Position numbers and translations under genes: made by a program. Positions 1 through 64,000 of a stretch of DNA of 64,000 nucleotides are shown here, in pieces. Position 1 is the first letter of the stretch. Every line of letters begins with the position of its first letter. The notes beneath the pieces are model-generated. The model saw nothing but the letters and a program-made list of their open reading frames with translations, had not been told where the DNA came from and did no database searches. This stretch comes from Dictyobacter kobayashii (GTDB lineage Bacteria > Chloroflexota > Ktedonobacteria > Ktedonobacterales > Ktedonobacteraceae), in NCBI RefSeq assembly GCF_003967555.1, contig NZ_BIFS01000002.1, positions 1,178,001 to 1,242,000 on the forward strand, read 5' to 3'.

Positions 1-567
1 GCCAGCCTGAATGGTGTGCTCTATCTGACACTGGTAGGAAATACCAGGAACGAGGCCTATCTGCTCACATCGAACGATAATGGTGCTAGCTTCAATGCAT
101 CGCAAATCCTGGGAGACTGGCAGACGCAGCAGCCACTGGGTATTGCCGCCCATAATGGGAACATCTATATCACCCTGGTGGGCTTAGACTCAGCTATCTG
201 GCTCATAAAATACGTCATTGCCAACCAGACCTACTACCCGATCCAGGTGTATGGAAATGAGAACTGGCAAACCCAATTTCCGGTAGGGATTACCAGCCAC
301 GATGGCGCGCTATTCCTGGCGGTAACTGGCCAACAAAGGTCAGAAGTCCTCTTGCTCAGCACCACAGATGACGGCGCCCACTGGGACCTTGACTCAGGCT
401 TCTTCAATACCTGGACAACCCAGAACAGCATTGCCCTGGCCAATTTTGTCGATGCCTCAAATCAGCAACACCTTCATCTCTCCCTGGTTGGTTCAACCGA
501 AGGTGAAATCTATCTCTGCACTAAAAATCCTAGAATTCAGGCGGCAGCATTTCGATTAAATAAGTAA
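1..567 (+). CDS. Beta-propeller/BNR-like protein, 3' part (5' truncated by window edge)
   Basis: The reading frame is open from base 1, so the gene starts outside the window; the GTG at 16 is probably internal. The visible part repeats a strand motif about every 45-60 residues (LYLTLVG, IYITLVG, LFLAVTG, LHLSLVG), each followed by a short loop with Asn/Asp/Gly. This is the pattern of sialidase-type (BNR) beta-propeller blades such as NGASF and GAHWD. No catalytic residues can be assigned and a secretion signal, if any, is off the window. Function is unknown; a surface or secreted carbohydrate-related propeller is an inference. Confidence 0.6.
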   Translation, partial: ASLNGVLYLTLVGNTRNEAYLLTSNDNGASFNASQILGDWQTQQPLGIAAHNGNIYITLVGLDSAIWLIKYVIANQTYYPIQVYGNENWQTQFPVGITSHDGALFLAVTGQQRSEVLLLSTTDDGAHWDLDSGFFNTWTTQNSIALANFVDASNQQHLHLSLVGSTEGEIYLCTKNPRIQAAAFRLNK

Positions 568-593
568 AGCGTACCGACAAATATGGCAATCAA

Positions 594-640
594 GCACGAA
601 TATGATCGAATATTGATACACCCGGCGATCATATTCGTGC
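594..640. terminator. Hairpin after the propeller gene
   Basis: Perfect 15-bp inverted repeat: arm GCACGAATATGATCG at 594-608 and its complement at 626-640, with a 17-nt loop. It lies 27 bases after the stop codon. There is no clear T tract, so it could be a factor-independent terminator of weak type or an operator for the next gene. Confidence 0.5.
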
Positions 641-803
641 CACTCGTACAGTAGCAGAGATTGACATTTTTATCCCAACACGATACACTCCACACACACA
701 GTTTTACTTGTTTTTTCAACTTTCGATGGGTTGGGTCATTGAAATACACATACCTATCTACCGCCGAAGCCATCTTCCCTCGCCGAGGAAGGAAACTCGC
801 ATA

Positions 804-1946
804 ATGAATTTTGCAGCTAAAAGTACCGCAGCTGGGATTCCAGGCAATCCAATCGCAAAAGCGCAAGAACACACTCTTCTCCTGATCGATACCGACGAAA
901 TGCGTGCCCAAAATCTGGCCAGTGTACTCACACTAGCAGGATTGCGCGCCATCGTAGTACCAAATACATATCAGGCCTTCGAGCGTTTTCTACAGCAACG
1001 TTTTAAGCCAGAGCTAATATTACTTGGTCAGCCAGAAGAAAGATCAACCCAACTATTTGCTCGCTTCTTTCAACGTTTAATTCAGGAATTCCAGCAAGAA
1101 ACGCCTATTCTTTCCAGTGCCAATTTCCAGCTCGCGGATGGGAATCTGCTGCTTGCTGATACATTTGCCTCCACCAGTGTCCACGTTGTCTCACAACGAA
1201 ATAGCGAAGTACTCAAGAAAATCTGGCGTGTCCTCCCTTCGACCCAGATTTCGCTCAAGTTGATCGAAAATCCCATTGTGCTAGAGCCTCTATCGCGGCT
1301 GGGCCTGCTACCCCGCGTTACCCAGAAGAAGCTCTCTATCGCGTCCCACTTCCACGATCAGCTCAAAGCCGCCAGACGCATCATCCTGGACAGCCAGTGG
1401 GATAACCTGATGACCGATGTAGGATTGGCGCAGTTCCGTAAAGAGGAGAACTGGCCTGCTGCAACAGAGCAATATATAATTCCACCTGAATACACCACCT
1501 GTCTGAACCGCGCAGTCATGTTCTCTAATCCCGAGCAACCAGCGCAACAGGCCTACACATGGGCGAACCAGGTCGATGCCGACATCTTGCAGAGAGTGGC
1601 CTTGATCTTCCTATTACAACAGGCACCAAAGGTCATCGGCAAAGACCTCACCATGCGTACAATGCTCAACGCATTTGTGAATGAAATCAACTCGGTGCGA
1701 GGAGAAAAACTGGCCGACTGGAAACGGCTGGAGGATGGCTCATTTATTTTTGTGTTCTATAGCAATCTATTCGCCTATGGATTCATGGGTGCCGAGCAAC
1801 CCACATGTTATGTCTGGCAGGCCTCCTTCGATAAAATGCTAGAACTCGGAAAGCAACAAAAATACTGGCATGTGCGCGAAATCGAATGTAGCAGTCAATC
1901 CCACACCGGCCATTGCGCCTTTCTCTTTACGCCGCGATCCGCCTGA
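804..1946 (+). CDS. Pseudo-receiver protein with C-terminal V4R-like domain (paralogue A)
   Basis: About 380 residues from ATG 804, preceded by GAGGAAGGAA; this start makes the length match its paralogue at 62545-63684 (379 aa). The N-terminus (LLLIDTDEMRAQNLASVL) has the fold pattern of a response-regulator receiver, but the phosphorylated Asp position reads ELILLGQ, so it is probably not phosphorylated. The C-terminus (SFIFVFYSNLF, then ECSSQSHTGHCAFLF) resembles the 4-vinyl reductase (V4R) small-molecule-binding domain with its conserved Cys-Gly-His-Cys region. No DNA-binding domain is visible. A sensory or adaptor role is inferred. Upstream in-frame codons to 708 lack a ribosome-binding site. 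Confidence 0.6.
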   Translation: MNFAAKSTAAGIPGNPIAKAQEHTLLLIDTDEMRAQNLASVLTLAGLRAIVVPNTYQAFERFLQQRFKPELILLGQPEERSTQLFARFFQRLIQEFQQETPILSSANFQLADGNLLLADTFASTSVHVVSQRNSEVLKKIWRVLPSTQISLKLIENPIVLEPLSRLGLLPRVTQKKLSIASHFHDQLKAARRIILDSQWDNLMTDVGLAQFRKEENWPAATEQYIIPPEYTTCLNRAVMFSNPEQPAQQAYTWANQVDADILQRVALIFLLQQAPKVIGKDLTMRTMLNAFVNEINSVRGEKLADWKRLEDGSFIFVFYSNLFAYGFMGAEQPTCYVWQASFDKMLELGKQQKYWHVREIECSSQSHTGHCAFLFTPRSA

Positions 1947-2036
1947 TAAGAGGGTAAAGATGACTATGTTGACAGGCGCACAGAAGATGGTTCACAATGA
2001 CCATGGACAGTAAAAGCGACGAAAGAAGGACGAAGG

Positions 2037-2648
2037 ATGTCAGATCAACCATCAACGCTTCCTGAGGGCTGGCAAGAAATTGCGCACAAACTGGCTCACG
2101 CCACGGATCCAACCGGCGCCCCCATCGATCCAGGCATTATGGAAGCGGTGATCGCGCTCAATGCACTGGGCGTTGAAACCAACGCTTCCTGTGAAGGACA
2201 TCTGGATCGTGGACATGCCGCTCCCTGGGTTGATTTTCATGCCGTGAACACAGAAACGATACGCAGACAGGCACGAGAAGCCACCAGGCGCCTGCAGGAG
2301 GCGGAAGAGCAGCAGGCCGCGTCTGAAGTGTTGGAGGAACTCAATAGAGAGATGTTTAAGCTGGCACGCGAAGAGAATGTTGCCTATTACCGTGGCTCCT
2401 GGCTAGTACACCAGGCGCTCGAAGCTTTTTATTTAGACCACCACGTCCCCTACGATCTACAGCTTTATCTCCACAATGACAGCTTTGGCTATAGCCGCCT
2501 GCAACCCCATGGTATCGATTACCAGCCACAACGCACGCCGGAGATCCAGGCCAGCAACCTGAAGCGCTATCAGGTAGAGATGCTTAGCTTTGCCCATTTT
2601 CTAAAAAATGACTATCTACTCAGACCCCGAACTGATTTCAAGTCTTGA
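2037..2648 (+). CDS. Conserved hypothetical protein with SCEGHLD motif
   Basis: 203 residues from ATG 2037, with an AGAAGGACGAAGG purine tract just upstream. The N-terminal half contains a conserved-looking motif NASCEGHLDRGHAAPWVDF (about residues 45-63) with Cys, Glu, two His and Asp that could bind a metal. It is followed by an Arg/Glu/Gln-rich helical stretch of coiled-coil type (RRQAREATRRLQEAEEQQ). No signal peptide or membrane segment is seen. I do not recognise a named family; the protein is probably cytoplasmic. Confidence 0.6.
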   Translation: MSDQPSTLPEGWQEIAHKLAHATDPTGAPIDPGIMEAVIALNALGVETNASCEGHLDRGHAAPWVDFHAVNTETIRRQAREATRRLQEAEEQQAASEVLEELNREMFKLAREENVAYYRGSWLVHQALEAFYLDHHVPYDLQLYLHNDSFGYSRLQPHGIDYQPQRTPEIQASNLKRYQVEMLSFAHFLKNDYLLRPRTDFKS

Positions 2649-2973
2649 TGATAAGCATGGCAAAAAAATAGCGCGGCGGTGATCTTTGCAATTATCTACA
2701 CGACACACTGGAGCAGGTCTTTTATTTTATGCTCTTACTATACACATATTTATATATTTATATTCAAATCACCGCTTTGTATTATAACACATTACGCAAG
2801 ATACTTATATCGCTCAGAACACGCTGAATTTGTGATGCGTTTCATGGATTATTAAGCATCTCTAACATAAAATAGACTCATAAGAAACGCCGCTACTCAA
2901 AACGGCATCTTACAGGATAGCGAACAATGAAAGCTATCATTACTGTTGACATGACTAAAGAAAGGAAATTCTT
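2649..2973. other. AT-rich intergenic spacer
   Basis: 325 bases without a plausible gene. The middle is very AT-rich (TATA-like runs about 2740-2770). It presumably carries the promoter of the small peptide gene at 2974, but I cannot assign -35/-10 boxes with confidence. Confidence 0.4.
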
Positions 2974-3222
2974 ATGAGCAATTCAATTCCATCCAATAAT
3001 GAGCAGAACACAATCGTTGAACTAAACGACCAGGAACTGGCTGGCGTGGTAGGTGCCTTTAGTCGCCATGAGCACTTCGGTGGCGACGGAGATGGTGAAG
3101 GCGGAGGCCACGGCTACGGTTATGGTTACGGCTACGGTTATGGCTATGGCTATGGCTTCCACCATTTCCATCATGGCTGGTGGGGCAACTGGGGTAGTGA
3201 CGGTTGTGGTTTCGGCTGCTAA
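2974..3222 (+). CDS. Small Gly/Tyr/His-rich peptide with double-glycine-type leader (RiPP-like precursor candidate)
   Basis: 82 residues from ATG 2974, with AAAGGAAA eight to ten bases upstream. Residues 1-28 look like a bacteriocin leader: a polar start, then VELNDQELAGVVGA, which matches the LxxxEL...GG/GA pattern cut by C39-type peptidase exporters. The putative core (about 29-82) has an acidic Gly stretch, seven Gly-Tyr dipeptides in a row (47-60), FHHFHH (62-67), three Trp, and ends in CGFGC. His clusters and the two terminal Cys could bind metal or form a bridge. No modification enzyme, immunity gene or exporter is adjacent, so the product is an orphan. A structural Gly/Tyr-rich surface peptide is the alternative. 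Confidence 0.6.
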   Translation: MSNSIPSNNEQNTIVELNDQELAGVVGAFSRHEHFGGDGDGEGGGHGYGYGYGYGYGYGYGFHHFHHGWWGNWGSDGCGFGC

Positions 3223-3319
3223 TAGCAGTATCCGCAATTCCTGGCACTCCGGGAAGCGCTGACAACAGCTGCTTCTTATACGGGGCTATACATATATAAT
3301 CTATACTCTTTATAGAAAC

Positions 3320-3361
3320 ACTAATGCTTCGCCTGCTTATAAATACAGGCGGAGCATTAGT
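3320..3361 (+). terminator. Hairpin terminator candidate after the small peptide gene
   Basis: 16-bp stem (3320-3335 with 3346-3361, one G-T pair) and a 10-nt loop, about 100 bases after the stop of the peptide gene. A T tract is absent. It separates the peptide gene from the KaiC-like operon. Confidence 0.5.
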
Positions 3362-3517
3362 GCTGATCCTCAGCTTATTGCTCCATCTACCTTATCCCTA
3401 CCACTCCTCAGCTTTATTTCCTCCTGTGGCATAGCAAGACTCAGCATCACAAATGATAGCATTGAGAATTTTATTGTGATGCGATACAATAGCACGCAGA
3501 ACGATAAAGGAAGTGAT

Positions 3518-3739
3518 ATGCAACAGAGCACGATCCATCAACCTTTTATAGACACTCCTATTTTCACAGAGAAATATCCTGCTTGTGAGCGCGAAAGCAA
3601 GCGGGCTTATTCAGGTTATAATACTCCAGCCCAAAGTGCACTTGTTTCTACCACCATGATCATAACGACCCAGCAAAAACAGTTTGATGGCCTGTTTTAT
3701 TGGACTTCCAGTCAATTCTCAAAAAGAAGGTTAAAATAA
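3518..3739 (+). CDS. Small hypothetical protein, translationally coupled to the KaiC-like gene
   Basis: 73 residues from ATG 3518 with AAAGGAAG correctly spaced upstream (a GTG at 3476 would lengthen it, without a good site). Its TAA stop at 3737-3739 overlaps the ATG of the KaiC-like gene (TAATG), and the ribosome-binding site of that gene lies inside it. The composition is ordinary and no domain is recognised. The overlap is the main evidence that it is real; it may act as a leader cistron controlling translation of the ATPase. Confidence 0.45.
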   Translation: MQQSTIHQPFIDTPIFTEKYPACERESKRAYSGYNTPAQSALVSTTMIITTQQKQFDGLFYWTSSQFSKRRLK

Positions 3740-5280
3740 TGACCAGGAGTAAAAACCGTCTCACCAACGAGACACTGTCATTTGCTGACTCAGCAGACAT
3801 GGAATCTATCTCACCACAGAAATCGCGGACCTCCATCCCCCGGCTTTCAACCGGCGTTGCCGGCTTTGATGAAGTTCTTAATGGCGGCTTGATTGGACAA
3901 CGCGCCTATCTCTTGCGGGGTGGTCCTGGTTGCGGCAAAACCACATTGGGAATGCATTTCCTATCAGCAGGGGTAGAACAGGGTGAGACCTGCCTATTTA
4001 TTACCCTGGGCGAACCAGAATCCGAAATTCGCCAGAACGCCCAGGCCTTCGCCAATGATCTGGATAAAATGCACTTTCTGGACCTCTCGCCCAACGCCTC
4101 CTTTTTCACCGAGATGCAGAGTTATGATATATTCTCGCCCGCCGAGGTTGAACGCGAACCAATAACGCAGCAGATTATGTCCAGGGTTGAAGAACTGCGT
4201 CCCCAACGCGTCTTCCTGGATGCAATGACCCAGTTCCGCTTCCTCAATCCAGATGACTTTCAGTTCCGCAAACAGGTATTATCATTCTTACGTTTCCTGG
4301 TAGAGCAGGGAGCCACCGTGCTCTTTACATCAGAAGGAAGCGCATCCTCGCCTGATGATGATCTACAGTTCATGAGTGACGGCGTAATTCATTTACACTT
4401 CTATCCCGATAGCCGTACGCTCAGTGTCAGTAAATTTCGTGGTTCCGATTTTCACGCTGGCGCCCATGTGATGCGCCTGACCGACACCGGCATGCACGTC
4501 TTTCCAAGGCTACTGCCACAGCTCTACACAAAAACCTTTGCCAAAGAGACTATTTCATCCGGTGTCCCTGAGATCGACGAATTATTACATGGTGGTATTG
4601 AGCGCGGCACCATCAGCATGATTACCGGCCCAACAGGCGTTGGCAAAACCACCCTCGGCCTACAATTTATGAAAGAGGCTGCTGGCCGAGGAGAACGCTC
4701 TGTAGTCTATACCTTCGAAGAAGTCAAAGAGACATTGCTAAGCCGCTGTGAGTCTATCAACATTCCAGTGCGCACCATGCAGGAGCGCGGCACCCTTTCA
4801 GTAGTCCAGATTGAGCCACTTCATTTTACGCCTGATGAGTTCGCACGTATGGTGCGCCAGGAAGTAGAACAACAAGGGGCGCGCATCGTCATGATTGATA
4901 GTATTTCTGGTTATCGCCTCTCACTCAAAGGAAGCGACGTGGTCGTACATTTACACGCTTTGTGTAAATACCTGCAGAATATGGGCGTTGCCGTGCTCTT
5001 AATTAATGAGGTAGCCGCCATTACCGGTGAGTTCAAAGTCACAGAGTATGGTCTCTCCTATCTGGCAGACAATATTATCTTCTTACGTTATCTGGAATTA
5101 AAAGGTGAGATTCGGCGCGCCATTGGCGTCCTGAAAAAACGCCTCTCAAACTTTGAGCGCACCATTCGTGAGATTGAGATCAGCCGCTATGGAATCAAAG
5201 TAGGCAGACCATTAACGGGCATTCAAGGCATTTTAACAGGCGACTTACACTTCACAGATCACTCGAACAAGGAGGACTAG
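3739..5280 (+). CDS. Two-domain KaiC-like RecA-superfamily ATPase
   Basis: 513 residues from ATG 3739 (AAGAAGG upstream). It has two tandem RecA/KaiC domains: Walker A GGPGCGKTT at about 61-69 and GPTGVGKTT at about 297-305; Walker B RVFLDAMTQ and IVMIDSISG (about 383-391). The second domain keeps the catalytic Glu pair (YTFEEVKET, about 325-332), while the first reads ITLGEPESE with a single Glu in place. Length equals cyanobacterial KaiC (about 519 aa). No KaiA or KaiB is nearby. It heads an operon with a receiver protein and two histidine kinases, the usual setting of KaiC-like signalling ATPases in non-cyanobacteria. A role in signal transduction rather than a true clock is inferred. Confidence 0.85.
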   Translation: MTRSKNRLTNETLSFADSADMESISPQKSRTSIPRLSTGVAGFDEVLNGGLIGQRAYLLRGGPGCGKTTLGMHFLSAGVEQGETCLFITLGEPESEIRQNAQAFANDLDKMHFLDLSPNASFFTEMQSYDIFSPAEVEREPITQQIMSRVEELRPQRVFLDAMTQFRFLNPDDFQFRKQVLSFLRFLVEQGATVLFTSEGSASSPDDDLQFMSDGVIHLHFYPDSRTLSVSKFRGSDFHAGAHVMRLTDTGMHVFPRLLPQLYTKTFAKETISSGVPEIDELLHGGIERGTISMITGPTGVGKTTLGLQFMKEAAGRGERSVVYTFEEVKETLLSRCESINIPVRTMQERGTLSVVQIEPLHFTPDEFARMVRQEVEQQGARIVMIDSISGYRLSLKGSDVVVHLHALCKYLQNMGVAVLLINEVAAITGEFKVTEYGLSYLADNIIFLRYLELKGEIRRAIGVLKKRLSNFERTIREIEISRYGIKVGRPLTGIQGILTGDLHFTDHSNKED

Positions 5281-5281
5281 C

Positions 5282-5647
5282 ATGGCTGCAAAAGCTCCTG
5301 TCTTACTGGTTAATAGCAACCAGCGCAACCTACAGCTGCTGACTGAATTTCTCGGAAAAGAGGGCTACTCTACAATTGCAGCCCATAACTATGCTACCTT
5401 TGACCAGGCCATCACCCAGCAACCAAGCCCGGGAGGGGCACTGGTAGATATTGCAGGATTTGACGGCCAGATCTGGGCGCGCTGCGAACAGCTGCGGGCC
5501 GCCAAGATCCCCTTCCTGGTCATTTCTCCACGCCTGAGCGCCGCCGTCCAGCAGGCGGGTCTCACCCATGGAGCCAGAGGAGTAATGGTCAAACCACTAA
5601 TTATCAAGGAATTTATTGGTATTATTCAAAGTCTCCTGGAAGAGTAA
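5282..5647 (+). CDS. Stand-alone response-regulator receiver protein
   Basis: 121 residues starting at ATG 5282, one base after the KaiC-like stop, with AAGGAGG inside the end of the previous gene. It is a single receiver domain: VLLVNSNQRN (Asn replaces the usual acidic pair), GALVDIAGFDG (probable phosphorylated Asp), LVISPR and GVMVKPL (conserved Lys-Pro). Without an output domain it probably relays phosphate or controls a partner by binding. Loss of the metal-binding acidic pair makes phosphorylation uncertain. Confidence 0.75.
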   Translation: MAAKAPVLLVNSNQRNLQLLTEFLGKEGYSTIAAHNYATFDQAITQQPSPGGALVDIAGFDGQIWARCEQLRAAKIPFLVISPRLSAAVQQAGLTHGARGVMVKPLIIKEFIGIIQSLLEE

Positions 5648-5653
5648 TTGAGA

Positions 5654-6715
5654 ATGACACGCCTTCTGCTTATGCTCGAAAACAGGCAAAATCGCACATT
5701 GCTAGCTAACTGGCTCACTCATCACTACCAGGTTATTCAACAAGAACCTGGTACTCCACTGGTAGAGTCCTTTGATGTCTGCCTGGTTGATGGACCAACT
5801 TTAGATCGGCGCTGGGCTGAAATTCAAGCCCACAAAACCATGGAAGATCCAATCTTCCTGCCCGTTATACTTTTAACCTCCTACCGGGAGGTAGAGCTCA
5901 TTACACGCCATCTCTGGAAGACTATAGATGAATTGATTCGCTTACCCGTGGAAAAAACTGAACTGCAAGCGAGGGTAGAGATGCTCGTACGTACACGCGA
6001 ACTCTCACTGGCCCTGAAGTTGCGCAATAACGATCTGGAATCCTTTTTTCATGCGATGACACATGATCTGCGCGCTCCGTTGCGCGCAATCAAAGGTTTT
6101 GCTGAATTTCTAAATGATGAAGAAGGCGAAAAACTAACGAATAAAGGACAACGCTACCTCTCAAATATTCGCACAGCCACAGGGCAGATGCAGGAAATTA
6201 TCGATGGTCTGGTTGCTTTCGCCAGGGTAGGTTATAGTAATGGAGAATCCCAGGAAGTGGATCTCCAATTTTTAGTTGAACGCTGTATACAGCGCCTTTC
6301 CCCAATCATAGAGCAGCAAGAGGCTCAAGTTACGATTGAGCCTCCTTTACCAATAGTAGAAGGGCAGCCGTTTCTATTAAAGATGGCCATTACCAATCTA
6401 TTATCTAACGCACTCAAATTTATCAAACCAGGTGATCATCCCAATATACACATCCGCACGATAGAGCTTCAGGGTAGCTATCGACTAGAAGTAGAGGATC
6501 ACGGGATTGGCATCTCCTCCGAAAACCAGGCCAGCCTATTTCAGCCATTTACACAGTTTCATGGGATTGAAGAATACGAAGGCATCGGCCTGGGACTGGC
6601 GACAGTGCGCAAAGCAGTTGATTTGATGGGAGGACATGTTGGAGTACGCTCAGTAGTAGGGCAAGGGAGTGTATTCTGGATGGAGTTGCGCTCGGTAACG
6701 AAAGGAGAGCTATGA
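5654..6715 (+). CDS. Histidine kinase with N-terminal receiver-like domain
   Basis: 353 residues from ATG 5654 (a TTG at 5648 is the alternative). Residues 1-115 form a receiver-like domain (LLLMLENRQN, DVCLVDG with Asp 46). A HisKA domain follows with the phospho-acceptor at about His 137 (MTHDLRAPLRAIKGF), then the HATPase domain (N box NLLSNALKF, G1 DHGIGIS, G2 GIGLGLATVRKAV). No membrane segment, so the protein is cytoplasmic. It overlaps the next kinase by ATGA and follows the receiver protein by a few bases, so all are co-transcribed and may pass phosphate with the KaiC-like ATPase. Confidence 0.85.
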   Translation: MTRLLLMLENRQNRTLLANWLTHHYQVIQQEPGTPLVESFDVCLVDGPTLDRRWAEIQAHKTMEDPIFLPVILLTSYREVELITRHLWKTIDELIRLPVEKTELQARVEMLVRTRELSLALKLRNNDLESFFHAMTHDLRAPLRAIKGFAEFLNDEEGEKLTNKGQRYLSNIRTATGQMQEIIDGLVAFARVGYSNGESQEVDLQFLVERCIQRLSPIIEQQEAQVTIEPPLPIVEGQPFLLKMAITNLLSNALKFIKPGDHPNIHIRTIELQGSYRLEVEDHGIGISSENQASLFQPFTQFHGIEEYEGIGLGLATVRKAVDLMGGHVGVRSVVGQGSVFWMELRSVTKGEL

Positions 6716-8274
6716 AAGTCCTTCTCATCGATGATAATCCATTTGACCGCGAGTTAGTTAAACATAAGATGGAACAGGTCTGGCCAGATATTCAATGGAA
6801 AGAAGTAACTAACCAGCAGGCTTTTTCGGCTATTATGAAACAGCCAGACTTTGATTTCGTATTGACCGATTATCAGCTCAAATGGACCACCGGCATAGAT
6901 GTGCTCAAATTCATAATCAAATGCTGCCCCGACCTGCCCGTCTTCATGGTCACGGATACTGGCAGCGAAGAGCTGGCGGTTGAGGCCATGAAACTAGGCC
7001 TGAGCGATTATGTGCTCAAGACTCATCTCTCCAGACTACCGCTGGCGATTGAGGATTTTTTCCAGCGAAGACAGTTAAAGAACGAACATGAAGTATTGCA
7101 AAAGCAGATTCAGCAGGCTCAAAAAATGGAGAGCCTGGGCTTGCTGGTAAGTGGCCTGGCCCATGACTTTAATAATCTGTTAGCGGGCATGATGGGTTAT
7201 GCTCAACAAGGTATTAAGCATTCTTCCGCCAATCCCGAACTGGCAGAGTATTTCCAGCATATTTTCACGCGTGCAGAACAGGGTGCACGCATGACACGGC
7301 AACTGTTGACCTTCGCGCGCGGCAGCCATTTAGAGCCCATGCGTATTCAGATGAATACGTTAATTGCCCAGACATTGGAGTTCGTAGGCACTCTACTGGG
7401 TCCAACGATCAAAATAGAGTTTAATCCGGATGCTACCATCGCTGACCTCTATGCCGACCCTACACAGTTGGAACAGATGCTGGTGAATCTGTGTATTAAC
7501 GCACGCGATGCAATGCCACATGGTGGAACACTGAGGGTTGAAACCCATACCTTCCAGCTCCATAAAGGTAAACAGGATGCCCGTTTTACCGCTCAACCGG
7601 GACCTTATGTGCAAATCACGATAACCGATACCGGCGAAGGTATGTCGCCAGAGGTATTAGCGCGTCTCTTCGAACCATTCTTTACCACCAAAGATGTGGG
7701 TCGTGGTACCGGGCTCGGGCTCTCAGTAGTCTATGGCATCATTCAGCAACACCATGGTTTTATTGAAGTAACCAGCCAGCCAGGCAAAGGAACATGCTTC
7801 GCCCTCTATTTCCCGGTAGCAGAACAGGTCTCCCTGGAAGAAACAACCCTCAACGAAAGGGCAGCCTCCGAGAAGGTAACGCCATCTGTAAAGACACCCG
7901 GCAAAGTGACAATCCTGGTGGTAGAAGATGATCCGGATGTTCAACAGGTAATCTGTGAAGTCCTGCGCGAAGAGGGCTATACCATTCTACTGGCCAGCGA
8001 TGGCGAAGAAGGGCTACAGCTATTTCAGGAACATATCGCTACGATCCGCCTGGTCATAGCCGATATCATGATGCCTAAAATGCAAGGCAAAGAGTTCCAG
8101 CAACAGATACGCCGCCGCCAACCTGAAACAAAGGTGCTGGTCATGAGCGGCTATCAGCAAATCCAACTACAGCAAAAAGATCTGCTTGACCCTAATAGTG
8201 ACTTCTTGCAAAAGCCTTTCGACCTCGATATCCTGCTCGAAAAAGTGCACACCCTGATCAATATCAATAATTAA
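6712..8274 (+). CDS. Hybrid histidine kinase (REC-HisKA-HATPase-REC)
   Basis: 520 residues from ATG 6712, overlapping the previous stop (ATGA). The N-terminal receiver has LLIDDNPFD and Asp at about 53 (LTDYQL). HisKA has His at about 151 (GLAHDFNNLLAGMMGYA, the NtrB-like subclass). HATPase has NLCINARDAM (259-268), DTGEGM and GTGLGLSVVYG. The C-terminal receiver has VVEDDPDV (about 403-410) and Asp at about 451 (IADIMMPKM). It is soluble. Two receivers around one kinase core suggest multi-step phosphotransfer with the upstream receiver-kinase. Last gene of the operon. Confidence 0.88.
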   Translation: MKVLLIDDNPFDRELVKHKMEQVWPDIQWKEVTNQQAFSAIMKQPDFDFVLTDYQLKWTTGIDVLKFIIKCCPDLPVFMVTDTGSEELAVEAMKLGLSDYVLKTHLSRLPLAIEDFFQRRQLKNEHEVLQKQIQQAQKMESLGLLVSGLAHDFNNLLAGMMGYAQQGIKHSSANPELAEYFQHIFTRAEQGARMTRQLLTFARGSHLEPMRIQMNTLIAQTLEFVGTLLGPTIKIEFNPDATIADLYADPTQLEQMLVNLCINARDAMPHGGTLRVETHTFQLHKGKQDARFTAQPGPYVQITITDTGEGMSPEVLARLFEPFFTTKDVGRGTGLGLSVVYGIIQQHHGFIEVTSQPGKGTCFALYFPVAEQVSLEETTLNERAASEKVTPSVKTPGKVTILVVEDDPDVQQVICEVLREEGYTILLASDGEEGLQLFQEHIATIRLVIADIMMPKMQGKEFQQQIRRRQPETKVLVMSGYQQIQLQQKDLLDPNSDFLQKPFDLDILLEKVHTLININN

Positions 8275-8330
8275 ATCGCGGCAGGTCAGGCGCCTCCAGC
8301 ATTTTCGCACCTGCGGTGCGAAATTATGTT

Positions 8331-8385
8331 TATATTATGTGATGTAGAAAATGTGTGATGCACATTTTCTACATCACATAATATA
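8331..8385. repeat. Long perfect hairpin opening the 8.3-8.75 kb repeat array
   Basis: 25-bp arms (8331-8355 and 8361-8385) with a 5-nt loop TGATG. The right arm is also the start of the first 109-bp tandem copy. It lies 57 bases after the kinase stop and could also end that transcript. Confidence 0.85.
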
Positions 8386-8687
8386 AATGCTCGAATGTAT
8401 CTACGCACGTTCGCACAGCAACAAAGCCCGCACAATATTTTATAGGGGTGGTGGGTAACATGCGCTGCTCATATTTTCTACATCACATAATATAAAATGC
8501 TCGGATGTGCCTCCGCACGTCCGCACAGCAACAAGGCCCGCACAATATTTTATAGGGTGGTGGGGAACATGCGCTGCTCATATTTTCTACATCACATAAT
8601 ATAAAATGCTCGGATGTGCCTCCGCACGTCCGCACAGCAACAAGGCCCGCACAATATTTTATAGGGTGGTGGGGAACATGCGCCGTG
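8361..8687. repeat. Three tandem copies of a 109-bp unit
   Basis: Copies begin at 8361, 8470 and 8579, each opening with CATATTTTCTACATCACATA or a one-base variant. The second and third are almost identical; the first has a few substitutions (for example CGAATGTATCTACGCACGTT against CGGATGTGCCTCCGCACGTC). Each runs into the palindrome arm GGGTGGTGGGGAACATGCGC. No coding potential that makes sense on either strand. Confidence 0.9.
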
Positions 8688-8724
8688 CGCATGTTCCCCA
8701 CCACCCTATAAAATATTGTGCGGG
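8646..8724. repeat. 38-bp-arm perfect palindrome closing the array
   Basis: Arms 8646-8683 and 8687-8724 are perfect complements with a 3-nt centre CGT. The left arm is the end of tandem copy 3, so the right arm is an inverted copy of the unit end. A second near-palindrome (8721-8742, CGGGCGCGCATGCGCACGCC core) abuts it. AT-rich spacer without a gene follows to 8917. Confidence 0.88.
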
Positions 8725-8917
8725 CGCGCATGCGCACGCCCGAGATTTATGCTTGTCCAAATATATAAAGTGAGATATAATCATATAATAAAATAAAAAG
8801 ATGTAATGTGCTTATTTATCTTAACATTAGCGCTGAATCTAAAAATCAATACAAGAACAGTAAACCCACAGGATAAACAAGCATTAGTAGCTTAATTGCT
8901 CAGGAAGGAAGACACAA

Positions 8918-11551
8918 ATGTCTGAGAATCTAGCCAAAGAGAACCTGCCCACTACCGCACACGCCGAACCTCCTGAGCGGCTACTTCCCCGAGCACTAAC
9001 ACCACTGATCGGACGTAAAGATGAGATCGCGGCAGCACGCGCTTTGCTGCAAAGTCCAGAGATCCGGCTACTCACACTCACCGGGACCGGAGGAGTAGGC
9101 AAGACACGGCTGGGCGTGGAGGTTGCCGCAGAGCTCTACCCTGCTTTTCCGGATGGAGTGTACTTTATTTCACTGGCATCTATCCAGGAACCCGGACTTA
9201 TCATTCCATCCATAGCACATATGCTAGGACTGCGCGAGAGCGAGGGCGACGTTCTATTTGAGCACCTCAAAGCCTTTCTACATACCAGAGAAATGCTGCT
9301 GGTCCTGGACAACTTCGAACATATTCAGTCAGGCGCTCCATTGTTGACAGCGCTGCTGGCAGCCTGTCCATTACTCAAACTACTGGTCACCAGCCGCACC
9401 TTGTTACACGTGCAGGGCGAACAAGAATTTCAAGTCCAGCCATTAGCGCTCCCCGATCTACAGCAAGCACATTTTGAGCAGATCCAGCAGTCGCCAGCCA
9501 TTACGCTCTTCGTTCAGCGCGCCAGAGCTTTGAAGCTCGATTTTCAGTTAACCGAAAAAAATGCCACCACCATCGCCGCAATTTGCGCGCGCCTGGACGG
9601 TCTCCCCCTGGCACTGGAACTGGCGGCGGCGCGCATCAAAATCTTACCGCCCGAAGCCCTGCTTGGGCGCCTGGAACATCCACTGAAGCTCTTAAATGGT
9701 AGCCGCCAGGACGTTCCGGTGCGCCAGCGCAGCCTGCGCGAAACGCTAAACTGGAGCTATGACCTGCTTTCCCCTTCCGAAAAGCTCCTTTTTCAACGCC
9801 TGGCAGTCTTTATCCAGGGCAGCGAGCTTGAAGCCATTGAAGCCGTCGTATTGCATTTAGATGGAGATACAAACTCAGTTCTGGACGATATCTCTCACCT
9901 GCTAGACGAAAACCTGCTACAACAGAGCGAGTTTCAGGAACAAACGCCACGCTTCTGGATGCTGGAAACGATTCGTGAGTTCGCGCGAGAAAAACTAACT
10001 GCCAGTAATGAGTTTGAACGTATCCAGGAGGCACATGCAGCCTATTATGTACATCTGGCTGAACGGGCTGAACCAGAGCTATATCATCATCAGCAGAGCA
10101 GATGGCTGGCACACATGGAGCAAGAGCATGAAAATATTCGCGCCACCCTGATGTTTCTAAAGGAACGCAATGAGCTGGCTAAACTGGCCCACCTGGTAGC
10201 AACCCTTGGCTGGTTCTGGTATATGCATGGTTTCCTGCATGAAGGTCAACAATGGGCCGAATATGTGCTGAGCAACGGAGGACTTGAGCAGCTCCCCGAC
10301 ACGGAGCGCGGAAAGCTGATTTCAGGCTCGGGCGTGTTTGCAGGCTTTTCAGGACAAGGAGAACTGGCATTTAAACAGTGCCAGGAAAGCGTCCCATTCT
10401 GCAAGGCCGCCAGAGATACCCGCAATCTTTCGGCCTCAGTCTATATGCTCGTCCATAGCTTGCTCGTAATGGGTGATGTCGCGGCGGCGCGCGCGCTGGC
10501 TGAAGAGATGCTGGCATTTGCACGATCAGTAGGAGACATCTGGGCCATTGGTGCCCTCCATTGTATCCTGGGGTCGGTCACCCTGTTTGAGGGAGATTAC
10601 GAGCAGGCAGTCCATCTCCATGAAACGGGCATTGCCCTCTTTAGCGATGAGGGCGACCAATGCATGAATGGCCTCATCCATATGATGCTGGCTGATGTCG
10701 CCATCGCACAGGGGGACGAAGCGAGAGCCTATACACTGATACAGCAAGGAAAAGAACTATTTAAGCAGGTGGGAGCTACCTGGTCATTGGGTAGCTACTT
10801 CAGCATGTGGGGACAGATAGCGTTGACCAATAGACAGGAACTACGTGCCCAGTTTCTGCTACAACAAGCTCTGGCGGCCCAGCAACAAATGGGAGATCAA
10901 CAGGGCATGATCGGGAGCTATACCCTGCTGGTCCAGGTGGCCGCGCATCAACGTGACTACCTTATGACCTGCACCTTCGCCGAGCAAGCGGTACAGCTGG
11001 CACGAACGCTACAAGATAAGGAGGCCCTGATCAGCAGTCTGGAGGAACTGGCAAGCGTCATGGCCCGGCAGGAGAAAAATCTGGCGATTGGCGCGGCACG
11101 CTTATGGGGGACCATCGAACGCTTGCTGCAAGGTAGCGACGAAGAACAGATACAGCAGATCCATACGCAACGTGCACCCCTCGAAAAGATAGTGCGCACT
11201 ATTTTAAAGGAAAAAACATTTAGCAGCGCCTGGAATGAGGGGCAAAAGATGTCCCCGGAACAAGCAATAGCCGCCCTGAAACATACCAAACCAGTAGCAC
11301 GTGGAAAAAAAACCAGCAAGACAGTGATCGCCAACACAGAGAGTAGCCAGGGACACACGATTAAGCTGACCAAACGCGAACTTGAAGTCATCTGGCATCT
11401 CTCGCAAGGCCGCACCAATGCACAAATTGCCCAGGAACTGGTCATCACACCCGCCACCGTAAATGCTTACTTGCGCACTATCTATAGGAAACTGGATGTC
11501 ACCTCGCGCACCGGTGCCATAAGGGCAGCCATCAACCATAAAATTATCTAA
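8918..11551 (+). CDS. AfsR/LuxR-type transcriptional regulator (NB-ARC ATPase, TPR, LuxR HTH)
   Basis: 877 residues from ATG 8918 (AGGAAGGA upstream). It has an NB-ARC/STAND ATPase domain with Walker A GTGGVGKT (about 56-63) and Walker [10 protein letters not shown] (about 127-135), then [13 protein letters not shown] typical of the family. A long region of TPR-like helices (about 370-750) follows, then a C-terminal LuxR helix-turn-helix from about 817 ([20 protein letters not shown], then [14 protein letters not shown]). It probably senses a ligand through the TPR region and activates genes; no target can be named. It is monocistronic, flanked by AT-rich spacers. Confidence 0.9.
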
Positions 11552-11845
11552 TCTCACACATTGTAAACTAAGCATTATCCTCATTAGATTCTTCACACCC
11601 CCTTCCTGCAATAGCAGAAAAGAGGAGTACCCGCTTTCGAACAATTTACCACATAATAGAATAAAAAATAATTATCAAATTACCGCATTTCTAACGATGA
11701 CAGTTCACACATTTCAGCGGTATATTTACTCTAAGCCATAAAATAGCCAGTGAGCTGGCCTGGTAGAGGCCAGGACCATAATAAATTCTGTTATGCAAAG
11801 CAGGAGGGTGGGATGTTAGGAGACAAACGAACACAGGAGGGGTAT
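11552..11845. other. Intergenic spacer
   Basis: About 290 bases between the LuxR-type gene and the small gene at 11846. AT-rich, with a short GGCCTGGTAGAGGCC hairpin at about 11758-11772. No gene seen, apart from a possible in-frame upstream ATG at 11813 for the next gene. Confidence 0.4.
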
Positions 11846-12130
11846 ATGAATCAAGTCACTACAATAATGCAGCAAGAAGAGATCGAGTTTGACTTAACCC
11901 AGGAAGAAGAAGAAATTTTGCGTGCCAGGCATCGAGAGGCCTATATCGATTATGTTGAAGCGGTCCAAAAAACGTATGGCGCAACCTATAATTTATTGGA
12001 GCCACCCTATAGACCAGCCCTGGAAGCGTATGAATTTGTCTGCATGATCGCCAGTTATTGTGGTTACCAGGTTGTCTCTGAGGGGTATCATCAAATGCCA
12101 TTCCTGCGCAAACGCATCAAAAAGCGCTGA
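11846..12130 (+). CDS. Small acidic hypothetical protein
   Basis: 94 residues from ATG 11846, preceded by ACAGGAGGGG; an in-frame ATG at 11813 also has an AGGAGGG site and would add 11 residues. The protein is Glu-rich at its N-terminus (FDLTQEEEEILRARHREAYI), with a conserved-looking centre (LLEPPYRPALEAYEFVCMIA) and a basic tail (RKRIKKR). It is probably helical and soluble. Family not recognised. A strong hairpin follows at once. Confidence 0.55.
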   Translation: MNQVTTIMQQEEIEFDLTQEEEEILRARHREAYIDYVEAVQKTYGATYNLLEPPYRPALEAYEFVCMIASYCGYQVVSEGYHQMPFLRKRIKKR

Positions 12131-12178
12131 GAAAGCGGCTCCCTTCCCCGCGTGCACATGGGGAAGGGAGCCGCTTTC
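12131..12178. terminator. Strong bidirectional terminator hairpin
   Basis: Perfect 19-bp arms (GAAAGCGGCTCCCTTCCCC at 12131-12149 and its complement at 12160-12178), between two convergent genes and starting directly after the stop of the upstream one. It serves both the small gene (+) and the MFS gene (-). Confidence 0.85.
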
Positions 12179-12187
12179 TGAAAGGCG

Positions 12188-13669
12188 TTAAACGCTAGCA
12201 TTTACGTTTAACGCTGCTTCTAGAGAGGCTTCTTGCGAGGTAGCCTGCTCACTATCTTTCTCTTTACTCTGCATAGTAGAGGCAGCATCACTGTCACGGA
12301 CCTTGAAGGCGATCAGCGCGGCAATAAAAACCAGGACGGCCGAGGTAATAAACGCGGCATGATAGGCATTCAGGTTAGGGACGACGGCACCACTATGGCT
12401 CAACTGGGTTATACCAACAATACTGATAACAGTACTGATAATAGCGACTCCAAGCGAAGAACCAATTTGTCGCTGAGCATTATTGAGCGCCGAGGCGTGA
12501 CCTGTTGCGGCAGGAGAAATGGTCGCAAAAGCGGCCGCCTGCACCGGCAGAAAAGCATTAGCCATACCAGCACCAATCAAGAACATCAAACCACGCATCA
12601 ACCACAGGCTGGTATTCTGTCCTATGAAGCTCATCAACACCATAAAAACAGTCACACCCATCAATCCAGTCACAATCAAGCGACGCGGCCCCACACGTGG
12701 ATAGAGACGGGCAGCGATCTGGGTCGAGACCAGCACACCAATTGCCTCAGGGAAAGTGGTCAGGCCCGAGGTAAGCGCCGATACGCCACGCCCCTCCTGG
12801 AGAAAGAGCGGGGCCGCATAGAGCAATCCTAGAAAACCTGCGCCCGAGAAGAGCGAGAGCAGATTGCAAGTACGGAAAACCCGGTTGCTCAGCAGTCGCA
12901 AGTCCAGCATAGGATGTGAAGAGCGTAACTCGATAAAGACAAAAGCAACCAGAATAAGCACACCCACGATACCACTACCCAGAATGCCAACGGAGCTCCA
13001 ACCATAATTTGGCCCCTCGCTCAAAGCATACATCGCCAATGAGAGACCGACGGCCGCCAGGATAAAACCCAGCACATCAAAGCTATTCACCGACTCTTCG
13101 TAATACTCATTCAAGAAGAGGAGTCCAAACAAACAAGCCAGAATACCAATCGGAACATTCACAAAGAAGACCCAGCGCCATGAGAACTGCGTGATCAAGA
13201 TACCACCCAGAACAGGCCCCATCGCGGGCGCAAAGACAGTAGGAATGTTCAGAATACGCGATACCTGTACACGCTCAGCAGGTGGAAATGTACGATAGAG
13301 AAGGGCCATACCAACCGGAGTCAAAGCCCCACCAGCCAATCCCTGCAAAATACGAAAAACAATCAACATAGGCAAACTTGTTGCCAGGCCACACATGGCG
13401 GAAGTAATACTAAAGAGGGCCAGTGCACTCAAGAAGATACGCTTGGTGCCAAAACGATCACCCAGCCAACCCGATGCGGGAATAACCACTGCCAGGCTCA
13501 CCAGATAGCCAACCACAACCGCATCAATACCCGCGCCCGACACTCCAAACTGCCGACCCAATGAAGGCAAGGCGACAGTTACAATAGTCCCATCCATGAT
13601 GCTCATAAACATGGCCGCGACAAATACAACACTAACCGAAATTTTGGGATTCATGTGAAGACGATGCAT
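12188..13669 (-). CDS. MFS drug exporter, DHA2 (EmrB/QacA) family
   Basis: 493 residues, start ATG 13669 with GGAG eight bases upstream (an internal ATG at 13654 is the alternative). About 14 hydrophobic segments. Motifs of the DHA2 group are visible: MSIMDGTIVTVALP in TM1, SGWLGDRFGTKRIFL (motif A) and RILQGLAGGALTP, then GPVLGGILI (motif C). The C-terminal tail is hydrophilic. It exports drugs or metabolites by proton antiport. It is divergent from the PadR operon, which may control both. Confidence 0.88.
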   Translation of the reverse strand: MHRLHMNPKISVSVVFVAAMFMSIMDGTIVTVALPSLGRQFGVSGAGIDAVVVGYLVSLAVVIPASGWLGDRFGTKRIFLSALALFSITSAMCGLATSLPMLIVFRILQGLAGGALTPVGMALLYRTFPPAERVQVSRILNIPTVFAPAMGPVLGGILITQFSWRWVFFVNVPIGILACLFGLLFLNEYYEESVNSFDVLGFILAAVGLSLAMYALSEGPNYGWSSVGILGSGIVGVLILVAFVFIELRSSHPMLDLRLLSNRVFRTCNLLSLFSGAGFLGLLYAAPLFLQEGRGVSALTSGLTTFPEAIGVLVSTQIAARLYPRVGPRRLIVTGLMGVTVFMVLMSFIGQNTSLWLMRGLMFLIGAGMANAFLPVQAAAFATISPAATGHASALNNAQRQIGSSLGVAIISTVISIVGITQLSHSGAVVPNLNAYHAAFITSAVLVFIAALIAFKVRDSDAASTMQSKEKDSEQATSQEASLEAALNVNASV

Positions 13670-13854
13670 TCATTGGACTCCGATACCCTTTAACTATCCA
13701 TAATTTCTAATCATTCTATTTACTTCAACACAAAAAAGTCAATAAATCATCCGTGGTAGATCAAAATATAGGCACATACAGGAGAAACACTGCCCGGTGA
13801 GTGGTCAAGATAACCACAAACACACAGGTGTCCTTTAGTTGATTCACCAAACAA

Positions 13855-13874
13855 AGTATTACAATTGAAATACT
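13855..13874. promoter_or_regulatory. Operator candidate upstream of padR
   Basis: 20-bp imperfect palindrome AGTATTACAATTGAAATACT (two mismatched symmetric positions) ending 3 bases before the -35 box; a related TAGTACT lies between the boxes at about 13889-13895. The position suits autoregulation by the PadR protein and possibly control of the divergent MFS gene. Confidence 0.5.
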
Positions 13875-13877
13875 ACC

Positions 13878-13906
13878 TTGACAATCATAGTACTGTGGTG
13901 TATAAT
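13878..13906 (+). promoter_or_regulatory. Sigma-70 type promoter of the PadR-ABC operon
   Basis: Consensus TTGACA at 13878-13883 and TATAAT at 13901-13906 with an exact 17-bp spacer, 20 bases before the start codon of the PadR gene. Confidence 0.85.
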
Positions 13907-13925
13907 CCAAATACGAGGTGATGAT

Positions 13926-14255
13926 ATGAGTGAAAACAAACTGACCTCCGACCTGCTACGCGGACATACCGATACGATGATTTTACGGCTCTTATCGGAA
14001 GCTGACCGCTACGGCTACGAGATTGTCAAGCTGATTGCTGAGCGTTCGGGTGGTGAATATGAATTAAAGGAAGCCACGATGTACTCCAGCGTCCGGCGGC
14101 TTGAGATGGACGGTGATATCGAGTGGTATTGGGGCGATGAATCTCAGGGCGGAAGGCGGAAATACTTCAGGATTACTGAAAAAGGGAAAGCCACGTACGA
14201 TCGCAACAAAAACAACTGGGAGTACGCGAAGCGCGTGCTGGAGAACCTCTTGTAA
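13926..14255 (+). CDS. PadR family transcriptional regulator
   Basis: 109 residues from ATG 13926 (GAGGTGATG upstream). It is a compact winged helix: DTMILRLLSEADRYGYEIVK, ATMYSSVRRLEMDGDIEWYW and GRRKYFRITEKGKA are the typical PadR helix, recognition helix and wing. No large C-terminal extension, so it is of the short subclass that controls efflux genes. First gene of an operon with a pentapeptide protein and an ABC exporter; ligand-released repression of this operon is the likely role. Confidence 0.88.
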   Translation: MSENKLTSDLLRGHTDTMILRLLSEADRYGYEIVKLIAERSGGEYELKEATMYSSVRRLEMDGDIEWYWGDESQGGRRKYFRITEKGKATYDRNKNNWEYAKRVLENLL

Positions 14256-14270
14256 AGGAAATGTGTTGTT

Positions 14271-15140
14271 ATGAATGAGAAATTGACCAACTATGTCAAC
14301 GGCGTTTTTGCTCCCTACGATGGGGTGAAAAGCGCGACCGAATTAAAGGCTGATCTGCTTTCCGATTTGCAGGAGCGCTTCCGTGAACTAAAAGCCGAGG
14401 GCAAGGATGATGAAACAGCCTTTGACATGACCATTGAGAGTATCGGCGATATTGAGCAAACCGTCCAGGAGGTCGCCAACCTCTCGCGCTCGCTGGAGCG
14501 GCAGGTGTTCATCAACTTGAGTGCGAGCAATCTGCCAAAGAGCGACTTTGCGGGCGTGATCGCGCATCAAGGAAATTTTCAAGCGAGTGCGTTGCGCGGC
14601 TCTGACTTTACGGGCGCAGACCTCACTGGGAGCTCGTTTCGGAACAGTGATGTCCGTGAAGCCAATTTTGCTGGCGCCAATCTGACCGATTGCGACTTCT
14701 CCACCCTTGACCTTGTGGATGCAAACTTCCGTGAAGCTATCCTTGTGCGCACCAACTTCAGCAAGTCGGGGCTGGCCGGAGCAAAATACATCCACGTCAA
14801 GCTGACGGATGTCAACTTGACTCTGACCAACCTGAAAAAAACAATCTTTGAACGCTGTCTCTTTCTCGGCGTGGACTTCACCTATTCGGATCTGCGCGGA
14901 CTGCGATTTGATGGGCAGACCTTTATCGGCGTCACGTTTGACGACGCGGCACTCAATGGCGTTTCGTTTCAGGGCGCGACACTCAAACAGGTGTCTTTCC
15001 GCTCGCGGTCTCTCTGGTCGAAGAAATATTACCGTGCTATGAAATCCATTCGCTTTGACGGTGCGAAGATGGATAAGGTAACATATGCCGCGCTCAAAGG
15101 CCTGGAAGCTGATGTATCGAAGGTGACAGTTCTAGCATAA
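14271..15140 (+). CDS. Pentapeptide-repeat protein with N-terminal DUF1700-like domain
   Basis: 289 residues from ATG 14271. The first 75 residues (YVNGVFAPYDGVKSATELKA ... IESIGDIEQTVQEV) match the permease-prefix/DUF1700 type that often sits beside PadR regulators. From about 80 on there is a right-handed beta-helix of pentapeptide repeats, A(D/N)(L/F)xx: DFTGADLTGSSFRNSDVREA, NFAGANLTDCDF, NFSKSGLAGAKY. Pentapeptide proteins can mimic DNA and protect gyrase. Here, between PadR and an ABC exporter, a link to drug resistance is plausible but not shown. Confidence 0.78.
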   Translation: MNEKLTNYVNGVFAPYDGVKSATELKADLLSDLQERFRELKAEGKDDETAFDMTIESIGDIEQTVQEVANLSRSLERQVFINLSASNLPKSDFAGVIAHQGNFQASALRGSDFTGADLTGSSFRNSDVREANFAGANLTDCDFSTLDLVDANFREAILVRTNFSKSGLAGAKYIHVKLTDVNLTLTNLKKTIFERCLFLGVDFTYSDLRGLRFDGQTFIGVTFDDAALNGVSFQGATLKQVSFRSRSLWSKKYYRAMKSIRFDGAKMDKVTYAALKGLEADVSKVTVLA

Positions 15141-15150
15141 GGAAAATATT

Positions 15151-15912
15151 GTGCAAAACACTTCAATTCAGGTGAAAGATCTACAAAAATCATACAAGAA
15201 GCTCAATGTTTTAAAAGGCGTGAATTTCACCGTGGAACAGGGCAGCATTTTTGCCCTGCTTGGCTCTAACGGCGCAGGCAAGACAACGCTGGTCAAAATC
15301 CTCACTACGCTGCTCAAACAAGACGGTGGAACGGCCATCGTCAACGGATTTGATGTTACGTCAAAGCCAGACAACGTGCGGCAATCAATTAGTCTGACCG
15401 GGCAATTTGCCGCCGTGGATGAGATGTTGACCGGGCAAGAAAATCTGATCATGATTGCCAGGCTCCGACACCTCAAACAGCCGCGCCAGGTTGCGGACGA
15501 TTTGCTGACACGCTTCGGTTTATCCGACGCCGCCAACCGCAGGGCGTCGACCTATTCAGGAGGGATGCGCCGCAGACTTGACCTCGCCATGAGCCTGGTA
15601 GGAACGCCGCCGATCCTTTTCCTTGACGAGCCGACCACCGGGCTTGACCCCGAGGGACGCATCGAGGTGTGGAAAGTGGTGAAGGAGCTTGCTGATAGTG
15701 GCATCACCGTCTTCTTGACCACGCAGTACCTGGAAGAGGCGGAACAGCTTGCTGATCACATCGCCATTCTCCACGAGGGCAAGATTATCGCCAGCGGCAC
15801 ACTAGTGGAGCTTAAAAAGCTGTTCCCACCTGCTGAGGTGGAGTATGTGGAAAAACAACCAACCCTGGAGGAGATCTTTCTTACCATCATTGGCAAAAAG
15901 GAGGACCAGTAA
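15151..15912 (+). CDS. ABC transporter ATP-binding protein, drug-efflux (DrrA-like)
   Basis: 253 residues from GTG 15151, with AAGGAAA upstream. Walker A GSNGAGKTTLVK, Q loop about TGQFAAVDEMLTG, signature YSGGMRRRLDLA, Walker B ILFLDEPTTGLD and the switch His region (TTQYLEEAEQLADHI) are all intact. The C-terminus is shorter than in DrrA (about 330 aa). It is paired with the permease that begins directly after its stop; together they form an ABC-2 exporter. Confidence 0.92.
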   Translation: MQNTSIQVKDLQKSYKKLNVLKGVNFTVEQGSIFALLGSNGAGKTTLVKILTTLLKQDGGTAIVNGFDVTSKPDNVRQSISLTGQFAAVDEMLTGQENLIMIARLRHLKQPRQVADDLLTRFGLSDAANRRASTYSGGMRRRLDLAMSLVGTPPILFLDEPTTGLDPEGRIEVWKVVKELADSGITVFLTTQYLEEAEQLADHIAILHEGKIIASGTLVELKKLFPPAEVEYVEKQPTLEEIFLTIIGKKEDQ

Positions 15913-16680
15913 ATGGAAACGATACAGAACCACTTTTTCAGCGATATGAGTGTGATGCTTGGTCGTTCCATGCGCCATATCTTCCGCAGTATGGACACCA
16001 TCATCACGGTCACCATCATGCCTATTGCGTTTATGTTGCTGTTCGTGTATGTGTTCGGCGGCGCCATTCAAACCGGGACAGCGAATTATGTTAATTACTT
16101 ATTACCTGGAATCTTACTGATTGCGATTGCGAGCGGCATATCCTATACAGCGTACCGTTTGTTTACCGATGTGCAAAAGGGGATCATTGAGCGCTTCCGC
16201 TCTATGCCGATTGCCCCTTCCACCCTGCTGTGGGGGCATGTTCTGACCTCGCTGGTCTCCAACGCGATTTCGGTGGTAGTCATCATTCTTGTCGCGTTGA
16301 TCATGGGCTTTCGTTCGTCAGCGAGCATCCTGTCATGGCTGGCCGTCGTCGGCATCCTCGCGTTGTTCACGCTGGCATTAACCTGGGTGGCAGTGATTGC
16401 TGGACTGACCGCAAAATCGACAGACGGTGCAACCGCATTTTCGTATCCGATTATCTTCCTGCCCTTTATCAGCTCGGCGTTTGTGCCAACCAGGTCGATG
16501 CCGCTGGTCGTCAGGGTCTTTGCCGAAAACCAGCCAGTGACTGCGATCGTGGAAACCATCCGTGCGTTACTAGCTGGACAGCCAGTGTCTCATAATATAT
16601 GGGCTGCTCTTGCATGGTGCGTCGGCATTCTGGTTGTGGCCTACATCTTTGCGATGCGGGCCTATAAAAAGCGTGTGTGA
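15913..16680 (+). CDS. ABC-2 type permease of efflux transporter (DrrB-like)
   Basis: 255 residues from ATG 15913, which abuts the stop of the ATPase gene. Six hydrophobic segments, with the ABC-2 signature region (LLPGILLIAIASGISYTAYR, GIIERFRSMPIAPSTLLWG) and a final FAENQPVTAIVETIRALLAG before the last segment, as in daunorubicin exporters. Membrane partner of the preceding ATPase. Confidence 0.9.
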   Translation: METIQNHFFSDMSVMLGRSMRHIFRSMDTIITVTIMPIAFMLLFVYVFGGAIQTGTANYVNYLLPGILLIAIASGISYTAYRLFTDVQKGIIERFRSMPIAPSTLLWGHVLTSLVSNAISVVVIILVALIMGFRSSASILSWLAVVGILALFTLALTWVAVIAGLTAKSTDGATAFSYPIIFLPFISSAFVPTRSMPLVVRVFAENQPVTAIVETIRALLAGQPVSHNIWAALAWCVGILVVAYIFAMRAYKKRV

Positions 16681-16721
16681 GAAGAGGGCAGTAGCCGAGG
16701 AAAGGAGCCAAGAGCTAGCTC

Positions 16722-17488
16722 TTGACACGGAAGCAGGAAAAGGAGCGAGGCAACCTCAGGAGAAAACTTGGAACGGTCAATCTGGCAGAAAAGCTGCGTT
16801 TTGTCGAGATGGGAAAGGTGACTCCCCCAACGAAGAAGCGCAACAAACGGAAACAGGTGCCCTGTGAGTCGGTCAAGATTCTCGGAGCCACCGTCTCCTG
16901 TGAGGCTGATCACTGGTATGTGAGCATTCAGATGGAGATCAAGAAGCCCTTGCCTCCGACTCCGGGACCAGTTGTGGGAGTGGATGTGGGAGTGAAACAA
17001 GCTGCCGTGGTGAGCGATGGACGAGTGCTTGAGAACCAAAAGCCACTCGCACGCCATCTCAATAAGCTCGGCAAACTCCAACGTCACCTCAGCCGCAAAC
17101 AGAAGACCAAAGACCCGCACACGGGGAAAACCACGTTCAGCGAGAACTATCAGAAGCAGCGGGTGAAGGTGGCACGCAAGCATCAGCAGATCGCCAACAT
17201 CCGTCGAGATATCCAGCACAAATTCACCACCGAACTGGCTCGAACCTGCGGGACCATTGGCGTCGAGGACCTCAACCTCTTGGGGATGATGGCCAATCGC
17301 AAGCTCTCACGTGCCGTGCCGGATGCGGCGATGGGACAACTCCTGCAGTTTTTGAAGACCAAGATGGCACGTGCCGGGGGGAGATCTTCATCGCCTCACG
17401 CTGGTTCCCCTCGACCAAACGCTGTTCGTCTTGTACGCATGTCAAAAAGCGCATGCCGCTCAACCAATTTAATTTACCTGAGAAATGA
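16722..17488 (+). pseudogene. tnpB: TnpB (IS200/IS605 OrfB) remnant
   Basis: Product resembles the middle of TnpB nucleases: RuvC-I GVDVGVKQAAV, a helical insert, and RuvC-II IGVEDLNLLGMM. A run of six G at 17376-17381 appears to lack one base; after it the original frame continues as EIFIASRWFPSTKRCSSCTH, the first half of the zinc finger, to a stop at 17486-17488. The second CxxC and the RuvC-III Asp are gone and the N-terminus is short, so the gene is dead even if the frameshift is corrected. No TnpA and no element ends are seen. It lies 42 bases after the ABC permease. Confidence 0.75.
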
Positions 17489-17598
17489 CAACTAACTCTG
17501 AATCTCCAATTACAAAGAAAATTTCAAAGTACTTAATAAGGCATATTAGTATTTATCACTTCACTTATGCGATATATTAGCATTCCTTGCTGCGCTTA

Positions 17599-17624
17599 TG
17601 GTATAATCATTGTAACCGCTTCCA
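17599..17624 (+). promoter_or_regulatory. Extended -10 promoter with LacI/cre-like operator
   Basis: TGGTATAAT (17599-17607, extended -10) is followed at 17611-17624 by TGTAACCGCTTCCA, which fits the LacI/CcpA consensus TGWAANCGNTNNCA exactly and would cover the transcription start. It suggests sugar-responsive repression of the secreted protein at 17688. Confidence 0.6.
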
Positions 17625-17687
17625 AAACTTTTTCATCAAGAAAGAGGCAGAGAAATTAAGAAACATTGTGAATCGAAGGAGATTTGT

Positions 17688-19489
17688 ATGAAGTCCATTC
17701 AAGTGAAAGTAGCGCTGGCGCTACTGGCTTTCTTGTTTACATTGCCAGTGGGGGCACCGGCTCTTGCCGAACAAGCAACGCCAGTACAAACAAAGACACA
17801 GGCAACTTCTTCAACAGCTATCAACCTGGCCCATCTCAATGCTTTAAGCCAACAGATAACTATAGGCGGTAAGCAGATGTTGATCATTCATGTTTATTCG
17901 GAATATCCCGATTATAAGTGGGTAGATGCACCAGGAGAAGGTATTGCATGCGTTGATGATGCTGCACGCGCAGTGGTTGTGTATTTAAATGATTACAAAC
18001 AAACGCATAACGAGCAATCACTGGATAAGGCACGAGGAACGCTAAATTTTGTCATGCACATGGAGGCAAATGACGGCGAGTTCTATAATTTCATTAAGTC
18101 TGACCTCTCGATTAATACTGATGGTGCCACAAGCAAAAAGTCATTTGACTGGTGGGCAATGCGCGCCATGTGGGCTCTTGGCTATGGCTACAATGTATTC
18201 AAAAATGTCGATCCTTCCTTTGCAGGAAAATTGCAAAGTAGTTTTTTACTGGCAAATACTGCCTTGCAACAGAAAATCAACCCTAACTACGGCTCGTACA
18301 TCAGTCTGCACGGGTATAAGATACCTGCCTGGATCGACGGTTTCGATGCTATGTCGAACACATTGCTAGGGCCAGTCACTGCTGAATTTTACCAGCACAG
18401 CCATTGAATGCGGTTAAGGATTCTATGCTCAAAGTTGGTCGCGGCCTTGCTGAGTATCAATATGGTTCCAATACGCAGTTCCCATTTGGAGCCCACCTGG
18501 ACTGGAATGGTTCAGTGAGCCTCTGGCATGCATACGGCAGTGGACAATCTTTTGCCCTGGCCAGGGCTGGAATGCTTCTGCATCAAAATGCATGGATAGC
18601 ATCGGCAAAACAGGAGGCAGACCAATTATTTAGCCACCTCCTTGTTACGGGCATGATTAATCTAATGGCACCGACACCTTATAAAGATGGACAGATCGCT
18701 TATGGAGTCGATATGTTGACCCAGGGCTTCATGGCGGTTTATCAGGCTACACATGACACCAGGTATGCACGCGATGCCGGGATCGCCGCCTCCTGGTTTA
18801 CAGGAAACAACGATGCCCATTTCGCCATGTATGATCCCGCCAGCGGTCGCGGATACGATGGTTTAGACGGCACAACCGGAAAAGTCAGCTTGAATTCAGG
18901 TGCTGAATCAACTATCGAAGCTTTAATGGCGCTCCAGACCGTCAATCAAAACGCTAAAGCATTGGATATGGTGAATGTCAAAACCGTTGAGCGGCATACG
19001 GCCAGCATCTATGAAGCCGAAGCCTGCAAGATAACTGAAGGAACCCCGCAGGTCATTACACCAACCAGCAGTTGGACAGGTGAAGCTCAATACAGCGGAC
19101 AAATAGTAAAGATGTCTAATAATGATCAACTACAGCAAGATCTGCAGATTGCGCGCAAAGGTGAGTATATCCTCTCTGCCGCGCTGATCAAACCACACAC
19201 AATAACAGGTACACTCGCGCTGGAGATAGGTATCGATGGACATCATGTTAGCACGATACAGGTTCAGAGCTCACCTGACAGTGATTATCTGACTCTTGTG
19301 GGGCCCAGGAACTCCTTCTCATTAACCAGCGGCCAACATACACTTACGGTGACGCTCAAGGCACAAGCCAACGCATCCCTGGTGGTGGATAACTTTGTTC
19401 TGCAGCCTCTGAAAGAATACGCCATCTTTCAACAGCCGAACGGTACCCACTTCACCCTGACACACGATCTGGTAGGGGATAGAGAGTAA
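17688..19489 (+). pseudogene. Secreted alpha/alpha-barrel carbohydrate-active protein, split by a one-base frameshift
   Basis: ATG 17688 has GAAGGAGA upstream. A signal peptide comes first (VKVALALLAFLFTLPVGAPALAEQ). The first frame (to 18407) holds WVDAPGEGIACVDDAARAVV and FDWWAMRAMWALGYG, the helical-repeat style of alpha/alpha-toroid glycosidases and lyases. The second frame (open from 18404 to 19489) continues with ALARAGMLLHQNAW, ESTIEALMALQTV and a C-terminal beta domain like a carbohydrate-binding module (YEAEACKI ... ASLVVDNFVLQPL). One extra C in the CC at 18401-18402 joins the frames into about 600 residues. Substrate unknown. A sequencing error is as likely as a real pseudogene. 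Confidence 0.7.
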
Positions 19490-19506
19490 TTGTAATAATC
19501 AAACCC

Positions 19507-19557
19507 TACTCAACAAAGGCATCTTCCCTTGAATAGGGAAGATGCCTTTGTTGAGTA
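19507..19557. terminator. Strong hairpin terminator
   Basis: Perfect 23-bp arms (19507-19529 and 19535-19557) around loop TGAAT, starting 18 bases after the stop of the secreted protein gene. It includes CAACAAAGGCATCTTCCCT. No long T tract, but the stem is very stable. Confidence 0.8.
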
Positions 19558-19750
19558 AACAAACAAGCAATCTAGCCGCCGCAGGAGGCAAGCTTCATTC
19601 AAGAGTTTGCATAGGCAGCATATAATAGGAATGATCTAAACCTTTCTCTAGAGGGCAGTCAAGTGTAGGGCAGCACATGTATGTGAACAAACAACATTGA
19701 CGGATACAATTGGATGGAGTCGCAGCCAGGGAACGGCCAGGGAGCACAAC

Positions 19751-20758
19751 ATGCAAAATCCTAATCAAGGGATGAACAATCCCAATCAAAACCCATACAC
19801 AGGCGGAGCGACAAATAATCCAGAGCAAGATCCTTACCGCACAGAAGCCATGAATCCTCCAGGTCAAGATCCCTATCGGCGGAGCGATATGAATCCTCCA
19901 GAGCAAGATCCCTATCAACAGAATCCATGGAGCAAGCCTGGTCAGGAACCCAATCGAAGAGATGCGGCGCCAATGCCCAATCAGGAGCCAGGTCAACAAA
20001 GTTCCTGGAACCGACCTGGTCAGGAGCCCTATCGAAGAGATGCTACTCCACCACCTAATCAGGAGCCAGGTCAACAAGGTTCCTGGAACCGACCTGGTCA
20101 GGAGACCTATCAGCGCGAAGCTAGTAATATGCCCGGCCAGGAGTCTTTCCGCAGTGGCACCATGAGCACATCTGCTCAAGGGACCGCTATGGGTGGCACC
20201 GTAAACCGTCAGGAGCAGGCACCAGCAGTTACCAATTATGCTGTCCCCGGTGGTCTGCCATTCAATCAACAAGAGTGGCAGACACTTGTAGCAACGCCGA
20301 TACAGGTTAGCCTGGCCATGATGTCAGTTTCGCCTACAGGTTTGATTGGTATGGTCCAGGAGGCCATGGCCATCGGCAAGAGTATTCAAGCCCTGCAAGC
20401 GCAGGGAAATACCAGCCCATTGCTAGCACAACTGGGTCAGCAACTCACCAAAGGGCTAGAAGATATGCGTGCCGGCAGGCAGAGTCCATTTGGCGATATA
20501 CGGCAAGCAACACAGAATCCAGAGATGGCCCGCAACACTGCCCTATCGTCCAGTCAGCGCAGTGCGGCTATCCTCGAAAGAACGTCCCCACGCGATGCAG
20601 TCATCTATAAGCAATTCGTCTACTCATTTGCTTATAATGTTGCAGCCGCAGCGCGTGAAGGTGGCTTCCTGGGTCTCTTTGGAGGCGAACAGATATCCCA
20701 GGCTGAAAATGCGTTCCTTAATGAGATTGCGGCTGCATTGAGGCTCCAGCACTCTTAA
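19751..20758 (+). CDS. Low-complexity Gln/Pro/Arg-rich repeat protein with conserved C-terminal domain
   Basis: 335 residues from ATG 19751 (GGGAG close upstream; the in-frame TTG at 19697 lacks a site). Residues 1 to about 155 are disordered repeats of the type (P/N)xQ(D/E)PYxxxxMNPP, including a 26-residue unit (GQQxSWNRPGQExYxR) encoded by a 78-bp tandem DNA repeat (about 19981-20136). The C-terminal part (about 170-335) is ordered: Ala/Gln-rich helices, DAVIYKQFVYSFAYNVAAAA and FLGLFGGEQISQAEN. No signal peptide. Function unknown; the repeats may serve as an interaction or scaffold region. Confidence 0.65.
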   Translation: MQNPNQGMNNPNQNPYTGGATNNPEQDPYRTEAMNPPGQDPYRRSDMNPPEQDPYQQNPWSKPGQEPNRRDAAPMPNQEPGQQSSWNRPGQEPYRRDATPPPNQEPGQQGSWNRPGQETYQREASNMPGQESFRSGTMSTSAQGTAMGGTVNRQEQAPAVTNYAVPGGLPFNQQEWQTLVATPIQVSLAMMSVSPTGLIGMVQEAMAIGKSIQALQAQGNTSPLLAQLGQQLTKGLEDMRAGRQSPFGDIRQATQNPEMARNTALSSSQRSAAILERTSPRDAVIYKQFVYSFAYNVAAAAREGGFLGLFGGEQISQAENAFLNEIAAALRLQHS

Positions 20759-20794
20759 GCAAGTTAGATCTTAGTTTAGAGCAAGCAATATAAG

Positions 20795-20853
20795 CACCTC
20801 CCTATGTACACTTTCTGTACATCCTCTCGACAGCAAGTGAGCATAGGGAGGTG
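20795..20853. terminator. Hairpin between convergent genes
   Basis: Outer arms CACCTCCCTATG (20795-20806) and CATAGGGAGGTG (20842-20853), with an inner TGTAC...GTACA pair, then ATTTTC. It lies between the repeat-protein gene (+) and the GH13 gene (-). Confidence 0.6.
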
Positions 20854-20905
20854 ATTTTCATGGTTGCCTTTGAGCTATCTGCTAGCTCGACTGTAGTTTG
20901 ATAGA

Positions 20906-22974
20906 TCAAACGGCAGCGTAAACCTTGGCTTCCCAGGGAAAGATAGGCTCGCGACCAGCCCACTGTTTCGGGACAATGCGATCCTGAGTAACTTCATACC
21001 AGCGCAGCCCTTCAGGCAACTGCGGCCAGTTATTAACAACATACTCAGAACCCTTATCATTGGCATTGGGAGTCATATAATCGCTAAAGTTCGCAACGAT
21101 AACCACCATATCCGGCTATCAACCTGTCCACGCACCCAGGCCATTACACGCTTTCCCTCAGAAAAATCGCTATGGATAAAAGTCGTATCATTGGTCCATA
21201 ACGCCTCATAATAGGTACGCAGATGTACCAGTCGCGTCACATGATCCACAATACGAGCACGCCAGGGATCATCACGGCGCTCAAAATTGACTGCATCCAG
21301 CTGCTTATCTGGACCCTCAGCAGGCACATCGTGCTGGTCAGCAAACTCTTCACCCGCAAAGATCATCGGCACACCAACCGAGGTAATCAGGCAACTAAAG
21401 GCCAGCTTGATACGCTGCTCCTTCTCTATAATCCCGTTGCTCTCCAGGAAATCATAGAGTCGCTCATTGCCATAGCCCTCAACATCATGCGAAGTCACAT
21501 AATTGATTGCCTGCGAACCATCCCCAAAGCCAAGCAAGCGGCAGTCAACCATCTTCTTGACAGTATTCTCAAAGTTCTGCTCGTCTGGATGGTTGCGGCC
21601 CGTAATGAGTGCCCGCACATAGCGCTTAAAGTACTCATTCCACAGACTATCAATGCGCTGCTGATGAATGAGGTCCAGCGGCATCGCCAGCTCTTCACCG
21701 GCCACCAGGAAACGCGCGCCAGCCTGCTCTGGCTCATTCCCTTGTTCACTCCAACGAGCTTGATAGGTACTATGGCCGACCCCTTTGAAACGCTGCACAA
21801 AATCCCAGCTCGCAATATTAACGATGCTATCAATACGCACACCATCAATACGATAAAAGCGCATCCAATGGTCAAGGTAAGTAAACATAAACGAACTGGC
21901 GGGATTCAGTGTCTGCTTCTCGCCCGAGTAAGGATCATAGCTTTCAATCTCATGGTGATATTTAAAGAGATCGCTGCCAAAGCCATCGCGCCGCACACCC
22001 TCCGAATATTCCTCAGGATCGCCGGAATCAGCTTTGACAAAGAAATCTGGGAAGTTGATCGAGCGGTACGGGTTGCGCGCAGAAAAGGCCATCACCACAT
22101 CATCAAAAAAACGAATTCCCATCTGATGGCAGGCTCGGATCAAACGCGCCAGTTCAGTAATAGGCGCGGGCTTGCTGCCTCTACCGTAGCGACCAAGATC
22201 ATAATCGGCGGCCAGATAGTTGGTAGTCGCATAGCCCCAACCACCTTTAACATAGCTATCGGCCGGAGGTAACAGTTCAAGGGCAGTAATGCCAAGGTCG
22301 CGCAGGTGCGCACGTCCCTCTTGTAATACCGCCAGCCCAAAGAAGCTAAAAGGGACCGCAGCCGGATCTACCAGGGCCAGCACATCGCGGAACGTGCCGC
22401 CCGCGACCATTACGCCACCCTCTTTACGCGTACGCGCCCAGGCCGTTGGCAGCTCATAAATAACCAGCTGTGTATTGACCGGCAACTCCTTCAATGGAGG
22501 CTCACCACGCCAATCTGGCTGCTGCCCATCTGGATCGCATGGCAACAACTCACCATCCTTATAGAGCACCACGCTAGCGGGATAACGGTCCTCCTCCCCA
22601 AATCCAGGATCATCGAGGCGCGGGGCCAGCAAGCGCCAATCGACACTCATAGCAAAAGGATCGGTACAAAGGATACGTGGATGACTCTCTTTATAGAGGT
22701 TCGTATCCGTCACCTCAAACCAATAGTGATATACTTTGCCATTCTCAAGCAGACAATCTTTGGCTGCGATATCCCACAGATCAGGCCCCTTTGCCGAAGG
22801 GGATAATGTAAATGTCTGTTCTTGCGTCAGAGTTGGCGGCTCGCCCGGCTGGAAGCTCCCAATTATCAACCTAGGAGCGGGATCGGTTACGGCGGGACGC
22901 CATAACGCGAAATGTGTTTTCTTATGTACTAAAAGATCAGCCGCTTGCTGTACTGGAACGTTGACTGCTTGCAT
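20906..22974 (-). pseudogene. GH13 alpha-amylase-family enzyme, split near its 3' end by a one-base frameshift
   Basis: Main frame 22974-21073 (633 aa), beginning MQAVNVPVQQ. GH13 motifs are present: region I as FFDDVVMAFSARN, region II GVRIDSIVNI (nucleophile Asp), region III LVAGEELAMP (acid/base Glu) and region IV YVTSHDVEGYG. An N-terminal beta domain of the CBM48 type precedes the barrel. The expected C-terminal domain (VVIVANFSDYMTPN ... AAV) lies in another frame, 21109-20906. One extra base in the CC/GG at about 21112-21115 joins them (VDSPDMVVIV) to give about 689 residues. It probably hydrolyses or rearranges alpha-glucans in the cytoplasm. No signal peptide. The active site is complete in the first frame. 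Confidence 0.75.
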
Positions 22975-23135
22975 GAATGATCAACCTTTCAGACCAGGTA
23001 TCTTTTTAACCTTAGCATGGGGACAACATCGCAGAAGACCATCCCTGTTATAATATGTAGCACAGCCATAAATAGTGTCAAAACAGGTACAAATAGCAAC
23101 AAGAAAAAAGAATAACATAGGATACAAGGTTTCGG

Positions 23136-23371
23136 CCCTGTAGGTGCGACCCTCTGCGATCGCTTGCCGCCCTCCGCAGAGCCGGCGGCCCCGTATCCCA
23201 GCGCTGGCGTGCCTTGTGACATGACCCTTTCCTTCACGCAGTGCCCAAAAGCAGCGCCCGTGTTTGGGCACCGCGTGGGCCGAGGTCTCAGAGACAAGCA
23301 ACCGCGTGGTGAGGATACGGGGCCGCCCTACCGGGGCGGCAAGCGACCGCAGAGGGTCGCACCTACAGGGC
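23136..23371. repeat. Nested inverted-repeat element (about 235 bp)
   Basis: The outer ends share the inverted repeat CCCTGTAGGTGCGACCCTCT, which continues as GCG(A/G)TCGCTTGCCGCCC, with a second inverted block GGCGGCCCCGTATCC inside and a third GGTGCCCAAACACGGGCGCT-type hairpin at the centre. It has no transposase and no credible ORF. It lies between the divergent GH13 and phosphatase genes and resembles a MITE or a BIME-like composite. Confidence 0.75.
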
Positions 23372-23404
23372 GAATTCACACAAAAAAATTAAAGGGGGTT
23401 GAAT

Positions 23405-23911
23405 ATGCGGGCACAACTATATTCGATACGAGGACTACCTGCTGGCCAGGTGAGCATTACGGCTCGTCCACGGGGCGGCGATTGGCTGGTTGATGAGATG
23501 AAGGGGTTGCGCGAGGCAGGGGTGGATGTGCTGGTTTCGTTGCTGACCATAGATGAAGTCAACAACTTCGAGTTGGAGGAAGAGGAAACATATTGTCTGG
23601 CACAAGGGATCAGCTATGCTAATTTTCCGATTGAGGATCGCAGCGTGCCACCTTTTTCGAAGCCAACCTTTACCTTTCTGGAGCGCTTAAATACACACCT
23701 CACGCAAGGACAACATATCGCCATCCATTGTCGTCAGGGACTGGGCCGGGCTATCCTGATCGCCGCCAGCCTGCTGATACTCAATGGCTTCACGCCAGAG
23801 CGGGCGTTTGAAGAGCTAAGCAAGGCCAGAGGCTATGTGGTCCCAGAAACTGAAGAACAGCGCAGGTGGGTAATAGCATTCTATGCGCAAATAAAATCAC
23901 AAAAAAAGTGA
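23405..23911 (+). CDS. Dual-specificity/tyrosine phosphatase-like protein
   Basis: 168 residues from ATG 23405, with AAAGGGGG eight bases upstream. The catalytic P-loop HCRQGLGRA (HCx5R) is intact at about residues 117-125. An upstream IDEVNNFELEEEE region and the segment NFPIEDRSVPPF, which carries the general-acid Asp, fit the cyclin-dependent kinase inhibitor 3/DSP-like group. It dephosphorylates phosphoproteins or small phosphates in the cytoplasm. Monocistronic. The inverted-repeat element lies just upstream of its ribosome-binding site, so its promoter may be within or before that element. Confidence 0.82.
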   Translation: MRAQLYSIRGLPAGQVSITARPRGGDWLVDEMKGLREAGVDVLVSLLTIDEVNNFELEEEETYCLAQGISYANFPIEDRSVPPFSKPTFTFLERLNTHLTQGQHIAIHCRQGLGRAILIAASLLILNGFTPERAFEELSKARGYVVPETEEQRRWVIAFYAQIKSQKK

Positions 23912-23941
23912 CCACCACCCTTGTTACAGGGTCGTGGTCAC
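23908..23941. terminator. Hairpin terminator between convergent genes
   Basis: GTGACCAC...GTGGTCAC outer arms with inner CACCCTTGTTACAGGGT, overlapping the phosphatase stop and lying before the convergent MFS gene. Serves both directions. Confidence 0.7.
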
Positions 23942-23955
23942 TGGCATATTTAAAC

Positions 23956-25269
23956 TTATAATTTTTCGGGAGCGAGAGACTGCTTCAGGTCAGCCTCTGC
24001 CGGCGCGCGTCTCACCCAACCAACCACGACAGCAATAAAGCTGATCAGAGCATTGATGATCAGGGTCAGCGAGATACCGATCACGCCCGCCAACCAACCG
24101 GTAAAGAGATTACCGATAGGCGTTGTGCCGTTGAAGACCAGCATATAGACGCTCATGACACGGCCACGCAGATGATCGGGAACGATCGTTTGCAGGGTCG
24201 TGTTGGCGGTAGCGGCAAAGGTAATCATACAGAAGCCAGTACCCATAGCTAAAGCCAGCGATAAAAAGTAATTATGCGAGAGTCCAACCAGCGCGAGTCC
24301 AACACAGAACAGCGCCGCCCGTGTCAGCATCTTCTTAAAACTGGGAGCTTTATTACCCGCGGCAATCGAGAGCGCGCCAATCAGAGCGCCTACGCCGAAC
24401 GATGACGAGATCAAGCCAAAGCCCTGCGCACCTTGATGCAGCAGTTCGGTACCAATCAGTGGCTCAACCACATTAAAGTTAATGCCAAACAGAGAGACCA
24501 CACCAACTACAGCGATAATCAAGAAAATGGCTGGCGTCTTCCAGACATAATTCAGACCATTGTGCAGGCTCTTCAATGGACTAACCGATGTAGCCGAAAC
24601 TTTGCGCTTCACAGCGAAGAGCTTCGTTGGATCAAGCAACATCAAGCTGATCAAGACCGGAATAAAGCTGATCGCATTGCCCAGGAACAAGGGTCCTTCA
24701 CCGAAGCGCGCAATAACCAAGCCAGCTACGCCAGGGCCCACGATCTTGGCCATATTAAAGACAGACGAATTAAGTGCCACGGCATTGGCCAGCGAATCAC
24801 GCCCTACCATCTCTACCACAAATGATTGGCGCGTCGGCATATCCAGCGAATTATTTACACCCAGCAGGAAAGCCAGGATATAAATATGCCAGAGTTGAAT
24901 CGTATGAGTTATATAAAGAGTGAATAAGGTCGTCGCCAGCAAACACGCAAATGTCTGTGTACATAAGAGCACTCTACGCTTGGGTAGCCTATCGGCAAGC
25001 ACTCCTCCAAACAAAGTAAACAGCAGCACCGGCAAGAATTGCAGGGCGCCCACCGTTCCCAGAGCCAGAGAGTTATGGGTTAATTGCAACACCAGCCAGG
25101 CCTGTCCGGTGGTTTGCATCCATGTGCCGATTAATGAGATAAGCTGCCCAAACCAGAATAATCTGAAGTTGCGGTGGCTTAAGGCGGGAAACGTTTGCAG
25201 GAATTTCCCGGTTTGTGGTTCCGTTAGTGGACCCGATATTTGTATTCCGTTTTGCTTGGTAGTTTGCAT
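23956..25269 (-). CDS. MFS transporter (MefA/enterobactin-exporter-like)
   Basis: 437 residues from ATG 25269. The motif ALSHRNFRLFWFGQLISLIG at about 30-49 and GGVLADRLPKRRVLL (motif A) mark the 12-TM MFS_3/EntS-type group. NSSVFNMAKIVGPGVAGLV and the C-terminal FNGTTPIGNLFTGWLAG also fit. It exports an unknown small molecule or drug. About 230 bases of AT-rich spacer lie upstream, with possible promoters but none clear. Confidence 0.85.
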   Translation of the reverse strand: MQTTKQNGIQISGPLTEPQTGKFLQTFPALSHRNFRLFWFGQLISLIGTWMQTTGQAWLVLQLTHNSLALGTVGALQFLPVLLFTLFGGVLADRLPKRRVLLCTQTFACLLATTLFTLYITHTIQLWHIYILAFLLGVNNSLDMPTRQSFVVEMVGRDSLANAVALNSSVFNMAKIVGPGVAGLVIARFGEGPLFLGNAISFIPVLISLMLLDPTKLFAVKRKVSATSVSPLKSLHNGLNYVWKTPAIFLIIAVVGVVSLFGINFNVVEPLIGTELLHQGAQGFGLISSSFGVGALIGALSIAAGNKAPSFKKMLTRAALFCVGLALVGLSHNYFLSLALAMGTGFCMITFAATANTTLQTIVPDHLRGRVMSVYMLVFNGTTPIGNLFTGWLAGVIGISLTLIINALISFIAVVVGWVRRAPAEADLKQSLAPEKL

Positions 25270-25498
25270 TAAAAGTGATTTCCGATCTATAGATTTTTAG
25301 GTGTGAATATAATTTTCGCTATACGAACCATCCTTTTCTATTCTTAAAAGAATAGTGAGAACCATTAGCAAATATAAACGCAATCAATGGTTTTGAAGTC
25401 AAAATGAGCGTGATAAATAGAGGTAACATTACCAGCTCCCTCTAAGTATACAATAAGATTAACGTTAACGTCAAGGTTATTCATGAATTAATCGGGGC
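25270..25498. other. AT-rich spacer upstream of the MFS gene
   Basis: No gene seen. It contains an AACGTTAACGT-like palindromic patch at about 25461-25471 that could be an operator or part of a minus-strand promoter for the MFS gene. Confidence 0.35.
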
Positions 25499-25502
25499 TT
25501 TT

Positions 25503-25594
25503 TACTGTTCCTCTTTGGCGCCTGCGGCGCCGGGTTGGGAGTGTGGAGAGTGTATGGTGGGCGGCCGCAGCCGCCCACCATACACTCTCCACAC
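25503..25594. repeat. GC-rich head plus 24-bp-arm hairpin (repeat family member 1)
   Basis: Head CTCTTTGGCGCCTGCGGCGC (25511-25530) contains the palindrome GGCGCCTGCGGCGCC, then CGGGTTGGGA and a hairpin with perfect 24-bp arms (25541-25564 and 25571-25594) and a 6-nt loop. The same head is found at 49431-49450. Confidence 0.88.
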
Positions 25595-25912
25595 CGGAAA
25601 GAAGAGATATCCTAATTGCTTGTTCGTAATCTCCATCTTTACGGGAGGGAGGAGGCTGCGGCCGCCCACCATACACTCTCCACACCAGAAAGAAGGGGTA
25701 TCGTATCGCTTGCCCGTGATCTCCATCTTTATGGGAGGGAGGAGGTTGCGGCCGCCCACCATACACTCTCCACACCAGAAAGAAGGGGTATCGTATCGCT
25801 TGCCCGTGATCTCCATCTTTGCGGGAGGGAGGAGGCTGCGGCCGCCCATCATACACTCTCCACACCAGAAAGAAGGGGTATCGTATCGCTTGCCAGTGAT
25901 CTCTGGACGAGC
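25571..25912. repeat. Four tandem copies of a 90-91-bp unit
   Basis: Units start at 25571, 25662, 25752 and 25842, each opening CCGCCCACCATACACTCTCC (the fourth has one change). Unit 1 differs most; units 2 and 3 are almost identical; unit 4 is cut short at about 25905. Each unit starts with the right arm of the preceding hairpin. Because 90 is divisible by 3, both strands stay open for over 500 bases, which makes false ORFs. Confidence 0.9.
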
Positions 25913-26155
25913 AGTAAAAGACCCTGGTATGTGGCGCAAGATTCTATTCAAATTGCGCAAGAATATAGGCGCTTGCAATTTCCTTCTGAGGTACTCTTGT
26001 GGCAAGAGAAAGGCGGAGCAGAACCGTTTGAAGGACTCGATCATCTCCTTTCTCTATACATATATCCATGAAAGCAGCTGTGAGTAAGCCACACTGCTTT
26101 CATGGATAACCATCCATCACTCTAAAGCGTGAAAGAAAGAAGGAAGAAAACAACC

Positions 26156-26878
26156 ATGTCTGAGAAAAAAACTGCCCTGGTAACCGGAGCTTCATCAGGA
26201 ATCGGCCTTGAACTTACGCATACCTTACTTGCGCGGGGATATCAGGTCGTCGCCAACTCGCGCACTATTACAAGTGCGGGAACACTGGCCGCTTCGGAGC
26301 GCCTCGCCCTCGTTGACGGTGATATTGCCGATCAGGAGACCGCAAAAAAGGTAGTAGACACAGCTGTCCAACGGTTTGGCAGGGTGGATCTGCTCGTGAA
26401 TAACGCCGGGATCTTTATCCCAAAACCCTTTACTGACTATAGTATGCAGGATTTTGAGCGCCTGGTCAGAACGAACCTGGTGGGCTTCTTCTTTGTAACA
26501 CAGTATGCTATTGAGCAGATGCAAAAACAGTACTCGGGGCATATTGTAAACATTACCACCACGCTAGCCGATCAGCCGGTTGCAGGCGTTTCGGCATCCA
26601 TGGCTCTTTTAACAAAAGGTGGCTTAAACACGGTGACAAAAGCCCTGGCCATTGAGTATGCGGGTGAAGGTATTCGCGTCAATGCTGTTGCCCCGGGCAA
26701 CATTGATACCCCTCTACACAAAAACGATGATTATGGTTTCCTCCGCAACATGCATCCGATCGCACGTATGGGTCAGGCATCTGAGGTTGTGGATGCAATC
26801 CTGTATTTAGACGCGGCCACCTTTGTCACCGGCGAAATCATATCCGTGGATGGAGGAGCACATGCAGGCAAATGGTAA
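26156..26878 (+). CDS. Short-chain dehydrogenase/reductase-like protein lacking the catalytic Tyr
   Basis: 240 residues from ATG 26156 (AGAAGGAAG upstream). Cofactor motif TGASSGIGLELT and NNAG are intact and the C-terminus DGGAHAGKW is normal. The YxxxK position reads ASMALLTKGG: the Lys is kept but Tyr is Ala, and the Ser position is TTT. A subgroup of SDR homologues shares such a sequence, so a changed reaction or a non-catalytic role is likely. Its end overlaps the RidA gene by 17 bases, so they are co-translated. Confidence 0.8.
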   Translation: MSEKKTALVTGASSGIGLELTHTLLARGYQVVANSRTITSAGTLAASERLALVDGDIADQETAKKVVDTAVQRFGRVDLLVNNAGIFIPKPFTDYSMQDFERLVRTNLVGFFFVTQYAIEQMQKQYSGHIVNITTTLADQPVAGVSASMALLTKGGLNTVTKALAIEYAGEGIRVNAVAPGNIDTPLHKNDDYGFLRNMHPIARMGQASEVVDAILYLDAATFVTGEIISVDGGAHAGKW

Positions 26879-27356
26879 TCGAAACGGTCCAGGAAAGAAG
26901 CATAGCGAGAGGCTGGAAGCGCTTGGCATCCAGCTTCCAACGCCTCCGATTCCCCTTGGGAACTATGTGGAGACCTCGTTGGTAGGGACCCTGCTCTTCA
27001 CCAGTGGCATACTACCCTTTGTTAATGGGAAGCTCCTGTTCACAGGCCGGTTGGGTGCTGATCTGACGTTGGAGCAGGGACAAGAAGCAGCCAGATATGC
27101 AGCCTTGAACGCACTGGCAGCGGCGAGCCATTTCCTGGGCGATGTGGATCGTATTCAGAAAGTGGTACGCGTTGGAATAGCACTGGCGACGACCGAGTCC
27201 TTTACGCAACATGCAGGGGTGGCCGACGGTGCCTCAGATCTGTTGGCACAGATCTTTGGGAAGGAACAGGGGCATACCCGCCTGGTCTCGGGAGTTTATA
27301 GCTTACCCGTTCGAACCCCGGTGGTCCTGGATGCAGTCTTTGAAGTTGTAGTGTAA
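26862..27356 (+). CDS. RidA/YjgF family protein
   Basis: 164 residues from ATG 26862, with GGAGGAG inside the end of the SDR gene (17-base overlap). The core matches RidA-type proteins: GNYVETSLVGTLLFTSGILP, ARYAALNALAAASHFLGDVD, VRVGIALATTESFTQH and RTPVVLDAVFEVVV. The classical deaminase Arg is not clear, so it may belong to the Rid subgroups without enamine deaminase activity. Coupling to the SDR suggests a shared small-molecule pathway. Confidence 0.85.
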   Translation: MQANGNRNGPGKKHSERLEALGIQLPTPPIPLGNYVETSLVGTLLFTSGILPFVNGKLLFTGRLGADLTLEQGQEAARYAALNALAAASHFLGDVDRIQKVVRVGIALATTESFTQHAGVADGASDLLAQIFGKEQGHTRLVSGVYSLPVRTPVVLDAVFEVVV

Positions 27357-27512
27357 TAATATCAGGATGAATGTAATGCAGGGATCGCATTTTCTTCTCC
27401 ATGCGGATTTGTCACCAGAGCACACATCATATCAAAAGTATGGTATATTGCTATCACTGGTACTGAGGGTTCACTCCAATTTTCTCCCGACTGACTGAAA
27501 GGCAGCAGGACA

Positions 27513-28393
27513 ATGGAAGCATTGTTTTTTAAGGATGATTTTTCGGAAAGAACACTTGACGTTCCGCCTGAGCACATCGTTCAATCGAGCAGCGGTATGG
27601 GCTGGAATGGACTTGATATTGCAGAAGTCGTCCATCCGCACGATGACTTTGCCTTGCCTGCTATCCCCCGTCACGTCCTCGTCATCAATCTCGGTCCCCC
27701 TGCTAAAATCCAGGAACATCTTGTTGGGCGGCAGGCACACCTCAAAACTGGCAACCTGGTTATTCTGCCCGCAGGAGCACCGACAAACTGGCACCTGGAA
27801 CGCGAGGAAGAGGTGCGACATCTGCATCTGTATCTCTCTCCTAAGCTCATCCAAAGGGTTGCTGCCTCAGCAGATATCAATCCTGATAGCGTGGAGCTCA
27901 TTGATACGCTCGGCGCCTTCGATCCACAGATCGAGTCTATCGCGCTCTCGCTGCTCTCAGAGCTGCGCTCAGATGGTCTTGGGGAAAGCTCTATGTGGAA
28001 TCATTGGCCAATATACTGGGTATCCACCTCCTCAGGAATCACTCTTCGGTGAAACAGCCCGCGCTCTCAAAGCCCAATAGACTGACAAGAACGACGCTAA
28101 GGCCTGCCATCACGTATATCGAAGAACATCTCGCTGAGGATATCGCGCTCTCAGATATCGCGGCCGCCGTACATCTCAGCCCCTACCACTTCGCGCGCCT
28201 CTTCAAAGAATCTATCGGCCTTCCACCCCATCGTTATGTCATCCAGCGCCGCGTTGAACGCGCCAAACTGCTGATGACCACAACAAACTGGTCTTTCACC
28301 ACCATCGCCCACGCGGTAGGCTTCGCGCATGAAAGCCACCTGGCACTGCACTTTAAGCGCCTCACCGGACTGGCCCCAAAGGACTACCGTTAA
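27513..28393 (+). pseudogene. AraC family regulator, split by a one-base frameshift
   Basis: The N-terminal cupin-like sensor (MEALFFKDDF ... HVLVINLGPPAKIQEHLVG ... VRHLHLYLSPKLI) is in frame 27513-28052. The C-terminal AraC double helix-turn-helix (AITYIEEHLAEDIALSDIAA, SPYHFARLFKESIGLPPHRY, FKRLTGLAPKDYR) is in a frame open to 28393. One extra G in the run 27981-27984 joins them as DGLGGKLYVESLANILG, typical of the linker in this family (about 293 aa). If intact, it would control the neighbouring SDR/RidA or MFS/hydrolase genes. Confidence 0.78.
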
Positions 28394-28527
28394 CAGCGCA
28401 AGAATATGTTACTCACGCGCAAGAATATGGGCGCATGTCCCGCCAGGTTCATGCTAGAGTAGGTGCAGAAGCCGCTTCTCCACAACGGAAGGCAGCACAA
28501 ATAAGATCACGAGGTTACAACAAAAGA

Positions 28528-29907
28528 ATGCGAATAGAACAACAGGCAACATCGGCCCCGTCAGAAAAAGGGGCGCTGCACGCCCTTGGGTTGACCGCCA
28601 TCTGCTTCGGGTTCTTCATGGTTATTCTTGATACATCCGTCGTCAATGTGGCGCTTCCGGCTATGCAGCATGATCTGCATGGCTCGCTTGAAGGATTGCA
28701 ATGGGTGGTCAACGGCTATACGCTGACCTTTGCGAGCTTGCTGCTCAGCGCGGGCACGCTCGGAGATCGACTCGGGCATAAGCGCGCGTTTCTGATGGGT
28801 TACTTGCTGTTTACAGGGGCATCGCTCCTCTGTAGCCTTGCTCCCTCGCTCAATACCTTGATAGCGGCACGGGTGCTTCAAGGAGTGGGGCCCGCGCTGC
28901 TGGTTCCCAGCTCGCTCTCTTTGATCTCGCACGGTTTTCAGAATCCTGGTCAACGGGCCAGGGCGGTCGGTATCTGGGCAGGAAGTTCAGGCATCGGGTT
29001 GGCAGGAGGCCCCGTCATAGGTGGAATGCTGGTTGAAATGCTAGGGTGGCGCAGCATATTTCTGTTGAACGTGCCCCTGGGTCTTCTCGCCCTCGCTCTC
29101 ACCATGCGTTTCGTCAGCGAGACGCCACGTACAACAGCACTGAAACGTGATCTATGGGGACAGGCATGCGTGATCGTTGCCCTTGCCACGCTAACCTACG
29201 CACTCATCGAGGGGCGAAGCCAGGGCTGGATCTCTCCGCAGATCGTCGGCATGTTTGTGCTGTGCATAGGAGCAACTGGTGGCTTCCTGCTCATCGAAAT
29301 GAGGCACAGTACACCTATGCTTCCCTTGCACTTCTTCTCAGCGGCCGCCTTTAGCATGCCAATACTGGTGGGGTGCATCCTCAACTTTGGCCTGTATGGT
29401 GTCCTGTTTGTCCTTTCCCTGTTCTTTCAGGATATCTATCACTACCCGGCAGCACTGGCAGGAGTTGCGCTGTTGCCAATCACCGTCGCGACAGGGAGCA
29501 CAGCCCTGCTCTCAGGGAGGATCACCGCACGTTTGGGCACGCGCCGGCCGATGATCGGAGGACTGGCGGCGGGCTGTCTCGGCACAGTCTTGCTCCTGCT
29601 GGGCGAAACTGGCAATACCATCTTTTTACTGATGGCCGGAGAAATCATTATTGGCCTTGGCTGTGGTATGACGGTCCCCGCCATGACAACGGCGATCCTT
29701 AATACTGTTCCCAGGAGCCAGATAGGTGTCGCTTCAGCACTACTGAATGCGAGCCGCCAGGTGGGAGGTGTGCTTGGTGTTGCCATCTTAGGCTCAATAC
29801 TCGGTTCTCTGAGTGAGAGGAACGCATTTCTGGCTGGCATGCATAGCGCGCTGCTGCTTGTGGCGCTGCTGTTCCTGCTGGGCGGCGTGCTGACCTCGAT
29901 CACTTAG
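28528..29907 (+). CDS. MFS drug exporter, DHA2 family
   Basis: 459 residues from ATG 28528; upstream in-frame codons to 28435 are Arg/Gln-rich without a good site. Fourteen predicted hydrophobic segments, FFMVILDTSVVNVALPAM in TM1, AGTLGDRLGHKRAFLMG (motif A), AARVLQGVGPALLVPSSLSL and AGGPVIGGMLVEMLGWR (motif C). Exporter of drugs or metabolites. It follows the AraC regulator and precedes a hydrolase in the same direction. Confidence 0.88.
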   Translation: MRIEQQATSAPSEKGALHALGLTAICFGFFMVILDTSVVNVALPAMQHDLHGSLEGLQWVVNGYTLTFASLLLSAGTLGDRLGHKRAFLMGYLLFTGASLLCSLAPSLNTLIAARVLQGVGPALLVPSSLSLISHGFQNPGQRARAVGIWAGSSGIGLAGGPVIGGMLVEMLGWRSIFLLNVPLGLLALALTMRFVSETPRTTALKRDLWGQACVIVALATLTYALIEGRSQGWISPQIVGMFVLCIGATGGFLLIEMRHSTPMLPLHFFSAAAFSMPILVGCILNFGLYGVLFVLSLFFQDIYHYPAALAGVALLPITVATGSTALLSGRITARLGTRRPMIGGLAAGCLGTVLLLLGETGNTIFLLMAGEIIIGLGCGMTVPAMTTAILNTVPRSQIGVASALLNASRQVGGVLGVAILGSILGSLSERNAFLAGMHSALLLVALLFLLGGVLTSIT

Positions 29908-29969
29908 CCGACATAGCAAACGTGAAAGATCATGAAAGATAAGGAACGAAAAATAAAAAGGAGAATCCG

Positions 29970-30827
29970 ATGAAAAATCCTGTGTATTATCGCACCGTGC
30001 AGGTAGATGGCCTTTCCATTTTCTATCGGGAGGCCGGGCCTGAAGACGCCCCTACCCTGCTTTTGCTGCATGGACTACCATCATCTTCGCGGATGTATGA
30101 GCCGCTTTTGTCGCGCCTGTCTGACCGCTATCACCTGATTGCCCCGGATTATCCAGGGTTCGGCCATAGCGATTGGCCGGATCGCAAACAATTCGCTTAC
30201 ACCTTCGACAATATTGCGACCGTGATGGAGCATTTTAGCGAAGCATTAGGCCTGACGAAATACTCCCTCTACATGCAAGACTATGGCGGGCCGGTTGGCT
30301 TTCGCCTGGCGCTTGCTCATCCGGAGCGCGTTCAATCGCTGATCGTACAGGATGCCGTGGCACACGATAGCGGCCTCGGTGAGAACTGGAAACCGCGCCG
30401 CGCTTTTTGGGCCGACCGCGCCGCGAACGAGGAGAGCTTGCGTACGAATCTTCTCTCGCTTGCCACCACACGCACACGTCATGTGGGGAACGATCCCCAA
30501 CCTGATCGCTACGATCCCGACCTTTGGACAGATGAGTTCCGCTTCCTTAACCAGCCAGGCCAGGCCGACATCCAGAGCGATTTGTTTTACGATTACCAAT
30601 CGAACGTCGCATCCTACCCAAAATGGCAGGAGTGGATGCGTAAAAACCAGCCTCACCTGCTCGTTATCTGGGGAAAGTACGAGCTCTCATTCGACGCTTC
30701 CGAGCCTGAAGCGTTCCGCCGCGATGTACCTGCAGCCGAAGTGCATATAGTAGATGGCGGCCACTTCGCACTGGATACGGCGGCGGATGAAATTGCCAAC
30801 CTGGTTGACAGCTTCCTGACACATTAA
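29970..30827 (+). CDS. Alpha/beta hydrolase (haloalkane dehalogenase/epoxide hydrolase-like)
   Basis: 285 residues from ATG 29970 (AAAAGGAGA upstream). HGLPSSSRMYEPL holds the oxyanion HG; the nucleophile elbow is YMQDYGGPVGF, with Asp instead of Ser, as in dehalogenases and epoxide hydrolases; the catalytic His is in DGGHFALDTAADE, and ELSFDASEPEAF may carry the acid. A cap domain lies at about 130-215. It probably hydrolyses a C-halogen or epoxide bond, but Asp-type hydrolases of unknown substrate are common. Confidence 0.82.
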   Translation: MKNPVYYRTVQVDGLSIFYREAGPEDAPTLLLLHGLPSSSRMYEPLLSRLSDRYHLIAPDYPGFGHSDWPDRKQFAYTFDNIATVMEHFSEALGLTKYSLYMQDYGGPVGFRLALAHPERVQSLIVQDAVAHDSGLGENWKPRRAFWADRAANEESLRTNLLSLATTRTRHVGNDPQPDRYDPDLWTDEFRFLNQPGQADIQSDLFYDYQSNVASYPKWQEWMRKNQPHLLVIWGKYELSFDASEPEAFRRDVPAAEVHIVDGGHFALDTAADEIANLVDSFLTH

Positions 30828-30871
30828 TAGGCGAACAAGACAAAAAAGAATAGAAAGGAATAGAGAAAACT

Positions 30872-31627
30872 ATGACACAGACACTACTTAGAAAGGTGGC
30901 CCTGGTCACCGGCGGATCACGTGGGATTGGTGCGGCAACGGCGCGTGCGCTTGCTGAACAGGGCGCGGATGTCGCGATCAGCTATACAGATACCGCCTCG
31001 ACTACGAAAGCAGAGGCTATTGTCAGTGAACTACAGGAAAAAGGCGTGCATGCAGCAGCCTTCCGAGCAGATCAGGCTGATGCAGTGCAGGTCACAAGGT
31101 TGATTGAACGAGTTGTCGAACGATTCGGCCACCTTGATATCCTTGTCAATAACGCCGGAATCCTGCTCTTTGGGAATGTAACCGATGAGCAGAGAGACGA
31201 AACCAGCTTCGCACGGCTGCTGGCGGTCAACCTGGCCGGTGTGGCGACAGCGGTACGGGCAGCGGCACAGGTCATGGGTGAGGGAGGACGTATCATCTCC
31301 ATCGGCTCCTGGTTCGCCTCGCGGGTGGGAGCCCCGGGTCTGGCAGACTATAGCGCGACGAAGGCGGCCATAGCAGGGTACACCAGGGGCTGGGCGCGCG
31401 ATCTCGGACCAAAAGGGATTACCGTCAATATGGTACAACCTGGTGCGATCGATACCGACATGAACCCGGCTCAAGGCCCCTTCGCCGCCAATCTGGTGCC
31501 AACCATTGCCCTTGGTCGCTACGGTCGGCCCGAAGAGATCGCGGCAGCTATCGTCTTTCTCGCCAGTCCTGCAGCATCATACATCACTGGCACATCGTTG
31601 ACGGTCGATGGCGGGCTGCTGGCGTAA
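30872..31627 (+). CDS. SDR family oxidoreductase (FabG-like)
   Basis: 251 residues from ATG 30872 (GAAAGGAATAG upstream). Classical SDR: TGGSRGIGAATA cofactor loop, NNAG, catalytic Ser in ISIGSW, YSATK (Tyr and Lys intact), and C-terminal GTSLTVDGGLLA. It reduces an unknown carbonyl with NAD(P)H. Last gene before the inserted ISKra4-type element; the terminator that probably served it lies beyond the element at 33368. Confidence 0.88.
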   Translation: MTQTLLRKVALVTGGSRGIGAATARALAEQGADVAISYTDTASTTKAEAIVSELQEKGVHAAAFRADQADAVQVTRLIERVVERFGHLDILVNNAGILLFGNVTDEQRDETSFARLLAVNLAGVATAVRAAAQVMGEGGRIISIGSWFASRVGAPGLADYSATKAAIAGYTRGWARDLGPKGITVNMVQPGAIDTDMNPAQGPFAANLVPTIALGRYGRPEEIAAAIVFLASPAASYITGTSLTVDGGLLA

Positions 31628-31677
31628 GCGCTGGTCGTGTGCAAATTCATCACTATCTCCCGAAAGAAGGAATGAAA

Positions 31678-31686
31678 TAACATTGC
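31678..31686. other. Target-site duplication, left copy
   Basis: TAACATTGC directly repeated at 33303-33311 on the other side of the insertion sequence; 9 bp. Confidence 0.88.
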
Positions 31687-31768
31687 GGGTGTCATTCATT
31701 TTTTTGCAGAGCCAAAATGGTAAGATAGAAACAGCTCAAACGCAAGGAAGAGAAAGGTGGGCACGATC

Positions 31769-32116
31769 ATGAAGTCAGAAGACCTGGAGCAACGCTGGCA
31801 GCAACAAAGTCAAGAAGCCTTTCATACGCTTGCTCAATGGCAGAAGGAGCATCCCAAAGCCACCCTGGCCGAAATTGAAGCCGCCATTGATGCCCAACTC
31901 GATCAGGTACGGGCTCGCATCATTGAAGAGATGGCCCAAGCAGAGAGGGAAACCACCCAGCAGGGGCCACGATCGTGTCCGCAATGCGGCACACGCATGC
32001 ATCAACGAGGGGCACGTACCCGAACCTTTCAAACACGAGGACAGCAAGAAGTGAACGTGAGCCGTGACTACCAGAGCTGTCCCGCCTGCGGATACAGCTT
32101 TTTTCCCCCTCGATGA
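31769..32116 (+). CDS. ISKra4-type transposase, N-terminal frame
   Basis: 115 residues from ATG 31769 (a GTG at 31757 is possible). A helical N-terminus is followed by a zinc-binding region, CPQCGTRMHQRG ... CPACGYSFFP. It stops at TGA 32114-32116, just after the run TTTTTTCCCCC (32099-32109), where the second frame takes over by a +1 shift; this is probably a programmed frameshift, though one extra T cannot be excluded. Confidence 0.8.
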   Translation: MKSEDLEQRWQQQSQEAFHTLAQWQKEHPKATLAEIEAAIDAQLDQVRARIIEEMAQAERETTQQGPRSCPQCGTRMHQRGARTRTFQTRGQQEVNVSRDYQSCPACGYSFFPPR

Positions 32117-33293
32117 GCAACTGCAACTGCCTCCCACCGCGTTGTTACCTCACGCCCATCAAAGTCTGGTGCGCTTAGGAACGCATCTGCCTTTTGGGCA
32201 AGCCGCCAAAGAAGTGCAGGCGTTGCTTGGCATTCGCATCAGTGAGGCTAGCGTCCGGCGCTGTACCTTGCAGGCAGGACAGATCGCCGAGGCGATCCAG
32301 AGCGAACAAGCCCATCCCGAAGCCGCCCGACCTCGTTTCCCTCTTCCTGCCGCTCCAGTGGTGGAGCAGATGGCGATGGGCAGTGATGGCGGGATGGTGC
32401 CCTTGCGCGGTGGGATCTGGGGTGAAGTGAAAATGGCCGTATTTGCTCAGGTGAACCCCTCAACAGCGAAAACCGAGCAGCATAGCTACTTTGCGCGGTT
32501 GGCGGATGCATCAATCTTTGCGGATCTGGCTTCGGCGGAAGTGACGCGGCGAGGGATCGCACAGGCCAGGCAGGTATGTGCCATCCAGGATGGCGCCGAG
32601 TGGCTGCAAGGCTTTGTGGATGGACATCGCCATGATGCGGTGCGCATCTTAGATTTTGCCCATGCCGCCCACTACCTTGGTCAGGTCGCCGAACAGGGAC
32701 AACAGCAGGGTTATCATGTCCCTGCTCGCTGGCTCAATGTGGTTCTTCATGAGCTCAAACATGCGGGGCCAGAACGCATCATGAGGCATCTGCAGTGGTG
32801 GAAACGTGCTCGGCCGTTGCCCGCGGTCACCGATGCGCTCCGTTACTTCGGCAAGCGTTTGGCGCAGATGAACTATCCGCAGTTTCAAGCCCAGGGATGG
32901 CCCATTGGCTCAGGAATGGTCGAAAGCGCCAACAAAGTGGTGATGCAAGCCCGTCTCAAGGGAGCAGGAATGCATTGGGAGCCGGGCAATGTCAATCCCA
33001 TGCTCGCCTTACGGGGAGAGATGTGTAACGAGCGCTGGGAAGAGAGTTGGCAGTATCAGCAACGCTGGCGCAACGATCATCACCATGGCCAACGACAGCA
33101 GCGAAGTCTCCAGCGACGCGCTCGCTGCGCGCAAGAACTGCGAGCGCTCATTCTGCACATCTGTTTGCGGTTGCCTTCCTCTACGTTTGCTCCACAACCT
33201 TCTTCTCGCAAAGGACGAACCGAGGGACAAAAACGCTGGGGAAGGCAAACCTTTTCGCATCGCATGCTTCAAGATGGCTCTGCAAAAAAATGA
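32064..33293 (+). CDS. ISKra4-type transposase, C-terminal catalytic frame
   Basis: The open frame runs from 32064, but translation probably enters it by frameshifting at about 32099-32109 (FFPLDEQLQLPPTALLPH). It carries the DDE core: MGSDGGMVPL, VCAIQDGAEW and PIGSGMVESANKVVMQ (Glu). The end is basic (RSLQRRARC). Together with the first frame it gives a transposase of about 500 residues, the usual ISKra4 size. Confidence 0.82.
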   Translation: MTTRAVPPADTAFFPLDEQLQLPPTALLPHAHQSLVRLGTHLPFGQAAKEVQALLGIRISEASVRRCTLQAGQIAEAIQSEQAHPEAARPRFPLPAAPVVEQMAMGSDGGMVPLRGGIWGEVKMAVFAQVNPSTAKTEQHSYFARLADASIFADLASAEVTRRGIAQARQVCAIQDGAEWLQGFVDGHRHDAVRILDFAHAAHYLGQVAEQGQQQGYHVPARWLNVVLHELKHAGPERIMRHLQWWKRARPLPAVTDALRYFGKRLAQMNYPQFQAQGWPIGSGMVESANKVVMQARLKGAGMHWEPGNVNPMLALRGEMCNERWEESWQYQQRWRNDHHHGQRQQRSLQRRARCAQELRALILHICLRLPSSTFAPQPSSRKGRTEGQKRWGRQTFSHRMLQDGSAKK

Positions 33294-33367
33294 ATGACAC
33301 CCTAACATTGCAACAGCCCTTGACTTTTGCTCACCCCTCAGGTATACTTTATAAGTAAGATTTTTTG

Positions 33368-33394
33368 AGAGCCCCAAAGAGGGCTCTTTTTTTA
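33368..33394 (+). terminator. Intrinsic terminator
   Basis: Stem AGAGCCC (33368-33374) with GGGCTCT (33381-33387), followed by a T tract TTTTTTT. Before the insertion it would have closed the transcript of the SDR gene at 31627. Confidence 0.9.
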
Positions 33395-33462
33395 TGCCGG
33401 TAATCTTTCCTTGATGGGCTTATCTTTTAGAAGAGCAATATCCCTTTTTTAAGAGAGTATTC

Positions 33463-33501
33463 AACCGATTGGTTGACACACTGACCCGAAACCGCTACAA
33501 T
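33463..33501 (+). promoter_or_regulatory. tetR promoter overlapped by the TetR operator (site 1)
   Basis: -35 TTGACA 33473-33478, 17-bp spacer, -10 TACAAT 33496-33501. The palindrome AACCGATTGGTT (33463-33474) overlaps the -35 box and matches the two sites before the multicopper oxidase gene, so autorepression is likely. Confidence 0.82.
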
Positions 33502-33540
33502 GCGAGAAAGATCTTTCATTGTTGGAGGTTGCAGACTCCT

Positions 33541-34164
33541 ATGAACACATCACATCATACCAACCGCCGCTTTGCCTCACAGACAACTTCGACTGATGAA
33601 CAACGCTTGCGCCTGGTGCAATCGGCCTATCAATTGCTTGCCGAGAAAGGGATGGCGGGACTACGCATCCGCGAGGTCGCCTCTCGTATTGGACTCAATC
33701 ACGCAACGCTACTCTATTACTTTCCCACCAAAGAAGCGCTCATCCACGCCGTGGTTGCTTTCTGCGTTCATCAATTTGAGGTGATCCAAACGCCTCGTGC
33801 TTCTTCACTTTCCACTCCCCCAAACGAGCAATTACGCCAACGCTACCTTTCCGACCTGGCCTATCAACTACGTGAAGCCCCAGAAGTTTTCCTTGTATTG
33901 GATGAATTACTGCTCTATGCACGGCGCGATCCTGCCACACATCGCGTGCTCTCCGAAGCCGTCACAGTGTGGCAATCTTCTCTCGAAAGCCTCATTCATC
34001 AGGAAATAACCGCTGGACGTTTTCGGGCAGATCTTGATGTCAGGAGCACGGCGCTCACATTGATGGCATTTTGTCAGGGCATTGGTCTCTTGTTGCACAC
34101 GCAACCAACGGATATCGATGGCATCCTGGCTCAATTTGCGCAATGGTTCCACTCGCTTGCCTGA
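33541..34164 (+). CDS. TetR family repressor
   Basis: 207 residues from ATG 33541 (GGAGG upstream, somewhat distant). The N-terminal helix-turn-helix is typical: AYQLLAEKGMAGLRIREVAS, IGLNHATLLYYFPTKEALIH. The C-terminal helical domain includes VFLVLDELLLYARRD and would bind an unknown ligand. Operator palindromes in its own promoter and in that of the oxidase operon identify the probable targets. Confidence 0.88.
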   Translation: MNTSHHTNRRFASQTTSTDEQRLRLVQSAYQLLAEKGMAGLRIREVASRIGLNHATLLYYFPTKEALIHAVVAFCVHQFEVIQTPRASSLSTPPNEQLRQRYLSDLAYQLREAPEVFLVLDELLLYARRDPATHRVLSEAVTVWQSSLESLIHQEITAGRFRADLDVRSTALTLMAFCQGIGLLLHTQPTDIDGILAQFAQWFHSLA

Positions 34165-34257
34165 TCTCCAGAAGGATTATCCGCTTCATCATTCTCCTAC
34201 TTTTCAGGCCATTGGAGCCTCCTGGCTGCTTTTTCCACCCTCAAATATCCCAATGCT

Positions 34258-34317
34258 AACCAATTGGTTGACACCTCAAGAAAAATAGTCTATACTAAGA
34301 ATGTCAACCAATTGGTT
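34258..34317 (+). promoter_or_regulatory. Promoter of the oxidase operon between two TetR operators
   Basis: -35 TTGACA 34268-34273 and -10 TATACT 34291-34296 with a 17-bp spacer. Operator palindromes AACCAATTGGTT occur at 34258-34269 (overlapping -35) and 34306-34317 (just after -10), 48 bp apart. Both match the site in the tetR promoter with one base difference. Confidence 0.88.
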
Positions 34318-34374
34318 AGCATCGTGGGCAGTCGAAACGTCAAGCGGCTGCGCCCCTAGAAAAGAGAACGTATC

Positions 34375-35943
34375 ATGCAGAAGATGACCCGACGACAGGT
34401 CCTCAAATGGGGCGGAACTGGCGCGGCAGGACTGGCTCTCCCTCTTGGGATGCTCCAAATCCCACTCGCACGCATCCGCGCCATTGAGTCAGTGACCAGT
34501 CCTGCTACCCGCCCTTTTCAGCGTCCTTTACCCATTCCTCCTGTGCTTGCGCCGGTGCGCAGCGACAGTGAGGCAGATTACTACGAGATGACCCAGAAAT
34601 CAGGAGTTGCTCATCTCCTCCCTGGCCTTGAGACGCCTATCTGGGGCTACAATGGAATCTTTCCTGGGCCAACCATCGAGGTCAGAAGCGGACGTAAGAC
34701 CATCATCCGCCAGATTAATGATCTCCCCGCGCCAGTCTCGACACATTTACATGGAGGTCATACGCCTCCATCAAGTGATGGGCATGCGATGGATTTCCTT
34801 CTCCCGAAAGATCCTTCTCCCTTTCAAGCGAGCCTCAGCGACAGCCACATGAGGCAATTTATGTCACCAGCGGGCCTGGGCCGCTCGCTGCACATGCACA
34901 TGCAGCAGGCCAAAGAATATATCTATCCCAATACACAGCGCGCGACCACCCTATGGTATCATGACCACCGGATGGACTTTACAGGCGCACAAGTCTATCG
35001 AGGCTTAGCTGGATTTTATCTGATCCGAGACGAGATTGAGGATGCGCTTCCATTGCCAAAGGGCGACCGCGAAATCCCTCTCATGCTCACTGATCGAACC
35101 TTCAACGCCGATGGGTCGTTCTTTTATCCCTCCCTTGATCCAACCCTGACGACCACGCCAGGTGTCCTGGGCAAATATTACAATGGCATGATCGGCGACA
35201 CCCTTCTCGTGAATGGAGCCGTGCAGCCATTCCTGGAAGTGTCGGCGACGAAATATCGTTTTCGCTTACTCAATGCCTCGAACGCACGCGTGTACCAACT
35301 GGCGCTCAGTTCCCATCAGCCCTTTGTCCAGATTGGCAGCGACGGGGGATTGCTTCCTGCTCCAGCCTCACGCCAAACCATTCGCATCTCGCCCGCCGAG
35401 CGATTTGATGTGATTGTTGACTTTTCTCAGTACCCCATCGGCTCACAGATCGTGCTGAGAAACCTACTGGGTGAGGGTCAGACAGCGGACATTATGCGTT
35501 TTGATGTGGCTCGCCAGGCCAAAGATGAAAGCCTGATTCCGACGACCCTCGCACCTTTTGATGCCCTCAAGCCAGCCAGTGCCTCAGTCACACGCACATT
35601 TCAATTCTTCTATGGCTTAGGGATGTGGACCATTAATGGGCAATACTTCGATCCCAATCGGGCCGATGCGACGCCTCATTTGGGAGCAACGGAGATCTGG
35701 GAGTTCACCAGCGATGGCAACCACCCGATCCATCTGCACCTTGTCAATTTCCAGGTGCTAAGTCGTGATGGGCGACGCCCAGATCCTGAAGATGTGGGCT
35801 ATAAAGATACGGTCTTCCTCAAAGCCGGGGAAAAGGCTCGCGTGATCACGCGCTTTGAGGACTATCGAGGATTGTATATGTTTCACTGCCATAATGCTGA
35901 ACACGAAGATATGCGCATGATGGGTCAGTTCGAGGTGGTTTAA
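34375..35943 (+). CDS. Multicopper oxidase (CotA/bilirubin oxidase-like), Tat-exported
   Basis: 522 residues from ATG 34375. Twin-arginine signal TRRQVLKWGGTGAAGLALP at the N-terminus. Copper ligands are all present: HLHGGH (about 124-129), WYHDHRMDF, HPIHLHLVNFQV and MFHCHNAEHEDMRM, the last with the T1 Cys and Met. It oxidises phenols, metals or bilirubin-like compounds with O2 outside the membrane. First gene of a TetR-controlled operon with a membrane protein (one-base overlap) and a TspO homologue; since TspO binds tetrapyrroles, a tetrapyrrole or oxidative-stress link is a reasonable inference. Confidence 0.9.
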   Translation: MQKMTRRQVLKWGGTGAAGLALPLGMLQIPLARIRAIESVTSPATRPFQRPLPIPPVLAPVRSDSEADYYEMTQKSGVAHLLPGLETPIWGYNGIFPGPTIEVRSGRKTIIRQINDLPAPVSTHLHGGHTPPSSDGHAMDFLLPKDPSPFQASLSDSHMRQFMSPAGLGRSLHMHMQQAKEYIYPNTQRATTLWYHDHRMDFTGAQVYRGLAGFYLIRDEIEDALPLPKGDREIPLMLTDRTFNADGSFFYPSLDPTLTTTPGVLGKYYNGMIGDTLLVNGAVQPFLEVSATKYRFRLLNASNARVYQLALSSHQPFVQIGSDGGLLPAPASRQTIRISPAERFDVIVDFSQYPIGSQIVLRNLLGEGQTADIMRFDVARQAKDESLIPTTLAPFDALKPASASVTRTFQFFYGLGMWTINGQYFDPNRADATPHLGATEIWEFTSDGNHPIHLHLVNFQVLSRDGRRPDPEDVGYKDTVFLKAGEKARVITRFEDYRGLYMFHCHNAEHEDMRMMGQFEVV

Positions 35944-36449
35944 TGGAACAAGACACATTTGAGCCACATCCCAACGCTACTTTGCCAGTCAGGCAGTCTG
36001 GGACGATGGGCAGCCCGGCACCCATGTTTGCCGCTCACCATACGAAGAGATTGCGCTCCATCGCGGCTGGGATGTGCTTTCTCTCCGAACTCATCCATCT
36101 CTGGCTCTTACCAGAACAGTATGAGATCTTCATCGGCTATGGCATCATCTTCCTGTTGATCACAATGGTTCAGGGATTCATCGGAGTACACCTCCTTTTT
36201 GAGCCACGCCGTCGCCTCCTGACCTCCGGCCTGTGGGTCAACGCGTTTATTGTCGTCCTCTACGGTTTTACGCACACTATTGGTGTCCCGGTGGGGTTAG
36301 CCTTTCTGCCTTTACCCATCGATGTCTGGGGAGTCATGACGGTGATGATCTCGCTCCTGGTCGTCGTCTTGCTCTGGTTTCTCCGTCACGATATGCCTCG
36401 CCTCAGACGTGCACACGGGAAAAAAAGGCCAGGAAAGTTCATCAATTAA
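35943..36449 (+). CDS. Four-TM membrane protein of unknown function
   Basis: 168 residues; the ATG at 35943 overlaps the oxidase stop (TAATG). Four hydrophobic segments: SIAAGMCFLSELIHLWLL, IGYGIIFLLITMVQGFIGVH, GLWVNAFIVVLYGFTHTIGV and VWGVMTVMISLLVVVLLWFL. His residues in the first and third segments (ELIHLW, GFTHTIG) could bind heme or metal. The tail is basic. No named family recognised; translational coupling suggests it works with the oxidase. Confidence 0.75.
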   Translation: MEQDTFEPHPNATLPVRQSGTMGSPAPMFAAHHTKRLRSIAAGMCFLSELIHLWLLPEQYEIFIGYGIIFLLITMVQGFIGVHLLFEPRRRLLTSGLWVNAFIVVLYGFTHTIGVPVGLAFLPLPIDVWGVMTVMISLLVVVLLWFLRHDMPRLRRAHGKKRPGKFIN

Positions 36450-36465
36450 AAGAAAGAAGTGAAGC

Positions 36466-36960
36466 ATGAAAAAGCAATCGTCTCCTACCTGGCTCAAGGC
36501 GCTCCCCTTCGTGGGCGGGTGCATGGCCATTGGTTTTTTGGGAAGTTTTCTGGGAGGAGCCTGGAAAGCGCAGCCCTGGTATGATGAGAGTCCCAAACCT
36601 CCGCTGTGGCCGCCTCAATGGGTCTTTCCAACCGTCTGGGTGGGCAATTACACACTGATGGGGAGCGCACTCTTCCAGGTGTGGCAGCAGCAGAAGAGCA
36701 AATCCATTGCCGGACCACTGACAGTTTTCGGCCTCCATCTACTCCACAACGTCTCGTTCATTCCCATCGTCTACCGACTCAAACAGAAATCTGTGTATGT
36801 GCTGATGGATATCATCGGCCTGGGTTCCGGCTTTGTGACCACGCTCTTGTTTGCCCGCGTATCGAAGAGAGCCGGGCTGCTGATGGTGCCGTATCTGGGA
36901 TGGCTAGGTTTTACCACCTTCATTAAAGTAGCGTGGTGGCGAATGAATACCAAAAAGTGA
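36466..36960 (+). CDS. tspO: TspO/MBR family protein
   Basis: 164 residues from ATG 36466. Five membrane helices with the family pattern: PWYDESPKPPLWPPQWVFPT, VWVGNYTLMGSALFQVW, LHNVSFIPI. TspO proteins bind porphyrins and can degrade protoporphyrin IX. Third gene of the TetR-controlled operon, 16 bases after the previous stop. Confidence 0.88.
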   Translation: MKKQSSPTWLKALPFVGGCMAIGFLGSFLGGAWKAQPWYDESPKPPLWPPQWVFPTVWVGNYTLMGSALFQVWQQQKSKSIAGPLTVFGLHLLHNVSFIPIVYRLKQKSVYVLMDIIGLGSGFVTTLLFARVSKRAGLLMVPYLGWLGFTTFIKVAWWRMNTKK

Positions 36961-37491
36961 GGCCCCAACACCCCGGATGAGGACAAGCCCATATCATTCA
37001 TTTAATCGAATATATTAATTCAAGCTTCCGACAATTGTGTCATGGACAAGTACAATTTTCATGCAAAGATTGAGAAACATCATCTGCTGGTTTGTATGCG
37101 TCCATCTATATATTTTTAGTACAGTGTCGCAATCATTACATTCGCAAACCTGTGAGAGAATAGATAATGGCAAGGCTGACTGCTTATGCTAAAAAAGTGG
37201 TAGAGCGATAAAAATACATACTATGCATTAGACCTATTTGTGATAGCAGAATCTTAATATATTACTCCAGTTGCTCTAGCTCAATCATCATTCTTTAATG
37301 CTATTTTCTGCGCTGGAAAAAATATTAACAATTAATATGTAGCTAACCTATAGATAATATGTAAATAATGTTTTTATGGTACAATTTTCCAGAACAGAAA
37401 AAAATAAACATCCCGATCTACTCCTTCTCTGCCAAAGGAGACCTCCCCTCATTAAGTAAAGGATAGTTTCTGTTCAGCTAAGGAGCTTTAC
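36961..37491. other. AT-rich intergenic region without a recognised gene
   Basis: 531 bases, strongly AT-rich from about 37180 on. No ORF with a plausible start and no strong inverted repeat seen. It must hold the promoter of the secreted protein at 37492; none can be picked safely. Confidence 0.4.
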
Positions 37492-38763
37492 ATGCGAAGG
37501 CGCGTCATTCTGGCCCTTGTAGCTGTGCTTCTGGTAGCACTGGTGGGTATAGGCTCTATATACGGTGTAATACCGTTTACCCAACAAGTACAAGGAGAAA
37601 AGCATCAGCCAGCCCCCATCAAGGATACTGATACAGATCAGGAAACCCTCAACAAAAATCCGCTTAGTACCAGCGGATCTTGCGGAGTTGAGCGCTGGGC
37701 GGTCAAGACTGGCACTGATGCTGATGTTGGTAAGATCAATCTCCAATCTGTGACACAGACCACGATTGCCACCTTATCGGCACTAACTATCCCGGGTAGC
37801 CTGCCATCCAACAACCGTATTCAGCCGACCGAGACCACTGTATTTCAACTGCACGACACACTGACCCAGTACAAGCTGGAAAGTGACTCTGACTATCACC
37901 TGATCGTTGCCGACGGCTCCGGCAATACGATGATCGTCGAGATCCCCGACCCGGCTTGCGTCGGTGCCTCCAGTCCATTGCTGCCCAGTATCAAGAAAGC
38001 TCGTGCCGCATTTGATGCCCGCTACACACCTAATGATACTTTCCAGTCAGCGAACGTGCCCGTGACAGTAACCGGTGTTGGATTTTTCGATTTCCTGCAT
38101 GGTCAGGCGGGAGTGGCCCCCAACGGTATCGAGCTACACGCGATACTCGATATCCAATTTGGAAGTGGGGGAACACCAACGCCAACACCTACGGGGGCGA
38201 CACCAACTCCTACACCTATTGGAGCAACGCCCACGCCCACACCGATTGGAGTAACACCCACGCCTACACCCATCGGGATGACACCAACGGCTACCCCCAC
38301 CAGCGGCAATCTAATCCAAAACGGTGGCTTTGAGACAAGTGGGAACTGGACCTACACGGGAACGACCTTGCCAACGCGTTCGACAACCCGTGCCCACAGT
38401 GGGACTTATTCGTTGCGTGTTGGCGCTACCAGTAACCAACAGGGAGATTCAATCGCTACCCAGATGGTCTCCATTCCTAGCTCATCCACAAGTGCAGCGC
38501 TAAGTTTCTACTACTGGCCTACTACCAATGATACCAGCCCTTATTCCTGGCAAGAGACTGATATCGTCAATAGTAGCGGACAGGTGATCCAGCAACTCTT
38601 CCAGAAGACCACCAACGATCGCGCCTGGGTATACATGAATTTTGATCTATCCAGCTATGCTGGTCAGACAATTGGCATACGGTTCCTGGATCATGAGAGC
38701 GCTGGTAGCGGCTCCTACTACGGATACATGTATGTGGATGATGTAACCTTATCTGTAAACTAA
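37492..38763 (+). CDS. Secreted protein with Pro-Thr linker and C-terminal carbohydrate-binding-like domain
   Basis: 423 residues from ATG 37492 (TAAGGAG upstream). Signal peptide or anchor MRRRVILALVAVLLVALVGI. An N-terminal globular domain (about 60-225) has SCGVERWAVKTGTD, DYHLIVADGSGNTMIVEI and GVAPNGIELHAILDI, a type seen in several secreted bacterial proteins without known role. A linker of five GATPTPTPI-type repeats (about 222-275) follows, then a jelly-roll domain (NLIQNGGFETSGNW ... YVDDVTLSV) like family 4/9/22 carbohydrate-binding modules. The two Cys of the N-domain may pair. Probably binds cell-wall or plant polysaccharide. Confidence 0.75.
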   Translation: MRRRVILALVAVLLVALVGIGSIYGVIPFTQQVQGEKHQPAPIKDTDTDQETLNKNPLSTSGSCGVERWAVKTGTDADVGKINLQSVTQTTIATLSALTIPGSLPSNNRIQPTETTVFQLHDTLTQYKLESDSDYHLIVADGSGNTMIVEIPDPACVGASSPLLPSIKKARAAFDARYTPNDTFQSANVPVTVTGVGFFDFLHGQAGVAPNGIELHAILDIQFGSGGTPTPTPTGATPTPTPIGATPTPTPIGVTPTPTPIGMTPTATPTSGNLIQNGGFETSGNWTYTGTTLPTRSTTRAHSGTYSLRVGATSNQQGDSIATQMVSIPSSSTSAALSFYYWPTTNDTSPYSWQETDIVNSSGQVIQQLFQKTTNDRAWVYMNFDLSSYAGQTIGIRFLDHESAGSGSYYGYMYVDDVTLSVN

Positions 38764-38811
38764 GCTTTCTTTCGCAATACCGTCACAAGGGATGGCCCAT
38801 ATTTATCTCCC

Positions 38812-38856
38812 TTGACACAAGTGTTACTAGTATGCTAGCATACTAGTAACACTTGT
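38812..38856 (+). promoter_or_regulatory. Promoter with a 40-bp perfect palindrome (RHH operator candidate)
   Basis: -35 TTGACA 38812-38817; -10 TAGCAT 38836-38841 is weak. A perfect 40-bp palindrome (38817-38856, half site ACAAGTGTTACTAGTATGCT) covers the spacer and -10. Ribbon-helix-helix proteins bind such inverted repeats cooperatively, and the next gene encodes one. Confidence 0.85.
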
Positions 38857-38880
38857 TATTATGAAGGAAAGGGCTACAGA

Positions 38881-39432
38881 GTGAAAGAGGCTAAACAGCA
38901 GTTTAATGTCTACCTGGCGCCGGATACCATTAAACAAATGAAGCACCGCGCGATCGATGAGCAACTTTCTTTGTCCGATCTGGTAGAGAAAATTTTCACA
39001 GCATATCTGGCGGAAAACGCCGAAGAGGATGGCACTCAAGCTCCAGCAGTGGCCGCACAACAAAAGGAGAAGCTGAACTTACAGCCTTTAATCCATGTCA
39101 ATGATATGGGTAAGGCTCTGGATTTCTATAGCAAACTTGGCGCGACTATCCTACATGGCAGTCGAGATGGAGATTGGGCCTTATTGCGACTGGGCAGCAC
39201 GGAGCTGGGTCTACTGGCTCACCCGGCCAATCCAGAGCAGAATGAGGGGCGGGTCGAACTCAATTTTGAATATAGTGCCTCGCTGGAAGAGCTAGAGAAA
39301 AAACTACGAGCAGCTGGCGTAACTATCGCACGCCCAACCGGCGATGAAGGCTTTGGCTATCAGCTTCAGTTAGAAGATCCAGATGGCATGTTAGTAAAAA
39401 TTAATCAACTGGACCCAGAACTGTACAATTAA
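38881..39432 (+). CDS. Ribbon-helix-helix DNA-binding domain fused to a VOC/glyoxalase domain
   Basis: 183 residues from GTG 38881 (GAAGGAAAGGG upstream). Residues 1-42 are a ribbon-helix-helix (QQFNVYLAPDTIKQMKHRAI, LSLSDLVEKIFTAYL). After a short linker, about 65-180 form a vicinal oxygen chelate fold (LIHVNDMGKALDFYSKLGAT, GDWALLRLGSTELGLL, YQLQLEDPDGMLVKI). The VOC part may sense a ligand and change DNA binding, making a one-component regulator, or be an enzyme that represses its own gene. A perfect 40-bp palindrome in the promoter supports autoregulation. Confidence 0.82.
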   Translation: MKEAKQQFNVYLAPDTIKQMKHRAIDEQLSLSDLVEKIFTAYLAENAEEDGTQAPAVAAQQKEKLNLQPLIHVNDMGKALDFYSKLGATILHGSRDGDWALLRLGSTELGLLAHPANPEQNEGRVELNFEYSASLEELEKKLRAAGVTIARPTGDEGFGYQLQLEDPDGMLVKINQLDPELYN

Positions 39433-39639
39433 TATGCGGGCCACCAGACAGGCAAAATACCCATATATAGTCCCATCTCTAGATGGTAAAATATACATGG
39501 ATATTTCGTCTACATATAATCTTAGAACTTCGCCTCTTTTACTATTCACTGGCGAAGTTCTATATGCTATAGTAGAGGCATAAACAAAAAATTTAGCATC
39601 TTTTCACCTTCTCAGAGCCGAGGAGGAAAGACAAGGAAG

Positions 39640-39888
39640 ATGAAGATGAATAACACATTTGACATGCTACAAAACCTCTTTTCCCAGGACTTACAAGAAT
39701 TGCAGCATTTACGGAAACGTGGCTGGTTTGTGCTTCCGATGTCACGCATAGTGAAAGAGGAACACATTGGCCGTTGCTGTTACCTGGCTGAAGAATTCCT
39801 CAGCAGTGAAGAGCTCCAAACCCTCAAAAAAGACCTGGGACTTAATGAGCGCCAATGGCACACTTATAAGACGAAAATCTCGCAGTAG
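39640..39888 (+). CDS. Small hypothetical protein
   Basis: 82 residues from ATG 39640 (ATG 39646 is an alternative); GAGGAGGAAAGA lies upstream. Predominantly helical, with RKRGWFVLPM, CCYLAEEFLSSEELQTLKKD and ERQWHTYKTKI. No signal or membrane segment. Family not recognised; the good ribosome-binding site supports it as real. Confidence 0.55.
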   Translation: MKMNNTFDMLQNLFSQDLQELQHLRKRGWFVLPMSRIVKEEHIGRCCYLAEEFLSSEELQTLKKDLGLNERQWHTYKTKISQ

Positions 39889-40182
39889 ATAAATTATACA
39901 TTGCGTAGATAAATTTTTATTTAAACGCCTCGCTCAATAAGGTCTAATGTACCACTAGCGGTATCGATCACCAGGTCATGGACAGGATTCCTGGGAAGAT
40001 AAGGGCTGCTGCAAGAAACCTCGTGCCTAATATGACGCCAGACAGAAGGTAGAAATAAAGCATTTTCGCAGTTGTACGCATAATGAAATTAACAGATCAG
40101 CTAAGTAGAAACCATTTGTGTTGATCTACAGTGATGAAGACAGAAGACTATATGGACTATTTTTCTGGAAAGAGGATTTCTG

Positions 40183-41166
40183 ATGCGTACAATTGCAATT
40201 GAAGAACATTTCCTGGCGAGTGGGTTTAAAGAGGTGCTGGCTCACAACGCTACCGGGCAAGGGGCAGGCCCAAGCCCAACCATGATGGCCGGGATACAGG
40301 ACAAACTAAGCGATCTGGGTGCAACACGCTTAAAAGATATGGATGCCGCTGGCATTGATCTACAGGTAATCTCCCACACCGCAATGAGTGATATGGCGAT
40401 CTCCAACGAGCAGGAGGTTAGCCTGGCACAAGAGGCCAATAATCAGCTGGCGGCGGCTATCGCCAGATATCCAGAGCGTTTTGCTGGCTTTGCCACCTTG
40501 CCAATGAGAACACCAGCCGCTGCCGCTGATGAATTGGAAAGAACGGTACGCAAACTTGGCTTTAAAGCCGCCATGATCAACGGCACCACCCAGGGACGTT
40601 TCCTGGATGATCCTATATTCCTGCCAATCCTGGAGCGAGCCACCGCCCTGGAGGTACCAATCTATATTCATCCAGCCGAACCACCGGCCGAGGTCCGCAA
40701 AGCCTATTACAGTGGCTTTGAGCCAGCTATCGCATTTCCTTTAGCAACGGCCGGTTGGGGCTGGCACTCCGAGGTAGGTATCCACTCCCTACGCCTGATC
40801 CTGGCTGGTGTTTTTGACCGCTTCCCCAACCTGCAGATCATTATCGGCCATATGGGAGAGATGATCCCATTTATGCTGGATCGCATCAACAATGTCCTGA
40901 CCCCGGCGGCCCGGCACCTCAAGCGACCAATCCCTGAATACTTCTTACAGAACTTCACCATTACTACCAGCGGATTTTTTACCGATCCACCTCTGTTGCT
41001 CGCCCTGCAAACGCTGGGCGCGGACCGCATCATCTTTTCAGTCGACTATCCATACAGCAGCAACGAACAGGGACGCGAATTCCTGAATCATGCAGCGATC
41101 AGTCCGGCCGATAAAGAAAAGATCAGCCACTTGAACGCTGAACGGATATTGCGGTTAAGACAATAA
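40183..41166 (+). CDS. Amidohydrolase_2 family protein (ACMSD/gamma-resorcylate decarboxylase-like)
   Basis: 327 residues from ATG 40183 (AAAGAGGA upstream). Starts TIAIEEHFLA, where the usual metal site H/E-x-H appears as EEH. Further motifs are IYIHPAEPP (metal His), IIIGHMGEMIPFMLDRI (metal/catalytic His) and IIFSVDYPYSS (catalytic Asp). This set matches non-oxidative aromatic decarboxylases (2,3-dihydroxybenzoate, gamma-resorcylate) rather than true amide hydrolases. Monocistronic, closed by a hairpin. Confidence 0.85.
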   Translation: MRTIAIEEHFLASGFKEVLAHNATGQGAGPSPTMMAGIQDKLSDLGATRLKDMDAAGIDLQVISHTAMSDMAISNEQEVSLAQEANNQLAAAIARYPERFAGFATLPMRTPAAAADELERTVRKLGFKAAMINGTTQGRFLDDPIFLPILERATALEVPIYIHPAEPPAEVRKAYYSGFEPAIAFPLATAGWGWHSEVGIHSLRLILAGVFDRFPNLQIIIGHMGEMIPFMLDRINNVLTPAARHLKRPIPEYFLQNFTITTSGFFTDPPLLLALQTLGADRIIFSVDYPYSSNEQGREFLNHAAISPADKEKISHLNAERILRLRQ

Positions 41167-41179
41167 TAGAAAGAAGAGA

Positions 41180-41224
41180 CCACCAACATGGAGTCTGGGT
41201 GGCTCTATGTTGGTGGCTTCTTTT
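41180..41224. terminator. Terminator hairpin
   Basis: Stem CCACCAACAT (41180-41189) with ATGTTGGTGG (41207-41216), then CTTCTTTT. It closes the amidohydrolase gene and lies before the end of the convergent GH43 gene. Confidence 0.8.
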
Positions 41225-41247
41225 AAAAGGAATGTTGGTGAATAAAA

Positions 41248-42312
41248 TTACTCACCTGAAGGTGGATTAAGGGGCTGCTTCAAGCTAACCGGGACGCCAA
41301 AATTGGGACTACCATCAGCATTCCAGGTAAAGGGCTGGGCACGCACCTCACGTCCATCATAAGTGAAGTCAGCCGAGGTCTTAGCGTGATACACCATCCA
41401 GGACTGCTTGCCATCCGGTGAAGTAGTAAAATGGGCGCGACCAGGACCAAAGACGCCATTATCGCTACTATATTCAAAGACTGGTCCCTTTTTATGCCAG
41501 GAACTACTCTCCAGCGGGTCTCCGCCTTGATAGGTCATCAAGCCCAGGCAATAATTATAATTACCAGTATCGCTGGCCGAATAAACAATAAATGTTTTAC
41601 CATCGTGATATAGTGCTTCGGGGCCTTCAGCCACGGGATAGGTGGAGTGAGCCTGGAAACCCTGCTCCCAGGGCTGATCAGGATCAATAATTAAACGTGG
41701 CTTCCCACTGACGGTCAGGGGATCACTCATCGGAGCCAGGTACGTAGCATTTGTACCCCGCTCCAGCACATACATCATATAGAGCTTGCCATTCAACTGC
41801 AGAATTGAAGCATCGATAGCAGTTTCATTAGCGGTACCGGTTAATTGACCTTTATAGACATAAGGACCCAGCGGATCAGAACCCTGACTCTGCAATACAT
41901 AGATACGATGATCTTCATTCTTATCGGTAAGGGCCGCAGTGAAATAGACGAACCAGTGACTGCTTCCTTGATAATCCAGCAAAAACATCGAGGGAGACCA
42001 GACCTGGAAAGCGGGCTCGCCGGTCGCTGGCGTCCAGATGGTTTTCGCAGAATGGCCCACGTCCTCCAAACGAGGTGAGTGCCAGATCTCCAGCGAATTT
42101 CCTGTATGCGTGCCGGTTAAATAATAGCTTTTATTATGATAAACAATAAAAGGATCGGCCACCGGGGCCAATGGATTATGGAGAGAGACAGCCGATGTTG
42201 ACATAGATTTAGTCGATGATGCACAGGCGATCACGAAAAAGCACAGCACTCCCAGTGCAAGAAAATGAATTCCGCGCCACCAACCCCTCTGTCTAGCAGA
42301 AGCCATATGCAT
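41248..42312 (-). CDS. GH43 family glycosidase, lipoprotein (arabinanase/arabinofuranosidase-like)
   Basis: 354 residues from ATG 42312 (ATG 42306 has better spacing to AAAGGAAA). A signal with lipobox FFVIAC at about 25-30 predicts a membrane-anchored lipoprotein. Five-bladed propeller residues of GH43: PVADPFIVYHN (catalytic base Asp), TAIDASILQLNG (pKa-modulating Asp) and PVAEGPEALYHDG (acid Glu). Substrate is probably arabinan or arabinoxylan oligosaccharides. Last gene of the sugar-utilisation operon. Confidence 0.88.
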   Translation of the reverse strand: MHMASARQRGWWRGIHFLALGVLCFFVIACASSTKSMSTSAVSLHNPLAPVADPFIVYHNKSYYLTGTHTGNSLEIWHSPRLEDVGHSAKTIWTPATGEPAFQVWSPSMFLLDYQGSSHWFVYFTAALTDKNEDHRIYVLQSQGSDPLGPYVYKGQLTGTANETAIDASILQLNGKLYMMYVLERGTNATYLAPMSDPLTVSGKPRLIIDPDQPWEQGFQAHSTYPVAEGPEALYHDGKTFIVYSASDTGNYNYCLGLMTYQGGDPLESSSWHKKGPVFEYSSDNGVFGPGRAHFTTSPDGKQSWMVYHAKTSADFTYDGREVRAQPFTWNADGSPNFGVPVSLKQPLNPPSGE

Positions 42313-42388
42313 CTTTTCCTTTCATAATAATTGGGTGCAGAGAGAGGAGCAGACACAAAAGACTCCTCCCCCTGCTGTAACAGGCCGG

Positions 42389-43450
42389 CTAATAATTGCC
42401 AAAGTTAATCTTGATAGCACCATCAATGTTCACCACCACCCCAACCTCATTCGAATTGTTATAGCCCGTCTGATAAATGGCCGGCCAGGTCTGGGTCGCG
42501 CCCTGGAAGGCTGGTGGATCATTGAGATACCAGCTCTGACCATTATCATCACTAATCGAGATCTGATTAGTAGAAGCCGAACTAACCAGGATACGACCCG
42601 AAGAGAGCACCGTCACATAGGGTCCGCTCTGCTGATTGGCGAGGGTAGAGCCTAGATCATTCGACCAGGTTGTCCCATCGCTAGAAAACTTATAATGGAT
42701 ATTGCAGTTATCGGTGCCACAAACTTCAAAGACCAGTATATACTGTCCATTCGCCATGCGCGCAAAGCCAGGCATACCCGGCCGAGCAGAGCCAGGCTGC
42801 GCCGCCGCATAGATCTCTGGCCCCCAGGTCTGCCCCTCATCGCAAGAGACACGTTCAGAAACAACCTGACTGTAGGATGGGTTGTCATCGGCATGCTTCT
42901 CGTTGGCATAGAAGCCCGCCACACAGCCATTCGGCAAGACATATAGGAATGGCTCCCAGAGACCACGATCGAAGCGCCCATTTGAATTGGGATTGGTATC
43001 CAACTGGCTCACAAAGTTCCACTGATAGCCACCATCGGTGCTCTTAACAATCGGCAGACCATACCAGTTCAGATCCGACTGCCGATTGCGCATGGCCATC
43101 AAGATATCCCCATTGGGCATCTGCACCATCTGAGACTGCTCCTGAATATGTCCATCTGGCGAAGGGATACTACCAATTTCGGTATAGGTAGGATTGGCAG
43201 GATTACTACGAGCAACTTTAATCACAGGTGAACCACCAGAAGGATATTCGGTATAGGTAACGAGGTTATCCCCTTGCTGATCCCAGGGCAGCATACGTCC
43301 CCAGCCAGGGCTATTATTCGAGCTAACGGTACTGATCGTAAACCAGCTAATAGGGCCCGCAGCCTGCGCGGACGCAAAGGGAGCAAAAGCGAATACGATG
43401 CCTAACAGGGGCAAGAGCAGCACGCGCCATTGCCGTGTGAACTTTTGCAT
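42389..43450 (-). CDS. Secreted sialidase-fold glycosidase (GH93/GH33-like)
   Basis: About 353 residues; ATG 43450 chosen because AAGGAGG sits about 10 bases upstream (ATG 43459 is too close). Signal peptide VLLLPLLGIVFAFAPFASAQA. Six-bladed propeller with Asp-box-like elements (KSTDGGYQWNF, SCDEGQTWGPE, SSDGTTWSND, ISDDNGQSWYL). QEQSQMVQMPNGDILMAMRN and RGLWEPFLYVLPNG resemble GH93 exo-arabinanases, which share the sialidase fold. The adjacent GH43 supports arabinan as substrate; a true sialidase is less likely. Confidence 0.75.
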   Translation of the reverse strand: MQKFTRQWRVLLLPLLGIVFAFAPFASAQAAGPISWFTISTVSSNNSPGWGRMLPWDQQGDNLVTYTEYPSGGSPVIKVARSNPANPTYTEIGSIPSPDGHIQEQSQMVQMPNGDILMAMRNRQSDLNWYGLPIVKSTDGGYQWNFVSQLDTNPNSNGRFDRGLWEPFLYVLPNGCVAGFYANEKHADDNPSYSQVVSERVSCDEGQTWGPEIYAAAQPGSARPGMPGFARMANGQYILVFEVCGTDNCNIHYKFSSDGTTWSNDLGSTLANQQSGPYVTVLSSGRILVSSASTNQISISDDNGQSWYLNDPPAFQGATQTWPAIYQTGYNNSNEVGVVVNIDGAIKINFGNY

Positions 43451-43536
43451 AGAAATCATTCCTCCTTGTTAGCCTGACGGTTTCATCAATGAAACGCACG
43501 ATACAACGACATCCTAAGATCCTTCATACAAACATT

Positions 43537-43683
43537 GCGAGGTGTAAAGCGGCCGCAAGGGCCGCACCTACATATATCCATTAAAGCGAGGTGTAAAGCG
43601 GCCGCAAGGGCCGCACCTACATATATCCATTAAAGCGAGGTGTAAAGCGGCCGCAAGGGCCGCACCTACGAGGCCTCACGGGC
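43537..43683. repeat. Three tandem copies of a 49-bp hairpin repeat
   Basis: Copies start at 43537, 43586 and 43635 with GCGAGGTGTAAAGCGGCCGC, each followed by AAGGGCCGCACCTAC. Within each, GCGGCC...GGCCGC and AGGTG...CACCT pair as a hairpin. The third copy supplies the TAG stop codon (43666-43668) of the GH2 gene, so the array reaches the end of the coding sequence. Confidence 0.9.
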
Positions 43684-45743
43684 GGATGCCATATCCAGGA
43701 AGGCATAGGCACAACAATGGCCATGCTGATCCAGGAGCTGCACATGCAAACGTCCGCGTGCCTGAGCCGAGGGCAGCTTAAAATGTAGGGTTTGCAGAGC
43801 AGTGATGGTATATGGATCGATATCCAGGGCCTGCTGATGGGCACCGGAACTATCATCCTCCCACCAATAGCGCAACTGACCATGGATAGATTGAGAACCC
43901 TGGTGCGAGATCTGATAAGGGATTGTCAGCTCGGCCTGCTCAACGATATAATCCAGACCAAAGCTATATGGAACCAGGTCAAAGATAATGACGGTATCCG
44001 CATTAATTACCTGAGCGGGATCATAGCCCAATGATTTGAGCTGTCGCCAGGCATTGTAGAGGCCGCCGAGCTCATATTCCACATCGTAGAGTTCGGTATA
44101 AATATAACCACTGATCGCATCATGGCGACGCAGCTCCTGTGTCTGCCAGCGGAAATACCAGCCACGCTCCTCGTCGCTGCTGCCCCCCACACCATACTCA
44201 CCATTCAGCAATGGTATCTCCTGGTGCTCATGGCCAGTCACGCACAACTGCGTCTCATACCAGTGATCCACACCCAGTTGATGGCCAAACCAGGTCGTAT
44301 TATCGCCGGCCAGGGCAGCCGTCACATCGCGCCAGCGCTGATTATCATTATCATAATAATGCCAATCCAGCACATCGGTCTTGACATGGTTCCAGCCCGA
44401 ATCATCGATAATCGGACGACTATGATCATGGGAGGCCAACAAATCATAGGCGCGGATCACCGCCTGCTGCTTCTCAACATCCAGGCCACTGCGCCAATCC
44501 AGGCCCCACTCCTCGTTGTAGATACCCATAGAATAATACTGGGATGATTATGATCGCGCTCAACCATCAGGGGCAGCTGCGACTCAAAGATAGCCGCGGC
44601 CTCCTCGGAGAAACGCCCATAGCAGGGAGGCTCAGCCCAGACCAGCAGGCCCAGGCGATCAGCCCAATAGAGCCAGAGCGGATCTTCAAGTTTGATATGT
44701 TTGCGCATCAGATTGAAGCCGGCCCGCAGCGCGATTTCCACATCCAGGCGCAGAGCCTCATCGTTAGGCGCGCTATAACCGCTTTCTGGCCAGTAGCCCT
44801 GCTCCAAAGCCCCACGGAGATACAAGCGCTCCCCATTCAACAGCAATCTCTTGCCCTGCACCTCAATAGAGCGCAGGCCAGAATAACACTTCACCTGGTC
44901 CGAGCCAGCCGGGCTCGTCAGCTTAAAGGTCACATAGTAGAGATGTGGGTCCCGGGGAGTCCAGAGGCGAGGCTGCTCAATCGGCAAAGTGACCTGAGCG
45001 ATACCAGCCTCAATCGGCACGACTTGCTCCGGCATCCCTTCAACCTGCACCGAAAGTTGCGCCTCAGACAGGGAAGATCCCTCAAGCTCTACACGCGCCT
45101 CAAACGCGCTCAACGCTTGAGCGGGAGAGAGGCGCACATGCCGGATATATGTCTCAGGGCGCCCCTCCAACCAGACCGTCTGCCAGATACCACTATTGGC
45201 TGTAAACGCGCATTCATAGTAATCATCCCTGGGCCGGCTGCCTTGCTTGCCATGGGGAATAGCAAGCTTATCCAATGGCGCCTCCACCCGCACAATCAAC
45301 TCACCGACTCCATTGCGCAAAGCAGCGGTAATATCAAAAGAGAAGGGAAGATAACCGCCCCGATGCTCACCAATCCACAATCCATTCACCCAGACCTGGC
45401 ATAGATAATGCACCGCGCCAAAGTGCAGGATAGTGCGCTCACGCGCCCATTCCTGCGGACGCTGCAGCCGCAAATGATACCAGCCAGCAGGAAGCCATTC
45501 CTGCCCCACCCCCGAAATCGCCGTCTCCCAGGCAAAAGGAACCTCGATCTGCTGTGACCAGCAAGCATTACCAGGCTCCTCCCAGCGCGCAGCCCGGCCC
45601 TGTTGGTCCGGATCAGGCAAAAAATCCCAGGAACCATTCAAGCAGAGCCAGCGCTGCGACCGATCAAAATCGGGGCGGGGATAGGCCTCACGGCGTCGAT
45701 ACTCTAACAACGAACTTTTTTTCTGCTCAGAATATATACCCAT
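43666..45743 (-). pseudogene. GH2 family glycosidase, split by a one-base frameshift
   Basis: First frame 45743-44457 (ATG 45743, AAGGG upstream) carries the jelly-roll sugar-binding domain (SQQIEVPFAWE, LHFGAVHYLCQVWVNGLWIG), the immunoglobulin-like domain and the start of the TIM barrel (LMRKHIKLEDP). The second frame (open 44529-43666) continues with the acid/base motif GIYNEEWG and the nucleophile LNGEYGVGG. One extra G in the run at 44525-44527 joins them as ILWGIYNEEWG (about 692 aa). Beta-galactosidase, glucuronidase or arabinosidase activity is possible. No signal peptide, so probably cytoplasmic, acting on imported oligosaccharides. Confidence 0.82.
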
Positions 45744-45746
45744 AAC

Positions 45747-46664
45747 TTACCCTTTAACACTGCCAGCCAGCATACCGCTAATAAATTGGCGCTGCAGTGC
45801 GATAAACAGAACCAGGACAGGCACCGTAGCAATCGTACTGGCAGCCATAATCATGCCCCAGGCATCGTGGCCAGTCGTACCAGGACTTGAATTGTTAATC
45901 TGAGTAGCCAGGTTAGACAGCATCACCTGCAGGGTTTGCATCGAATCGGAGCTCGTAATAATTACCGGCCACACAAAATCATTGTAGATACCCAGGAAGG
46001 TCATAATCGCCAGGGCCGCCAGCGCAGGGCGCATCAATGGCACGACAATGCGCCAGTACATGCCAAACGGGGTACAACCATCAACCTTAGCCGCCTCCAA
46101 CAACTCATTGGGCACATCCGCAATCTGTTGCCGCGTCCAAAAGATCGCAAAGGCATTCACCAGTCCAGGAGCAACCAGGCCCTGATACGAATCAACCCAG
46201 TTGAGGGCTCCCATCTCAAGCAAGAGAGGGATAATCATAGCGATAGCGGGCAGCATCATAGTCGAGAGCACAAAGGCGAACAAGAATTTTTTGCCCCGGA
46301 ACTGAAATTTCGCAAAGGCATAGCCGGCCAGCGGACAGAAAAACATCGTGGCCCCACCCTGGATGATCAACACAATGAAGGTATTCTGAAAGCCTATCCA
46401 CATCGGCACGGCAGAGAACAAGGCGGTATAGTTATTAAAAGAGAGCGTGTGCAGATCCACGCTCAGAGGGGCAGTCGCGATCTCGCTACCCGGTTTCAAG
46501 GATGAAACAAACATCCAGGCCAGCGGAAAAATCGTCAACAGCGCGGCAATAGTCAGAACCAGGTAGACCAGCACACTACCGGGTCGAAAACGAAAGGTTC
46601 GGCGTCGTACAGGCAATGAGTCAGTGAGAATCTGATCTGCCGCTTGTGAAGTTGTAATAGCCAT
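45747..46664 (-). CDS. ABC sugar transporter permease, MalG type
   Basis: 305 residues from ATG 46664 (GAGAGGAGAAG upstream). Six membrane segments and the EAA loop EAAKVDGCTPFGMYWRIVVP. It ends 3 bases before the GH2 gene and follows the other permease by one base, so the genes are one operon. Imports oligosaccharides with the permease and binding protein upstream; the ATPase is not in the locus and is probably a shared MsmK-type protein. Confidence 0.9.
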   Translation of the reverse strand: MAITTSQAADQILTDSLPVRRRTFRFRPGSVLVYLVLTIAALLTIFPLAWMFVSSLKPGSEIATAPLSVDLHTLSFNNYTALFSAVPMWIGFQNTFIVLIIQGGATMFFCPLAGYAFAKFQFRGKKFLFAFVLSTMMLPAIAMIIPLLLEMGALNWVDSYQGLVAPGLVNAFAIFWTRQQIADVPNELLEAAKVDGCTPFGMYWRIVVPLMRPALAALAIMTFLGIYNDFVWPVIITSSDSMQTLQVMLSNLATQINNSSPGTTGHDAWGMIMAASTIATVPVLVLFIALQRQFISGMLAGSVKG

Positions 46665-46665
46665 C

Positions 46666-47610
46666 CTACTTCTCCTCTCCAGCCTGCAAGAAGCGCAACA
46701 TAAACAGCGAAAGCAGGACCAACAAGATCGTCAACAGAAACGAGTTCGCGGCCCCGGTCCCGAAATCGGAATTGGCAATATAGGAATTGAGCAAATAGCC
46801 AGCGGTAGTGGTCGAATTATAGGGGCCACCACTGGTCAAAATCTTGGGCTCAGCAAACATCTGGACCACTCCCAGCGTGCTAAAAACAACCAGGAAGGCA
46901 ACGGTACGGCGCAACAAAGGCAGCGTAATCGAAAAGAACTGCCGAAACGCATTAGCGCCATCAATCGAGGCCGCCTCATAATATTCCGCCGGCACCGCTT
47001 GAATGGCGGCCAGCATCGTCAGCACCGCAAAGGCGCTACCAAGCCATAACACCAGCATAGCCAGCGTAGGCTTGGCCCAGGTAGAGGTCGTCAACCAGCC
47101 AATGGTAGGGATATGTACTATATGCAGAATGGCGTTCACAGCCCCAAAATCCTGATCGAACATCACCAACCAGACCTGAGCGATGGCCACCAGCGGCACC
47201 ACATATGAAAGCAACATGGAGGTGCGGAAAAAGCTGCGCAGACGCAGACCAGGCAATGACAGCAGGGCCGCCACCACCATAGCCACCAGCACACGTACCG
47301 GCACAATCAAAAACCACAGCGCCGCAGAATTGCCGAGCGACTGCCAGAAGTCACTATCCGTCAACAAAAAGGTATAGTTTGACAGGCCAATGAAGCGCGG
47401 ATCAGTATCTCCATGCCAGTGAGTAAAGCTCAGAAAGAACGAATAGAGGAACGGGAAAAGCGAAAAAGCACAAAAGAAAATGATAAATGGCGCGATAAAC
47501 AGATAAGGCGAGAAGCTACCACCTAGCCAACGGCGAAATCGCTCGATCGGCGAACGAGAAGGCATCGGAGAAGGTGTAGCAGAGCGTGGCCGGGATGTAG
47601 CAACAGCCAT
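46666..47610 (-). CDS. ABC sugar transporter permease, MalF type
   Basis: 314 residues from ATG 47610, with GAGGAG seven bases upstream (the longer frame to 47634 has no good start). Six membrane segments, SPYLFIAPFIIFFCAFSLFP at the first, and EAA loop EAASIDGANAFRQFFSITLP. Partner of the MalG-type permease. Confidence 0.9.
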   Translation of the reverse strand: MAVATSRPRSATPSPMPSRSPIERFRRWLGGSFSPYLFIAPFIIFFCAFSLFPFLYSFFLSFTHWHGDTDPRFIGLSNYTFLLTDSDFWQSLGNSAALWFLIVPVRVLVAMVVAALLSLPGLRLRSFFRTSMLLSYVVPLVAIAQVWLVMFDQDFGAVNAILHIVHIPTIGWLTTSTWAKPTLAMLVLWLGSAFAVLTMLAAIQAVPAEYYEAASIDGANAFRQFFSITLPLLRRTVAFLVVFSTLGVVQMFAEPKILTSGGPYNSTTTAGYLLNSYIANSDFGTGAANSFLLTILLVLLSLFMLRFLQAGEEK

Positions 47611-47686
47611 AACAGAACTCCTCTCTGAGAGCAAAGAGGGCCCATAACACTATGAGCCCTCCCCATTAACCACCTGCAGACGGATA

Positions 47687-49075
47687 TTACTGGCGAGCAA
47701 CCAGTTTGGTCTGAATATCATCCGAGGACTTCTGAAGCACCTGCTGCGGCGTCATCTGCCCATCCAACAAACGCTGAACGTTGGTGCCAAAGTAAGGTAT
47801 AGCCTGGTTATACCAGGGGGCGATATAGAAATTACCAGGAATATCCTTGACGGTACTGGTAACAGTTTGCCAGAGATTCTGTCCACCCAGCCCTTCAGAA
47901 TTTTTATACAGTTGGGTATCAAGCGCAGGCAAATACGATGGAATGGAGGTATTGATACCACCAGGATAGACCTTATTAGGACCATAGACGGAAGAATAGC
48001 CCTCTTTACTGAAGACCAGATGCTCGTAGAAGAGCCACGCCAGGTGAGGATTCTTAGCTTTTTTCGGGATAATAAACGAGCTACCACCCATGACAGCGGC
48101 CCGCGTACCACCTTGAGTCCAGGCGGGCAGAGGCATCGCGCGCCATTTACCTTTGGTCTTCTTGAAGAGCAAGTCAGGCCCATACACAGCCCAGACAGCC
48201 CAGGGATAGAAGGCAACCTGATTGCTCTCAATCGCCGCAATGTCGCCAGGGCCATAATACGCTGCACGAGTTCCCAGGTTCTGATCCCGGACAGTTTTCA
48301 AGAAGTTCATAATATTGAGGTAAGCAGGCGAATTGATCTGCAATTTGCCATTGGCATCAACCATACTGGTCCCCTGCTGATTAGCAAACATCTCGACCCA
48401 GAGCTGAGTCAGACCAGGGTCCTGTTCCAGGTGAATTGGCTTACAGGAAGGGCCATATTTCCCCTGCACCTTTTTAGCAGCCGCAATCAAATCATCATAG
48501 GTCTGGATCGATGCAGGATCGACACCAGCAGCTTGCAACATGTCCTCACGATAGTACAACAGACCTGGATCTAGATCCCAGGGGATACCAACGATACGAT
48601 TGTTATAGGTGTTAACACGCAACTTGAAGGGCACAATATCTTTGACATACGGCTGAATCCAGCTCGTAATATCATAATAATGGGAAGCCAGGATCGGAAG
48701 ATTGTTATCCTCGTAGAACGATCCATCCGGCACATTAACACCAGTATTAAGGGTAGTAGGCAGCTTTGCATCGACATCCACTGATACGTGATTCACTTTA
48801 ATCTTAGGATACTTGCGGTTGAAGCTCTCAATGGTAGCATCAAATACCTGGAACAGGTCACCCGCGCGATCCCAGATAGTGACCGTACCTTCAGTGGCAG
48901 TTGCATTGCCAGTGGCGACACTAGTAGATGAAGGGGAGCCGCAAGCTGCCAGCAGACCACCAGCAGCGGCAAAGGCACCAGCGGCAGCAGAAGTTTTAAT
49001 GAACGAGCGGCGCGAGATAGCAGGCTGAGATGCGAGGTTAGTAAGCTGACTGAGCGAATCCAGTTGTTTTGACAT
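47687..49075 (-). CDS. Extracellular sugar-binding lipoprotein (family 1 solute-binding protein)
   Basis: 462 residues from ATG 49075 (GAAAGGAAAG upstream). Twin-arginine-like SRRSFIKTSAAAG and lipobox LLAAC (about residues 41-45) predict a Tat-exported lipoprotein, as is common for Chloroflexota. The mature part has the family pattern (EGTVTIWDRAGDLFQVFDAT, IVGIPWDLDPGLLYYREDML, YPWAVWAVYGP). It captures oligosaccharides for the two permeases. First gene of the operon, under the promoter at 49313-49342. Confidence 0.9.
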   Translation of the reverse strand: MSKQLDSLSQLTNLASQPAISRRSFIKTSAAAGAFAAAGGLLAACGSPSSTSVATGNATATEGTVTIWDRAGDLFQVFDATIESFNRKYPKIKVNHVSVDVDAKLPTTLNTGVNVPDGSFYEDNNLPILASHYYDITSWIQPYVKDIVPFKLRVNTYNNRIVGIPWDLDPGLLYYREDMLQAAGVDPASIQTYDDLIAAAKKVQGKYGPSCKPIHLEQDPGLTQLWVEMFANQQGTSMVDANGKLQINSPAYLNIMNFLKTVRDQNLGTRAAYYGPGDIAAIESNQVAFYPWAVWAVYGPDLLFKKTKGKWRAMPLPAWTQGGTRAAVMGGSSFIIPKKAKNPHLAWLFYEHLVFSKEGYSSVYGPNKVYPGGINTSIPSYLPALDTQLYKNSEGLGGQNLWQTVTSTVKDIPGNFYIAPWYNQAIPYFGTNVQRLLDGQMTPQQVLQKSSDDIQTKLVARQ

Positions 49076-49296
49076 CCGTGTTCTTTCCTTTCCTCATCAC
49101 GAGAACAATGGAAAATTACATGCAACAATGCATAAATAGAACGATGTATCCAAAATAAAAGGCAAACTCATACCTATGTCCAGACATGCGGTATTATTGC
49201 TATCATAGCAACATTTTAGATAATCCATCATGTCAGGACACAGAGGAACGATAAAGAGATATAGGTCTGGTGCATTCCTGGTTGTTGATCATGTTC

Positions 49297-49342
49297 GTTC
49301 AACGTTGAACTAAGTATAGCATCTAAAAAACGCATCTGTCAA
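49297..49342 (-). promoter_or_regulatory. Operon promoter and LacI operator
   Basis: On the minus strand TTGACA (49342-49337), an 18-bp spacer and TATACT (49318-49313), followed after 2 bases by the perfect palindrome GTTCAACGTTGAAC (49297-49310) with the central CG step typical of LacI-family operators. The site would cover the transcription start of the binding-protein operon; the divergent LacI gene encodes the probable repressor. Confidence 0.85.
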
Positions 49343-49424
49343 GGATCTAGAGAAACAAATTTAACGCTACTCAATAATGTTTAGTATGTTTAAAACAGAA
49401 GAGCAGGTTTTTTTACTTTTCCTC

Positions 49425-49504
49425 TTTGGCGCCTGCGGCGCCGGGTTGGGAATGTGGGGTGTGGCTGGTGGGCGGCCGCGGCCGCCCACCAGCCACACCC
49501 CACA
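49425..49504. repeat. GC-rich head plus 52-bp perfect palindrome (repeat family member 2)
   Basis: The head CTCTTTGGCGCCTGCGGCGC followed by CGGGTTGGGA is identical to that at 25511. A perfect palindrome with 26-bp arms (49453-49478 and 49479-49504) follows. Arm sequence differs from the 25.5-kb copy (CTGGTGGGCGGC against TATGGTGGGCGGC and neighbours), yet pairing is perfect in each. There is only one unit here, with no tandem copies. It lies between the sugar operon and lacI. Confidence 0.88.
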
Positions 49505-49585
49505 CATAAAATAATGTTCGTACAGCTGCGTCAAGGGGCGGCAAAAAAAGGCTTTTTAATGGCCCTGACAGAAGAGATTAGTAAG

Positions 49586-49615
49586 TTGACATAAAGGAAA
49601 TGAGGGTGTTACTAT
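49586..49615 (+). promoter_or_regulatory. lacI promoter
   Basis: TTGACA at 49586-49591 and TACTAT at 49610-49615 with an 18-bp spacer, about 50 bases before the GTG start of the LacI-family gene. Confidence 0.6.
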
Positions 49616-49663
49616 CATAACAACAATGTCAGGTTAGATCAAGAGAAAGAATATAAAGCGACC

Positions 49664-50695
49664 GTGACAGTACACTTGAAAGATATTGCGGCTTATACCG
49701 GTGTCTCTATTAAGACTGTCTCCAATGTGGTAAACGGCAACTACGAACATGTGGGACCCGAGACACGCGTGCTGGTATTAGATGCCATCAAAAAAATGAA
49801 TTATAAGCCAAATAACGCGGCCCGCCATCTGCGTAAGGCCCAGGTTAGCGTGCTGGCCTACGCATTCCCCGACCTTACCAACCCCTACTTCGCCGATATA
49901 GGCAACGCCATCGCTGTTGAAGGAGCCAGGCTCAACTACACGGTCCTTTTAGATTACACCTTTTCTGAACGCGACAAAGAACTCAATATACTGGCAGGTA
50001 TGAGCCCGCACCTCATCGATGGATTAATCCTGGACTCACACGCACTGGAAGTAGAAGACATACGCCAGATCGAGTCTGGTGGCCCGATTGTGCTGCTCGG
50101 AGAAAGGCTCTTTGGCGCCCCATTTGACCATGTGTTAATCGACAATACGGCGGCCGCCTATAGCGCGACCAGGCACCTAATAGAGGTGGGGAAACGCAAG
50201 ATTGCTGTCATCGGAGCACAAAAAGCGCGCAGTGAAGCTCCATCGCTGCGTTTACAGGGCTTTATGCAGGCCCTGAGCGAAGCCAACATGCCGCTAGATA
50301 GCTCACTCTTAATGGACGGCGGACTCTGGCACCGGGCCGATGGTGCGGCGGCCATGCAAGAACTGCTCAAGCGCAAGCGCGCGGATTGGCCCGATGCCAT
50401 CTTCTGCTTCAACGATCTGATGGCCCTGGGAGCAATCTCTGTGCTAGGCGCGGCCGGACTTCGCATACCAGAGGACATCGCTGTTATCGGGATCGACGAC
50501 ATCGAAGATGGCCGCTACGCCAATCCAGCCCTTAGCACGATCGAGCCAGACAAGAAAGAGATTGCCCGCATAGCTGTACAGATGCTGATCGAACGTATCA
50601 AGGGCCAGCGCACCCATACCCCGGAATCAATCTATGTGCCATTCCACCTGCATGCGCGCGCCAGTACCCTGGGTCGACAAGCTGAAAAATCATAG
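49664..50695 (+). CDS. LacI family transcriptional repressor
   Basis: 343 residues from GTG 49664. N-terminal helix-turn-helix VHLKDIAAYTGVSIKTVSNV with hinge helix NYKPNNAARHLR, then the periplasmic-binding-type effector domain (VLAYAFPDLTNPYFADIGNA, DGLILDSHA, VAVIGIDDIEDGRYANPALS-type end; read here as IAVIGIDDIEDGRYANPALS). It probably represses the divergent sugar operon through the GTTCAACGTTGAAC operator and releases it on binding an imported sugar. Confidence 0.92.
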   Translation: MTVHLKDIAAYTGVSIKTVSNVVNGNYEHVGPETRVLVLDAIKKMNYKPNNAARHLRKAQVSVLAYAFPDLTNPYFADIGNAIAVEGARLNYTVLLDYTFSERDKELNILAGMSPHLIDGLILDSHALEVEDIRQIESGGPIVLLGERLFGAPFDHVLIDNTAAAYSATRHLIEVGKRKIAVIGAQKARSEAPSLRLQGFMQALSEANMPLDSSLLMDGGLWHRADGAAAMQELLKRKRADWPDAIFCFNDLMALGAISVLGAAGLRIPEDIAVIGIDDIEDGRYANPALSTIEPDKKEIARIAVQMLIERIKGQRTHTPESIYVPFHLHARASTLGRQAEKS

Positions 50696-50730
50696 CCTGG
50701 CCTGCAGACCAGTGACATAAAATGATGACT

Positions 50731-52005
50731 TTATGCTTCTAGTTGAGAGGCACGCAGATAAGAAGCCTGAGCATCTGAATAGCGCCCCACAGCATCCAGG
50801 ACTGCCCCACGATTATTCCACAGGGTTGCGTCCAAGGGGCTGAGCCTGATACCCTTTTCATATGCTTGCAGCGCCGCATCATATTGCTCCAGGGCAAAAC
50901 AGCTATCGCCAAACGCACCAAGATAAGTAGCGTTCCTGGCATCGGCAGAGATCGCCTTCTGATAGGCCTCTTTAGCCTCTTCATAGCGATGCTGAGCAAA
51001 AAACAAGTCACCCTGCGTAGCCCACTCGGCTGCTGTTTTTGGCGCGGCCGGAAAAGGAAAAGACTGCTGGGTCAGCTTTTTCTGTTCCTGATCGAAAGCC
51101 ATAATATGTTGTAGATACTCTTCCGCTGAAGCCGAGCCAGAGGTAGGTGGTGCAAGAGAGATTGGCGTCGACCGGCGATCAAACTGACCCCCCTGGGAGA
51201 GCGGAAAGCGTCTCAGCAACGTATACGTGAAATGTTCAACGCTAGGAAAGCGCTGTTCCGGATCTGCCTGCATGGCTTGATATAACACAGGTAAAAGTGA
51301 GCGAGCATCAGCCTGCGAGAGCAAAACCGAAACCAGTTGCGAATAGAGCACAGCCAGAGCATATTGATCGGCCAGAGGATACTTCAACGACCAATAGGTC
51401 TCCATATTCTGTTGCGCATAGCACTGCTTAACCAGCGCCTCCAACTCGGGCGCGAGATATGGCGCCGGCGGAGGGGAGAGTCTGGCCAGACTAAAATCGG
51501 CGATCCAGGACTGCGTCTGTGAAAAAAGCAGGTTACCAGGAACCAGCGCCCCATGAACAAGGCCCTGCTGATGCACAAAGTTCAAGGCCTGGCCAACCTG
51601 TTGAAAGAGATTAAAGAGCCAGGTTTCAACGGCATCCGGAATCATACGTCCAGCTAACACATCAGAAAGAGACCAGGGGGTATATAGACATACCGATAAG
51701 AGATATGAAATTGATAAAGGCTGGCTGGCATCACTTGGATTTACAGGAAAACGATACACAAAGCTTTGAAAAACAGGCAAAATCGCAGGTTGGCGAAAAG
51801 AACTAAACGTCCGTAACTCGCGCCGCACAGCCTCCCATAGATGCTGGTTAGCCTGATCCTGTGGTAATAACTTCAGGGTGACATGTTGACGAGAATCAAC
51901 ATGCCACGCCAGGTAAGAATTCCCGTTACGCCCTTTCCCTAACAAATGCTGGATCTGATAAGGACCTAGCGTCGTCCCTGCTCCCAACTCAAACCCACTA
52001 CCCAT
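50731..52005 (-). CDS. Pseudokinase with C-terminal TPR domain
   Basis: 424 residues from ATG 52005. The Ser/Thr kinase fold is clear: glycine loop LGKGRNGNSYLAW, Lys in VTLKLLP, DFG-like ADFSLA and APELEALV. The catalytic loop reads VHGALVPGNLLF, where HRDxxxxN has lost the Asp, so phosphotransfer is unlikely. C-terminal residues about 330-420 form three TPRs (AAEWATQGDLFFAQHRYEEA, YLGAFGDSCFALEQYDAALQ, LWNNRGAVLDAVGRYSDAQA). It may be a scaffold. It lies 6 bases after the membrane protein gene, so they are one operon. Confidence 0.82.
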   Translation of the reverse strand: MGSGFELGAGTTLGPYQIQHLLGKGRNGNSYLAWHVDSRQHVTLKLLPQDQANQHLWEAVRRELRTFSSFRQPAILPVFQSFVYRFPVNPSDASQPLSISYLLSVCLYTPWSLSDVLAGRMIPDAVETWLFNLFQQVGQALNFVHQQGLVHGALVPGNLLFSQTQSWIADFSLARLSPPPAPYLAPELEALVKQCYAQQNMETYWSLKYPLADQYALAVLYSQLVSVLLSQADARSLLPVLYQAMQADPEQRFPSVEHFTYTLLRRFPLSQGGQFDRRSTPISLAPPTSGSASAEEYLQHIMAFDQEQKKLTQQSFPFPAAPKTAAEWATQGDLFFAQHRYEEAKEAYQKAISADARNATYLGAFGDSCFALEQYDAALQAYEKGIRLSPLDATLWNNRGAVLDAVGRYSDAQASYLRASQLEA

Positions 52006-52011
52006 GCGCTA

Positions 52012-54056
52012 TTAGGCCTTTCTTTGCTGATACAGGGTAGAAAGATCTGGCTTCACATCCCCACCTGGTACTCCATAAGAAGGCCCGGCAGGAGAAGCAG
52101 CGGAGAAAGGCAATTGACCAGATGGAAAAGGCACCTGCTCAGGCTGAGGCTTTTCAGGATTAAGAGGTGCGGCTTGACTAGCTGGCGCAGCCTGGGTAGA
52201 CGTCCCCGCAGAAGCTGTCGCCGGAGAGATCTGGCGCAGCAAAGACGCAATCCAATCCTGCTGCTGCTGTTCCAGATAGGCCAGGCCATCGGCGAGACTT
52301 TGCAGGGTAGACACTTCAACCCCACTGTTACGCAAATTAAAGGCCGAGGAATGTTGTAGTGTTTCTACAGCCTGCCGATAGCGAGCAACCTGCGCCTGGA
52401 AGATTCTCATCGTATTGATCTGCTGCTGCAGCTGATTGGACTGGGTACGTTGAACCTGGGCCAGGGCCATAAATGCACCACGCAGATCCGTCTTACTCTG
52501 ATTAGCCAATTTTTCAACAGGATATAGCTCGCCACCAGCCTGATACTCCAAAGCCTGCCGCAAAACCTGTCCCTCCTGCTGCAACTGGCGACTAAATGTA
52601 ACCTGCTGGGCAAGGGTCTTCAAGCGATCAATCATCAAATTAAAGCTCAAACCCAGAGGGAGTAGAGCGCCCGGCAGCGAAGAAACATGGACATTAAAAT
52701 TTCCCTTCGCTACCTGGGCCTGCGCCTCCTGCAACTCTTGCAGAGCCTGCTCAAGGGCCTGGCGTTCAGTAGCCAGCTGAGCGGCAACATCTGCACCCCG
52801 GCGCGTCACCTGCAATTCACGACGCGAAATAACCAGCTCGCCCCGCATCTGCCGCGTCAACCGGTTATTCTCGGTCAGCGTCATCGCCTGGCGTACAATC
52901 ACAATCAAGACCAGTAGCAAAGCGCAGATATCAGCTTGCAGCAGCGAGCTGGCATTACGAGGAGCAACAATGGTCAACAGAACAGCACAGGTCAACAAGA
53001 CCAGGATGAAAGGCACGATCGTCTGCAGGGTCGATATAATTGAAGAAAATCGATTTACCGTCAGCAGCGGATCAACCTGAGCCGCATTCTCCTGCAGTTG
53101 CTCGCGGGCGACACTGCGAGGATGCTCAATAGCTGCCCAGCCGACCAGAAGCAAGCTCAGAGGCCAGAGCAGGTCCAGCAATGTGCCAGAATTAAAACCC
53201 GTCGTCAGATTAAAGTATCCCAGAATACTATCAGCCACCGCCAGGCAGGATAAACCAATAGTCAGACGGATCAGAACTGGTTCTTGCCCCTTGGTAGAAA
53301 GAGGGCTAAATAATAAGAGTACACTGACCGTAATCAGGAGCAGGTCGCCAGTCGGGAAATACAAGGCAAGAAACTGCGCCAGAAAACTGGGAGCCTGCGC
53401 CAGGCCTGCAATCGAAGGGGCCAGCAAAAAGAACCATGACAGAGCAATGGCAGTACCAATAATTGCCATGGCATCGATAATCAGCCGTAGACGACCAACG
53501 GTAGCACGATCGCGGCGGGCTAACAAAACAGTGCCAAGCATAAAAAACGGATATGCCAGCACATAACCGATATCATATAAACCAGGATAAGGCACCTGCG
53601 CGGTTGGCATACGTGTATCATAGCTAGTCCAGATAATACCAGCCAGCCCATAGCAAGCAATACCAAGCGCCAGAAAAATCCAGGCCAGGCGAGCGCGCCT
53701 GACATGATTTATTTCTTTCGTCAACAGCACAACCTGCTGACGGTCCTGGGTCTGCACTAATTGCTGCTGCAGTTGCTTTTTTGCCATCCCAAAACGAAAA
53801 ATAACCCGCAGGCAAAACGCAAAACCGATCCACTGACCGGCGGTCTGCGCCACATCCGAAATATCCTTGAGGATCAAACTTTGTCCCGGAACCTGACCGG
53901 TCAGATTCAAAATGATAAGCAGAAACGCAAACAAACCAATAAAGCCCAGGATAATCCACAAACCAAAACGTTCGAGCCAGGGAACACGCGCCAGGGCCTC
54001 CCCATAAAAGAGCCAGGATCACGGTTCGCTGTCTCTTTAGCCTCCATAGAAAACAT
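52012..54056 (-). pseudogene. Polytopic membrane protein with long coiled coil, probable one-base frameshift near its start
   Basis: The frame 53961-52012 (649 aa from a TTG) has about nine hydrophobic segments in its first 370 residues, then a coiled coil (about 375-445), a HAMP-like FNLMIDRLKTL region, further helices, and a Pro/Gln/Ala-rich tail. No kinase or cyclase domain. Upstream, ATG 54056 (GGAGGAACAAGGG) starts MFSMEAKETANRDPGSF in another frame. One extra base in the A run (plus strand) at 54006-54009 would join them as PGSFYGEALARVPWLERFG, giving about 681 residues. Possibly a membrane sensor working with the pseudokinase. Unknown family. It is listed as pseudogene only because of the frame break. 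Confidence 0.6.
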
Positions 54057-54416
54057 TAACCCTTGTTCCTCCAAGCAATAAAATGAACAATAAAAGCTTT
54101 TCACTATATGGAAAGCTCAAAGCACATCTCTTATTACTTAACGAAAAGGAATGTGAATTGAACTTTTACAAACGTGAGTTACGATTTAATATCGTAAAAC
54201 GATTATATAAATCTGGGTAGTTCGATCTTATAAAGCAGGAATATAGTAGCAAGGTTGTAAAATATAAATTACCCCTTAAAAGAATTATACTAAATAATTC
54301 ATTTTAATCAAGTAAGTTTGCATTTTTGCTATTTTATTGCTATCATTATTCTAGCAAATTAAGCAAGCTAATCGCGTAATAGCGGCTAAGCTTATATTTA
54401 ATGAAGGGAGGAGGAG
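54057..54416. promoter_or_regulatory. AT-rich region upstream of the ABC operon with small palindrome
   Basis: 360 bases without a gene. It contains TTACGATTTAATATCGTAA (54179-54197, 7-bp arms), an operator candidate. I looked for the conserved parts of a TPP riboswitch because the importer is ThiXYZ-like and did not see them. Confidence 0.4.
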
Positions 54417-55202
54417 ATGCAAACAACGAACAAGATACAAGCCAAAATTGAACTTCAGCAGATTTCGAAGAGCTTTATGCATGGAAAAAAGCGTATCGAA
54501 GTGCTCAAACCTCTTGATATGAGTGTTGCGCCGGGTGAATTTATCTCGATTGTCGGCCCTAGTGGATGTGGCAAGAGCACACTCTTTAATATTATTGCCG
54601 GACTGGAAGAAGCCAGTGATGGAACTATCGCTATCGATGGCGAGATCCGCCGCAAGCGCACCGGGTCTATTGGGTATATGCCCCAACGGCCAGCGCTAAT
54701 GCCCTGGCGCACCGTTGAGGAGAATATATTGCTAGGACCCGATGTACGCCGTAAGCCACGCCAGGAAACACAGGCGCAGGCTAGAGAGCTCTTACTACGT
54801 TTTGGCCTGGCCGACTTCGCACATCAGTATCCCTCCACACTCTCTGGTGGGATGCAACAGCGAGTTGCCCTGTTACGCACGGTCTTATTTCATCAAGAAT
54901 TTCTATTATTGGATGAACCTTTTGGAGCACTCGACGCCCTGACACGACTAAAAATGCAAATGTGGCTACTTGAACTGTGGGAATCATTTCATTCCAGTGT
55001 ACTATTTATTACGCATGATGTACGGGAAGCATTGCTCTTATCCGATAAAATCTATGTTCTCAGCATGCGTCCCGCGACTATTTTGAGAGTGGTAACAGTG
55101 GATCTGCCGCGTCCACGACGTAGCGCCCACCTGGCAGAGCCAGGCGCAGTGCGCTTGGAACAAGAGTTGCTGGGCCTCCTCTTAGGGGAGGAGAGCATAT
55201 GA
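54417..55202 (+). CDS. ABC transporter ATP-binding protein (SsuB/ThiZ-like)
   Basis: 261 residues from ATG 54417 (GAAGGGAGGAGG upstream). Walker A GPSGCGKSTLF, signature LSGGMQQRVALLR, Walker B FLLLDEPFGALD and H-loop ITHDVREALLL are all intact. The nitrate/sulfonate/thiamine-precursor importer class. Overlaps the permease by ATGA. Confidence 0.9.
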   Translation: MQTTNKIQAKIELQQISKSFMHGKKRIEVLKPLDMSVAPGEFISIVGPSGCGKSTLFNIIAGLEEASDGTIAIDGEIRRKRTGSIGYMPQRPALMPWRTVEENILLGPDVRRKPRQETQAQARELLLRFGLADFAHQYPSTLSGGMQQRVALLRTVLFHQEFLLLDEPFGALDALTRLKMQMWLLELWESFHSSVLFITHDVREALLLSDKIYVLSMRPATILRVVTVDLPRPRRSAHLAEPGAVRLEQELLGLLLGEESI

Positions 55203-56002
55203 AATTACGGCGCATAGCCAGCTACGGACCAGCATTTGTGCTGGCCTTTGCCCTGTTATTGATCTGGGAATTATACGTACAGGCAGGATCAATTGATCAA
55301 CTGATTTTACCCGCTCCCAGTACCATAGGCTCTGCACTGCTCGACAATAGCAGCACCATCCTGGACCATACACTACAAACCCTGGAAGAGACCATCCTGG
55401 GCCTGGCAATCGCCACTGTCCTTGGGGTGCTATTTACTATTTTGATGGATTTCTCTTCATGGATACGCAAAGCAGTCTATCCACTCTTAATTATCTCGCA
55501 GACCATCCCGATCATCGCACTGGCACCACTGCTCTTAATCTGGTTTGGCTTTGGCATCACACCAAAAATTATTGTGGTGGTACTGTATTGTTTCTTTCCA
55601 ATTACTGTCGCCTGCGCGGACGGTTTGTTATCGACCGACAAAGACCTGTACCGTCTGCTGCGTAGCATGGATGCTAACCGCTGGCAGATTCTGTGGATGC
55701 TAAGGTTGCCGGCCGCGCTACCTTCATTTTTTTCTGGATTACGCATCGCAGCCACCTATAGCGTTACCGCAGCCATCTTTGGAGAATTTGTAGGGGCCGA
55801 GAAAGGGCTGGGAATCTACATCGAAATGGCGACCAACGCGCACGCTATCCGCCTGGTCTTTGCGGCCATTGTGGTCACCGCCCTGTTAAGTCTCTTACTC
55901 TTCGGCTGTATTTCCTTAATCGAATGGCTGGCCCTGCCCTGGTATCATCTTTCAGCCGTCAAAACGCTGCAAGAATATCATGCCGAAAAAACACAACCCT
56001 AG
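55199..56002 (+). CDS. ABC transporter permease (SsuC/ThiX-like)
   Basis: 267 residues from ATG 55199, overlapping the ATPase stop. Six membrane segments; loop LLRSMDANRWQILWMLRLPA is the EAA motif of this class and GEFVGAEKGLGIYIEMAT is characteristic. Partner of the ATPase and the NMT1-like binding protein. Confidence 0.9.
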   Translation: MKLRRIASYGPAFVLAFALLLIWELYVQAGSIDQLILPAPSTIGSALLDNSSTILDHTLQTLEETILGLAIATVLGVLFTILMDFSSWIRKAVYPLLIISQTIPIIALAPLLLIWFGFGITPKIIVVVLYCFFPITVACADGLLSTDKDLYRLLRSMDANRWQILWMLRLPAALPSFFSGLRIAATYSVTAAIFGEFVGAEKGLGIYIEMATNAHAIRLVFAAIVVTALLSLLLFGCISLIEWLALPWYHLSAVKTLQEYHAEKTQP

Positions 56003-56073
56003 CGCGCTTCCGCCACAGAGAATTTTACTCTCTGTGCACGTTGAAATATTTTTTATCATTCAAAGGAGTTCGC

Positions 56074-57147
56074 ATGAAATCAAGGACACGCCTGTATTTA
56101 AGTATTGGTATTCCAGTAGTAATCGTGCTACTGGTGATTGGACTACTGGTCTTTCATTCGATAAACACAAATGATACAGCCACGACACAGACAACAGCCG
56201 GTTCTAAAACCAGCAACCAGAAATTGACCCCATTTAAAGTGGCGCTGGACTTCACGCCTAATCCAAACCACACGGGTATTTATACAGCGCTTGCCAAGGG
56301 CTGGTACAAACAGCAAGGGATCGATGTCTCTATCTTGCCATTCTCACAAAACGCTTTCCCCGACGTACTGGTAGCTTCTGGTAAGGCTGATGTCGGCATC
56401 AGCGGCACCGAGAGCATTGTACTGGACGATGCCTCCAACCAGAATGTCGTCTCTATCGCTACCATTACCCAGCACAATACTTCTTACCTGGTTACACGCG
56501 CCGATGCCCTGATCAACAGCCCTAAAGACCTGGACGGCAAGATCTATGGCAGCTACGGAGCCCCCTATGAAATTCCGATCATGTCGAAAGTGATTCAACA
56601 TGCCGGCGGTAAAGGCAAGTTTCGCACTATCACCCTGGGAACCGATGCCATCTCCGCTTTGAGAAGCAAGCAAATTGATTTCGCCTGGGTCTTCAACCTG
56701 GATATCGTCGGCGCCGAGCACCAGGGTCTACAGCTTAAAAAGTTTGCCGTAACTGACTACGGGGTGCCAGACTATTACTCTCCGACCATCGTGACCAGCA
56801 AGGATGAGATTCAGAAGAATTCAGATCTCTTGAAACGCTTTATGCAAGCCACTACGCAGGGTTATGAATTTGCGAAGGATCATCCTGATGAAGCCGCCCA
56901 GTTGCTAATTAATACGGCTCCCAAGGGAACATTCCCGGATAATAAGCTGGTGATTGCTTCTCAAGAGTCTTTAAGTCCTCTCTACACTGATGGCACGCAG
57001 AAGTGGGGCTTCCAGAGCGATGCTGCCTGGAATGGCTATTTGAACTTTATTCTGCCCACTGGCTCGGTCCAGGATCAGAAAGGGAAGGTGGTGGAAGCTA
57101 AGAATCTTCCGGCATCTGCCCTTTATACTAATCAATTCATCCAATAG
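56074..57147 (+). CDS. NMT1/THI5-like substrate-binding protein (ThiY-like)
   Basis: 357 residues from ATG 56074 (AAAGGAG upstream; the longer in-frame ORF from 55924 overlaps the permease and is rejected). Membrane anchor YLSIGIPVVIVLLVIGLLVF without a lipobox Cys. The motif VALDFTPNPNHTGIYTALAK is the hallmark of NMT1/THI5 pyrimidine-binding proteins such as ThiY. GISGTESIVLDDASNQNVVS and WVFNLDIVGAEHQG fit. It probably delivers a pyrimidine or amine to the permease. The deaminase-type enzyme beyond the IS may act on the imported compound. Confidence 0.88.
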   Translation: MKSRTRLYLSIGIPVVIVLLVIGLLVFHSINTNDTATTQTTAGSKTSNQKLTPFKVALDFTPNPNHTGIYTALAKGWYKQQGIDVSILPFSQNAFPDVLVASGKADVGISGTESIVLDDASNQNVVSIATITQHNTSYLVTRADALINSPKDLDGKIYGSYGAPYEIPIMSKVIQHAGGKGKFRTITLGTDAISALRSKQIDFAWVFNLDIVGAEHQGLQLKKFAVTDYGVPDYYSPTIVTSKDEIQKNSDLLKRFMQATTQGYEFAKDHPDEAAQLLINTAPKGTFPDNKLVIASQESLSPLYTDGTQKWGFQSDAAWNGYLNFILPTGSVQDQKGKVVEAKNLPASALYTNQFIQ

Positions 57148-57153
57148 GGGGTG

Positions 57154-57185
57154 ATCCCGGTGCCGCCTTCAGGCGTCACCGGGAT
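57154..57185 (+). terminator. Hairpin terminator of the ABC operon
   Basis: Stem ATCCCGGTG (57154-57162) with CACCGGGAT (57177-57185) and inner CCGCC/GGCG pairing around TTCA, 6 bases after the stop. Confidence 0.8.
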
Positions 57186-57200
57186 GTGAGTGAGGTTGGG

Positions 57201-57210
57201 GGCACAGCCC
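57201..57210. other. Target-site duplication of the IS4-type element, left copy
   Basis: GGCACAGCCC, repeated at 58559-58568. Because the surrounding bases are symmetric (GGGG/CCCC), the duplication could be 8-12 bp depending on where the ends are drawn. Confidence 0.8.
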
Positions 57211-58558
57211 CTCTTAGGTGTAGGTTTTTTGAAAGGGAACAAGAAAAAGGACACGGTTTTCTGTTACGATAAGACCACCGTCAAAAACAAAGGCGATCGA
57301 AAGGGAGAAAACCATGTCGTATCCAGAAACAGTATGGCATTGGATCAAAGAAGTAGCAAGACGCTTTCCTCATCTGAGTTGGCCCCAAGCCAAGGTGCTG
57401 GCCTGCTACAGCCTGGGGATTGTCATAGCAGGAACCTGCGGCTTGACCCAGGTGTCCGACAGCCTGGCAGAAGTGTTGGGGCAAACGCAACCAACCGTCT
57501 TTCAACGCCTGCGGGAATGGCGCAATGAAGCGGGTGCCAAACGGGGTTCTCATCGGCAGCAGGTGGACGTTTCGGCCTGCTTCGCGCCCCTCTTGACCTG
57601 GATCCTATCCTGCTGGGATCCCAGCAGCCACCGTCTGGTGCTCGTTGTCGACGCTACCAACGTGAGTGACCGTTTCGTGATCCTTTCCATCTCCGTGGTG
57701 CTGCGTAGTTGTGCCATCCCGGTCGCCTGGCACATCGTGCCAGCTGGAGTGAAAGGAGAACACAAATCGCACTGGCTGCACCTACTGGAGAGCTTGCGCG
57801 GGTCCGTTCCTGCGCAATGGGAAGTCCTGGTGATGGCAGATCGAGGGCTCTACGCTCGCTGGCTGTATCAAAAAATCGTGGCGTGTGGGTGGCATCCCTT
57901 TTTGCGTATTCGCAGCGGCAGCAAGGCCCGTCCAGCCAGCAGTCATCGGGTGGGGGACTTCCGAGAGATCAAAACGCTCGTTCCCAGCGCGGGAACCCAA
58001 TGGAGTGGGGACGTGATGTGCTTTTCGGATCGGCATGCTCGGCTGCGCTGTCGCTTGCTGGCGCGCTGGGATGAAGGCTATGAGGAGCCCTGGTTCGTGG
58101 TGACGGATCTGCCCGTCGAAGAGGCCCAAGCTTGCTGGTACGGGCTGCGCCCTTGGATCGAATGTGGGTTCAAAGATGGGAAACGAGGGGGGTGGAACTG
58201 GCAACGCTGTCGGTGTGAGATCCCTTCACGGGTGGAACGGCTCTGGTTGGCCATGGCGGTAGCGACTCTGCTCACCGTAGGGATGGGAGCCCAGCGTGAG
58301 GTGCAGGAGCAGGCGCCTTGCCTGGAACGCCTGCCTCCCACGCATATTGCTCGGCGCACGGCCAAGCCCGACCGAAAGCAGCATCAAAGGCGCAAGTTGA
58401 GTTGCTTCAATCGGGGGTGTCGCTTGGCAGCGCGTATCATTTGGCGCTTACAGGAACCGTTACGCTTCTTCTTGCCCGCTGAGCCCTGGCCTCAGGGGCC
58501 TGACTTGCCGCTCGCAGAGGGCTTTTTCAACTCCTGTTGAAAAACCTACACCTAAGAG
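57211..58558 (+). mobile_element. Complete IS4-family insertion sequence (about 1348 bp)
   Basis: Terminal inverted repeats CTCTTAGGTGTAGGTTTTT (19 bp, perfect) at both ends, flanked by a 10-bp direct repeat. One transposase gene inside. It separates the ABC importer from the amidohydrolase at 58649 and may have broken their co-transcription. Confidence 0.9.
57314..58540 (+). CDS. IS4-family DDE transposase
   Basis: 408 residues from ATG 57314 (AAAGGGAG upstream). DDE residues: LVVDATNVSDR, LVMADRGLYAR, and the YREK signature YGLRPWIECGFKDGK, which fits Y-x2-R-x3-E-x6-K exactly. Intact and full length. Confidence 0.92.
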   Translation: MSYPETVWHWIKEVARRFPHLSWPQAKVLACYSLGIVIAGTCGLTQVSDSLAEVLGQTQPTVFQRLREWRNEAGAKRGSHRQQVDVSACFAPLLTWILSCWDPSSHRLVLVVDATNVSDRFVILSISVVLRSCAIPVAWHIVPAGVKGEHKSHWLHLLESLRGSVPAQWEVLVMADRGLYARWLYQKIVACGWHPFLRIRSGSKARPASSHRVGDFREIKTLVPSAGTQWSGDVMCFSDRHARLRCRLLARWDEGYEEPWFVVTDLPVEEAQACWYGLRPWIECGFKDGKRGGWNWQRCRCEIPSRVERLWLAMAVATLLTVGMGAQREVQEQAPCLERLPPTHIARRTAKPDRKQHQRRKLSCFNRGCRLAARIIWRLQEPLRFFLPAEPWPQGPDLPLAEGFFNSC

Positions 58559-58648
58559 GGCACAGCCCCCAAGCCCCCAGTCAAGGGGCTGGCCGCCCCT
58601 TGCATCCCCGCTTTCCAGGATGTCAATGATTCAGAAAGAGATAAATAT

Positions 58649-60172
58649 ATGACGTTGCAATCATTCGGTTTAGGGGGCAGGCAGCAGCAGCAGGCAATTT
58701 TAATTGAGAATTGTCGTTTGTTGAGCCAGGAAGATCCTTCGGGGTTGGTGAGCGGGGATATTCTGGTGGTGGGAAATATAATTGAGGCTATCGGGAAGGC
58801 GGGGACTTTGCGGGCACCTGATGATGTGTTATGTCATACCCTGACGGGCGAAAATGTGCTGGCGGTAGCTGGCATGATCAATGCCCATACCCATTCCCCT
58901 GAAAATATTTTAAAAGCGGCCTTGCCTTCGATGCCGGTGGAGATATGGGGACTGGCACTTTATAACGATTATATCGCGTGGACCCCACAATTGACGTATT
59001 TGAGCGCCCTGGCAGGCGCGCTAGAGATGCTGAAAACCGGCACCACGGCAGTACTGGATCATCATTGGACGGTCGTTGGTGTTTCTGCAGAGCACCTCAA
59101 TGCGGTCATGCAGGCTTATCACGACTGTGGCATTCGCGCGACGGTTGCTCCATTCCTGGAAGATCGGGATTTACTGCTAGAGGCTGGCGAGCGCTATGGT
59201 GTCAGTTTTCCAGCGCATCCCTATGTTGATCGCTTCGACAATTGGGTGCCTTTGGAGGAGCAATTCGCCGTCATCGAGCAATTTATGCAGAACTGGCATG
59301 GCGGCGCCGGGGGCCGTTTACGCGGCATGCCCGGACCGGTAGGGATACAGTGGTGCAGTCCAGATTTACTCCATAGCTGTCTGGAGATAGCGCAAAAATA
59401 TCAGGTGGGGATGCATCTGCACGCCCTGGAAACACAATTCCAGGCGAATATGGTTGAAAAGATGCTGGGGAAAAAAGGCTTGCAATTCTTGCAGGATGAG
59501 GGCGCGCTAAAGGCGGGAACCTCACTGGCCCATGCAATCTGGCTGGAGCCCGGCGATCTTTCATTACTGGCACAAACCCAGACCACCGTTGTGCATAATC
59601 CCATCAGTAATTTGCGACTCGGCAGTGGACGCTTCCAGTTGGAAGAAGCCATACAGCAAGGGGTCCATGTGGCGTTAGGCAGCGATGGTTCAGCCAGCAA
59701 TGATACCCAGAACATGTTCGAGGTCCTTAAAATGACTGGCCTGGTGCACAATCAGGCCCATATCCCTTATAAGCGCTGGCCACGCCCGGCTCAGATCATC
59801 GAGATGGCTACGCACGCAGGCGCCTTAGCACTGGGCTACCAACATGAACTGGGTAGACTGGCGCCAGGACAGCTAGCGGATATAGTGCTACTGGATCTGC
59901 TAGATAGCTCGTTCTTGCCCTTACATGAGCCACTTCTGCATCTGGTCTATGGCAAACCTGACACGGCTGTAGACAGTGTCATCGTCAACGGGCAACTGGT
60001 ACTAGAGCACAAAAAGAGTACTTACATTGACGAAAGCGCGTTATACGAAGAGATCCGTCGCACATGCCAGCCAGCATGGCCCGGCATCCAGGCATTTATA
60101 AATATGACTCCAGCCACCGGTGAGGTAATTGCAAGCTTTCAGAAGCTCTATCAATTTGGAGGCGGCCACTAA
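58649..60172 (+). CDS. Amidohydrolase/deaminase of the TrzN-SsnA-cytosine deaminase type
   Basis: 507 residues from ATG 58649. Metal-binding motifs: MINAHTHSPENIL (HxH), MHLHALET (His), SLAHAIWL (His) and VALGSDGSASND (Asp). The domain around VAGDILVVGN and the C-terminal LGRLAPGQLADIVLLDL form the composite beta sandwich of the superfamily. It hydrolyses or deaminates a heterocycle such as a purine, pyrimidine or triazine; the exact substrate cannot be told. An NMT1-like importer upstream, separated only by the IS, suggests a pyrimidine-type nutrient. Confidence 0.85.
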   Translation: MTLQSFGLGGRQQQQAILIENCRLLSQEDPSGLVSGDILVVGNIIEAIGKAGTLRAPDDVLCHTLTGENVLAVAGMINAHTHSPENILKAALPSMPVEIWGLALYNDYIAWTPQLTYLSALAGALEMLKTGTTAVLDHHWTVVGVSAEHLNAVMQAYHDCGIRATVAPFLEDRDLLLEAGERYGVSFPAHPYVDRFDNWVPLEEQFAVIEQFMQNWHGGAGGRLRGMPGPVGIQWCSPDLLHSCLEIAQKYQVGMHLHALETQFQANMVEKMLGKKGLQFLQDEGALKAGTSLAHAIWLEPGDLSLLAQTQTTVVHNPISNLRLGSGRFQLEEAIQQGVHVALGSDGSASNDTQNMFEVLKMTGLVHNQAHIPYKRWPRPAQIIEMATHAGALALGYQHELGRLAPGQLADIVLLDLLDSSFLPLHEPLLHLVYGKPDTAVDSVIVNGQLVLEHKKSTYIDESALYEEIRRTCQPAWPGIQAFINMTPATGEVIASFQKLYQFGGGH

Positions 60173-60186
60173 ACAACGGGCGGGGA

Positions 60187-62010
60187 TCAATAGGTCAGGG
60201 CGTCCTGGTAAGCGGCAAGGGCACGATCCAACAGGCTGCTCTGCTCTTCTCCAATAGCCAGCTTTGCCTGATCACATAAGATGTTCCCCAGGTTGCGCTG
60301 AATCTGCGCTCTATATCTGAATGCGTGATTATCAATATAGACCATAAGAGCATCCTGATAGGTTGACAAAGCCTGCTGCAAAAGCTGATAGCAGATAAAG
60401 CCCTCGCGCAATTGAGCCTGGCTATGAAGCGTCAGCCCCATATCGTTCAAAGTCATCGCCCAATCGATCGGGGTATGTTCCCGTGTATAGACAACCATGG
60501 TCTCCTCGTAAGTCTGCAAAGCATTGCCCAAAAGACAGTATGACTCATCGCCCTTCATCACCCTGGCTTGCGCCTGCGAAAGCCGCCCAAGGCGGCTCAA
60601 AGTTTTTGCCCAGGCTATTGGAGATCCGGTCGGGCTATATACAGTGAGAGCATCGTGATAAGCCGTGATGGCTCGCTGCACCAAAAACCTGCCTTCGACA
60701 CCAGCAAACATGGCCGCCTGAGCCTGAAAAACATCGCCCAGATTGCCCTGAATGTTGGCCCAATAATACGGCATGCTTCTTTTACTGCATAGCTGGAGAG
60801 CATTACGATAGCAAGCCTCCGCCTGAAACAGATTATGCAATGGATTTTCTTGCGGGCAGGTCGCGAAAGCCAATCCCAGGTAGTTTAGTCCTTTAATATC
60901 GGCATGCTGCTTGAAGCTATTCTTCAATTGTATCCAGTAGTAAGTCAGTGGTACCTGCCGGGCAGGAAAATCCATGATGACATCATCACCAATATAGCTG
61001 TTAGCCACTGGCTCGATAATATCTCCTGCATCACGATCACCTGTGCGCCGGACGATAAAATGTTCCTGCTCCAGGACGGCATAGATATCCGACCAATTAG
61101 CATACTGGCAACCAAAGACATATTGAACAATCGTTTTCACCTGTGTGTCAGAATAGAGATAAATGTGGGCTGAATGCAACAGCTTCAAAGCTTGCAGCAC
61201 ATAGCGAGCCTCACACGGCAAATGGAGATAGCGCTCCCGCATACACTTGATCCTTAACACAAGCAATCCTGGTGCACCATCGACTTCATCCCCGTATACT
61301 GCATCTCCCTGTTCCGAAAAACTATAGAGCAGCTCCCTTTGCTCACACTGATCCATAGGTGGAAGTATCACGGTTTTCAAGCGGCCCAGCAGACTATCCA
61401 GATAATGCTCTGCCTGCCTTTGTAGCTCTCCATCCTGGCAGGTAGCAATCACAATGAGATGCACATCATGAATAGAACAAAGGCGGATAAAATCCAGGAT
61501 AGCATTCGCCTCATCTGGATGAGCGAACTCATACACATCATCTAGCCAGAGAACGAACCGTCTCTCTATGCCAGAGGAAAAATCAAAGGGTGCCAGGGCC
61601 CGATAGCAGACATGTGGCCAACGCACAACAGTCCAGTCCGCTAATTCAGCCCGCATCGCCTCCCAGGCAAGCCGCGTCTTTCCCTGTAAAGGAGGTCCAA
61701 CAATACAGACACCCAGCAACGAACGATTGGTAGCAGCGGCCAGCTCTCTAAGGGTCTCTCTTACAACCCGATCAACCTGGCGAGAAAGATAAATATCCTG
61801 CACATAATGCATCAATCTAAAATCGCTGGCATGGAGTGAAGCAACTGACTGCAATAGATAATCGCGCTTCCGAGACATAGCCGAGTGGGCATGCAACCGC
61901 CTGCGATAGACAAGAGAGGCGGCAAAGAGAACGGCAAGACCAATAATCAGACACTTGCTGGCAAGTGGGAGTAAGATTATCACCTGGTGCAGCGGAAAGA
62001 ACAGAGACAT
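60187..62010 (-). CDS. Membrane-anchored P-loop (STAND-like) ATPase with TPR-like C-terminus
   Basis: 607 residues from ATG 62010 (AAAGGAGG upstream). An N-terminal membrane segment (IILLPLASKCLIIGLAVLFA) is followed by a P-loop domain: Walker A GPPLQGKTRLAW at about 104-115 and Walker B RFVLWLDDVYEF at about 150. Residues about 380-607 are repeated helical units of TPR type with NxGxxxxxQA cores (QGNLGDVFQAQAAM, LSRLGRLSQAQARV, LNDMGLTLHSQAQL, QRNLGNILCDQAKL). No DNA-binding domain. A signalling or defence-type NTPase is an inference. Confidence 0.8.
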   Translation of the reverse strand: MSLFFPLHQVIILLPLASKCLIIGLAVLFAASLVYRRRLHAHSAMSRKRDYLLQSVASLHASDFRLMHYVQDIYLSRQVDRVVRETLRELAAATNRSLLGVCIVGPPLQGKTRLAWEAMRAELADWTVVRWPHVCYRALAPFDFSSGIERRFVLWLDDVYEFAHPDEANAILDFIRLCSIHDVHLIVIATCQDGELQRQAEHYLDSLLGRLKTVILPPMDQCEQRELLYSFSEQGDAVYGDEVDGAPGLLVLRIKCMRERYLHLPCEARYVLQALKLLHSAHIYLYSDTQVKTIVQYVFGCQYANWSDIYAVLEQEHFIVRRTGDRDAGDIIEPVANSYIGDDVIMDFPARQVPLTYYWIQLKNSFKQHADIKGLNYLGLAFATCPQENPLHNLFQAEACYRNALQLCSKRSMPYYWANIQGNLGDVFQAQAAMFAGVEGRFLVQRAITAYHDALTVYSPTGSPIAWAKTLSRLGRLSQAQARVMKGDESYCLLGNALQTYEETMVVYTREHTPIDWAMTLNDMGLTLHSQAQLREGFICYQLLQQALSTYQDALMVYIDNHAFRYRAQIQRNLGNILCDQAKLAIGEEQSSLLDRALAAYQDALTY

Positions 62011-62385
62011 TACCAGTCCTCCTTTGTGACATGCGCAACCAGTCCCGGGTCTGCAACACTGACAATGTGTCTTTCTTAAAAAGCTGTAAATGCCAATTCT
62101 TTGCTAAGAATAAAAATATAACCTCTAGCCGTCTCAAAAGACTCTCTATGGTGAGATGGGCATCACATTTCCATCACAATATGCTCCGGCAAACTATAGT
62201 TGCCATATATCAATAATGGATGCACGTAACAGTATTTTCTACTATTTAGCCCTGCAGAAAAGTAGAAATCTCATACAGAGATATGACGATGGCATTACAG
62301 AATTAGTTACAGGGATAAGTTCATAGTCTGTCTTATGGAAGCGCGCTGAGCCCTGGCGTACGTGCGCTGGCGCGCCCGAGCTTTT

Positions 62386-62440
62386 TTTCTTGTGTGGTAC
62401 AAAAAGTGCGCATAGCGCACTTTTTGCACCACACAAGAAA
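62386..62440. repeat. 25-bp-arm hairpin in the spacer at 62.4 kb
   Basis: Arms 62386-62410 and 62416-62440 pair with one mismatch around loop CATAG; arm core TTCTTGTGTGGTACAAAAAG. A GC-rich patch with alternating GCGC (62341-62379) precedes it. The rest of the 62011-62544 spacer holds no gene I can support. Confidence 0.8.
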
Positions 62441-62544
62441 TACACCTTGAGCGCTATTGGCGCTCAAAATCGGGTGTGAAGAGCGAGGAGATCATGAGGA
62501 CAAGACCTATTCTAAAAACTTTATTGAGCGCCGCAGGCGCGCTA

Positions 62545-63684
62545 CTAGCGCTGTCTGGGTGAAATGAGGAATACACAATGTCCGGTATGGGTCTGGCTAC
62601 TGCATTCAACTTCACGAATATTCCATTGTTGCTGCTGCTTTGTCAGTCGCAGAATAAGATCAAATGAAGACTGCCACATAGTGCATAAGGGACGCTCAGA
62701 TCCCATCTGACTATAGACAAAAATATTGCTATAAAAAACAAAGATAAATGAGCCGTCCTCAAGCCGCTTCCATTCAGTGAGCTTTTCGCCGCGGCGGCTA
62801 TCGATCTCGTTGGTCAGCACACCAAGCAGTGTACGCATGGTGCGATCGGCGCCAATAATCTTGGGGATCTGCTGCATCAAAAAAATCAAGAGGGCTTTAT
62901 GCAACGTATCAGCTTCAACCTGATCAGCCCAATGGTGCACCTGCTGCAAAGGCTGTTCAGGGCGTGAAAACATCACGGCCCGGGTGAGGAGGGAGAAATA
63001 TTCGGGCGGGATAGTAAACTGATCAACCGCGGACGGCCACTGGTCCTCCTGACAGAACTGTGCCAGTCCGACATCGGTCAACACATCCCATTGATCGGGC
63101 GGGATAACGTGTTTGGCCGCCTTCAACTGATAATGCAAATGAGACGAGAAAGAGCGTTTGGAGCGGGCAACGCGAGGGCGAAAGCCTATCTTTGGCAGCG
63201 ACTCCAAAGCCATGGAGTGCTCCATCGTCTTCAACGGTATCTGTGCCGACGGCAATACCTGCCAGATTCTCCTCAGGATCAGGCGGTTAGGAGGTGAGAT
63301 ACAATGCATCGTACTTGAAATAGACTCTTCCGCCGTCAAGAGCAGGCCGTCATTGAGGTAAATAGAAGATAGAGGCATGACCGGAATATCCTGCTGTAAG
63401 TCTTGAAGCAGGCGTTGGGAAAAACGCGCAAAAAGAGGATTCGTGGTCTCCTCCTGTTGACCAATCAAGATCAGGCGAGGAACAAAACGCTCTTTTAAGA
63501 AACGATTAAAAGCCTGATAGCTGGTTGAAGTAACAATAGCTCGCAACCCGGCAAAAGTAAGAAGGCGAGCCAGGTGCTGTGCCCGAACCTCGTTTGTGTC
63601 AATAATCAGAAGAGTATGCTCGCGTGCCTTTTGCAAGACAACAGAAGAATCATTGGATAGAGGTTCACCAGGTACGAACGCCAT
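62545..63684 (-). CDS. Pseudo-receiver protein with C-terminal V4R-like domain (paralogue B)
   Basis: 379 residues from ATG 63684. Clear full-length paralogue of the protein at 804-1946: shared blocks include EHTLLIIDTNEVRAQHLARL, WKRLEDGSFIFVFYSN and ECSSQTHTGHCVFL. The receiver-like domain again lacks the phosphorylated Asp (RLILIGQQEE). The end of the gene is closest in sequence, suggesting that the V4R-like part carries the conserved function. Monocistronic, flanked by spacers. Confidence 0.65.
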   Translation of the reverse strand: MAFVPGEPLSNDSSVVLQKAREHTLLIIDTNEVRAQHLARLLTFAGLRAIVTSTSYQAFNRFLKERFVPRLILIGQQEETTNPLFARFSQRLLQDLQQDIPVMPLSSIYLNDGLLLTAEESISSTMHCISPPNRLILRRIWQVLPSAQIPLKTMEHSMALESLPKIGFRPRVARSKRSFSSHLHYQLKAAKHVIPPDQWDVLTDVGLAQFCQEDQWPSAVDQFTIPPEYFSLLTRAVMFSRPEQPLQQVHHWADQVEADTLHKALLIFLMQQIPKIIGADRTMRTLLGVLTNEIDSRRGEKLTEWKRLEDGSFIFVFYSNIFVYSQMGSERPLCTMWQSSFDLILRLTKQQQQWNIREVECSSQTHTGHCVFLISPRQR

Positions 63685-64000
63685 TGCGAAGTCAGCCTTT
63701 CTCTTGGGTCAAAACAGGTTACACATTTGCACGGTTTATTTAAAGGAATAAGGATAGATCGAGTGTATATGCTTCATGCACAAAAGTCAATATTTATATT
63801 AATAAACGAAAAGGGTTATGAAATTCACGCACAAAACAGGTTTAATTGTTTAGTTTTTTACTAAATATACTAGCCAGATTGGCTATCTTTTACATTCCCC
63901 CCTTCGGCGGGAATGGAGGAGGAAATGAGCGGGGACACCCGCTCCCTGGCAGGTGGGGCTCGCCGCCCCACCTGCACCTCCCTGCTTTCTACCAACTTCA
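63685..64000. other. Spacer with GC-rich hairpins at the window edge
   Basis: AT-rich to about 63890, then a GC-rich stretch with hairpins GAGCGGG/CCCGCTC (63928-63945) and GCAGGTGGGGC/GCCCCACCTGC (63949-63975). No gene seen. The GC-rich part resembles the spacer at 58569-58620 in style and may be another palindromic repeat. Confidence 0.5.

Follow-up and report, generated by a model that had tools for sequence, protein, structure and literature searches.

A tandem array between two perfect hairpins and a dispersed family of MITE hairpins in Dictyobacter kobayashii

The analysed stretch of 64 kb (hereafter the window) from the soil bacterium Dictyobacter kobayashii carries a tandem array in the 643-bp gap between two genes, encoding a hybrid histidine kinase/response regulator (6712–8274) and an NB-ARC/LuxR-type regulator (8918–11551). 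The parts of the array are ordered A [A' spacer B]x3 B', i.e. two perfect hairpins enclose three 109-bp units, and while the outer arms A and B' are single-copy, the inner arms A' and B are repeated. This order and its coordinates had been described in the earlier note and were borne out; the arm lengths it gave, 25 and 38 bp, were slightly short of the 27 and 39 bp measured here. The window sequence comes from a 2-contig assembly and the copy number of the array is taken as assembled. The features of the locus are:

8303–8323, no strand: short inverted box TTTCGCACCTGCGGTGCGAAA, a terminator-like 9-bp stem also present beside the main hairpin of related MITEs
8329–8355, + strand: outer arm A of the left hairpin, single copy (covariance model match G000:C2:1186329-1186387)
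8356–8465, + strand: unit 1, tip to tip, with loop, A' (8361–8387), spacer and a B copy
8466–8574, + strand: unit 2, 109 bp, tip to tip
8575–8683, + strand: unit 3, 109 bp, whose B arm (8645–8683) pairs with B'
8645–8725, no strand: right hairpin, with B at 8645–8683, loop CGT and single-copy B' at 8687–8725
8726–8743, no strand: G+C-rich box GCGCATGCGCACGCCCG, read from the sequence, which flanks related hairpins as well

Hairpin A/A' (8329–8355/8361–8387) has 27-bp arms and a 5-nt loop, and hairpin B/B' (8645–8683/8687–8725) has 39-bp arms and a 3-nt loop; both are 100% complementary, with RNA fold energies of −36 and −78 kcal/mol, respectively. Tandem Repeats Finder (TRF) reports a period of 109, ~2.9 copies and a score of 575. 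With units delimited from tip to tip, the second and third match at 109/109 positions and the first differs from them at about a dozen; at each junction the tip of B meets that of A'. Rfam gave no match above the gathering score anywhere in the 64-kb window.

Hairpin A is a member of a dispersed family and the 8.3-kb locus is not unique. A 410-bp query from the locus had 71 matches in the 8.85-Mb genome (2 contigs), and most of the matched loci carry perfect 22–48-bp hairpins of the theme TTTTATAnTGTGGTGTAGAAAATGCGC and have the flanking boxes in common; box TTTCGCACCTGCGGTGCGAAA also adjoins hairpins at other loci. A covariance model built from 48 family loci placed the family at no fewer than 75 loci in this genome, and across 61 genomes its matches were restricted to this genus and one other. 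The window holds these further hairpins, the first two of which belong to a second family:

25541–25903, + strand: hairpin of the second family (GTGTGGAGnGTG..GGCGGC); 90-bp units form an array on one side of it, running from the hairpin tip
49453–49504, no strand: second-family hairpin, a 26-bp perfect palindrome with no array
62386–62440, no strand: hairpin of the same family as hairpin A, found with the covariance model, with 26-bp arms and one mismatch

Dispersed elements with long perfect hairpins number hundreds in the host genome. In a 1.2-Mb sample chosen regardless of hairpin content, 154 hairpins reached the cut-off score of 18 (about 13 per 100 kb), which extrapolates to about 1,100 in the whole genome. 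Simulation with a Markov model of matching composition yielded none, even at scores of 12–14. Densities of 5–25 per 100 kb were found in three congeners (G001, G002 and G004) and of 22 per 100 kb in a member of another genus (G020). Samples from two further genera and a 50-kb stretch of E. coli had no hairpins, and the few in G003 (~2 per 100 kb) and G010 (~5 per 100 kb) are shorter and make up no family. Hairpins are mostly intergenic, enriched between convergent genes and depleted between divergent ones, and in co-directional gene pairs they lie near the stop of the upstream gene. These are terminator positions, and a passive role in termination is possible, judging by location. Outside both main families, 72 loci in the regions C1:2.0–2.4, C1:4.0–4.4 and C2:1.0–1.4 Mb carry hairpins with 18–38-bp arms, 58 of them perfect, and many resemble unusually long intrinsic terminators.

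Complete copies of the hairpin A family measure ~200 bp and consist of the ends GAATGTGTCTTACTCCCAT around a central hairpin, bordered by 3-bp TNA duplications. We found 17 pairs of terminal repeats; nearly all are 156–215 bp apart and enclose one family hairpin, and two pairs span two adjacent elements. The target duplications are identical in six elements, with near matches in others. The same terminal repeats bound a 1.1-kb IS5-family element (NF033580, PF13340/PF01609) in the same genome, which has two overlapping reading frames and five near-identical copies. Because the ends are shared, the hairpin family is a MITE family of this resident IS5-family element. The copy at L067:11724-12803 encodes the transposase in two overlapping frames, and the remaining near-identical copies have a stop within the second transposase frame. 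Around 8200–8850 neither terminal repeats nor a target duplication was found, and the left hairpin and flanking boxes alone persist, so that the MITE origin of the window copy rests on these. The window copy is probably a decayed intergenic element of the MITE type, its left hairpin from the dispersed family and its right one of similar build, a reading that we hold jointly with the template switching and tip-to-tip amplification discussed below.

The two arms of these hairpins change together. Within loci, three mismatches were counted in 2403 paired positions, and between loci arms diverge by ~29% on average. Since hairpin searches favour perfect stems, we also scanned with a motif of one arm only; of 100 matches, 66 had a partner arm with 0–1 mismatches and six a partner with 3–5, and in the remainder the partner had at least seven mismatches and counts as absent (chance matches, array copies or decayed arms). 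The alignment contains 212 two-sided changes versus eight one-sided ones, six of which fall at the two tip pairs. In congener G001 there are 41 two-sided changes and zero G.T intermediates, and young copies differ at single positions in both arms at once. Moreover, MITE copies of G001 with identical flanks have the 3-nt loop inverted (TAT/ATA and TTC/GAA), five such pairs being otherwise identical over 116 nt. Some of these flips could be assembly errors, as G001 is a draft assembly; both loop orientations are also present in the 2-contig host genome. The G001 loop-flip copies (L192-L199, L091-L095) have spread recently, and their loop seemingly flips faster than point mutation. Homogenisation of arms together with inversion of the spacer is the documented signature of template switching by DNA polymerase (PMC8604942; PMC8794818), and this combination strongly supports quasipalindrome template switching as what keeps arms identical within loci. 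Selection for a perfect DNA structure could contribute to arm identity.

Arrays that end in hairpin tips recur elsewhere. Among 243 hairpins in 1.2 Mb of the host genome and 480 kb of G004, 26 are accompanied within 500 bp by extra direct copies of a single arm (59 in total), and whole-hairpin copies are absent throughout, which indicates that duplications break inside hairpins. Most edges of the arm copies are no more than about 12 nt from the hairpin tip. That all copies are on the arm's own side is expected for any break within a hairpin; what carries information is that no whole hairpin was copied. TRF array edges coincided with tips 11 times versus 2.3 expected (maximum of 8 in 2000 slides), which is only moderately significant, as TRF overruns tips where A resembles B and stops early at a diverged first unit; the count of single-arm copies was therefore used in its place. 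Arrays capped at both ends are found in the host at C1:2048.7 kb (unit of 94 bp), 2239.4 kb (89) and 4025.6 kb (84) and in L022, and in G004 at 2371.0 kb (unit of 95) and 2644.3 kb (88); one-ended arrays outnumber them. The junctions at C1:4025.6 kb and at G004 2644.3 kb overlap by GTGC or GCGC, the tip sequence of both hairpins, and those at 2239.4 kb and 25.5 kb show inverted loops.

In G004, the orthologue of gene 6712–8274 (83% identical) is likewise followed by a hairpin-capped array (L117:10957-11470), made of more than five copies of a 95-bp unit of unrelated sequence, and there the flanking boxes are ordered differently. On sequence comparison, this suggests that the same intergenic place may have been amplified independently in two species. 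The layout is thus seen repeatedly, at independent loci whose units are unrelated and in another species, with breakpoints inside hairpins, in agreement with the proposal that one amplifying mechanism acts at hairpins. The 25.5-kb array, which the earlier note had offered as a second case of the same layout, is a weaker comparison: its units (25563–25903) do start at a hairpin (25541–25594), but this left hairpin is its only cap and the right end is bare; moreover, the hairpin is of a different family, whose other loci have the ~90-bp unit in common. Second-family arrays (25563–25903; C1:2064.8 kb; C2:1039.6 kb) share a unit of ~87–90 bp and are therefore not independent events, and array and hairpin seem to travel together in this family. 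In G020 (L221-L228), 160 kb contain 36 long hairpins, 28 of them perfect and forming families of their own (tips ..GCTGGCAGCC), and zero tandem arrays were found at them; hairpins alone are therefore insufficient for arrays.

In our reading, template switching is likely to be what keeps MITE hairpins perfect and sometimes amplifies them tip to tip. The family has spread as ~200-bp MITEs bearing the terminal repeats of the resident IS5-family element. The polymerase would copy one arm using the other as template, by which the arms stay identical and the loop flips. A switch between the tips of two neighbouring hairpins, aided by the GTGC/GCGC tip common to both, would duplicate the tip-to-tip segment, giving A [A' spacer B]n B', in which n could later be altered by unequal exchange or slippage. 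The tandem duplication itself is what we infer to be a template switch from tip to tip, and once two copies exist an array can grow by ordinary recombination. The array is explicable without any cellular function. The slippage suggested in the earlier note comes close to such switching at hairpin tips; its other suggestion, rolling replication through a cruciform, found no support, since rolling-hairpin replication gives inverted concatemers and the units here are all direct. Its interpretation as a whole is partly supported; it missed the dispersed MITE family of hairpin A and the co-variation of the arms.

We weighed several other explanations for perfect stems and arrays. Selection on an RNA hairpin, acting as a terminator or an RNA-stabilising element, could keep the stems perfect, the arrays being incidental. 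The intergenic location of the hairpins, their enrichment between convergent and depletion between divergent genes and their proximity to upstream stops fit such a role, as do the strength of the stems (−36 kcal/mol for A and −78 for B) and the resemblance of many unique hairpins to long terminators. Under RNA selection, however, intermediates are expected, and G-U pairs and one-sided changes are nearly absent outside the tip; the stems are far longer than a terminator requires, and neither the flipped loops between otherwise identical copies nor the tip junctions are accounted for, so we regard RNA selection as unlikely. Staggered nicks at the tips of two extruded cruciforms, made by a tip-cutting nuclease and followed by fill-in and end joining, would also duplicate the segment between tips and predict both the tip-to-tip units and the asymmetric single-arm copies that were observed. 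Nicking leaves the shared GTGC/GCGC junctions, the inverted junction loops and the identity of the arms unexplained, however, and a tip nuclease was not found, sbcD-like genes being weak and alike in relatives; we consider it improbable, about to the same degree as RNA selection.

An array that came first, with hairpins made later at both of its ends when the terminal units folded back and were copied, is conceivable in that fold-back synthesis can make a perfect hairpin in one step (PMC8794818). It is very improbable, as counterparts of hairpin A stand array-free at many loci with MITE boxes on both sides and arm copies accompany only 26 of 243 hairpins. Least credible of all is an assembly artefact: unit 1 is not identical to units 2 and 3, and comparable arrays with other units are present at numerous loci, also in an independent genome. 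Loss of palindrome-processing nucleases was rejected as a cause; xseA was present in 25 of 25 genomes, SbcD-like matches were weak and equal in all, and neither gene distinguished this genus from its relatives among these genomes. Beyond template switching as such, we entertain tentatively that minisatellites in these bacteria are founded by a distinct amplification process, driven by an enzyme or inherent in replication, for which hairpin tips serve as specific start and end points, with mobile hairpins seeding the arrays. Such a process would mean that the same intergenic site is amplified independently in different species and that arrays are seeded at new loci.

The structure is real and recurrent, and its parts are of known kinds: a MITE, a template-switch hairpin and a minisatellite. 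Quasipalindrome template-switch mutation (the Ripley model; in yeast, PMC8604942; in RNA stems, PMC8794818) shares with the present hairpins the one-step identity of arms, a loop inverted between perfect arms and tip pairs that are least corrected. Unlike the known cases, the changes seen here are genome-wide, on mobile-element hairpins of 20–48 bp, and accompanied by head-to-tail arrays bounded by hairpin tips. Bacterial IS5-family MITEs are likewise ~200 bp long and gene-free, occur in many intergenic copies and have terminal repeats of a resident IS and 3-bp TNA duplications; they differ in that here a long perfect hairpin of fast-changing sequence lies in the centre and the window copy has no ends. 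BrickBuilt, a MITE with a minisatellite from Porphyromonas gingivalis (PMC4596501), also has tandem units in an intergenic MITE-like element, but its unit, of 23 bp, is a common one and its inverted ends are small, whereas here the unit is locus-specific and the ends are hairpin tips. A non-exhaustive search of the open-access literature found no earlier report of arrays bounded by hairpin tips.

The origin and upkeep of perfect stems and the birth of minisatellites are old questions, and the debate has usually had to rely on individual events. In this genus, natural hairpins exist by the hundred, with arms that change jointly in one step and loops that flip between otherwise identical copies, and dozens of arrays have ends that mark copying jumps. 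If our reading is true, these genomes would serve as a natural laboratory in which to study template switching, and two-sided changes ('covariation') in stems of this kind would not necessarily imply selection on RNA structure.

REP/BIME/REPIN elements with their RAYT transposase (PMC2817692, PMC3116915) also form many intergenic palindromes, some of them clustered. Unlike the present units, the hairpins of BIMEs alternate in orientation, and the one RAYT-like gene of this genome stands among a different short palindrome. This gene (C2:2575014), whose match to NF047646 is just below the cut-off, is flanked by a different repeat, and an origin as REP/REPIN mobilised by RAYT was rejected. Palindromes resembling those that flank it (L090) are found within the window at 43537–43669, where three near-complete identical 49-bp units each contain a short palindrome (GCGGCCGCAAGGGCCGC).
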